DNA of 36,933 nt, taken from Alphaproteobacteria bacterium. Lineage in GTDB: Bacteria > Pseudomonadota > Alphaproteobacteria > Geminicoccales > Geminicoccaceae. Made by a program: the position numbers and the translations under genes. Below are positions 1-36,933 of the stretch, piece after piece. The notes beneath the pieces are model-generated. The model worked only from the letters and a program-made list of their open reading frames with translations, was not told where the DNA came from and searched no databases. Within the stretch, counting starts at the first letter, position 1. Each line of letters starts with the position of its first letter. The stretch is from assembly GCA_030431615.1 (NCBI GenBank), contig JAUIID010000027.1:1-36933 (forward strand), written 5' to 3'.

Positions 1-1
1 G

Positions 2-451
2 GCGGCGCGGGCCGTTGGGGCGCACGACTTCATCATGGCGCTGCCGGAGGGCTACGACACGCCGCTCGAGCAGCAGGGCGGCAATCTCTCGGTCGGCCAG
101 CGGCAGCTGATCAGCTTCGCCCGGGCACTGGTCGCCGATGCCAGCATCCTGATCCTCGACGAGGCGACCGCCAATGTCGACAGCTACACCGAGCGGTTGA
201 TCCAGCAGGCGCTGGTCCGTCTGCTCGAGGGGCGCACGGCGCTGGTCATCGCCCACCGTCTGGCGACCATCCGCCATGCCGACCGGATCATCGTGCTGCG
301 CGATGGCCAGGTGATCGAGACCGGCAGCCACGCCGAGCTGATGCGCGAGAACGGGCTCTATGCCCGCCTCTATCGCCTCAACTATGCCTCCTTCGACGAC
401 GTCCAGGCCGATGACATGGCCACTGCCGGCAAGGGTCCCGGCGCAGGCTAG
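2..451 (+). CDS. ABC exporter, C-terminal part of the ATPase domain (5' end cut off)
   Basis: The reading frame is open from the window edge, so only the last ~149 residues are visible. They hold the second half of an ABC-type ATPase: signature LSVGQRQ, Walker B ILILDEATANVD and the switch histidine in VIAHRLATI. The stretch just before the signature (PEGYDTPLEQQGGNLS) and the D-loop/H-loop spacing match exporters of the MsbA/MDR type, in which this ATPase is fused behind six membrane helices; the membrane part is outside the window. The substrate cannot be told. The stop codon overlaps the stop of the convergent mucR-like gene (shared bases 449-450), so the two genes end head to head with no gap. 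The internal ATG at 35 is not the real start because the homologous sequence continues upstream of it. Confidence 0.9.
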   Translation, partial: AARAVGAHDFIMALPEGYDTPLEQQGGNLSVGQRQLISFARALVADASILILDEATANVDSYTERLIQQALVRLLEGRTALVIAHRLATIRHADRIIVLRDGQVIETGSHAELMRENGLYARLYRLNYASFDDVQADDMATAGKGPGAG

Positions 452-1071
452 TCGCTCGGCTGCGATTCCGGCTCGGGCTGCGGCTGGCGCGCCGGGTCGT
501 CGGCGCTCCCGGGCTTCGCTGCCCGCCGGCCGCGGATCGGCTTGATGCCGAGGCGGCGCTTCGGCTGCTCCGTGGCGGGCACTTCTGCCGGCTCGGACGC
601 CTGCGGCTCCGGTACCTCGGGTTCCAGCGCCTCGGGTGCCGGCGCCTCGGGTTCCGACTGGGCGACGGGCTCCGGCACTGCGCGCAGCCCGAGGCCGGCT
701 TGTCGCGCGATCTCGGCCCGTTGCGCGGACGAGGCGGGGGCGACCATCGGGTAGTCGCGGTCGAGCGCGTAGCGTTCGCGGTAGTCGCCGGGCGTCAGCC
801 CGTGCGCGGAAAGGAGATGGCGGCGCAGCGTCTTCAACCGTCTGCCGCATACCAGGCAGACGAGGCCGTCGCGGCGCACGGAATCCTCGATCGGCACGGC
901 CGGCGTGGCCGTGGTCGGCTCCTCCGGCGGCCGGCCGAGAGCACCGAGCTCCGTGGCGACCGTGGTGACCAGCCGGCCCACATCGGCGGCGGCAAGGTCG
1001 TGGCTGCGAAAATAGGCCGTAACGATTCGGGTCGTCAGCTCGGCCAGGCTTGGCGCGTCGTCGTCGCTCAT
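448..1071 (-). CDS. MucR/Ros family zinc-finger transcriptional regulator with a long C-terminal tail
   Basis: This is a predicted DNA-binding regulator of the MucR/Ros family, which controls envelope, motility and cell-cycle genes in alphaproteobacteria. Around residues 70-92 is the Cys2His2 finger CLVCGRRLKTLRRHLLSAHG (C-x2-C-x9-H-x4-H), followed by the family hallmark GLTPGDYRERYAL and DYPMVAP and then ARQAGLGL. Start: the frame is open further upstream, but the ATG at 1071 begins with MSDDDAPSLAELT, which fits the family; the Shine-Dalgarno there is weak. After about residue 130 there is a Pro/Glu-rich tail with recurring PEP and EPE elements that ends in a basic patch (KRRLGIKPIRGRRAAK). 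Family members are usually about 140-150 residues, so this 207-residue protein carries an unusual extension. Family assignment is firm; targets are unknown. Confidence 0.85.
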   Translation of the reverse strand: MSDDDAPSLAELTTRIVTAYFRSHDLAAADVGRLVTTVATELGALGRPPEEPTTATPAVPIEDSVRRDGLVCLVCGRRLKTLRRHLLSAHGLTPGDYRERYALDRDYPMVAPASSAQRAEIARQAGLGLRAVPEPVAQSEPEAPAPEALEPEVPEPQASEPAEVPATEQPKRRLGIKPIRGRRAAKPGSADDPARQPQPEPESQPSD

Positions 1072-1209
1072 TGTTGCTTTCAGGCTTGCTTGCAGGGCTG
1101 TTCTCGTCGTCGGCCGGATTCCCGGTCCGCATTTGCTCCGAGGTTGGCGGCACCGTCCACACGATACAAGCGCTTTTCTAAAGGTGTGGCATGTCGAAGC
1201 CGGGGGGTG

Positions 1210-1244
1210 CCCTGTCGGCCGCACCGGGCGGGCGCCCGGCAGGG
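1210..1244 (-). other. GC-rich stem-loop after the transporter-fusion gene
   Basis: CCGGGC (1224-1229) pairs with GCCCGG (1234-1239) around a 4-base loop. An outer CCCTG/CAGGG pair (1210-1214, 1240-1244) could extend the stem with an internal bulge. It begins right after the stop codon of the minus-strand gene at 1246. No U-run follows, so it may be a Rho-assisted terminator or an mRNA 3' end. Confidence 0.35.
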
Positions 1245-1245
1245 T

Positions 1246-4200
1246 TCAGCTCCTGCCGTTCGCCGTTGCCATCTCGAGCCTGGTCTCCGGCCGTTGCGGC
1301 TCCGGCGTTCGGGTGTCGGGCAGGCGGCCGCGGGCCGTGCGTTCCTGGCGCAGGCGCCGGGCGAGCAGGCGGCAGAGCGCTTCGGTCAGCAGCGGATGGT
1401 CGCGGGCGACGTCCTCGTAGGTGACCCGATGCAGCTGCAGGAGCCGGCAGGCGGTGCCGGCGGTGATGCCTGGGGCCGTCACGGTCGGGTCGACCAGCGC
1501 CGTCTCGCCGACCATCCCGCCCGGGCTCACGGTCTCGATCCGGCCGTCCGGCCAGGCCACCTCGACACTGCCTTCGTCGACCAGCCAGACCAGCGGCAGC
1601 GCGCCGCCGCCGCGCTGGACGGTCATGCCGGCTGCAAAGCGCCGCTCCTCGACCAGTGGCGCCAGCCCCTCGAGCGCGTCGAGCGGCAGCTCGGCCAGGA
1701 GCTCGAATCGCTTGAGGCGGAGCATCGCCTCGAGGAGGCGTTCGTCGTCGATCGACTGGTCGGCACGGGCGAAGAGCGGCGCGAAGAGCGGTGCCAAGGT
1801 CGGCATGGCCACCTCGTCGGTCGTTGCGGGCAGGGTCGGTACGGCCGGCACGCCGCGCCGGCGCAGGAGCCGGGTCGCGGCGCGCAGCCACCGGCCGTCG
1901 ATATGCTCGACCAGCCGCTCGATGGCGTCGGCCGACGCCCCGGGCGGGACGGGACCATGGTCGGCGGCTGCCCGCTGGTGCGGCAGGTGCAGGCGCTCGA
2001 GCAGCGGCACGAAGCGGCGGGCGAGCTGGCCGTTGCGGAGCGAGACGAGGCCGTCGATGCCGCCGGCGACGAGCCGGGTGTCGGCCTCGCCGAGGGCGCG
2101 GCGCAGCTCTGCCGCATGGCCCGCCTCGCCGAGGGCGGCGAGGCCGGCGAAGAGCCGGTCGGTGACGCTCCGCGCATGGTCGAGCAGGGCCGCATGCAGC
2201 GGCGCCAGCGCCGTGTCGCCGGTCGCCGCGATCCGGTCGAGCAGGTGGGCGTCGCGCTCGGCGAGCTCGGCGAGGCCGGCGATCAGGCGCCGGAGCAGAC
2301 GGCGGGCCGGCCGGCCTTCGACCGCTGCCAGGAGCTCGATGACGCCGAGCGACGCAGCCTGGTGGCTGCCGCCATCGGCCGGAAGCACCGCCAGCACGCG
2401 GTCAGCGAGCGGCAGGAGGGCGTGGACGGCGACGCGCCGCACCTGGCGGCTCGGATCGGTGAGGGCAGCCATGCCGAGCTCGAGCAGCTCGGCGGGCGGC
2501 AGCATGGCTGCGAGCGCGCCGAGCGCCCTGGCCCGATGCGCCGGTGCCGCGGCGTGCAGCCCTTCCCGGGCGAGCGCCAGCAGCGCCGGATCGGGGCTCT
2601 CGGGCGGGTGGCGCAGCACGGCTTCGAGGAGGGCATGGCGCAGCACCTCGGGCGTGCCCGCGTGGCCGATCCCCGGCGCCAGGTGCCGCGCCAGGGCCGG
2701 GGGCGCGCGCCGCACCACGGCGGCGAGCCGGCCGGTGAGCGTGGCGTCGCTCTGCCAGTCGTGGCTGCCCTGGTCGGTCGGCGGCCGGTCGCCTGCGGCA
2801 CCCTCGCGCTCCAGCCAGGGGCAGCCGCCGAGGAGATCGGCGAGGGCCCGGGTGAAATCGCCGGCGGCCAGCGTCCTCGGCTCCACCCCGGCGAGCAGGC
2901 ACGCCGCACTGAGGAGGGCCATGGCCTCGCGCTCGGCCCGGGCGGTAGCGGCGTCCAGCGCCGGCACGAGGATGTCGGGGCCCGCCTGCGCCAGGATCGC
3001 CACGACCCGCGCCCAGTCCCTTTCGCCGAGCCGCGGCGCCACCTCGACCAGGGCGGTGGCGAGGCCGGCGACCAGCGCGGCTCCAGCGGCCGCCCCGGTT
3101 CGCACGAGGGCGGCCTCGACGAGGTCGACGGCGAGCTCGCGGTCCGCCGCCCGGCGGCTGGCGAGGAGCGGGACGAGCCGGGCCGGGTCGATCGCCGCCT
3201 CACCCGGTGACGCCTGGCGCCGCGGGGGGGCCGTCCGGCGTGCCCGCTGGCCGTGCCGCAGGTGCCGCACCAAAGTCGGCAGATAGTGCCGTGCCACCAG
3301 GAGGTTGAGCAGGACGAAGAAGCCGGCGGCGACGAGTGCGAGTACGCGGGCCCGGAACGCCGCATCGTCGGCGGGCAGGATGGCGAGGACGAACCCGGCC
3401 AGCGCCATGCCGACCGGGTAGAAGACGCCGTCGGCGAGGGTCCGCGCCCGGCCGTGCACGGCGGCCGGCAGGGCACCGTAGTTCGTGGTGTTGACCGGCT
3501 CGAACACGGCGTTCGAGACGGCTTCGGTGTTGATATGGGCGAGGATCGCCCAGCCGAGGCGCGGCTGGGCCAGGAGGGCCGCGAGGCAGGCGAGGGAGCC
3601 GATGGGGAAGAGCAGGTTGCGCAGGAAGGGGCCCGCCCGCTCGACCACGCCCCGTGCGGCGAGCCAGAGCACGGCGAGTTCGGCGAGCTGCAGGCCGGCG
3701 AAGAGCAGCGCCAGGAACCGGCCGAGCTCGGCCTCGTCCGTATAGGCCTCGGCATAGAGGGCGAAGCAGACGAACTCGGTGAGGCTGTAGACGACGGTCA
3801 GCATCATCGAGTTGAGCGCCAGGAGCAGGGCGAAGGGATGGCGGGCGAGGAACCGCCCGAGATCGCCGAGGCCGGTCCCGCTGTCGCCGTCCGCCGCGGC
3901 CTCGCCCGTCGTCCGCGGCACCGGCGTGGACCAGAGCGCCAGCACGGCGAGGGCGGCGAGCAGGATCACCGGCAGGAGGAGCTGGGCGGGCGAGAGCCAG
4001 AGGAGGGCGCGTTCGGCGAGGATGCCGGCTGTGCTGCCACCGAGGGCAATGGCGATATAGAGTCGCGTCGTCAGCCGGCGCAGCTGCAGGTTGTCGAGGA
4101 AGGCAGCCGCCAGGACCCAGAAGACGATGTCGGTGACGATGTCGTAGAGATGGGCCGTCAGCAGCAGGGCCATGGGTGCCCAGGCCATGCCGAGCACGAG

Positions 4201-4476
4201 GGCGACGAGGAGGCCGATCATGACCAGGGCGATGGCGAGGGCGAGGCCCGGCAGCAGCCGGCCGCCCGGCACCCGGTCGACGACATGCCCGAGCCCGATT
4301 GAGACGAGCGTGGCGAGCACCGCCAGGGCCACGTAGAGCAGCGGCAGGCCGGCGACGCCGTCCCGGGCGAGGAAGAGCGTGGTGCCGGTGGTGTAGAGCA
4401 GCACCTTGCCGGCGCTGAGCAGCCCCGCCACCAGCGCCAGCCGCAGCACCACCGGGAGGCGGCCCGCCCTGGCCAT
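1246..4476 (-). CDS. Nucleotide-transporter-like (NTT/MFS) membrane protein fused to HEAT repeats and a cyclic-nucleotide-binding fold
   Basis: A 1076-residue three-part protein. Residues ~1-400 hold roughly a dozen hydrophobic helices resembling the Npt1/Npt2 ATP/ADP translocase branch of the MFS, including NTTNYGALP...RARTLADGVFYPVGMALAG, the sort of segment seen in NTT-like proteins. Residues ~420-890 are alpha-helical, Ala/Leu-rich HEAT-like repeats with the pattern D.S..VRR.AV.ALL. Residues ~915-1050 form a cyclic-nucleotide-binding fold (FELLAELPLDALEGLA, then GGMVGETALVD). In that cassette the Gly-Glu pair is present, but the Arg that normally contacts the cyclic phosphate appears replaced (TVTAPGITAG), so cNMP binding is doubtful. 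The gene starts 21 bases after the SET gene, indicating co-transcription. I infer a membrane carrier with a large cytoplasmic sensing arm; its substrate is unknown, and true nucleotide transport is not established by these motifs. Confidence 0.75.
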   Translation of the reverse strand: MARAGRLPVVLRLALVAGLLSAGKVLLYTTGTTLFLARDGVAGLPLLYVALAVLATLVSIGLGHVVDRVPGGRLLPGLALAIALVMIGLLVALVLGMAWAPMALLLTAHLYDIVTDIVFWVLAAAFLDNLQLRRLTTRLYIAIALGGSTAGILAERALLWLSPAQLLLPVILLAALAVLALWSTPVPRTTGEAAADGDSGTGLGDLGRFLARHPFALLLALNSMMLTVVYSLTEFVCFALYAEAYTDEAELGRFLALLFAGLQLAELAVLWLAARGVVERAGPFLRNLLFPIGSLACLAALLAQPRLGWAILAHINTEAVSNAVFEPVNTTNYGALPAAVHGRARTLADGVFYPVGMALAGFVLAILPADDAAFRARVLALVAAGFFVLLNLLVARHYLPTLVRHLRHGQRARRTAPPRRQASPGEAAIDPARLVPLLASRRAADRELAVDLVEAALVRTGAAAGAALVAGLATALVEVAPRLGERDWARVVAILAQAGPDILVPALDAATARAEREAMALLSAACLLAGVEPRTLAAGDFTRALADLLGGCPWLEREGAAGDRPPTDQGSHDWQSDATLTGRLAAVVRRAPPALARHLAPGIGHAGTPEVLRHALLEAVLRHPPESPDPALLALAREGLHAAAPAHRARALGALAAMLPPAELLELGMAALTDPSRQVRRVAVHALLPLADRVLAVLPADGGSHQAASLGVIELLAAVEGRPARRLLRRLIAGLAELAERDAHLLDRIAATGDTALAPLHAALLDHARSVTDRLFAGLAALGEAGHAAELRRALGEADTRLVAGGIDGLVSLRNGQLARRFVPLLERLHLPHQRAAADHGPVPPGASADAIERLVEHIDGRWLRAATRLLRRRGVPAVPTLPATTDEVAMPTLAPLFAPLFARADQSIDDERLLEAMLRLKRFELLAELPLDALEGLAPLVEERRFAAGMTVQRGGGALPLVWLVDEGSVEVAWPDGRIETVSPGGMVGETALVDPTVTAPGITAGTACRLLQLHRVTYEDVARDHPLLTEALCRLLARRLRQERTARGRLPDTRTPEPQRPETRLEMATANGRS

Positions 4477-4497
4477 CGGGGCCTGCTCGACGGCCGA

Positions 4498-5106
4498 TCA
4501 GGCCGAGACCGCCTCGCCGCCGGCCCGGGCTTCGGCCCCGCGTTCGGCATCGGCGCCGACCGAAAGGGCGGGCTGGCCGGCCGGGGTGGCGACGAAGCGG
4601 CCGACCACGCCGGCTGCCAGGTAGCGCTCCTGCAGGGCCGGGGGCAGGGTCTCGAAGGCGCCGATCGTGCCGCGGCAGGTGGCGGCCCCGCAGGCGCAGC
4701 TCATCCGCTCGGGCGTGCCGGAGATGTAGGTGGAGTAGTCGTAGGTGAGCTCCTCCCCCTGGGCGATGGCACGCAATGCGATCATCCGGTAGCCGGCCGG
4801 GGTCAGCATGAGGCCGGTATTGGGGTCACAGCTGTGATTGACGAAATCGTCGAGATTGGCGTTCGGCAGCAGGAACGCATCGGTCCCGATCTGGAAGAGA
4901 TCCTGGCTGAGGTCGTAGCCGCGGGCCTCTGCCTCGGCCAGGGTCATGATCCCGGCATAGTAGTCGCCGTCCTCGTCGACGACGAGCGTGCTGCCCATCG
5001 CGAAGGCGCGCGCCGCGAAGATCCCGAAGCCGCGGCCGGGGGTTTCGGCAATGTAGATGTGCAGGCACTTGGTCAGCTTCTTGAGCCGTGACAGCACGTC
5101 GCTCAT
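4498..5106 (-). CDS. SET-domain protein-lysine methyltransferase
   Basis: A compact 202-residue SET-domain protein predicted to move a methyl group from S-adenosylmethionine to a lysine of a protein target. Visible motifs in order: GRGFGIFAARAF (N-SET), DDFVNHSCDPNTGL containing the NHSC cofactor motif, GEELTYDYSTY with the catalytic Tyr motif, and a post-SET-like cysteine group CACGAATCRG that could help bind zinc. The frame is open to a TTG at 5199, but that extension is low-complexity and the ATG at 5106 opens directly on the conserved region. A TATACT that could be a -10 box lies at 5204-5199. The gene is followed after 21 bases by the transporter fusion, so they probably form an operon. 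Bacterial SET proteins act on histone-like or ribosomal proteins, or on host proteins; nothing here identifies the target. Confidence 0.85.
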   Translation of the reverse strand: MSDVLSRLKKLTKCLHIYIAETPGRGFGIFAARAFAMGSTLVVDEDGDYYAGIMTLAEAEARGYDLSQDLFQIGTDAFLLPNANLDDFVNHSCDPNTGLMLTPAGYRMIALRAIAQGEELTYDYSTYISGTPERMSCACGAATCRGTIGAFETLPPALQERYLAAGVVGRFVATPAGQPALSVGADAERGAEARAGGEAVSA

Positions 5107-5258
5107 GGTGACGGTTTCCCGGTGGTTCGCCGGCTCGGCGGGACTGCCGGAGCCAGGGCGTCGCCGCCGTCCACCGGGATAACCGAACTCAACCGTCAAG
5201 TATAGTCATCAACTCTAAATCCCGTATTGCGCGATAGCGATCCAGCGGCGCCAGGGGG

Positions 5259-7784
5259 TCAGGCGGGCGCCAGGCCGGTCGCGTGTTCCGCCAGGAAGCC
5301 GGTCAGCTGAGCCAGCGGCATGGGCCTGGCGAAGTAGTAGCCCTGCGCCTCGTGGCAGCCGGCCTGCTCCAGGAAGTGGCGCTGCTCGATGGTCTCCACC
5401 CCCTCGGCGCAGATCGTCATGCCGAGGCTCTCGCCGATGCCGACCACCGCCTTGACGATCGCCGCCCCGTTGCCCCGCTTGCCGAGATCCATGACGAAGG
5501 ACCGGTCGATCTTGATCTTGTCGAAGGGGAAGCGGTTCAGGTAGCTCAGGCTCGAATAGCCCGTGCCGAAGTCGTCCATGGCGATCCTGGCACCCATGTC
5601 CTTGACGTGGCGCAGCTCGGCGATCGCCGCCTCGGCGCCCTCGATCATCACGCTCTCGGTGATCTCGAGCTCGAGCCGGGCGGGGTCGAAGCCGGTCTCG
5701 GCGATGGTGTCGGCGACCATCTCGGCGATGCCGCCGCGCTTCAGCTGGACCGGCGAGAGGTTGACCGCGAGCTCGATGTCGCCGTGCGCGCGGATGTCGG
5801 TGCAGGCCCGGCGCAGGACCCAGGCGCCGAGCTCGACGATCAGCCCGGTCTCCTCGGCGACGCCGATGAACTCGGCCGGCGAGACCATGCCCCGCTCCGG
5901 ATGGTTCCAGCGGACCAGCGCCTCGACGCCGCCGATACGACCCCGCTTCAGGTCGATCTTGGGCTGGTAGAAGAGCTCGAGCTCCTGCCGCACGAGGGCC
6001 AGGCGGAGATCGCGCTCCAGCGCCTTGCGGGCCTGCAGCCGCGCATCCATGTCGCGCTCGAAGAAGCGGAAGGTGCTGCGCCCCTCGCTCTTGGCACGGT
6101 CGAGGGCGATGTCGGCGTTCTGCAGGAGGCGGCCGCTGATCGAGCCGTCGCCGGGCAGCATGGCGATACCGATGCTGGCGGTGACGAGGACCCGCTCGAC
6201 GCCGATGTCGAAGGGCATCTCGACGACCGAAAGGATGCGGCGGGCGAGGAGCTCGACCGCGGCCACGTCCTGCACGGCGGTCTGGATCACCACGAACTCG
6301 TCGCCACCGACCCTGGCGAGCGTGTCGGTCTCGCGCAGGCACGCCTCGAGCCGCTCGGCGACCTGGCGGATCAGCGCGTCGCCGGCACCGTGGCCGAGCG
6401 TGTCGTTGACGTCCTTGAAGCGGTCGAGATCGACGCAGAGCACGGCCGCCATCTCGCGCCGGCGGGCGACCTGGGCGATGGTCTCGTCGAGGCGCTCGCC
6501 CAGCATGTTGCGGTTGGGCAGGCCGGTCAGGGCGTCGTGGCGCGACAGGAACTGCGCCCGGCGCTCCGCCTCGAGCTCGCGGGTGATGTCGGTGGCGGTG
6601 CCGCGGAAGCCCTGGAAGGCGCCGGCCGGATCGACCACCGGCTTGCCGGCGATGCGCAGCGAGTGGCGAACCCCGTCGGCATCGTCGCACACCGCCAGGA
6701 TGTTGCGGAACGGCAGCCGCTCGGCCAGGGCCCGGCTGTAGTGCGCCCACTGGATCTCGCTGTCGCCCTGATGGAAGAGCTGGTCGAGCGGCCGGCCGGT
6801 CATGCTGGAGGCGGGAATGCCGATGATCTCGGCAACCCGCTCGGAGACGAAAGCCAGGTGCAGCGTCTGGTCGGTTTCCCAGATCCAGTCGGAGCTGGCG
6901 TCGGCGACGTCGCGGAACCGTGCCTGGCTGTCCTCGAAGGCCTGCGCCGCCTGGCCGGCCTGGCGGATGACGACGCCGCTGAAGCCGCCGATGACGACAA
7001 GGGCGAGCACGAGCGAGGGCGCGATCGAACGAATGAACTGGCGGCCCGGCCGGTGCGGCTGCCAGGCCAGCCGGCCGACCTCGGCGCCATCGACCGTGGT
7101 CAGCGGCAGTGACGCCACGGCGTCGTCGTCGGCGATGTCGGCGATGTGCATGCCGGTCAGGCGAAAACGCTCGGCGATGTCGCCGAGCATCGCGGCGTCC
7201 AGCAGCTTGACGAAGACGAGCACGCTGCGCGGCCCGGGCGGCAGCACGAAATCGCCCGTCTCCTCGGGCGTGATGGCGCTCGCCGCGGCGACCGCCACCT
7301 CGCCACCGACCAGCACGAGACCGGTCTGGTAGTCCGGCTCGAGCTCGCTGGCGCGGCGGGCGGCGACGATCAGGTGCTCGAGCCCGCCCGTGATGGAGGG
7401 CAGCTCCGCGGTTTCGGCGCGCTCGCCCTCGAATGCCGCATAGGTCGTCTGGTCGCTGCCGTCGACGACCAGTGTGTACTGGTAGTTGTGGGTCTCGAAG
7501 ATGTAGCCGGCGAAGTTCAGGTCCGCCCAGTCGGGATCGATCTCGAGGTGCAGGTAGCGCACCGTGTCGTTCCACCAGGCATAGTCCTTGGCGACCCGGC
7601 CGACCTGCGTCTCGCGCAGCTGGAGGGTCTGCTCGACGGTATTGATCGACTGGCGACGGGCGGTTTCGTCCTCGGTGCCGGCATTGATCGCCATCAGACC
7701 GAGCAGCACGACGAGGCTGGTGGCCATCAGGGCAGCGGTCGGGGCGATGATCCGCCGACCCAGGCGAGGGCTTATCTTTTCCAT
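5259..7784 (-). CDS. CHASE4-PAS-GGDEF-EAL cyclic-di-GMP turnover protein
   Basis: An 841-residue inner-membrane signalling protein. A helix at ~13-31 is followed by a periplasmic CHASE4-like sensor (~45-200, with KDYAWWNDTVRYL), a second helix (~252-275), a PAS domain (~285-400, DASSDWIWETD), a GGDEF domain and an EAL domain. Both catalytic signatures look intact: RVGGDEFVV near residue 495 for cyclic-di-GMP synthesis, and EALVRW near 619 with VNLSP, DDFGTGYSSLSYL, KIDRSFV and AEGVET for its breakdown. It could therefore do either or both. The ATG at 7784 is preferred because AGGA lies upstream; an in-frame ATG at 7847 has no ribosome site. A GTTAACC element lies about 70 bases upstream. The gene diverges from the aminopropyltransferase gene and precedes the SET gene on the same strand. 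Confidence 0.92.
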   Translation of the reverse strand: MEKISPRLGRRIIAPTAALMATSLVVLLGLMAINAGTEDETARRQSINTVEQTLQLRETQVGRVAKDYAWWNDTVRYLHLEIDPDWADLNFAGYIFETHNYQYTLVVDGSDQTTYAAFEGERAETAELPSITGGLEHLIVAARRASELEPDYQTGLVLVGGEVAVAAASAITPEETGDFVLPPGPRSVLVFVKLLDAAMLGDIAERFRLTGMHIADIADDDAVASLPLTTVDGAEVGRLAWQPHRPGRQFIRSIAPSLVLALVVIGGFSGVVIRQAGQAAQAFEDSQARFRDVADASSDWIWETDQTLHLAFVSERVAEIIGIPASSMTGRPLDQLFHQGDSEIQWAHYSRALAERLPFRNILAVCDDADGVRHSLRIAGKPVVDPAGAFQGFRGTATDITRELEAERRAQFLSRHDALTGLPNRNMLGERLDETIAQVARRREMAAVLCVDLDRFKDVNDTLGHGAGDALIRQVAERLEACLRETDTLARVGGDEFVVIQTAVQDVAAVELLARRILSVVEMPFDIGVERVLVTASIGIAMLPGDGSISGRLLQNADIALDRAKSEGRSTFRFFERDMDARLQARKALERDLRLALVRQELELFYQPKIDLKRGRIGGVEALVRWNHPERGMVSPAEFIGVAEETGLIVELGAWVLRRACTDIRAHGDIELAVNLSPVQLKRGGIAEMVADTIAETGFDPARLELEITESVMIEGAEAAIAELRHVKDMGARIAMDDFGTGYSSLSYLNRFPFDKIKIDRSFVMDLGKRGNGAAIVKAVVGIGESLGMTICAEGVETIEQRHFLEQAGCHEAQGYYFARPMPLAQLTGFLAEHATGLAPA

Positions 7785-7855
7785 GGCGCTTGCACGTCCT
7801 GAGGCGTTGTTTTCGTGCAGATTGCCCCGAGTATCGCCGTTCCGCATGAAGACGA

Positions 7856-7862
7856 GGTTAAC
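7856..7862 (-). promoter_or_regulatory. GTTAACC, CtrA-like half-site
   Basis: GTTAACC reads on the minus strand upstream of the GGDEF-EAL gene, in the region shared with the divergent speE-like gene. TTAACC is the core half-site bound by the alphaproteobacterial cell-cycle regulator CtrA. Only one half-site is seen and chance occurrence is possible. Confidence 0.3.
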
Positions 7863-7965
7863 GGCGGCCCACTTCGAAAATTCACCGCGAGCCCGGCGTC
7901 GGCCGCTTGTGGCTCGCCAAAAAAGATATCATAGTGTCAGACATTCTACTTTTGAGGGAGCGGCG

Positions 7966-8847
7966 ATGAGCTGGGTCCGCGAGGCGTACTACCCGAGCTG
8001 GCAGCAGAGCCTGAGGGTGGACCGCGAGGTGTTCCGCCGGCAGAGCGCGCACCAGGAGATCCTGATCTTCGACAATGCGGATCTCGGCCGGGTGCTGATG
8101 CTGGACGGCCTAGTGCAGGCGACCGAGCGCGACGAGTTCATCTATCACGAGAGCCTCGTCAATCTCGCCTGGGCGAGCCACCCGGCGGCGCGCCGCGCCC
8201 TGGTGATCGGCGGCGGCGACGGCGGCTGCCTGCGCGAGCTGGTCCGCCACGCCGACCTCGAGGCGATCGACCTCGTCGAGATCGATGGCGCCGTGATCGA
8301 TGCGAGCCGGCGTTATCTGCCGTCGATCCACGCCGGCGCCTTCGAGGACCTTCGCGTGCGCGTCGTGGTCGACGACGGTGCGGCCTTCCTCGAGCGGTCC
8401 AGGGAAACCTACGATCTCATCCTGGTCGATGCGCCCGACCCGGTCGGCGCCGGGGCGGCCCTTTTCACCGAGGCCTTCTACCAGGCCTGCCGGCGGTGCC
8501 TCGAAGGGTCGGGTGTGCTCGCCGCGCAGTTCGGCAATCCGCTGCTCGACGAGGATGGGCAGGCGCGCAGCGCCGCCCGCCTGGCCATGGCCTTTCCGGC
8601 CGTCGCCTTCGCGCTCGCACCAGTCGCCACATATCTCGGCGGCGCGCTGGCGATCGCGCTCGCCGGTGAACGACCGCCGATCCGGCGGCGCGAGCCGACG
8701 CATGTGCTGCGCTGGTACGATGCCCAGCGGCACGACGGCATGCGGCTCCTCGGTGCGGCGCTCGACCCGTCACCGGGTGCGGTCCCGCATCTGCCGGGCC
8801 TCGCCGCCGGCACCGTCGCGGTGCCGCAGGCCATGCGGACGCACTAG
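7966..8847 (+). CDS. speE: Polyamine aminopropyltransferase (spermidine synthase family)
   Basis: A 293-residue cytoplasmic enzyme of the spermidine synthase family, which transfers an aminopropyl group from decarboxylated S-adenosylmethionine to a diamine such as putrescine. The N-terminal beta domain is present, then YHESLVNLAWASHP, the nucleotide-binding motif VIGGGDGGCLREL (from about residue 80), an acidic LVEIDGAVI strand end, and YDLILVDAPDPVGAG with the catalytic aspartate. In many homologues the first motif reads YHEMLxH; here the last His is Asn, which may slightly alter substrate choice. Start: ATG 7966 has GAGGGAG at 7954-7960 and the family's usual beginning; the frame runs open further upstream without homology. 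An AT-rich stretch (7918-7935) is the likely promoter area. The gene converges on the porin gene. A related aminopropyltransferase cannot be excluded. Confidence 0.88.
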   Translation: MSWVREAYYPSWQQSLRVDREVFRRQSAHQEILIFDNADLGRVLMLDGLVQATERDEFIYHESLVNLAWASHPAARRALVIGGGDGGCLRELVRHADLEAIDLVEIDGAVIDASRRYLPSIHAGAFEDLRVRVVVDDGAAFLERSRETYDLILVDAPDPVGAGAALFTEAFYQACRRCLEGSGVLAAQFGNPLLDEDGQARSAARLAMAFPAVAFALAPVATYLGGALAIALAGERPPIRRREPTHVLRWYDAQRHDGMRLLGAALDPSPGAVPHLPGLAAGTVAVPQAMRTH

Positions 8848-8865
8848 CAGGCCGGCTGGCAAGCC

Positions 8866-9744
8866 TCAGTCGGGCGTGAAGGGTCCGAAGCTCACCGCGG
8901 CGCTCAGCACGACGCGTGCGGCGCAGGCGTCGCTGCCGCCATAGCAATCGCCGCGGCTGAGACTGGTGTCCGTGTAGTGCAGGCCGAGGTCGACCCGGCC
9001 GAGCGTCAGCGTCAGGCCGAGCCCCCAGTCGACATAGTCGTCGAGGCCGGCCATGCTGTTGCTCTCGAACCATTGCCGGCCGAGCCTGGCGTCGAGCGCC
9101 AGGGGCCAGCTCTCCTGCAGCCAGGGCAGGGACCAGCTGGCGGTTGCTTCCGCATAATGGGCCCGGCCGACATCGCCCGAATAGTCGGGTGCGAAGGTGT
9201 AGCCGAGGCCGAGGTAGAGATCGTCGGTGACGGTGTAGCCGAGCGCCATCGGGAACTCGACATAGTTGTAATCGAGATCGCTGTCGGCGCCCGGGTAGGT
9301 GATGTAGGTGGCGGCGAGGTCGACATCGAAGCCGCTCCCGCCGAGCGGTGACCAGACCCCGAACGAGAGGTCGAATTCGACGCGGGCCTCGTCGCCGTCG
9401 TCGAAATCCACGCTCGAGCCCCAGAGGTCGAAATAGGCAACGGACTCGTCCTCGCGCCCGAGATCGAACTCGTAGGTGAGGCCGCCCTGCAGGGCCGGCT
9501 TCTCGTCGCTGTTGCTGATGCCGCGATCGACATAGTCGGAGACCAGGCCGAGCTCGACAGAGAGCCGGACCGGCCCGGCTTCCTCTTCCTCCTCCTCGTC
9601 GTCGGGCAGCTCGTCGCCGGGCACCTCGTCCGCCATGGCATCTTCGGACCCGTCCTGGGCGACCGCCGGGGCGGCGTCGAAGGCAAGGCCTGTCGCCAGC
9701 GCGAGCAAGGCGAGGACGGCTGGAAGCAGACGACGCAACGGCAT
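8866..9744 (-). CDS. TorF-type outer-membrane porin-like protein
   Basis: A 292-residue exported protein. It starts with a clear signal peptide (LLPAVLALLALATGLAFDA, cleavage near AVAQ), followed by a very acidic linker (residues ~31-56, including six Glu in a row). The rest alternates short beta-strands: LSVELGLVSDYVDRGIS, KPALQGGLTYEF, VEFPMALGYTV, LYLGLGYTF. The SDY..RGIS..KPA.QGG pattern is the hallmark of the proteobacterial family annotated as TorF-like putative porin (TIGR02001). The C-terminus ends FGPFTPD rather than in the classical terminal Phe. It probably forms an outer-membrane beta-barrel; what it passes is unknown. A GTTAACCAT element lies about 60 bases before the start on the same strand. 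The two cysteines near the end could form a surface-loop disulphide. Confidence 0.75.
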   Translation of the reverse strand: MPLRRLLPAVLALLALATGLAFDAAPAVAQDGSEDAMADEVPGDELPDDEEEEEEAGPVRLSVELGLVSDYVDRGISNSDEKPALQGGLTYEFDLGREDESVAYFDLWGSSVDFDDGDEARVEFDLSFGVWSPLGGSGFDVDLAATYITYPGADSDLDYNYVEFPMALGYTVTDDLYLGLGYTFAPDYSGDVGRAHYAEATASWSLPWLQESWPLALDARLGRQWFESNSMAGLDDYVDWGLGLTLTLGRVDLGLHYTDTSLSRGDCYGGSDACAARVVLSAAVSFGPFTPD

Positions 9745-9803
9745 GGCGGACGGACCCCTTCGACCAGGCTGGACGTCGATTAGGCCGTCGCGGCGGTTGA
9801 GAT

Positions 9804-9812
9804 ATGGTTAAC
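9804..9812 (-). promoter_or_regulatory. GTTAACCAT, CtrA-like half-site
   Basis: On the minus strand this reads GTTAACCAT, identical to the TTAACCAT half-site favoured by CtrA. It sits about 60 bases upstream of the porin start, in the gap shared with the divergent rpiR-like gene. The role is inferred from the motif alone. Confidence 0.35.
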
Positions 9813-9858
9813 GCCATCGACGCGGTTTCGGCGCTTGCCATTCGCCGCGATTGCCGAT

Positions 9859-9887
9859 TGTTTCATTGTCGCACCGTATCTGAAACA
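9859..9887. promoter_or_regulatory. Inverted repeat, likely operator of the RpiR-type regulator
   Basis: TGTTTCA (9859-9865) and TGAAACA (9881-9887) are perfect inverted copies, 15 bases apart, so their centres lie about two helical turns apart. The pair ends 13 bases before the regulator's ATG at 9901. Many RpiR-family proteins bind TTTCA/TGAAA-type half-sites, so autoregulation is likely (inference). Confidence 0.6.
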
Positions 9888-9900
9888 TTGGAAGCCCCTG

Positions 9901-10767
9901 ATGCCCGCCGACCCACCGCTGCCGCAGCGCCTGCTCGAGCACTACAATGCCATGCCGCGTGGCGAGCGACGCCTGGCCGACCTGCTGCTCGAGGACGTGC
10001 GCGCGGTGATCGACAGCTCGGCCACGGCCCTCGCCACGCGCGCCGGCGTCTCCAAGGCAACCGCCGCCCGGCTCTTCAAGCGGCTCGGCTATCCGAGCTT
10101 CAAGGCCGCCCAGCGTGCCCTGCGCGAGCAGCAGGCGGAGCCCGCGCCGGACCGCTACGGCCCGACGCTCGGCCGCCTCGGCGGCGAGCGGCCGGAGCTC
10201 GGCCAGCACCTGCAGGCCGAAGTGCGGAACCTCGTGGCCACCATCGAGCAGCAGCGCTCGGACGAGCTCGGCCAGGCCGTGCGCCTGCTCGCCCGGGCGC
10301 AGAAGCTCTGGGTCGTGGGTTTTGGCGACAACTACTCGCTCGCCCATTTCGCCCGCTCGCAGCTGATCAAGGTGCGCTCCGACATCCGCATGATCCCGCT
10401 CGGCGGGTTCTCGGTGCCGGAGGAGTTCGCCTCGATCAGCGAGAGTGACGTGATGCTGGCCTTCGCCATCGGGCGCCGCACCCGTTCGTTGCGCAACATC
10501 GTCGCCTCCGCCATGCAGGCCGGCACCCGGCTCCTCTATCTGACCGACGGCCCGGCGCTCGCCCGCAGCGGCGAGGGCAGCCTGACGCTCAAGGTGCGCA
10601 GCACCGGCACGGCGATGTTCGATTCGCCGACCGCCGCGGTCAGCCTCATGGCCTATCTCTGCGCGGCGCTCGGGGCGCATCTGGGCGAAGCGGCGGTGCA
10701 GCGCCTCCGGCGCATCGATGCGATCCACGAGGACTGGGGCGAGCTCGCCCATCCGCTCGAGGCCTGA
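9901..10767 (+). CDS. RpiR/MurR family transcriptional regulator (HTH plus SIS domain)
   Basis: A 288-residue two-domain regulator. The N-terminal RpiR helix-turn-helix (~1-75) shows ERRLADLLLEDVR, then ATRAGVSKATAARLFKRLGY as the recognition region. The C-terminal SIS domain (~115-270) normally senses a phosphosugar or related ligand: LWVVGFGDNYSLAHFAR, MIPLGGF, SDVMLAFAIGRRTRS and GTRLLYLTD. ATG 9901 is preferred: GGAAG lies about seven bases upstream, while the longer frame would begin at a TTG at 9835. It stands directly upstream of the ABC importer genes on the same strand, which makes it their likely local regulator. In alphaproteobacteria, RpiR proteins also sit next to peptide or amino-acid uptake genes, so the ligand need not be a sugar. 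Confidence 0.9.
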   Translation: MPADPPLPQRLLEHYNAMPRGERRLADLLLEDVRAVIDSSATALATRAGVSKATAARLFKRLGYPSFKAAQRALREQQAEPAPDRYGPTLGRLGGERPELGQHLQAEVRNLVATIEQQRSDELGQAVRLLARAQKLWVVGFGDNYSLAHFARSQLIKVRSDIRMIPLGGFSVPEEFASISESDVMLAFAIGRRTRSLRNIVASAMQAGTRLLYLTDGPALARSGEGSLTLKVRSTGTAMFDSPTAAVSLMAYLCAALGAHLGEAAVQRLRRIDAIHEDWGELAHPLEA

Positions 10768-10818
10768 GTACGAAGCTCGCGCGTTCGCGCGGCGTCCTTC
10801 CTGCTAATGGATCATTTA

Positions 10819-10840
10819 TGAAATTAAGTGTTGCAGAAAC
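10819..10840. promoter_or_regulatory. Possible second, degenerate RpiR-type operator and promoter area
   Basis: In the gap before the ABC operon, TGAAAT (10819-10824), TGTTGCA (10829-10835) and GAAAC (10836-10840) resemble the TGTTTCA/TGAAACA arms found before the regulator gene. A TTGACG (10850-10855) that could be a -35 box follows, but no good -10 is evident. The surrounding ~50 bases are much richer in A+T than the genes. Confidence 0.3.
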
Positions 10841-10931
10841 GAAAATCCTTTGACGCCGACCGGCAGTGCTGATGATTTCCCTCCCGTGGCGGTGCGTTGC
10901 ACCGACCAGAAGAACCACGGAGGACGCCGTC

Positions 10932-12503
10932 ATGCGCCGCTCGACCACCAGCGGGCCCGTCCTGGGCCTGCTCGCCACCGCCCTGCTCGCCTCGACCGGC
11001 CAGCTCGCCACTTCAGCCCAGGCCGCCGAGCTGGTCTGGGCGCGCTACGGCGACCTGGATTCGCTCGACCCGCACCGTGCCACCAGCACGCTCTCGATGC
11101 AGGTCTGGGACCAGATCTACGACACGCTCCTGGCCTTCGATGCCGATGGCCAGCCGCAGCCGCACCTCGCCAAGTCGTGGGAGATCAGCGAGGACGGGCT
11201 GACCTACACCCTGGCGCTCGAGGACGGCGTGGTCTGCCATGACGGCAGCCCGTTCGACGCCAACGACGTCAAGTTCACCATCGACCGCGCCTTCGACGAG
11301 GCGCAGCCGAGCCTGACCCGGACCGCCTGGGGGCCGATCGAGAGCGTCGAGGTGGTCGACACGCTCACCGTCAAGGTCTCGATGTCGAGCAAGTTCGGCG
11401 CCTTCCTGCCGTTCCTCGCCGACAGCTTCTCGTCGATCGTCTGCGACACCAACACCGCCGACACCTTCGGCAGCTCGACCGCGATCGGCGCTGGGCCCTT
11501 CAAGCTGGTGGAGTGGGTCAAGGGCGATGCCGTCACGCTCGAGAAGAACCCCGACTACCGGAACTTCGGCAAGCCCGTGGAGAACATGGGGCCGCCGCAT
11601 CTCGACCGCCTCGTCATCAAGACCGTGCCCGAGCCGCAGACCCGGCTCGCCGCCCTGCAGACCGGCGAGGTGCACGTCGCCGAGCCGCCGTTCGACGACA
11701 TCGCGGCCATCAGGGAAGCGGGCGAGCTCGAGATCGTCGTCGCCGACAACACCGGCCAGAACGTGTTCTGGGAGTTCGCCATCTCCCGGCCGCCGTTCGA
11801 CGACATCCGCGCCCGGCAGGCCGTGGCCTACGGCACGGATCCGGAGATGGCGATCGATATCATCTATGGCGGGCTGAGCCAGCGCGAGTGGTGCCCGATC
11901 GCCCGCGGCGTGTTCGGCAACGACCAGGAGTTCTGCGAGCAGTTCGGCTACGAGTACGATCCGGAGAAAGCCGTCGAGCTCCTGGCCGAGCTCGGCTACG
12001 GGCCGGACAACCCGCTCGAGACGACGATGTTCGTCTGGACCGGCGGCAACCGGCACAAGCTGGCCGAAATCTTCCAGGCGCAGCTCGCCCAGGTCGGCAT
12101 CAACGCGGCCATCGAGATCATGGACATCGGCACCATGAACGCCCGGGTGAAGGAGCAGAACGAGCTCGTGGACGACCCGAGCCCCGGCACCTTCGACATG
12201 ATGACCTGGTCCTGGTACGACCCGGACATCCTCTACGCCCTCTGGCATTCGCCGGGCGCCTATTCGGGCTTCACCACGCCCGAGCTCGACGCGATGCTCG
12301 AGCTGACCCGCACGACCATCGAGCCCGAGGCGCGGCTGGCGGCCGTCCAGGACGTCATCCAGTACCTGATGGAAAACGCGGTCCATGTCGGCCTCTACAC
12401 GCCGGGCTGGGAGTGGGTCTTCGCGGTCCGGCCCGAGGTGAGCGGGTTCAAGGTCGGCGCCTTCCTCCACCCGATGTTCAACGACGTCGAGGTCAAGGAG
12501 TAG
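10932..12503 (+). CDS. Dipeptide/oligopeptide-type ABC transporter substrate-binding protein
   Basis: A 523-residue periplasmic binding protein of the SBP_bac_5 (DppA/OppA) family, which captures peptides, nickel complexes, opines or similar solutes for an ABC importer. The signal peptide runs to about residue 33 (LGLLATALLAS...AQAAELVW). Family landmarks follow: LDSLDPHRA, a DGLTYTLALEDGV strand, FDANDVKFTIDRAF, and a FKLVEWVKGDAVTLEKNPDY segment. ATG 10932 is chosen because GGAGGA (10919-10924) lies seven bases before it; the longer frame has no signal peptide at its start. It is the first gene of a run with two permeases and a fused ATPase 31 bases or less apart, so one operon is likely. 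The substrate cannot be read from sequence. Confidence 0.92.
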   Translation: MRRSTTSGPVLGLLATALLASTGQLATSAQAAELVWARYGDLDSLDPHRATSTLSMQVWDQIYDTLLAFDADGQPQPHLAKSWEISEDGLTYTLALEDGVVCHDGSPFDANDVKFTIDRAFDEAQPSLTRTAWGPIESVEVVDTLTVKVSMSSKFGAFLPFLADSFSSIVCDTNTADTFGSSTAIGAGPFKLVEWVKGDAVTLEKNPDYRNFGKPVENMGPPHLDRLVIKTVPEPQTRLAALQTGEVHVAEPPFDDIAAIREAGELEIVVADNTGQNVFWEFAISRPPFDDIRARQAVAYGTDPEMAIDIIYGGLSQREWCPIARGVFGNDQEFCEQFGYEYDPEKAVELLAELGYGPDNPLETTMFVWTGGNRHKLAEIFQAQLAQVGINAAIEIMDIGTMNARVKEQNELVDDPSPGTFDMMTWSWYDPDILYALWHSPGAYSGFTTPELDAMLELTRTTIEPEARLAAVQDVIQYLMENAVHVGLYTPGWEWVFAVRPEVSGFKVGAFLHPMFNDVEVKE

Positions 12504-12534
12504 CATCGGTCCGCCTGGCCCGGATGTCGCCCTC

Positions 12535-13455
12535 ATGCTCCGCTACATCGCCCAGCGTCTCGCCGCCGCCGCCGTCACCATCTGGGTGGCGACGGTGGCG
12601 GTGACGCTGCTCATCCATGCCGTGCCGGGCGACCCGGTGCGGATCATGTATGCCAAGTTCCAGTCGACCCCGGAGCAGCTCGAGGCCGTGCGCACCTCGC
12701 TCGGCCTCGACCAGCCGATCCACGTCCAGTACGCGATGTATCTCGGCCGGCTCGTGGAAGGCGACCTCGGCCGCACGATCGTCGGCGACCAGCCCGTGCT
12801 CGACGTGCTCCTCGCCCGCTTCCCGGCCACCCTGACCCTGGCCGTGGCGAGCCTCGCCATCGCCATCCTGGTCGGCATGCCGCTCGGCTTCTTGGCGGCC
12901 TACAAGCGCGGCACCTGGGTCGATATCGGCGCCATGCTCGTCGCCATTGTCGGTGTCTCGATGCCGCATTTCTGGCTCGGCCTGCTGCTCCTCTTCTTCT
13001 TCGCCCTGCAGCTCGGCTGGCTGCCGGTCGCGGGCTCGGGCATCGCCAATCTCGTCCTGCCCGCGCTTACGCTGGGGCTGGCCAACGCCGCCGTGCTTGC
13101 GCGGCTGACCCGCTCGGCGATGATCGACATCTTCGACCAGGACTTCGTCCGCACCGCCCAGGCCAAGGGCCTGCCCAAGACGGTCGTCCTCTATCGCCAC
13201 GCGCTCCGCGCCGGCCTCGTGCCGATCGTCTCGATGCTCGGCCTGCAGTTCGCCTATCTCATGGGCGGGGCGATCGTGGTCGAGAACGTCTTCGCCTGGA
13301 ACGGCGTCGGCCGGCTCGCGATCGAGGCCGTCTTCGCCCGCGACTACCCGCTCATCCAGGGATTCATCCTCTTCTTCGCCAGCATCGTCGTGATCGTCTC
13401 GGTGATCATCGACGTCCTCTACGCCTTCCTCGATCCCCGGATCCGGTACGGCTGA
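12535..13455 (+). CDS. ABC transporter permease, DppB/OppB type
   Basis: A 306-residue inner-membrane permease with about six helices. The opening MLRYIAQRLAAAAVTIWVATV, the HAVPGDPVR segment and the EQLEAVRTSLGLDQP stretch are characteristic of DppB/OppB/NikB. The cytoplasmic EAA-type loop that contacts the ATPase is at about residues 200-230 (FVRTAQAKGLPKTVVLYRHALR), followed by GGAIVVENVFAWNGVGRL. Its TGA overlaps the ATG of the next permease (ATG at 13455), so the two are translationally coupled and probably form the heteromeric channel of this importer. Confidence 0.93.
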   Translation: MLRYIAQRLAAAAVTIWVATVAVTLLIHAVPGDPVRIMYAKFQSTPEQLEAVRTSLGLDQPIHVQYAMYLGRLVEGDLGRTIVGDQPVLDVLLARFPATLTLAVASLAIAILVGMPLGFLAAYKRGTWVDIGAMLVAIVGVSMPHFWLGLLLLFFFALQLGWLPVAGSGIANLVLPALTLGLANAAVLARLTRSAMIDIFDQDFVRTAQAKGLPKTVVLYRHALRAGLVPIVSMLGLQFAYLMGGAIVVENVFAWNGVGRLAIEAVFARDYPLIQGFILFFASIVVIVSVIIDVLYAFLDPRIRYG

Positions 13456-14336
13456 TGGCGAGCGCCGCCGAGCCCGTCCACGCCGCCGCCGGCACCCCCG
13501 CCAGCCGCTCGTTCCTGGGTGCCCTGCTGCGCACGCCGTCCGGTGCTGTCGGGCTCGTCGTCGTTGCCGTGCTGGTGCTGGCCGCGGTCCTTGCCGGGGT
13601 GATCGCACCCTACGACCCGCTGCGCATGGCGGCCGGCCCGCGTCTCGCCCCGCCGTCCTGGGCGCACTGGTTCGGCACCGACGATTTCGGCCGCGACGTC
13701 TTCTCGCGCATTGTCTATGGCGCGCGCCTCACGTTGCAGATCGGCGTCATCGCCGTCGGCATCTCGCTCACCAGCGGGCTGCTGCTCGGTCTCGTGGCTG
13801 GCTACGCATCGGGCTGGACCGAACGCGTGCTCATGCGGCTGGTCGACGTCCTCTTCTCCTTCACCGAGATCGTCATCGCGCTCGCCTGCCTCGCCATTCT
13901 CGGCATCGGCCTGACCAACGCCATGATCGCCATCGGCATCGCCTCGATCCCGTTCTATGCCCGGATCACCCACAGCGTGGTGCTGGTCGAGCGCAACAAG
14001 CCCTATTTCGAGGCGGCGGTCGCCGGCGGCGCCGGGCATCTCAGGCTGATCTTCCGCCATCTCCTGCCGAATGTCGTGCCGACCCTGATCGTCGTCGGCA
14101 CGCTCGGCGTCTCGACCGCGGTGCTGGCCGCCGCGGGCTTGAGCTTCCTAGGCCTCGGCGCCCAGCCGCCGCAACCCGAATGGGGGTTCATGCTCTCCTC
14201 GTCGCGCGACCTGATCAGCCGCGCGCCCTGGATGATGATCTTCCCCGGTGTGGCCATCGCCATCACCGTGCTGGGCTTCAACCTGCTCGGCGACGGCGTG
14301 CGCGAGGTGCTCGACCCCCGCCAGAGGCAGCGCTGA
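13455..14336 (+). CDS. ABC transporter permease, DppC/OppC type
   Basis: A 293-residue permease and partner of the preceding DppB-type protein. Its N-terminus has the OppC_N-like pattern (a helix, then IAPYDPLRM and HWFGTDDFGRDVFSRIVYGAR), and the EAA loop is at roughly 190-215 (PYFEAAVAGGAGHLRLIFRHLLPN). It ends in LGFNLLGDGVREVLDPRQR, typical of this subfamily. The start ATG lies inside the stop of the upstream gene, and the fused ATPase gene starts four bases after its stop, consistent with one transcript. Confidence 0.93.
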   Translation: MASAAEPVHAAAGTPASRSFLGALLRTPSGAVGLVVVAVLVLAAVLAGVIAPYDPLRMAAGPRLAPPSWAHWFGTDDFGRDVFSRIVYGARLTLQIGVIAVGISLTSGLLLGLVAGYASGWTERVLMRLVDVLFSFTEIVIALACLAILGIGLTNAMIAIGIASIPFYARITHSVVLVERNKPYFEAAVAGGAGHLRLIFRHLLPNVVPTLIVVGTLGVSTAVLAAAGLSFLGLGAQPPQPEWGFMLSSSRDLISRAPWMMIFPGVAIAITVLGFNLLGDGVREVLDPRQRQR

Positions 14337-14339
14337 GCG

Positions 14340-16081
<1,742 letters not shown>

Positions 16082-16085
<4 letters not shown>

Positions 16086-17035
16086 CCATCGGCATCGCCG
16101 TCACCGGGAAGGACGCCGGCCTCGCCGCGTTTCGCGCACTCGCCGCCGTCGAGAAGGTGGCGCGGGGGGCCATCGGCGGCTTCGTCAGCTTCGTCGCGAT
16201 CACCGCCGACGGCACGCTCTCCCGGGCCGAGACCCAGCGCGGCGGCACCGCCACGCTCTTCACCAGCGGCGAGGCCACCGGCGTCGAGCCGCCGGCAGTG
16301 ATCGCGGCGGCGCGGTTCGCCGCATTGATGTCGAGCGGGCCCGACCGCCCGGCGCCGCTCGCCCAGTTCACGCCGGGCGATGCCGCCGTCGGGCTGGTCA
16401 CCGGCCACCGCCTGCCCAACGTGCCGGGCGAGGGCGCCAACCTGCCGCTCAACACCGCCACGCTCGACCGGATGCGCGGCGGCGCCGATCCGCGCGCCGC
16501 CATCGAGGCCGAGCTCGCCCTGCACCCCGAGGCCGATGCCGGGCTCATCGCCCTCGACGTCCAGGGCCGCCTGCATCTCGCCAACAGCCGCTTCGTCGAG
16601 CGTCGCGGCGATCTCGGCGCCGTCTGCCTCGAGGATCCGGCGCGCGGCCACGCCGTCGCCGTGCTGCACAACGCCATCGAGCCGCGGCAGGGCATCGCCA
16701 CGCTCGCCGCGGCGACCGCACTCGACAGCATGGCGCCGCCCGACCGGGCCCATTCCTTCATCCGCCTCGACGCCGGCCTCGTGCTCGAACCGGGTGCCAC
16801 CGATGCCCTGGATGTCGACGCTGCCGGCCGCGTCGTCCGCGTCACCGTCAGCCGCCACCACCTGCTCGACGGCCGCCGCGACGGCAGCGTCCTCGGCTTC
16901 GCCACACCGGTCAGGTGCGATGGCAGGCTGCTCGGCCACACCATCGGCGACCCCTATTGCGTGATCGAGGCCGGGCGCCTCGTCTCGATGAGCGGCCAGC
17001 CGAGCGTCATCCTGGGCGTCCACCACGACGACTGA
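16082..17035 (+). CDS. Conserved protein of unknown function coupled to the ABC importer; possible Ntn-type hydrolase
   Basis: A 317-residue protein I do not recognise. It has no signal peptide or membrane helix and should be cytoplasmic. It opens MTIGIAVTGKDAG, then VEKVARGAIGGFVSF, and later has MAPPDRAHSFIRLDAGLVLE and GHTIGDPYCVIEAG. The Thr right after the initiator Met, leading into a beta-strand rich in small residues, recalls proteins with an N-terminal Thr nucleophile (Ntn hydrolases), but this is only resemblance; no catalytic set is proven. Its ATG overlaps the stop of the ABC ATPase gene (ATGA), so it is translated with the importer and may act on what is imported. Two strong stem-loops separate it from the TRAP genes that follow. 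Confidence 0.6.
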
Positions 17036-17040
17036 CTGGG

Positions 17041-17098
17041 CTGCCCGCCAGTTGGGCAGGCACTGCACGAGCCGCCGCCACGCAGTGGTGCCGGCGGC
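17041..17098 (+). other. Two stem-loops between the ABC operon and the TRAP genes
   Basis: CTGCCC (17041-17046) pairs with GGGCAG (17054-17059). Then GCCGCCG plus CCAC (17071-17081) pairs with GTGG (17085-17088) and CGGCGGC (17092-17098), leaving a 3-base loop and a 3-base bulge. No U-run follows. The likely role is partial termination or protection of the upstream mRNA 3' end, giving different levels of the two transporters. Confidence 0.45.
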
Positions 17099-17122
17099 CG
17101 TGGAGGCGGGCAGGGACCGCGC

Positions 17123-17725
17123 ATGGCACGTTTCGTGCATTTCCGTTTGGAGGCGTTCATCGCAGCGGACGGAAGAACAGACAGGCGGATGCAGGAGATC
17201 GCAAGGCATGCCGGCAGGCTCGCCGCCGGCCTCGACTGGCTCGTCGTGCGCTTCTGCGCGCTCATCGCCGCGGTGCTCGTCCTCGATGTCTGGCTCGGCG
17301 TCTTCGTCCGCTTCGTCTGGCCGCTGCCCATCACCTGGACCGAGGAGCTGGCCCGCTACCTGATGATCTGGCTGGCGCTGCTCGCCGCCTCGGCCGGCAT
17401 CGCGCGGCGCGCCCATATCGGGGTCGAGATCCTGCCGTCGCACCTGCCGCCGGAAGCGCGCCGCTGGCTGCGCCTCGCCCTCGACGTCGTCGCCTTCGGC
17501 TTCTTCGCGAGCCTCGTCATCTATGGCACCGGCTTCGCCGCCAAGGGCTTGGAGCGGGCGACGATGATCCCCGGCTGGAGCCATTTCGTGCCGTTCCTCG
17601 CCGTGCCGGTCAGCACGGCACTCTGCTGCATCCAGCTCGTGCTGGTGGCGATCCGCGACTTCTGCGCCGCGGAGCCGCCGACCGATGCCACGATCGCCGG
17701 TGCCGGGGAGGCGCCCCGGTCATGA
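17123..17725 (+). CDS. dctQ: TRAP transporter small permease (DctQ type)
   Basis: A 200-residue inner-membrane protein with four predicted helices, the small subunit of a tripartite ATP-independent periplasmic transporter. The segment LPITWTEELARYLMIWLALLA followed by GIARRAHIGVEIL is the typical DctQ signature. Start uncertain: ATG 17123 has a GGGA seven bases upstream, while an internal ATG at 17189 (MQEIARHAG) would give a length nearer the family norm. Its stop overlaps the start of the large permease gene. TRAP systems import organic acids, sialic acids, ectoine and similar solutes with sodium or proton energy; the substrate here is unknown. Confidence 0.88.
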   Translation: MARFVHFRLEAFIAADGRTDRRMQEIARHAGRLAAGLDWLVVRFCALIAAVLVLDVWLGVFVRFVWPLPITWTEELARYLMIWLALLAASAGIARRAHIGVEILPSHLPPEARRWLRLALDVVAFGFFASLVIYGTGFAAKGLERATMIPGWSHFVPFLAVPVSTALCCIQLVLVAIRDFCAAEPPTDATIAGAGEAPRS

Positions 17726-19002
17726 TGCTGGTCGGCGCCACCTTCTTCGGCCTGATGCTGTGCGGCATGCCGGTCGGCTTCGTCCTCGGCATCGCCGGCA
17801 TGATCGGCATGGCGCAGATCGGCGAGCGCTTCCTCGCCATGGGGCCGGACCGCTTCTTCTCGGGCCTCAACCTCTTCCCGTTCCTCGCCATGCCGTTCTT
17901 CATCCTCGCCGGCGAGATCATGAACCGCACCGGCATCACCGACCGGCTGATCGGCTTCGCCGATTCGCTCGTCGGCTATCTTCGGGGCGGCATGGCGCAT
18001 TCGAACATGGTGGCGAGCGTCTTCTTCGCCGGCATCACCGGCGCCGCCACCGCGGATGCCGCCGCCTTCGGCAACACGCTCGTTCCCGCCATGGTCCGGC
18101 AGGGCTACTCCCGTCCCTTCGCCTGCGCGGTGACGGCGGCGGGCTCGATCATCGGCCCGACCATCCCGCCCTCGACGCTCATGGTCATCTACGGCTCGCT
18201 CATGGGCGTCTCAATCGCCGGGCTCTTCGCCGCCGGCATCCTGCCGGGCATCCTCATCTGCCTCGTCTGCATGGCGGTGATCGCCGCCCTCGGCCGCCGC
18301 CTCGGCCTGCCCAAGGCCGAAGGCGGCCCGTCGCTCCGCCACATCCTGAAGAGCGCCCGCGAGAGCGTGCTCGCCCTCGTGCTGCCGGTGATCATCCTGG
18401 GCGGCATCCTGGGCGGCGTCACCACGCCGACCGAGGCCGCCTCGATCGCCGTGCTCTATGCCCTCGTCGTCGGCGGCGTCGTCTACCGCAAGCTGCGCTT
18501 CAACGACCTCGTGGACATGCTGATCCGCACCTCGATCCTGACCGGCGTCGTCTTCCTGATCATCGCCTCGGCCTCGATCCTCGGCTGGTGGATGACCTAC
18601 AACCGCATCCCCCAGGCCATCGCCGAAGGTTTCCTGACGATCTCCAGCAACCCGCAGATGATCATCCTGATGATCCTCTGCCTGCTCCTGATCGTCGGCC
18701 TCTTCATGGACATCAATGCGGCGCTGATCATTCTCGCCCCGGTCCTGGCACCGCTGACGCTGACCATCGGCATGGACCCGATCCACGCCGGCGTCATGAT
18801 CGTCCTGGCGCTCAACATCTCATTGATGACGCCACCGGTCGGCGCCTGCCTCTTCGTCCTCGCCAGCGTCACCGGCGAGAGCATCGAGCGCATCTCGAAG
18901 GCCCTCATGCCGTTCCTCGTGGCCGAGGTGGCGGTCCTCTTCCTGATCGCGTTCTGGGCCGACCTCACCCTCTTCGTGCCACGCCTCCTCGGCCTGCGCT
19001 GA
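17722..19002 (+). CDS. dctM: TRAP transporter large permease (DctM type)
   Basis: A 426-residue membrane protein with about twelve helices, the transporting subunit of the TRAP system. It begins MMLVGATFFGLMLCGMPVGF, followed by FPFLAMPFFILAGEIMNRTGIT, GITGAATADAAAFG, AAGSIIGPTIPPSTLMVIYG, TPTEAASIAVLYAL and NISLMTPPVGACLFV, all standard DctM landmarks. ATG 17722 overlaps the stop of the small-permease gene; a longer upstream frame exists but is a shadow of the preceding genes. The binding-protein gene follows after 43 bases, completing a three-part system in the order Q-M-P. Confidence 0.94.
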   Translation: MMLVGATFFGLMLCGMPVGFVLGIAGMIGMAQIGERFLAMGPDRFFSGLNLFPFLAMPFFILAGEIMNRTGITDRLIGFADSLVGYLRGGMAHSNMVASVFFAGITGAATADAAAFGNTLVPAMVRQGYSRPFACAVTAAGSIIGPTIPPSTLMVIYGSLMGVSIAGLFAAGILPGILICLVCMAVIAALGRRLGLPKAEGGPSLRHILKSARESVLALVLPVIILGGILGGVTTPTEAASIAVLYALVVGGVVYRKLRFNDLVDMLIRTSILTGVVFLIIASASILGWWMTYNRIPQAIAEGFLTISSNPQMIILMILCLLLIVGLFMDINAALIILAPVLAPLTLTIGMDPIHAGVMIVLALNISLMTPPVGACLFVLASVTGESIERISKALMPFLVAEVAVLFLIAFWADLTLFVPRLLGLR

Positions 19003-19045
19003 GCGCCGGGCCACTCCTGCAATCCGAAGAAAAGGAAGAACCGCC

Positions 19046-20068
19046 ATGCGATTGACCAGAACGGCATTGCTCGCCGCGGCCGCCCTCTGCCTCGTGGCGA
19101 CGCCGGCCCTCGCCCAGAAGGTGATGCGCATCGCGCACCTCAATCCCGAGAGCCCCTTCGAGAGCCACTCCGGCGCCATGGCGTCGGTCTTCAAGTCCCT
19201 GGTCGAGAGTGGCACCAACGGCTCGGTGACCATCGAACTCTTCCCGAACGGCCAGCTCGGCAAGGACGACGAGGTCATCCAAATGGTCAAGGACGGGCTC
19301 GTCGAGAGCTCGATCAACTCGGCCGGCGGCCTCGCCCCGCACTACGAGCTGATCGGCATCTTCGACGTGCCCTTCGCCTTCCCCAACATCGCCAAGGCGC
19401 ACGAGGTGATGAACCTCGAGAGCGAATTCGGCCAGCTCCTCTCCGCCGACATCGAGGAGAAGACCGGCGTCAAGGTGCTCGGCCTGCTCGATTCCGGCGG
19501 CTTCTTCGCGATCAGCAACTCCAAGCGGCCGATCACCTCGGTGGCCGACATGGAAGGGCTGAAGATCCGCACCATGACCCTGCCGACCCACGAGGCGATC
19601 ATCAGCTCGCTCGGCGGCCAGCCGACGCCCTTGCCCTGGGCCGAGGTCTACACGGCGCTGCAGACCGGCGTCGCCGACGGCCAGATGAACCCGATCCCGA
19701 TCATCGCCTTCGCCAAGTTCCAGGAGGTGCAGGACTACCTGACGATCACCAACCACATCATCACGCCCTATGTCTGGCTGGTGAACGCCGAGTTCTACGA
19801 CGGCCTGACCGACGAGGAGCGCTATGTGATCGACTACGCCGCCAAGGTCGCGGTCGATGCCGGCCGCGGCATCTCGCGGATCATCGAGGCCTCGGACAAG
19901 GGCCTGCCGGCGCTGGCCGCGGCCATGAACGTCAATGCGCTGGGTGCGGCCGAGCTCGAGGAGTTCCGCACCGCCGCCCAGCCGGCGGTGACCGCCCTGA
20001 TCGCCGAGCGTTTCGGCGAGGACGGCACGGTCATGCTGGAGGCGATGCTCGAAGCCGTGAAGGAGTAG
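19046..20068 (+). CDS. dctP: TRAP transporter substrate-binding protein (DctP type)
   Basis: A 340-residue periplasmic binding protein. The signal peptide is clear (TRTALLAAAALCLVATPALAQ). Family landmarks are RIAHLNPESPF, VTIELFPNGQLGKDDEVIQM, VLGLLDSGGFFAISNSKRPI, LKIRTMTLPTHEAIISSLG and PTPLPWAEVYTALQTGVADGQ; the single arginine in LKIRTM is the usual carboxylate-binding residue, hinting at an acidic substrate. Start ATG 19046 has GGAAG about seven bases upstream. It is the last gene of the RpiR-ABC-TRAP cluster and ends just before a perfect stem-loop shared with the convergent acyl-CoA ligase gene. Confidence 0.93.
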   Translation: MRLTRTALLAAAALCLVATPALAQKVMRIAHLNPESPFESHSGAMASVFKSLVESGTNGSVTIELFPNGQLGKDDEVIQMVKDGLVESSINSAGGLAPHYELIGIFDVPFAFPNIAKAHEVMNLESEFGQLLSADIEEKTGVKVLGLLDSGGFFAISNSKRPITSVADMEGLKIRTMTLPTHEAIISSLGGQPTPLPWAEVYTALQTGVADGQMNPIPIIAFAKFQEVQDYLTITNHIITPYVWLVNAEFYDGLTDEERYVIDYAAKVAVDAGRGISRIIEASDKGLPALAAAMNVNALGAAELEEFRTAAQPAVTALIAERFGEDGTVMLEAMLEAVKE

Positions 20069-20073
20069 TCGAC

Positions 20074-20105
20074 GCGCCGCCGGCGGCACTGCCTGCCGGC
20101 GGCGC
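20074..20105. terminator. Perfect 11-bp stem-loop between convergent genes
   Basis: GCGCCGCCGGC (20074-20084) and GCCGGCGGCGC (20095-20105) are exact inverted copies around a 10-base loop. It lies between the stop of the TRAP binding protein and the stop of the convergent acyl-CoA ligase gene, touching the latter. There is no real U-run on either strand, so it is terminator-like rather than a textbook intrinsic terminator; it could serve both genes. Confidence 0.5.
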
Positions 20106-21919
20106 TACTTCCCGGCGGTGTAGAGGCCCTCGAGCAGGGCGCGGTGCCGCTCGATGATGTGCGGCCGGCGCAGCTTCATGGTTGGGGTCATGAGGCCGTT
20201 CTCGACGCTGAACACCTCGGGCATGATCTCGAACCTGCGGATCCGCTCGATCGCCGAGAGATTGGCATTGGCGCGCTTGACCGCCTCGCCGATCTGCTGC
20301 CGGAAATCCGGGTCCTCGGCCAGCACTGCCAGATCCCTGCTCTTGCCGGCCTGCCGCCCAAAGCTCTGGATGAAGGCCGGGTCCGGCGTGATCAGCGCCA
20401 CGAGATAGGGCCTGCGGTCCCCGTAGATCAGGGCCTGCCCGATCTCCGGCTCGAGCAGCAGGATGCCCTCGACGCGCTGCGGCGAGACATTGTCGCCGCC
20501 CGAGTTGACGATGATGTCCTTCTTGCGATCGGTGATCTTGAGGTAGCCGTCGGCGTCGAGCACCCCGACATCGCCCGTGTGCAGCCAGCCGTCGACGACT
20601 GTCCGGGAGGTGTTCTCCTCGTCCTTCCAGTAGCCCTTCATGACATTCGCACCACGCACCTGGATCTCGCCGTCCTCGGCGAACCGGATCTCGACGCCGC
20701 GCAGCGGCGGGCCGACCGTGTCGAGCTTGGCCCGGCCGGGCACGTTGACGCTGATCACCGGTGCGGCTTCGGTCTGGCCATAGCCCTGCAGCACCGGCAG
20801 GCCGAGGGAGGCGAAGAAGAGCCCGACCTCGTAGTTGAGCGGCGCACCCCCCGAGACCATTGCCTTCAGCCGGCCACCGAAGCGCTCGCTGACCTTGGTC
20901 CGGACCAGCCGCTCGAGCAGCGCGTCGGCCATGGCGTCGACGGGCCCGAGGCGGCCGCCCTGATCGTAGCGCCGCGTGCCGATGGCGACGGCCTGCTCGA
21001 ACAGGCGCTTCTTGAGCCCGCCCTGCCGGTTGACGCCGGTCAGGATCTTCTGGCGCAGCACCTCGTAGAGGCGCGGCACGCAGGTCAGGATGGTGGGCTT
21101 CGCCTCGACGAGGTTGGTCGAAAGCGTCTCGACCCCCTCGGCGTAGTAGATCTCGGCACCCAGCGAGATGGGGAAGAACTGCCCCGCCGTGTGCTCGTAT
21201 GAGTGCGACAGCGGCAGGAAGGAGAGGAAGGTCTCCTTGTTGCCCAGCCCGATATGGCTGAGGAGTTCGGTGGCGCCCTCGAGATTGCTCTGGATGTTGC
21301 GATGGGTCTGCATGACCCCCTTGGGCGTCCCGCCGGTGCCCGAGGTGTAGATGAAGCAGGCGACGTCGTCGGGCTGGATGGCCGCGGCACCCGGCACGGC
21401 GGGCGAGCGCTCGCCCAGCGCCAGCGCGTCCGCCCAGGTGGTGGCGGGGACCGGCAGCTCGCCGAGATCGTCGATGGGCTCGATGAGGAGGAGCCCCTTC
21501 ACCGAGGGCGATTCCTTGATGGCGGCGATCAGGCGCTTGGCGAGGCTGCGCCCGGCGCAGACCACCATGCTCGCCTCGGAATGGCCGAGGATGTAGGCGT
21601 GGTCCCGCTCGGTATTCGTCGTGTAGGCCGGCACGGTGATGCCGCCGGCACCCAGGATCGCGAGGTCGGCGATGCACCATTCCGGCCGGTTCTCGGCCAC
21701 CAGCACGACCCGGTCGCCGGGCTCGAGCCCGAGCTGGTGAAGGGCCCGGGCGAGGTGCGCCGCCTCCGCCGCCACCCGACGCCAGGACCAGGGGCGGTAG
21801 ACCCCGTCCTGCTTCTGCCAGAGGAAGGGGCTGTCGCCCTCGGCCGCTGCCTGCGCCTCGAACATCGCAAGCAGGTTGGTCTCGGTCCTGAAGGTCGACA
21901 TCGTCAAACTGTGCCTCAT
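20105..21919 (-). CDS. Long-chain acyl-CoA synthetase (AMP-forming)
   Basis: A 604-residue member of the ANL adenylating-enzyme family, close to long-chain fatty-acid-CoA ligases of the FadD15 type. It activates a fatty acid with ATP and joins it to coenzyme A. Visible core motifs: FIYTSGTGGTPKGVM for the phosphate loop (the usual second Thr is Gly), LPLSHSYEHTAG, MVSGGAPL, QGYGQTEAAPVISVN, GWLHTGDVG and the hinge ITDRKKDIIVNSGG with the downstream lysine region TPTMKLRR. It has no signal or membrane helix. ATG codons at 21919 and 21901 are both possible; neither has a strong ribosome site. The gene diverges from the oligoendopeptidase gene, with an inverted repeat between them. Confidence 0.92.
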   Translation of the reverse strand: MRHSLTMSTFRTETNLLAMFEAQAAAEGDSPFLWQKQDGVYRPWSWRRVAAEAAHLARALHQLGLEPGDRVVLVAENRPEWCIADLAILGAGGITVPAYTTNTERDHAYILGHSEASMVVCAGRSLAKRLIAAIKESPSVKGLLLIEPIDDLGELPVPATTWADALALGERSPAVPGAAAIQPDDVACFIYTSGTGGTPKGVMQTHRNIQSNLEGATELLSHIGLGNKETFLSFLPLSHSYEHTAGQFFPISLGAEIYYAEGVETLSTNLVEAKPTILTCVPRLYEVLRQKILTGVNRQGGLKKRLFEQAVAIGTRRYDQGGRLGPVDAMADALLERLVRTKVSERFGGRLKAMVSGGAPLNYEVGLFFASLGLPVLQGYGQTEAAPVISVNVPGRAKLDTVGPPLRGVEIRFAEDGEIQVRGANVMKGYWKDEENTSRTVVDGWLHTGDVGVLDADGYLKITDRKKDIIVNSGGDNVSPQRVEGILLLEPEIGQALIYGDRRPYLVALITPDPAFIQSFGRQAGKSRDLAVLAEDPDFRQQIGEAVKRANANLSAIERIRRFEIMPEVFSVENGLMTPTMKLRRPHIIERHRALLEGLYTAGK

Positions 21920-22007
21920 CCTGATCCGTCAACGGCCTGCGCGCGATCCACGACGGCGCGCCGCGACCGTCGGTCCGCTCGCTGGACCTGCCACCCCTGC
22001 CACATAT

Positions 22008-22024
22008 ATCTGGCATGTCCAGAT
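22008..22024. promoter_or_regulatory. 17-bp palindrome in the acyl-CoA ligase / peptidase divergent region
   Basis: ATCTGG (22008-22013) and CCAGAT (22019-22024) are exact inverted arms around CATGT. It sits 15 bases before the peptidase ATG at 22039 and just upstream of that gene's ribosome site, within the short gap shared with the divergent acyl-CoA ligase gene. A dimeric repressor site is plausible; the protein is unknown. Confidence 0.4.
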
Positions 22025-22038
22025 TGAAGGGAAGTTCG

Positions 22039-23895
22039 ATGACGAAGGACCAGCGGTTCCAGGCGGCCGCAGACCTGGCCGGGGCCGCGGCAGCGGAGGC
22101 GACCGCGCCGCGCTGGAACCTCGCCGACCTGTTCGCCGGCTTCGACGATCCGGCGATCGAGGCGACCCTGGAGGCGGCCGCCGGTGAGGCGAAGGCCATT
22201 GCCGAGGCGCATGCCGGCAGGCTCGAAGAGCTGGACGGCCAGGGCCTCGCCACCCTCATCGAGCGCTACGAGGTGGTCCAGGAGCAGCTTGGCCGGGTCT
22301 ATGCCTTCGCTTCGCTCAGCCATGCCGGCAATCGCGACGATGCCGGGGTCGGCCGCTTCTTCCAGGGCGTGCAGGAGCGGGTCAACGCGATCAACACCGA
22401 CCTGCTCTTCGTTACCCTCGAGCTGAACCGCATCGACGACGCGGTACTCGAGGAGCGGATCGCGGCCTCGCCCGAGCTCGCCCGCTTCCGGCCCTGGCTC
22501 GCCAATGTGCGGGCCTTTCGCCCGCATCAGCTTTCGGACGAGATCGAGAAGGTGCTGCACGAGCGCTCGGTCACCGGCCGCAGCGCCTGGGTGCGCCTCT
22601 TCGACGAGAGCATGGCCGCACTCCGCTTTCCGTTCCGGGGCGAGGAGCTGACCAGTGCCGGGATCTTCGACAAGCTCTCGGCCAAGGACCGCGCCGTCCG
22701 CCGCGACGCCGCGACGGCCATCAGCGAGGTGCTCGCGAAGAACCTCCGCCTCTGTGCGCGGATCACCAACACCCTGGTCAAGGACAAGGCGATCGAGGAT
22801 GGCTGGCGCCACTTCGCCCGGCCGATCTCGTCCAGGAACCTCGCCAACCAGGTCGAGGACGAGGTGGTCGACGCGCTGATCTCGGCCGTTCGCGACGCCT
22901 ATCCCCGGCTCTCGCACCGCTACTACGCGCTCAAGGCCCGCTGGATGGGGCTGGACAAGCTCGAATTCTGGGACCGGAACGCGCCACTCCCGGAGGACAG
23001 CGACCAGCGGCGGAGCTGGGACGACGCCAAGGTCATCGTGCTCGACGCCTATCGCAGCTTCTCGCCGCGCCTCGCCGGAATCGTCGACAGCTTCTTCGAG
23101 AAGAGCTGGATCGACGCCGAGGTGCGGCCCGGCAAGGACAGCGGCGCCTTCTGCCACCCGGTCGTGCCGAGCGTGCACCCTTACGTGCTCATGAACTTCC
23201 AGGGCCGGGCGCGCGACGTCATGACCCTGGCGCATGAGCTCGGCCACGGCGTCCACCAGACCCTGGCTGCCGACCAGGGCCTGCTCATGTCCGGCACGCC
23301 CTTGACGCTCGCCGAGACCGCCTCGGTCTTTGCCGAGCAACTCACCTTCCGGGCCCTCCTCGCCCAGGCGAAGAGCCCGGTCGAGCGCCGCGTGCTGCTC
23401 GCCGGCAAGGTCGAGGACATGCTGAACACGGTGGTTCGCCAGATCGCGTTCTGCGAGTTCGAGCGGCGGGTGCACGACGCGCGGCGGAAGGCCGAGCTGA
23501 CGCCGGACGAGCTCGGCGACATCTGGATGGAGGTGCAGAAGGAGAGTCTCGGGCCGGCGTTCACCTATCCGGAGGAGTACCGGGCCTACTGGAGCTACAT
23601 CCCGCACTTCGTCCACGTGCCGTTCTACGTCTACGCCTATGCGTTCGGCGACTGCCTGGTGAACGCGCTCTACGCGCTCTACGCCAAGGCGCCCGAGGGC
23701 TTCGAGCCCCGCTATGTCGAGATGCTCCGGGCGGGCGGCACGCTTCGCCACAAGGAGCTCCTCGCCCCCTTCGGTCTCGACGCCTCCGATCCGGCCTTCT
23801 GGCAGGGCGGGCTCGCCATCATCGAGGGCTTCATCGCGGAGCTCGAGCAGGAACTGGACGCCGCCGGCGCCGGGACCGCGGGAGCCACTGCTTGA
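22039..23895 (+). CDS. pepF: M3 family oligoendopeptidase (PepF type)
   Basis: A 618-residue cytoplasmic zinc metallopeptidase of family M3, which cuts short peptides. The catalytic motif is HELGHGVHQ (first His about residue 399), with the third zinc ligand in the downstream LAETASVFAE segment. The N-terminal helical lobe includes WNLADLFAGF near the start and AFASLSHAGN, typical of the PepF/oligoendopeptidase branch. ATG 22039 is chosen because AAGGGAAG lies just before it; the ATG at 22015 falls inside the palindrome and lacks a ribosome site. The TGA at the end overlaps the TTG start of the next gene, so both are translated together. It may help recycle peptides brought in by importers, but the genes are not adjacent to the ABC operon. 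Confidence 0.93.
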   Translation: MTKDQRFQAAADLAGAAAAEATAPRWNLADLFAGFDDPAIEATLEAAAGEAKAIAEAHAGRLEELDGQGLATLIERYEVVQEQLGRVYAFASLSHAGNRDDAGVGRFFQGVQERVNAINTDLLFVTLELNRIDDAVLEERIAASPELARFRPWLANVRAFRPHQLSDEIEKVLHERSVTGRSAWVRLFDESMAALRFPFRGEELTSAGIFDKLSAKDRAVRRDAATAISEVLAKNLRLCARITNTLVKDKAIEDGWRHFARPISSRNLANQVEDEVVDALISAVRDAYPRLSHRYYALKARWMGLDKLEFWDRNAPLPEDSDQRRSWDDAKVIVLDAYRSFSPRLAGIVDSFFEKSWIDAEVRPGKDSGAFCHPVVPSVHPYVLMNFQGRARDVMTLAHELGHGVHQTLAADQGLLMSGTPLTLAETASVFAEQLTFRALLAQAKSPVERRVLLAGKVEDMLNTVVRQIAFCEFERRVHDARRKAELTPDELGDIWMEVQKESLGPAFTYPEEYRAYWSYIPHFVHVPFYVYAYAFGDCLVNALYALYAKAPEGFEPRYVEMLRAGGTLRHKELLAPFGLDASDPAFWQGGLAIIEGFIAELEQELDAAGAGTAGATA

Positions 23896-25271
23896 GCGAG
23901 CGCCCGAGCGGGACCGGCCGGCGCAACAGCGAGAGCTCGATGGGCGGCCGGTTTCGCCGCTACGCGCAGGTCTCGGGCACCATGGCCGGCCAGGCGGCGC
24001 GGCTTGCCGGCCGTCGCCTCACCGGCAGCACGAGCAGCAGCGCCGACCGGCTGGAGCATGCGTCCGAGCTCCGGGCGGCGCTCGGCGGGCTGAAGGGCCC
24101 GCTCATGAAGGTGGCGCAGATGATGGCCACCATTCCGGAGGCGCTGCCGGCTGAGTATGCGGCCGAGCTCGCCCAGCTGCAGAGCAACGCGCCGCCCATG
24201 GGCAAGCCCTTCGTCCGCCGCCGGATGCGGGCGGAGCTCGGCGAGGACTGGGCAAGGCACTTTCAAGACTTCCCGCTGGAGCCCGCGGCCGCCGCCTCGC
24301 TCGGCCAGGTGCACAAGGTGGTGCTGGCCGACTGGCGGACCGCCGCCTGCAAGCTGCAATACCCGAACATCGCCGCCGCGGTCGACGCCGACCTCGGGCA
24401 GCTCCGGCTGATCTTTGCCCTCTATCGCCGCTACGACCGGGCGATCAACCCGGACCGCATCTACGAGGAGATCGCGGCGCGGCTGCACGAGGAGCTCGAC
24501 TATGTCCGCGAGGCGCGGAACATGGCGCTCTATGCCCGGATCCTCGAAGGCGAGCCGCAGGTCCACGTGCCCAGGGTGATCGGCGAGCTCTCGACCGGCC
24601 GGCTGCTCACCATGGACTGGCTCGAGGGCGTGCGCCTGCTCGACTTCAAGGCCGCCTCGACCGAGACCCGCAACCGGCTGGCGCTCAACATGTTCCGCGC
24701 CTGGTACGTGCCGTTCTACAATTTCGGCGTGATCCACGGCGACCCGCATCTCGGCAACTACACCGTGCGGCCCGACCTCGACATCAACCTCCTCGACTTC
24801 GGCTGCGTGCGCATCTTCCCGCCGCGCTTCGTCAAGGGCGTCATCGACCTCTTCTGGGCGCTGATGCGCAACGACCGCGACCTCGCCGTCGCCGCCTACG
24901 AATGCTGGGGCTTCAGCAACCTGACCAACGAGGTCATCGACGTCCTCAACGAGTGGGCCGTCTTCCTCTACGGCCCGCTGATGGAGGACCGCGCCCGGCT
25001 GATCCACGAGACGGCGAGCGGCCAGCAGGGTCGCGAGGTGGCCGGCAAGGTGCACCAGCGGCTGCGCGAGGTCGGCGGCGTCACCCCGCCCCGCGAGTTC
25101 GTCTTCATGGACCGCGCCGCCATCGGCCTCGGCTCGGTCTTCCTCCACCTCGATGCCGAGATCAACTGGCACCAGATGTTCCTCGGGCTGATCGAGAACT
25201 TTGACGTCGACGTGCTGGCCGAGCGGCAGGCGGCGGCGCTGGCCGCCCACGGGCTGGAGGTGCCGGGCTGA
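23892..25271 (+). CDS. UbiB/ABC1/AarF-type atypical kinase-like protein
   Basis: A 459-residue member of the UbiB (ABC1/ADCK) protein-kinase-like family, whose members support ubiquinone synthesis or lipid handling. Landmarks in order: GPLMKVAQMM, a variant of the KxGQ motif; AAAASLGQVHK, the Ala-rich nucleotide loop; LDYVREARNM; VIHGDPHLGNY, the catalytic loop; and LLDFGCVR, the metal-binding DFG. The C-terminal helical part has no membrane anchor as obvious as in E. coli UbiB. Start: TTG 23892 overlaps the peptidase stop and has GGGAG (23880-23884) seven bases upstream; an ATG at 23940 is the alternative. Whether it serves quinone synthesis here is not shown by context; a COQ9-family gene lies 6.5 kb away. 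Confidence 0.85.
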   Translation: MSERPSGTGRRNSESSMGGRFRRYAQVSGTMAGQAARLAGRRLTGSTSSSADRLEHASELRAALGGLKGPLMKVAQMMATIPEALPAEYAAELAQLQSNAPPMGKPFVRRRMRAELGEDWARHFQDFPLEPAAAASLGQVHKVVLADWRTAACKLQYPNIAAAVDADLGQLRLIFALYRRYDRAINPDRIYEEIAARLHEELDYVREARNMALYARILEGEPQVHVPRVIGELSTGRLLTMDWLEGVRLLDFKAASTETRNRLALNMFRAWYVPFYNFGVIHGDPHLGNYTVRPDLDINLLDFGCVRIFPPRFVKGVIDLFWALMRNDRDLAVAAYECWGFSNLTNEVIDVLNEWAVFLYGPLMEDRARLIHETASGQQGREVAGKVHQRLREVGGVTPPREFVFMDRAAIGLGSVFLHLDAEINWHQMFLGLIENFDVDVLAERQAAALAAHGLEVPG

Positions 25272-25286
25272 GCCGGCGCCGGACGC

Positions 25287-26033
25287 TTAGAACAGGGGTG
25301 GCGGGGCGGCGAGGACGAGGCGGGTGATCGTCGCGTCGAGGGCGTAGAAGGACCAGTGCAGGGAATAGGCCCAGCGGAAGCCGTTGGCCGTCCGCAGATA
25401 GAGCCAGGGTGCCACGAAGCCGAAGAGGGTCGCGGCGAGCGTGAAGCGCGCGACGTAGAACGGGGAGAAGCCGTCGAGCGCCAGCAGGAGATGAAACCCG
25501 CCGAACGTGACGGCGAGACCGATGGCGATCGATTTCAGGCCGAGGCGCAGGCTGGCGGCCGTGCGGATCAGCGAGGCGACGAGGACCTGCTGGAACAGGA
25601 TGTCGGCCGACTTGGGCAGGTAGTACCAGCCCGAGGCGAACATGAACTCGGGCGGGTTCGGCGGCGCCAGCCAGGCCGAGACCGGCGGCAGGCCCGGCAG
25701 GACGAGTGCCGTGAAGAGCGCGAAGAGTACGAGGAGCGGCAGCATCGCCCGGACGTCCGCCATGACCATCCCGGGGGCGAGCCGTGCCGCAAGTGCATTG
25801 CGGAACCAGAGCAGGGCGATCGCCGTCCAGGTCGCGTAGTAGGCCGTAAAGACGAGCGGCGCGTCGTCGTAGCCGTTCTCGAGACCGAGCCTGCCGACCA
25901 GGGCGTAGTAGCCCTGGCTCGAGGCCAGCCAGAGGGCCGCCACGACAGCGAGCGTAGCCGCCAGCGTCGGCAACTGCTCGTGAAGGCCGGCTTTCGATGC
26001 GCCTATGCAGTCAGTGCTGCTGTTGCTCGTCAC
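25287..26033 (-). CDS. Multi-pass membrane protein, unrecognised (CPBP-like pattern)
   Basis: About 248 residues with six or seven hydrophobic segments. I cannot name it. The order FQQVLVASLIR, FGGFHLLLAL and HWSFYALDATITR places polar residues inside helices much as in CPBP/ABI-type intramembrane proteases, but the catalytic Glu-Glu pair of that family is absent, so activity is doubtful. Start uncertain: the frame stays open far upstream over the EF-hand gene. The first sensible start is a GTG at 26033 (MTSNSS...), which overlaps the end of the EF-hand gene by 23 bases; a TTG at 25973 would also precede the first helix. Last gene of the YHYH/b561/EF-hand operon. It converges on the UbiB-like gene. 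Confidence 0.6.
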   Translation of the reverse strand: MTSNSSTDCIGASKAGLHEQLPTLAATLAVVAALWLASSQGYYALVGRLGLENGYDDAPLVFTAYYATWTAIALLWFRNALAARLAPGMVMADVRAMLPLLVLFALFTALVLPGLPPVSAWLAPPNPPEFMFASGWYYLPKSADILFQQVLVASLIRTAASLRLGLKSIAIGLAVTFGGFHLLLALDGFSPFYVARFTLAATLFGFVAPWLYLRTANGFRWAYSLHWSFYALDATITRLVLAAPPPLF

Positions 26034-26592
26034 TGCCCTGGTCCAGTCGTCGTCGGGGACCCGCGACCTGGCGGGGAGGCGTTCGCCGACCGGCCGGTCT
26101 CGTGACGTAGAAGACCAGCTCGGAGCGCTCGAGCACCCCGTCGCCATTCTCGTCCAGTTGCGTGAACGCCAGGCGCAGCCGCTCGTCGAACTCGTCGCGC
26201 GAGATGAGCTTGTCACCATCGAGGTCATAAGATGCGAAGGACGGCAGCGCGCTGGCCGATCCGAGGGCGGAGCGTGCCCAGGTGTCATAGTAGACCGGCC
26301 GCACGGGACCGGATTTCGAAAGCAGCTGCCACTCGTGATCGATGCCGCCCCCGAGTTCCGTGCCGTCCACGAGATGATCGCCGTCGGCGTCCATGGCACC
26401 GAGGAACAGTGCTGCGGGCATGACGGCGGACCCCGTGTAGCCGGCCGCCGATGGCGCTTCGCCCCCGGGACTGGGTGGACGACGGTCCGGCCCGCCGGCG
26501 CAGGCGCTCAGTGCCAAAGCACTCCCGGCAACCAGGGCGAGGAACGCCCGCCCCGGTCCGCCTCTGGGTGACGGGTCTGGTCGGAAAGCCAT
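26011..26592 (-). CDS. EF-hand lipoprotein
   Basis: A 193-residue lipoprotein with three calcium-binding loops. The signal sequence ends in a lipobox, LALSAC, so it should be lipid-anchored at the membrane facing the periplasm. The EF-hand loops are DADGDHLVDGTE (~66-77), DLDGDKLISRDE (~123-134) and DENGDGVLERSE (~146-157); all keep ligands at positions 1, 3, 5, 9 and 12. Start: ATG 26592 places the signal peptide normally; ATG 26610 would add six residues. The frame stays open to 26847 but that part is a shadow of the cytochrome gene. It lies between the cytochrome b561 gene and the membrane-protein gene in one operon. It probably senses or buffers calcium at the envelope. Confidence 0.8.
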   Translation of the reverse strand: MAFRPDPSPRGGPGRAFLALVAGSALALSACAGGPDRRPPSPGGEAPSAAGYTGSAVMPAALFLGAMDADGDHLVDGTELGGGIDHEWQLLSKSGPVRPVYYDTWARSALGSASALPSFASYDLDGDKLISRDEFDERLRLAFTQLDENGDGVLERSELVFYVTRPAGRRTPPRQVAGPRRRLDQGSDEQQQH

Positions 26593-26641
26593 GCGGAAGT
26601 ATCGCTCCATCGGAGACGCCAGCGCGGTGAAGCGGCCGGGC

Positions 26642-27223
26642 CTATCCCTTCGCCGTCGCATGGCGACCGGACACCATGCGCACCAGCGTGCCATCATGGT
26701 CGATGAAATGGTGCCTGAGTGCCGCCGCCATGTGGGCGGCGACGAGCAGCGACAGGGCGATGGCGGTCCAGCCATGCACCGCGCCGCCGAGACCGGCGAG
26801 CCAGGGAATCTCCGCAAGGGCGGGGATGGCGAACCAGCCGAAGACATCGACGGGGCGGCCCCGGAAGACCGAGGCGACGAGCCCCGAGAGCGGCATCAGC
26901 ACGACCCCGGCAAGCAGCGCCCAGTGCACGGCCTTCGACGCCCGTTCCTGCCATTTCGGCATGCCCGGAATGCCGGCCGGGAAGCCCTGGACCAGGCGCC
27001 AGGCCACGCGCCACAGCCCGTAGCACAGCACCAGCACGCCGATGGCCTTGTGAATGCCGATCAGGGAGCCCTTGGCTTCACGCGGCAGGTCGCCGTATGC
27101 CAGATAGAAGCCGAAGAAGAGCATGAAGATGACTGCTGCGGCGATCAGCCAGTGATTGAAGCGGGAAATCCGGTCGTAGGTGGCGAGGTCGGACAATGAC
27201 GGGTTCCTCCTTGCGTTGTTCAT
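26642..27223 (-). CDS. Cytochrome b561 family membrane protein
   Basis: A 193-residue protein with four membrane helices and the di-haem b histidines of the prokaryotic cytochrome b561/YceJ family: FNHWLIAAAVIF, IGIHKAIGVLV, KAVHWALLAGVVLMPLSG and AVHGWTAIALSLLVAAH. Members pass electrons between quinones and periplasmic acceptors such as superoxide. Start has two candidates. The ATG at 27223 overlaps the TGA of the YHYH gene (ATGA coupling). An in-frame TTG at 27196 (MSDLATYDRIS) has a perfect AGGAGG nine bases upstream and may be the real or a second start. It is the second gene of the minus-strand operon, and its role is presumably tied to the secreted YHYH protein. Confidence 0.9.
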   Translation of the reverse strand: MNNARRNPSLSDLATYDRISRFNHWLIAAAVIFMLFFGFYLAYGDLPREAKGSLIGIHKAIGVLVLCYGLWRVAWRLVQGFPAGIPGMPKWQERASKAVHWALLAGVVLMPLSGLVASVFRGRPVDVFGWFAIPALAEIPWLAGLGGAVHGWTAIALSLLVAAHMAAALRHHFIDHDGTLVRMVSGRHATAKG

Positions 27224-27699
27224 CGGGGACGGGGCGGGCGCACGGACGCATCACGGGCCGCTTCGGCGTCCGCCAGCACGCAGCCGGCTTCCGCCTTGAG
27301 GCAGCCGAGGATCCGGTTCGAGCCCGCCGCACCGGCGTGGTAGTGGTAGGGCAGGCCATCGGTCTCGTGCCCATGGCAGGCATCGAGCCCTTCCGGGGCC
27401 CGGCCATCGGCGAACAGGTGGGAGAAGATGGGATAGCCGTCCATGGCGATGCCGATCTGCCCGCCATGCGCGGCCACGACGTCGCCATCCACTCCTGCCA
27501 GCGTCGTCGGCGCGCCCGACAGGCAATCGGTCACGGCATGGTAGTGGTAGCCGACATGCAGGTTCGCATGGCCCTCGCAATCGTCGAAGGGGGCGATGGT
27601 GCAGGCGGGCGCGTCCGCCTGCGCGGCGGCCGGGCCGACCGCCACGAGAGCGGCGGCGAAGAACGGAGAAAGGGAAGGTGTCGTTATCCTCTGGAGCAT
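27220..27699 (-). CDS. Secreted YHYH-domain protein
   Basis: A 159-residue exported protein with a YHYH domain. The signal peptide is LSPFFAAALVAVGPAAAQA. The mature part carries two copies of the hallmark tetrapeptide (VGYHYHAVTDC and LPYHYHAGAAGSN), two His-rich Cys motifs (DDCEGHANLH and LDACHGHETD) and IGIAMDGYPIFS between them; the many His and Cys residues suggest metal binding and disulphides. It lacks the N-terminal half often seen in longer members of the family. ATG 27699 has AAGGCGG about six bases upstream; a longer frame would need a TTG. First gene of a four-gene operon, divergent from the MarR gene. No biochemical role is established for the domain. Confidence 0.82.
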   Translation of the reverse strand: MLQRITTPSLSPFFAAALVAVGPAAAQADAPACTIAPFDDCEGHANLHVGYHYHAVTDCLSGAPTTLAGVDGDVVAAHGGQIGIAMDGYPIFSHLFADGRAPEGLDACHGHETDGLPYHYHAGAAGSNRILGCLKAEAGCVLADAEAARDASVRPPRPR

Positions 27700-27724
27700 G
27701 AGAACCGCCTTGCAACGAAACAAC

Positions 27725-27743
27725 GATTAGCATATTAACTATC
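27725..27743. promoter_or_regulatory. AT-rich promoter/possible MarR operator in the divergent gap
   Basis: The 47-base gap between the YHYH and marR starts contains GATTAG (27725-27730), CATATTAA and CTATC (27739-27743), an imperfect inverted repeat in otherwise GC-rich DNA. Its position only four bases before the marR ATG at 27747 suggests autoregulation and control of the divergent operon (inference). Confidence 0.4.
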
Positions 27744-27746
27744 AAC

Positions 27747-28214
27747 ATGCAAATCAAGCCGCACGATTTCCACGGCCTCCTGCACAGCGCCGACCTCGTC
27801 GAGGCGGAGCTGCGTCGCAAGCTGGCGCCGCTCGGGATTCAGCCTCGTCAGGCCCGCGTGGTCGAGGCGCTGGCCCGGATGGGCCCCGTTTCCCAGGCCG
27901 ACCTCGCCTCGGCGTTCAGTGTCACCCCCGCCAGCATGAGCACGATGACGGATCGGCTGCTGACCGCCGGCTACATCACGCGCGCGGTCGATCCGGCATC
28001 ACGCCGGCAGAACGTTCTCGAACTGACGGACAAGGGGCGCAGCCTGCTCGCCTCGATCGACGAGGTATGGGCGTCGGTCGACGACACCATCCGGGCCGTG
28101 CTGGGCGACGACGCGGCAACGTTCTTCCGTCTGGCGCGCCGGCTGCGCGACGGCCTGGGCGGCACCATCCCGGGTATCGGGAAGGCCGGCACCCATGCCC
28201 GAGGGACCGATTGA
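27747..28214 (+). CDS. MarR family transcriptional regulator
   Basis: A 155-residue winged-helix regulator. It shows ARVVEALARMGPVSQADLAS, then the recognition segment FSVTPASMSTMTDRLLTAGY and the wing ITRAVDPASRRQNVLELTDKG, the full MarR pattern with the conserved DPASRR-type wing tip. MarR proteins usually repress a neighbouring gene until a small molecule or oxidant binds. It is transcribed away from the YHYH operon with a gap of 47 bases and is its likely regulator. No cysteine is visible, so a direct thiol redox switch is unlikely. The 3' end overlaps the start of the broken gene that follows by 20 bases. Confidence 0.9.
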   Translation: MQIKPHDFHGLLHSADLVEAELRRKLAPLGIQPRQARVVEALARMGPVSQADLASAFSVTPASMSTMTDRLLTAGYITRAVDPASRRQNVLELTDKGRSLLASIDEVWASVDDTIRAVLGDDAATFFRLARRLRDGLGGTIPGIGKAGTHARGTD

Positions 28215-28521
28215 CCCCGTTCCGTCTTACACCCCAGGATCTCGCCAGGGACTGCCCATACGACTTCGAAACACGACGCTCGCCGGCCTCGTTCTTGCCC
28301 TGACGGTGCCGGCCGCCGATGACGCTTCTGCCCACCCCGACCCGACTGCCTTTGCCCCGACCGCCCTCGTCGAGCCGGCCGAGGTGGTCGACTGCACCCT
28401 GGAGAACGGCACAAGGACGCGCTGACACCGGATCAGGGTCGGCTACCTGCCCGAGGGGCTGGAAATCGGCGTCTCCGAGCGCGAGCTGCGCACCGTCCTG
28501 CCCCCGCCACCCCGTCGGTGA
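28195..28521 (+). pseudogene. Broken secreted-protein gene, remnant of a YHYH-family N-terminal region
   Basis: From ATG 28195 the frame gives a signal-like hydrophobic stretch (LAGLVLALTVPAADDASAH), then EPAEVVDCTLENGTRTR and a TGA at 28423-28425. Reading on in the same frame gives HRIRVGYLPEGLEIG before the sense is lost and a second TGA arrives at 28519. From memory of the family, long YHYH proteins carry a CTLENGT...C+...GLEIGPFCP type of segment here, so the TGA seems to replace a Cys codon and the rest is frameshifted or deleted. This is a remembered resemblance, not an alignment. The intact YHYH gene on the other side of marR matches only the C-terminal part of such long proteins. A selenocysteine reading is considered and judged unlikely. 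Confidence 0.5.
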
Positions 28522-28530
28522 ACCGACGGG
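28511..28530. other. 8-bp perfect hairpin with TGAA loop
   Basis: CCCGTCGG (28511-28518) and CCGACGGG (28523-28530) are exact inverted arms. The hairpin lies between the broken gene and the convergent beta-propeller gene. There is no U-run; it may be a leftover or a bidirectional 3' end. Confidence 0.35.
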
Positions 28531-28581
28531 CGGCGACGACGGGGACGATCACTCCTCGGGCTGGAGGGACGCCGCGGCGCT

Positions 28582-30657
28582 CTAAGGCGCTTCGACCGGG
28601 CCGATCAGGGGCGTGCGCACCGGCTTGGCCACGCCGAGGAAGACCACCATGGTGCTGGCGGAAAATTGCGTGGATTGCGCCTCGGGCGGGACCTCGCTGA
28701 ATCCGGCCGCCGTGTCGTTCCAGCTATTGGCCACCCACGCATTGCCGGCAGGATCGAGGGCGAGGGCCGAGATGGTCTGCAGGCCGCCGATATAGCCGCC
28801 CTGCGGCGAGATCGGATCGCCGGTCGCGGCACCCGGCGGGCAGGTTTCCGTGCGCACGCCGCAGAGCTGGGTGACGGAATGGCTCGTGGAGCTCGCGATC
28901 CAGACGTTGTCATTGCCGTCGATGGCAACACCCCAGGGCCCGGTGATGCTGCCCCCTGCATTGTAGGGGCCCAGCACCGTGCCATCGGGGCGGATCATAG
29001 AGACATCGCCGCCGGGGAACTCGCTGATGATGTCCCAAAGATCGACCCACATGTTGGCCGCCCGTTGGTCGGCCGACATCGAGCCGGCGAGCGCCTCGGC
29101 CTCGCTCTCGAGCTTCTGCTTGACCAGCGCCAGCTTCTCCAGCGTGCCAGGATGCCCGACAAGGTTGCCGACCCAGGCATTGCCCTGGCTGTCGATGGCA
29201 ATGGCGTGCGGGCTGTAGCCGACCTCGATTTCCTCGGCATTGCCAGGGTCGCCGGCCGTGAAGCGGGTGACGGTGTTGGAGCCGCTGTTGGTGATCCAGA
29301 TCCGGTCCTCTTGGTCGATGGCGATGCCGAAGGGTTCCTTCACCTGCAGCGTGCCATCCACGGGTTTGCCGTCGACCGTGCGGCCGAGAATGCGGCCCTT
29401 CGAGACATCGCCCCCGGGAAGGTGGACGATCTGGTCGTTGCCGTTGTCGACGGTCCAGACATCGCCCTTCGGGGTGACGATGATGCCCTGCATCTCGGCG
29501 AGCTTGCCGTCGAAGTCGTAGCCGGCCTCGGGCGAAAGGGGCTCTCCCGTCCTCCGGTCCAGCAGGGAGATCGTGCGACCGATCAGGTTGGTGGCCCAGA
29601 CCTTGTCATCGGTGGAGATGGCGATGCCCCAGCCGGGACTGTCGAGTCCGCCGCCGCGATAGCCCGTGATCGCCGGCGAGAGCGGCTTGCCGTCCGGCGC
29701 GAATTTGCCGACGCCGCCGCCGAACTGCTGGAAGATCGTGGTCTGCGAGCCGACCAGCCAGTTGTTGTTGGTCCAGAAGTTCCCCTCGCCATCGATGGCA
29801 GCACCGCCAACCGCGAAGAAGCCGCCGCCGGCATGGACGAGCGACAGCGTCCACGCACTGGGCGCGAAGGCGAGGTAGGGGACGAGGGATACGTCCCGGT
29901 ACCGCTTGCCCTCCGGGACCGGATAGAATGCATCCAGGAGCCCGAAGAGCCTGGCAGCATTGTGCCAGGGATGGCGGGCAATGTTCCGTGCCGCGGAAAG
30001 CGTGTCGGTCGGTGCCGTTCCGTCCGGCGGCGTGGCCGCGTCGAAGAGCCTGGCGCAGGCGTCCGGAATCGCCGTGATGCAGGCCGAGAGCAGGAGCCCC
30101 AGCGTGTTCATCCTGGCGAGGGTCGTGGTCCGTGGCCCGTTCAGCGGGTTCACGATGACCGGCCCCAGGCCGCCCGTTTCGAGATCCACCAGGCTCGGCA
30201 CGTTGCCGGCGGCGATCCGCAGTCCGAGCGCATTGCCGCGCAACCCGTTGCCGTCCAGGAACTGCGCGCCGGCCCAGGCGGAGGCCACCGTGGTGAGCTC
30301 GTTGATGGTCACGTGCTCCGGGGCCTCGGTCCCCAGCACGGCCAGCAATGACGTCGCCGGATTGGGCCCCTTGGCGGCCGCCGACCGCGCCTCGCCGCCC
30401 GCCGCACTCAGGTAGAGCACGCCGGCGTCATCGCCGCCATTGGCGATCTCGAGGTCGTAGCGACCGTCGTCATCCGTCGTCGCCTCGCCGAGCTTGCGCG
30501 GAGCTTGCGGCCCCGCCAGCCAAAGGGTCACGTCCGCACCGGCAATCGGCGCACCGCCGGCCTCGACCCGTCCTTCGATACGATCCGCGGCCGACGCTGA
30601 TACGGAGATGAGAGCGGCTGCGATGGCAAGGGCGGCGCGTCTGGCGGTTTGCGACAT
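28582..30657 (-). CDS. Secreted NHL/Vgb-like beta-propeller protein with N-terminal carboxypeptidase-regulatory-like domain
   Basis: A 691-residue exported protein. The signal peptide is RRAALAIAAALISVSASA. Residues ~23-105 look like a carboxypeptidase-regulatory-like beta-sandwich (IEGRVEAGGAPIAGADVTLW, then TTDDDGRYDLEI). After a helical linker, residues ~230-670 contain repeated blade motifs: GAAIDGEGNFWTNNNW, GWGIAISTDDKVWATN, PFGIAIDQEDRIWITNSGSN, HAIAIDSQGNAWVGN, PWGVAIDGNDNVWIASS and SALALDPAGNAWVANSW. This is the NHL / virginiamycin-B-lyase-like propeller pattern, usually a binding platform rather than an enzyme. ATG 30657 is chosen because the signal peptide begins there; the frame stays open upstream across the rpsU terminator. 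It probably acts in the periplasm or outside the cell; its partner is unknown. Confidence 0.82.
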   Translation of the reverse strand: MSQTARRAALAIAAALISVSASAADRIEGRVEAGGAPIAGADVTLWLAGPQAPRKLGEATTDDDGRYDLEIANGGDDAGVLYLSAAGGEARSAAAKGPNPATSLLAVLGTEAPEHVTINELTTVASAWAGAQFLDGNGLRGNALGLRIAAGNVPSLVDLETGGLGPVIVNPLNGPRTTTLARMNTLGLLLSACITAIPDACARLFDAATPPDGTAPTDTLSAARNIARHPWHNAARLFGLLDAFYPVPEGKRYRDVSLVPYLAFAPSAWTLSLVHAGGGFFAVGGAAIDGEGNFWTNNNWLVGSQTTIFQQFGGGVGKFAPDGKPLSPAITGYRGGGLDSPGWGIAISTDDKVWATNLIGRTISLLDRRTGEPLSPEAGYDFDGKLAEMQGIIVTPKGDVWTVDNGNDQIVHLPGGDVSKGRILGRTVDGKPVDGTLQVKEPFGIAIDQEDRIWITNSGSNTVTRFTAGDPGNAEEIEVGYSPHAIAIDSQGNAWVGNLVGHPGTLEKLALVKQKLESEAEALAGSMSADQRAANMWVDLWDIISEFPGGDVSMIRPDGTVLGPYNAGGSITGPWGVAIDGNDNVWIASSTSHSVTQLCGVRTETCPPGAATGDPISPQGGYIGGLQTISALALDPAGNAWVANSWNDTAAGFSEVPPEAQSTQFSASTMVVFLGVAKPVRTPLIGPVEAP

Positions 30658-30763
30658 CGGGTGCTTCTCGGTCCTTGTGGAGAAGGGGGCGGCGTGGAGA
30701 ACGGGGCGGCGCAGAGCGGATAGTGCTGATGGCGGAGGCTGTGGCAAGTGCGTTCCGGAATCG

Positions 30764-30790
30764 AAAAGGGCGCCCGACCGGACGCCCTTT
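30764..30790 (-). terminator. Intrinsic terminator of rpsU
   Basis: On the minus strand AAAGGGCG (30790-30783) pairs with CGCCCTTT (30772-30765), with a 10-base centre, and ends in TTTT. It lies 36 bases after the rpsU stop and is the best rho-independent terminator in the window. Confidence 0.8.
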
Positions 30791-30825
30791 GTCACTTCCC
30801 GAAGCGGGAGCGAGCCTCTATCGGC

Positions 30826-31032
30826 TCACACCTCGTCGCGTTCGGCCCGCTTGCGCATCAGCTTGCGGTAGCGGCGGATCGCCTCGGCCTTCTCGCGGGC
30901 GCGGCGCTCGGACGGCTTCTCGTAATGCCGCCGCATGCGCATCTCCCGATACAGGCCCTCGCGCTGCATCTTCTTCTTCAGCGCGCGGAGCGCCTGATCG
31001 ACATTGTTGTCACGCACCTGAACTTCGACGAT
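30826..31032 (-). CDS. rpsU: 30S ribosomal protein S21
   Basis: The small-subunit ribosomal protein S21, recognised by [20 protein letters not shown], then [20 protein letters not shown] and a basic tail (68 residues with the start chosen). S21 sits on the 30S platform and helps initiation. The odd point is the start: related proteins begin MQVLVRDNN or similar, but here the corresponding codons are GTC-ATC-GTC-GAA-GTT-CAG-GTG, with no ATG, GTG or TTG at the expected place. GGGAG lies exactly seven bases before the ATC at 31032, pointing to an AUC start. A GTG at 31017 would remove the first strand, and no in-frame ATG occurs upstream close by. A sequencing error is the other explanation. Confidence 0.85.
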
Positions 31033-31086
31033 GACCGTTCTCCCGTGCTGGCTCGCCTTGCCTCCGGTCCTATTCGGCAGGGCGAC

Positions 31087-31110
31087 AAAAGGGGTTCCCT
31101 CCCCAGAGGG
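31087..31110 (-). promoter_or_regulatory. Possible attenuator in the rpsU leader
   Basis: In the leader RNA, CUGGGG...CCCC (paired bases 31104-31101 and 31094-31091) is followed by UUUU (31090-31087), like a short terminator. An overlapping alternative pairs CCCT (31110-31107) with AGGG (31100-31097), so the two folds exclude each other. The stems are short and the case is weak. Confidence 0.25.
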
Positions 31111-31119
31111 CGGAGCCGG

Positions 31120-31148
31120 TGGATAACCCAAATCGGCCGGCCGGGCAA
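31120..31148 (-). promoter_or_regulatory. Predicted promoter of rpsU
   Basis: On the minus strand TTGCCC (31148-31143) and TATCCA (31125-31120) are 17 bases apart, a good sigma-70-type -35/-10 pair. It would give an rpsU leader of about 80 bases. It lies in the gap shared with the divergent def gene. Confidence 0.45.
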
Positions 31149-31227
31149 GGGGTGCCGCAGTCCGCCGGGAGAGGGCATTTCGCCCTCGCACCCTTTTCGC
31201 CGGCCCCGGCACCCTTACCTATTCCCC

Positions 31228-31806
31228 ATGACGCTGCGCAAGATCGCCCTCCTCGGCCACCCCGTCCTGCTCGAGCCCGCCCGCCCGGTGGCGGACCCGG
31301 CCGATGCCGAGGTGCGGGCGCTGGTCCGGGACATGACGGAGACCCTGGCCGATGCGAGGGGCCTCGGCCTTGCCGCCCCCCAGGTCTATAGCGGGCTTCG
31401 GGTGCTCCTGGCACTGGAGCCCGGCGAGGGTGAGGTCGACCGCCTGGCCGAGCCGCTCGTCCTGATCAACCCGGTGCTGACGCCGCTCGGCGACCGCCGC
31501 GAGGCGGCCTTCGAGGGCTGCCTCTCGATACCGGGCCTGCGCGGGCTCGTGCCGCGGCATTACAGCGTCGGCCTCGCCGCCATCGACGGGGAAGGCCGGC
31601 CGGTCGAGCGCGAGGCCAAGGGGCTCTTCGCCCGCATCCTGCAGCACGAGGTCGATCACCTGGACGGTGTCCTCTATCTCGATCGCCTGGCGTCGCCCCG
31701 CCATCTCGCCTTCGACAGCGAGCTGGCCCGGCTGAGCGCCTATCTCGACGAACCCGCGGTGGCGGGCCGGCCATCGGCCGATGCCCGCCCGAGGAGTGAC
31801 TCATGA
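31228..31806 (+). CDS. def: Peptide deformylase
   Basis: A 192-residue metalloenzyme that removes the formyl group from the N-terminal methionine of new proteins. All three family motifs are present: GLGLAAPQV (motif 1), EGCLSIPGL (motif 2, with the metal-binding Cys) and QHEVDHLDG (motif 3, HExxH type). ATG 31228 matches the usual beginning MTLRKIALLGHPVL; there is no clear Shine-Dalgarno, only a pyrimidine-rich run, and the longer open frame upstream is not homologous. It overlaps the COQ9-family gene by ATGA and diverges from rpsU. Many genomes carry more than one def gene, often next to fmt; this copy is not, so it may be a second deformylase. Confidence 0.92.
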   Translation: MTLRKIALLGHPVLLEPARPVADPADAEVRALVRDMTETLADARGLGLAAPQVYSGLRVLLALEPGEGEVDRLAEPLVLINPVLTPLGDRREAAFEGCLSIPGLRGLVPRHYSVGLAAIDGEGRPVEREAKGLFARILQHEVDHLDGVLYLDRLASPRHLAFDSELARLSAYLDEPAVAGRPSADARPRSDS

Positions 31807-32519
31807 CCGAGCCCGCCAGCGACGAGCCGACCGACGGCAAGGCTGCGCACGACGAGATCGACGACGACGCGGTTGCCGGTCGGGTGGCCCAGAAGGACGC
31901 GATCCTCGAGGCGGTGCTGGGCCATGCTGCCTTCGACGGCTGGAGCCGGCGCACGCTGCTCCAGGCGGCGAGCGACCTCGGCGTCGACAGGGCTACCGCC
32001 CGTCGCCTTTTTCCCCGAGGCGGCGACAGCCTGATCGCCTGGCTGGACGACTGGACCGACAGGAAGATGCTCGAGACGGCCGACCCCTCGGGCCTCGCGG
32101 CACTGCCGGTCCGCCAGCGCATCGCCAGGCTGATCCGCTGCCGGCTCGAGGTCCTGGGCGAGCACAAGGAGGCCCTGCGGCGGGCCGCCGTGGCGCGTGG
32201 CACACCGCGCAACCTGGTCGTGGGCGGCCGCGCCTTCTGGCGCACGCTGGACCGCATCTGGGACGCCGCCGGCTTCGGCGGCGACGGCGGAAGCCGCACG
32301 TTCAGCTACTACAGCCGGCGGGCGACGCTCGGCGCCGTCCTCACCTCGACCTTCCTCTACTGGCTCGAGGACCACTCGCCGGGCCACGCCGATACCTGGG
32401 CCTTCCTCGACCGGCGGATCGAGAACGTGATGCGCTTCGGCCAGCTCAGCGGCAAGCTGCAGGGCTTCCTCGACAACCTGCCGGGCGCCGGCTTCCTGCG
32501 CCGGGCCCCGCATCGCTGA
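31803..32519 (+). CDS. COQ9-family protein (rpsU-divergent family)
   Basis: A 238-residue protein of the COQ9 family, known in bacteria as the protein transcribed divergently from rpsU; the mitochondrial homologue binds lipids and assists ubiquinone synthesis. The pattern is the TetR-like opening KDAILEAVLGHAAFDGWSRRTLLQAA, then ATARRLFPRGGDSLIAWLDDW, RQRIARLIRCRLEVL, and the helical core FWRTLDRIWDAAGFGGDGG with FSYYSRRATLGAVLTSTFLYW. It keeps the FDGW and LFPRG motifs. It is soluble with possible membrane contact. ATG 31803 overlaps the def stop, so the two are co-translated. Here def is inserted between the usual neighbours rpsU and COQ9. Confidence 0.88.
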   Translation: MTEPASDEPTDGKAAHDEIDDDAVAGRVAQKDAILEAVLGHAAFDGWSRRTLLQAASDLGVDRATARRLFPRGGDSLIAWLDDWTDRKMLETADPSGLAALPVRQRIARLIRCRLEVLGEHKEALRRAAVARGTPRNLVVGGRAFWRTLDRIWDAAGFGGDGGSRTFSYYSRRATLGAVLTSTFLYWLEDHSPGHADTWAFLDRRIENVMRFGQLSGKLQGFLDNLPGAGFLRRAPHR

Positions 32520-32541
32520 ACCAGACCGCTGAGCAGCACCC

Positions 32542-33288
32542 CTAGTACGGCAGGATGATGTCGAGCACCTGGGCGCCGTAGCGCGGCTGCTGGACGTCGG
32601 TGATCTGGCCGCGGCCGCCATAGCCGACCCTAAGCTCGGCGATCTTGTCCTGGCTGATGGTGTTCTGCGGCGTGATGTCCTCGGGCCGGACGATCCCGGC
32701 GATCGAGATCTCCCGGACCTCGAAGTTCACCCGGATCTCCTGCTTGCCGTCGATCACCATGTTGCCGTTGGGCAGGACCTGGGTGACGATCGCGGCGATG
32801 TTGAACTCGATCGTCTCCTGCCGGTTGGTGCCGCCCTGGCCCTGGTTCGACATGTCGCTCGTGGCGCCGACCAGGGCGCTCGGATCGACGGCGCTCGGGA
32901 AGATCTTGTCGAGCTTGCTCTCGTAGCCGAAGAAGTTCGGGATGCCGAGCTGGTCGGAATTGGCACGGCTGCGCGTGCTCTCGCTCGAGAGCTCGGCGCG
33001 GTCGTCGATGACCACGGCGACGGTCATCAGGTCGCCGACGCGCCGGGCACGCTGGTCGCGGAAGAAGCCGCTCGCCCCTTCGCGCCAGAGCGAGTTGGCG
33101 CCGGCGCTCCGGTTCTCCTCGGGCGGCGGCATCGGCACCGAGACGGGCTGGTAGCCGGGTCGCTCGACCGGGTTCTCGACCGGCTGCAGCGCGGGCGGCT
33201 TGCCGACCTGCTCGAGCCGTTCCAGCGTGTTGCAGCCGGCGAGCCAGAGCATGGCAAGAAGGGCACTGCCGAGCGGTCGCATCTTCAT
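32542..33288 (-). CDS. flgH: Flagellar L-ring protein FlgH
   Basis: A 248-residue outer-membrane lipoprotein that forms the L-ring around the flagellar rod. The lipobox is LAGC (Cys about 19). Family motifs: SLWREGASGFFRDQRARRVGDLMTV, VVIDDRAEL, NGNMVIDGKQEIRVNFEVREI, the GIVRPEDI segment and GRGQITDVQQPRYGAQVLD. Its ATG overlaps the stop of flgA (ATGA), so it is the last gene of the flgF-flgG-flgA-flgH unit. Its end converges on the COQ9-family gene with a 22-base gap. Confidence 0.95.
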   Translation of the reverse strand: MKMRPLGSALLAMLWLAGCNTLERLEQVGKPPALQPVENPVERPGYQPVSVPMPPPEENRSAGANSLWREGASGFFRDQRARRVGDLMTVAVVIDDRAELSSESTRSRANSDQLGIPNFFGYESKLDKIFPSAVDPSALVGATSDMSNQGQGGTNRQETIEFNIAAIVTQVLPNGNMVIDGKQEIRVNFEVREISIAGIVRPEDITPQNTISQDKIAELRVGYGGRGQITDVQQPRYGAQVLDIILPY

Positions 33289-34052
33289 GGCCGGATGCCC
33301 TGCCGGCCGGTGATCTCGACCAGTTGCGGGCCGACCACCCGGGCCACGAGCTGCCGCTCGGTGTCGAGGTTGGCGACCTGGATGATGGCTCCCCTGGCCC
33401 CGTCCTCGAGGGCACGGCCCAGGGTCACGAGCTCGATGCCGGGGGCGCGATAGCGCAGCTCCACCGCCTCGCCCCGCCGCACCAGCCGTGTCGCCTGGAC
33501 ATCGGCGCGCCGGATCGGCCGCCCGGCCGCTAGGCGCCGCCGTGCTTCGGTGCCGTCGAGCTCGTCGAGCGTGTTCAGCGCGTCCGCCCGGAGCAGGCGC
33601 GCCGGCACCAGCGCCGGCTCCAGCAGGGCGGGATCGAGGCGCTCGCCGGCGGCCACCGGCCGCGTCGGCACCATGACCTCGGCCATGACCTGGGCCCGCC
33701 CGCTGATATCGAGAATCCGCTGCTCGCCGGTCTCGAGCCGGACGAAAAGGCCGCCGAGGAAACGCTCGCTGCGCACATCAAAGCGCAGATCGACCAGCTC
33801 CAGGCTGGCGCGGCTCGCGGCCGGGTTGGTCAGCGGCAGCAGGGGGGCGGTGAAGCTCAGCTCGTACCCGTCGCCGTCCCCGGGCAGCGCCGCCTCGACC
33901 AGGGCCGCCAGATGCGCCTCGGTGAGCGGCTCGCCCGGCGCCAGCCAGGAGGCGGCCGGGGCCGGGGTTGCGGCCGCGGCGGCGACGAGCCAGGCCACGA
34001 GCGGCCAGAGCCGGAGGGCGGGCATGCGGATCGTTGGGAGGTGCAGGGTCAT
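33285..34052 (-). CDS. flgA: Flagellar P-ring assembly chaperone FlgA
   Basis: A 255-residue periplasmic protein that helps the P-ring protein FlgI assemble. A signal peptide is present (LWPLVAWLVAAAAATPAPAA). The C-terminal half (~125-255) has the SAF/FlgA pattern: VPTRPVAAGERLDPALLEP, a LDELDGTEARRRLAAGRPI segment, RGEAVELRYRAPGIEL and a GARGAIIQVANLDTERQL stretch. ATG 34052 overlaps the flgG stop; an ATG at 34025 is a possible shorter start that still keeps the signal peptide. Both ends show ATGA coupling with its neighbours. Confidence 0.92.
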   Translation of the reverse strand: MTLHLPTIRMPALRLWPLVAWLVAAAAATPAPAASWLAPGEPLTEAHLAALVEAALPGDGDGYELSFTAPLLPLTNPAASRASLELVDLRFDVRSERFLGGLFVRLETGEQRILDISGRAQVMAEVMVPTRPVAAGERLDPALLEPALVPARLLRADALNTLDELDGTEARRRLAAGRPIRRADVQATRLVRRGEAVELRYRAPGIELVTLGRALEDGARGAIIQVANLDTERQLVARVVGPQLVEITGRQGIRP

Positions 34053-34834
34053 CGCAGCTGGGTCACCGTCATCATCATCTCGTCGGAGGCGGAGATCACC
34101 TTGGAGTTCATGTCGTAGGCCCGCTGGGCGGTGATCAGGCTGGTGATCTCCTGCACCGGGTTGACGTTGGAGCTTTCGAGGAAGCCCTGCAGCACCGAGC
34201 CGTAGCCGGCCGTGCCGGGCGTGGCGAAGGCGGCCCCGCCCGAGGCCTCGGTCTCGAGGAAGAGATTGTCGCCGACTGCCTCGAGCCCGGTCGGGTTGAC
34301 AAAGGTGGCGAGCTCCAGCTGACCGAGGTCACGAAGGGCGATCTCGCCCTCGATCTTGGCCGTGACCATGCCGTCGGCGTTGATCGAGACCTCGACCGTG
34401 TCCGGCGGCACGACGATGCCGGGGCTCACCGGATAGCCGTCGGCGGTGACGATCTCGCCGTCGGGGCTCAGCTGGAAGTTGCCCGAGCGGGTGTAGCCGA
34501 ACTCGCCGGACGGCAGCTCGACGATGAAGTGGCCCTGGCCCTGGATCGCGATGTCGAGGCGGTTCTCGGTGTTGACCAGGTTGCCCTGCTCCATGACCCG
34601 GTAGACCGAGGCCGTCTTGACGCCGAGGCCCACCTGCACGCCGGCCGGCACGATCGTGCCGTCCTGCGACGAGGCGGAGCCGCCGCGCCGCAGCGTCTGG
34701 TAGAGCAGGTCCTGGAACTCCGGCCGCGACCGCTTGAAGCCGGTCGTCGTCATGTTGGCGATGTTGTTGGAGATGACCTCGACATTCAGCTGCTGGGCCA
34801 TCATGCCGGTGGCGGCGACGCTCATCGAGCGCAT
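34049..34834 (-). CDS. flgG: Flagellar distal rod protein FlgG
   Basis: A 261-residue axial protein forming the distal rod. The N-terminus (MRSMSVAATGMMAQQLNVEV, then ISNNIANMTTTGFKRSRPEF) and the C-terminus (FLESSNVNPVQEITSLITAQ) form the conserved terminal coils of rod, hook and filament proteins, and the centre has GQGHFIVELPSGEFGYTRSG. The length is normal for FlgG. It starts 51 bases after flgF and overlaps flgA by ATGA. Confidence 0.97.
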   Translation of the reverse strand: MRSMSVAATGMMAQQLNVEVISNNIANMTTTGFKRSRPEFQDLLYQTLRRGGSASSQDGTIVPAGVQVGLGVKTASVYRVMEQGNLVNTENRLDIAIQGQGHFIVELPSGEFGYTRSGNFQLSPDGEIVTADGYPVSPGIVVPPDTVEVSINADGMVTAKIEGEIALRDLGQLELATFVNPTGLEAVGDNLFLETEASGGAAFATPGTAGYGSVLQGFLESSNVNPVQEITSLITAQRAYDMNSKVISASDEMMMTVTQLR

Positions 34835-34885
34835 GGCGGACTACTCCATGAAGGCGGGACGTGGGCCTGTGGTTCGGTCACCGGC

Positions 34886-35602
34886 TCAGCCCTGGCTCGC
34901 GGCGTCGATCACCCGGCGGACCATCTCGTGATGCGTCTCGAGCAGGCGCTGCGTGTTCTGGAAGGCGCGGACGGTCTCCATCATCCGGGTCATCTCGAGC
35001 ACCGGCTGGACGTTCGAGCGCTCGAGCCGGCCCTGGGCGATATCGGGCACAGGCACCGGCTCCGGCGCCTGGTCGGTGTGCATCAGGCTCGCTCCCTCGC
35101 GCCTGAGCCCGCCTTCATTGGCGAAGCGCACGAGCCCGATCCGGCCGAGAATGCCGTCGGCGGTCGAGACCGTGCCGTCGCGCGCCACCTCGATCGGCCC
35201 GCTGCCGGGCGGCACGACCAGCGTGCCGCCGCCTTCGTCGAGCAGCGGCTGGCCGCCGCTCGTGGTGATCTCGCCGGCGGCACCCAGGACGAAATGGCCG
35301 GCCCGCGTGTAGCGGGGGCCGTTCGGCGTCTCGACGGTGAAGTAGCCCTCGCCGTTGATCGCGAGGTCGAGCGGGTTGCCGGTCGTCTCGATCGGCCCCG
35401 GGGCCGGATCGCGGATCAGGCCGGAATCCCGGACGAACGCGACGCGGCCGGCCTCGCCGGCACGCTCGAGCACGTCCTCGAACAGCACCTGCTCGTTCTT
35501 GAACCCGTCGGTGTTCATGTTGGCGATGTTGCCCGCCACGACCGCCATCTGGCGTTCGAGGGCGACCTGTCGGCTCAGCGCCACGTAGCTCGTATTGTCC
35601 AT
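34886..35602 (-). CDS. flgF: Flagellar proximal rod protein FlgF
   Basis: A 238-residue rod protein. It begins MDNTSYVALSRQVALERQMA and continues VVAGNIANMNTDGFKNEQV, then GEGYFTVETPNGPRYTRAGH, and ends with the conserved coil VQPVLEMTRMMETVRAFQNT. ATG 35602 is chosen because the homologous sequence begins there; the longer frame upstream has no matching features. It is the first gene of the flagellar minus-strand operon and diverges from fliL across a 246-base regulatory region. Confidence 0.95.
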   Translation of the reverse strand: MDNTSYVALSRQVALERQMAVVAGNIANMNTDGFKNEQVLFEDVLERAGEAGRVAFVRDSGLIRDPAPGPIETTGNPLDLAINGEGYFTVETPNGPRYTRAGHFVLGAAGEITTSGGQPLLDEGGGTLVVPPGSGPIEVARDGTVSTADGILGRIGLVRFANEGGLRREGASLMHTDQAPEPVPVPDIAQGRLERSNVQPVLEMTRMMETVRAFQNTQRLLETHHEMVRRVIDAASQG

Positions 35603-35848
35603 GCGATCCGATTCGCTGCGGCCCATGGGCCTGTGTCGCCGGACCTCATGCATGCCTCGTGCCAGTCGGCGGATGCCGGGCGGACGGTACGGTTCGGCGA
35701 CGCGGGGTGCCCGGCACCGGCAATTTCGACCGGGCAATTCCTGCCGGGTCGGCAGCTCGCGACCGGCCGGCCGGGGCGCTCGCAAGAGTTCGTTAACCGG
35801 TCGGGGCTACAAAGGCGGTCACGACAGATGCCGAGGACGGATTCCAGC
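35603..35848. promoter_or_regulatory. Divergent flagellar regulatory region (flgF / fliL)
   Basis: This 246-base gap must hold promoters for both flagellar units. I see no convincing sigma-54 (TGGCAC-N5-TTGCA) or strong sigma-70 promoter. The clearest motif is GTTAACC at 35792-35798, with TACAAA (35808-35813) as a possible -10. The region is GC-rich with several short palindromes (GGCCGGCC at 35764-35771). Confidence 0.45.
35792..35798 (+). promoter_or_regulatory. GTTAACC, CtrA-like half-site before fliL
   Basis: GTTAACC lies 50 bases upstream of the fliL ATG. In Caulobacter the fliLM unit is a CtrA-dependent class II flagellar operon, so a CtrA half-site here fits. The second TTAA expected seven bases away is not seen. 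Confidence 0.4.
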
Positions 35849-36409
35849 ATGGCCGATGAGACGACGGACGAGGTCGAGGCTGAGGGCAAGCCGAAGTCGG
35901 GCAAGAAGAAGCTCCTGCTTTTCGGCGCCATCGGGCTGGTGCTGCTGTTCGGCGGCGCCGGCGGTGTGGCCTGGTTCCTCGGCCTGCTCGGCGGCGGTGC
36001 ATCGGCCGACCTGGCAGCCGACGAAGCCGGCGCGCACGCTCCCGCCGCGGACGGTCATGCAGGCGACGGCCATGGCGGGGACGGCCATGGCGACGCGGCG
36101 CAGGCCGTGGTCTTCGTCGACATGCCGGACGTGCTGGTGAACCTGCAGTCCGGCGGCCAGCGCATCCGTTTTCTCAAGCTCCGGGCGGCGCTCGAGGTCG
36201 CCAGCGAGGATGTGGCGACCAGGGTCAAGGCCCTGATGCCGCGGATCATGGACAGCTTCCAGCTCTATCTTCGGGCGCTCACCGTCGACGAGGTGAGCGG
36301 CTCCGGCGGGTTGCAGCGGCTCAAGGAGGAGCTCGCCACCCGGGTGAACTTCGCGGTCCAGCCCACCCGCGTCGAGGACGTCCTCGTCAAGGAAATGCTG
36401 GTCCAGTAG
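35849..36409 (+). CDS. fliL: Flagellar basal-body protein FliL
   Basis: A 186-residue inner-membrane protein that surrounds the stator and affects motor torque. A charged N-terminus (ADETTDEVEAEGKPKSGKKK) precedes one membrane helix (LLLFGAIGLVLLFGGAGGVAWFLG split by few polar residues). Then comes an unusual His/Gly/Asp linker (~65-85, DGHAGDGHGGDGHGD) and the FliL domain: VFVDMPDVLVNLQSGGQRIR, FLKLRAALEV, LMPRIMDSFQLYLRAL and NFAVQPTRVEDVLVKEMLVQ. ATG 35849 is favoured by homology; ATG 35828, which has GGCGG upstream, would add seven residues. fliM follows after about 94 bases. Confidence 0.92.
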   Translation: MADETTDEVEAEGKPKSGKKKLLLFGAIGLVLLFGGAGGVAWFLGLLGGGASADLAADEAGAHAPAADGHAGDGHGGDGHGDAAQAVVFVDMPDVLVNLQSGGQRIRFLKLRAALEVASEDVATRVKALMPRIMDSFQLYLRALTVDEVSGSGGLQRLKEELATRVNFAVQPTRVEDVLVKEMLVQ

Positions 36410-36503
36410 CGGGGCCGGCGATGGTGGAGATGGCGGGACGTGGTGAAGGGCGCCGACCGATGACGGGATGGATCGGGACATCAGGGACCCGGCGGGTGCG
36501 GCG

Positions 36504-36933
36504 ATGACCGGCAGACCGGCGGCGTCGTCCGACGAGCCCGACATCCAGGTCACCGAATGGGACGAGGACGGCCCGGACGACGCCGACGGCGCCACCCCGA
36601 CCGCAGCCGGCCCGGCCAGCCGGGTCCTCAATCAGGACGAGATCGACAGCCTGCTCGGCACCGGGCAGGACAAGGACGACGACGAGCGCCAGGGCATCCT
36701 GGCGCTGATCAACTCCAACGACGTCACCTACGAGCGCCTGCCGATGCTCGAGGTGGTGTTCGACCGGCTCGAGCGCATGCTGACCACGAGCGTGCGCAAC
36801 TTCACCTCCGAGAATGTCGACATCAACCTCGACAACATCACCGCCCAGCGCTTCGGCGACTACCTCAACTCCGTGCCGCTGCCGGCGATGATCGCCGTCT
36901 TCAAGGCGGTCGAGTGGGACAATTTCGGCCTGG
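36504..36933 (+). CDS. fliM: Flagellar motor switch protein FliM (3' end cut off)
   Basis: The first 143 residues of FliM, the C-ring protein that receives the CheY signal and controls motor direction. A long acidic N-terminal stretch (~10-35) precedes the CheY-binding motif LNQDEIDSLLG (~43-53). The middle domain begins with YERLPMLEVVFDRLERMLTT, then SVRNFTSENVDINLDNI and YLNSVPLPAMIAVFKAVEWD. Start: ATG 36504 has a GGCGGG about eight bases upstream; an in-frame ATG at 36468 would add 12 residues. A 28-codon open frame (36421-36507) ends in an ATGA overlap with this start. The frame continues past the window edge. Confidence 0.93.
   Translation, partial: MTGRPAASSDEPDIQVTEWDEDGPDDADGATPTAAGPASRVLNQDEIDSLLGTGQDKDDDERQGILALINSNDVTYERLPMLEVVFDRLERMLTTSVRNFTSENVDINLDNITAQRFGDYLNSVPLPAMIAVFKAVEWDNFGL

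Follow-up and report, generated by a model that had tools for sequence, protein, structure and literature searches.

What the genes at positions 25,287–28,214 of the window encode, and whether they belong together, is the question that this locus raises; by window we mean the whole stretch of DNA analysed, 36,933 nucleotides from a Geminicoccaceae genome (a 5.3 Mb assembly of 314 contigs). The original prediction, made from the letters alone, described four packed envelope genes with a divergent MarR regulator and read them as a metal- or calcium-aware periplasmic redox module. We located all five genes exactly where they had been placed. As claimed, neighbors among the four minus-strand genes either overlap or are separated by 49 bases at most: the YHYH and b561 genes overlap by 4 bases, 31–49 bases separate b561 from the EF-hand gene, and the EF-hand and multi-pass genes overlap by 20 bases. 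The MarR gene is indeed divergent, with 47 bases between its start and that of the YHYH gene. The features are as follows.

25272–30828, no strand assigned: island between the ABC1-kinase gene and the rpsU-like gene; absent from relatives
25287–26030, minus strand: multi-pass protein with a putative CPBP/Aph-1-like fold lacking the first catalytic Glu, GTG start; AlphaFold model, Rce1 match and hhalign
26011–26592 (or from 26610), minus strand: three-EF-hand lipoprotein, particular to the window locus; PF00036/PF13499
26642–27223, minus strand: di-haem cytochrome b561; PF01292, and E. coli CybB (5oc0) at E = 1.7e-9
27220–27699, minus strand: YHYH-A, in which a signal peptide is followed directly by the C-terminal half; PF14240 and alignment to full-length homologues
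27727–27749, no strand assigned: predicted MarR operator TTAGCATATTAACTATCAACATG, which covers the start codon of MarR; conserved upstream of MarR
27747–28214, plus strand: MarR-family regulator without cysteine; winged helix-turn-helix profiles PF12802 (49.9 bits) and PF01047; 19 of the 52 YHYH loci have an orthologue nearby
28261–28521, plus strand: YHYH-B pseudogene; tblastn (57% identity, E 9e-21) and alignment

The gene set is a MarR-controlled envelope module whose core, made up of the secreted metal-type YHYH protein, a membrane electron carrier, and the unusual multi-pass protein, recurs in marine alphaproteobacteria. We found it undescribed in the literature searched, and to that extent the statement that no system of this composition has been described stands. 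That the locus is a copy of this conserved module which arrived by horizontal transfer and has since partly eroded is, together with the workings proposed below, a reading to which we give about even odds.

The window YHYH protein is reduced to its conserved core

YHYH-A carries a signal peptide and matches PF14240 with 35.8 bits (gathering cut-off 25), as expected of the secreted YHYH protein proposed earlier, but a large internal deletion had been overlooked. The window protein has 159 residues compared with ∼325–345 in nearly every intact homologue. Alignment to full-length homologues reveals that ∼185 residues between its signal peptide and its C-terminal half have been lost, and only positions 59–110 of the PF14240 profile are matched, positions 1–58 and the upstream part being absent. 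All 12 family-invariant residues (columns taken from an alignment that includes the window copy as a row) are kept, all in the retained half; the invariant positions of the family include Asp-221, His-226, His-234, His-236, Asp-269, and Asp-288, and a conserved His/Asp/Tyr core is visible by sequence. Three otherwise conserved positions are altered, one of them from Cys to Arg. Identity to its nearest relatives is 78%, about as high as that of comparable homologues to theirs (79–83%). Because the N-terminal module is absent and a conserved Cys is lost, the window protein may not fold or work.

The stretch following the MarR gene, up to position ∼28521, is the remnant of another YHYH gene, now dead, that belongs to the paralogous type B and in which the N-terminal ∼67 residues run in frame into the last ∼17. 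A TGA at 28423–28425 occupies a conserved Cys codon; we set selenocysteine aside, because the gene has also lost some 300 residues. An intact YHYH-B is found at the same place in locus L018. On a Paracoccus seriniphilus plasmid (L117, 5097–5873), YHYH-B has suffered an independent in-frame deletion between residues ∼205 and ∼329, with the junction at a GG repeat; it removes the YHYH half and keeps the other half with its frame intact. As the window retains only the C-terminal core of YHYH-A and this plasmid only the N-terminal module of YHYH-B, the protein may consist of two separable modules.

Other set genes appear truncated or frame-shifted as well: YHYH-A in L053 (5413–6402), YHYH-B in L040 (4243–5383), b561 in L036 (6412–6627), and MarR in L019 (5119–5367). 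Such broken genes in other genomes suggest that the module is often lost. Facing the YHYH-B pseudogene is an NHL/Vgb-like β-propeller gene (28582–30660), which is likewise absent from the flanking site in relatives.

The module lies on an island absent from relatives

The flanking ABC1-kinase and rpsU-like genes lie ∼90 bases apart in the relative G013 and ∼830 bases apart in G030, which belongs to the same genus, and none of the block genes lies between them in either genome. YHYH of the window type and the multi-pass protein are absent from 30 other genomes of the order. The block was thus inserted in the lineage of the window or lost in all others sampled, and insertion is simpler. The two closest YHYH relatives, L017 and L018, come from metagenome-assembled genomes labelled Gammaproteobacteria and Acidobacteriota, pointing to transfer or to a binning error.

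Since YHYH-A is internally deleted and its sister YHYH-B is a pseudogene, the window locus is best described as an eroded copy, which raises the question of whether the operon is merely decaying and without function. We hold this to be rather improbable. The dead YHYH-B, the loss from YHYH-A of the N-terminal module and of a conserved Cys, and the broken or short genes in L053, L040, L036, and L019 would all fit; yet the frames of YHYH-A, b561, the multi-pass gene, and MarR are open, the operator is intact, and YHYH-A keeps every one of the invariant residues at an identity to its nearest relatives close to that of comparable homologues. We give very little weight to the reading that faulty assembly accounts for the gap in YHYH-A. 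The 314 contigs of the genome speak for it, but the junction shows no clean join and carries further divergence (ILGAYT to PACT), and the missing module was not found elsewhere in the genome.

The YHYH neighborhood is conserved in Rhodobacterales

We compared 52 related loci, made up of 47 contigs (from a scan of one genome per species) and 5 plasmids; the 47 contigs with YHYH relatives stem mostly from Rhodobacterales. Within 4 kb of YHYH, 19 of the 52 loci carry a MarR orthologue and 13 carry a second YHYH paralogue; the multi-pass protein is encoded in 8 and b561 in 5. In four of the last five, b561 is the next gene downstream of YHYH. This adjacency lies well above expectation (an estimated ∼0.1 in 52 loci), because genomes of the class carry only about two b561 genes on average (maximum 7). 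The order of a divergent MarR, YHYH, and b561 recurs in Roseobacter (L036) and in Tateyamaria omphalii (L043), which has the intact set, with b561 proteins 54–62% identical; in L035 (Sulfitobacter), YHYH is followed by another b561, and on the Paracoccus plasmid MarR, YHYH, and b561 precede a heavy-metal P-type ATPase. At other loci, an Lcl_C-domain protein or a ferric-reductase/FAD protein takes the place of b561, and the latter adjoins the multi-pass gene in L019 and L024. The gene that lies divergent to MarR and the operator is the multi-pass gene itself in L035, L051, and L053. Further neighbors are a HupE/UreJ-like protein in L055 and, in Acaryochloris, RND efflux and two-component genes beside YHYH. 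Taken together, there is good support for a YHYH module that is conserved and under MarR control.

A secreted four-Cys protein of ∼100 residues (REAFEAC…C…GTC…C) is encoded near YHYH in L020, L021, L022, L024, L034, L039, L055, and L120, and matched no Pfam family.

The EF-hand lipoprotein is the exception. It has a lipobox (LSAC) and three EF loops (DADGDHLVDGTE, DLDGDKLISRDE, and DENGDGVLERSE), and a motif search returned no EF-hand gene in the immediate neighborhood of the related loci, with one distant match in L036 ∼4 kb away; relatives contain weak matches at most. We therefore rejected it as a core part of the set. The conserved co-occurrence of YHYH, b561, and EF-hand genes that had been proposed as a check thus holds for the neighborhood, which recurs, but without the EF-hand gene. 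That gene would have entered the operon in the genome of the window, and calcium awareness finds no support, because the EF-hand gene is not conserved with the set.

A conserved palindrome is the predicted MarR operator

The set shares an AT-rich palindrome that immediately precedes and covers the MarR start codon, with the consensus AGTTAGTATACTAACTATTAGTATG; the predicted MarR box is AGTTAGTATACTAACT. The conserved stretch contains 24.5 bits of information over 25 columns, including 6 for the ATG, compared with 4.2 bits for a control. In the window this site is intact, and nowhere else in the 5.3 Mb genome does a match with two or fewer mismatches occur. Such a palindrome between divergent genes is what one would expect of a MarR that regulates itself and a divergent target, and we predict that it is the MarR operator. 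The window MarR contains no cysteine and is therefore not a thiol sensor of the OhrR type; it would leave the DNA on binding a small molecule rather than by thiol oxidation.

Cytochrome b561 and the multi-pass membrane protein

The window b561 scores 102 bits against PF01292 (cut-off 30.1), and 36.3 bits against the E. coli cytochrome b561 equivalog NF008566, far under the cut-off of 170. Alignment to 5oc0 places haem-ligand histidines and basic residues where expected. Counted along this alignment, the positions of His-45, His-87, His-151, and Arg-35 of the E. coli superoxide oxidase CybB (5oc0; PMC11869295), a member of the same b561 family, are kept, and that of Arg-38 is a Lys; the match to CybB is weak (40.8 bits, E = 1.7e-9), and the operon partners differ. 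A precedent in organization is LcoA-BcnA, a small operon that likewise pairs a cytochrome b561 with a secreted periplasmic protein; the secreted partner has been proposed to exchange electrons with the b561/quinone pool as a defense against oxidative damage (PMC9113575). There the partner is a YceI lipocalin, whereas here it is YHYH (PF14240), the window operon containing no YceI domain, and the window set adds MarR, a CPBP-like protein, and a second YHYH. We found nothing in the literature that links MsrQ with b561 and MsrP.

The multi-pass protein had been called unrecognised, and hmmscan indeed assigns it to no Pfam or NCBIfam family, PF02517 included; it does, however, look CPBP-like without the catalytic glutamate. 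The top structural match of its AlphaFold model (pLDDT 83.5) is Rce1 (Z 7.2, r.m.s.d. 4.9 over 175 residues, under the caution level of Z 8–13), followed by Aph-1 chains. Aligned to CPBP with hhalign, the protein gives an E value of 1.5e-4 with FxxxH in register, compared with 0.03 at best for reversed, shuffled, and other membrane protein controls. It may share its fold with the CPBP glutamic proteases (Rce1, MrtX; PMC11980579) and has the FxxxH motif in the register of these proteins, but motifs intact in those enzymes are replaced: EExxxR reads (A/V)(D/E)…Q, the first Glu being Ala or Val and the Arg a Gln, and HxxxN reads HxxxY. With the EExxxR motif altered, it is not expected to act as a protease in the known way, and the protein would represent a membrane protein of protease-type fold that has lost its catalytic site. 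It was not found in 384 other genomes sampled across the class; as the YHYH loci were themselves found via YHYH, this does not prove exclusivity. A Pseudorhodobacter turbinis plasmid (L116, 6902–8210) lacks YHYH but carries the multi-pass gene, and the gene after it encodes an MsrB with a Tat signal.

Possible functions of the YHYH module

Our best guess, with about even chances, is that the locus derives from a mobile periplasmic redox or metal-stress module in which b561 would provide the link to quinone. This guess is based on the partners of the module and on the LcoA-BcnA precedent (PMC9113575). In the intact form, MarR would sit on the palindrome over its own start codon and repress two divergent transcripts, which would carry YHYH-A, YHYH-B, and the CPBP-like protein; several lineages would add a reductase of the membrane haem or flavin kind. 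Binding of a small molecule would release MarR from the DNA. YHYH may be a metalloprotein of the periplasm whose substrate, or whose source of damage, is an oxidant or metal, b561 may shuttle electrons between YHYH and the quinone pool, and the CPBP-like protein may serve as a non-catalytic membrane partner. The window genome retains a YHYH-A with signal peptide and metal-type core, devoid of the N-terminal module, next to a dead YHYH-B. Electron transfer between YHYH and b561 is suggested through guilt by association, and most of the 52 YHYH loci have no b561 nearby.

YHYH could instead be a secreted metal-dependent hydrolase, acting for example on envelope peptide bonds, with b561 as a neighbor that has a separate job. 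The phage-tail YHYH domain has been predicted to bind Zn through three His and one Asp and to act as a hydrolase (PMC7824862), and the invariant His and Asp residues listed above are in keeping with this. The window protein belongs to the same domain family and is compatible with the predicted metal site, but it stands alone as a secreted protein and is encoded in a bacterial operon under MarR control. A model of full-length YHYH from L018 (pLDDT 88.5) found its best fold match in the YHYH protein of cyanophage S-RIM14 (E 2e-4); YHYH of the window type was not found in the phage records searched. No PDB fold, hydrolases included, matches the model with Z ≥2, nor did we find a solved relative by sequence or fold, and the recurring membrane haem/flavin reductases and the MsrB neighbor point to redox chemistry instead. 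We consider a hydrolase unlikely, and equally so a role in metal homeostasis, with YHYH as a periplasmic metal binder or sensor partner and the reductases altering the oxidation state of the metal. The P-type ATPase on the Paracoccus plasmid, the HupE/UreJ-like protein in L055, and the efflux and two-component genes of Acaryochloris would suit metal homeostasis, but such partners occur only sporadically and the window has none of them. The heavy-metal genes found at some loci are as compatible with a role in metal handling as with one in redox chemistry. Of the metal- or calcium-aware redox module first proposed, the redox part is favored by the membrane haem/flavin reductases beside YHYH and the Tat-signal MsrB beside the multi-pass gene, and the calcium part falls away.

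YHYH (PF14240) is known from bacteria, marine diatoms, and phage tails, and we found no functional study in the literature searched. Because the set is compact, is switched by MarR, includes a b561 partner, and has an operator that can be recognised, YHYH function should be testable in culturable Rhodobacterales. More speculatively, YHYH might represent a new class of secreted metalloenzymes that are coupled to the quinone pool via interchangeable membrane haem/flavin proteins, with a catalytically dead CPBP-fold partner, a dedicated MarR switch, and two separable modules shed independently by different lineages.

A second, full-length YHYH protein (PF14240, 74 bits) is encoded elsewhere in the genome of the window (L077, 5140–6276, on contig C84). 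The secreted protein after it resembles the YHYH neighbor of L051–L053 (‘VWADNWFE...GLEYIG.RRQQ.GDGG’), and a reading of the open reading frames places likely CcmB/CcmC haem-export genes next to this YHYH.
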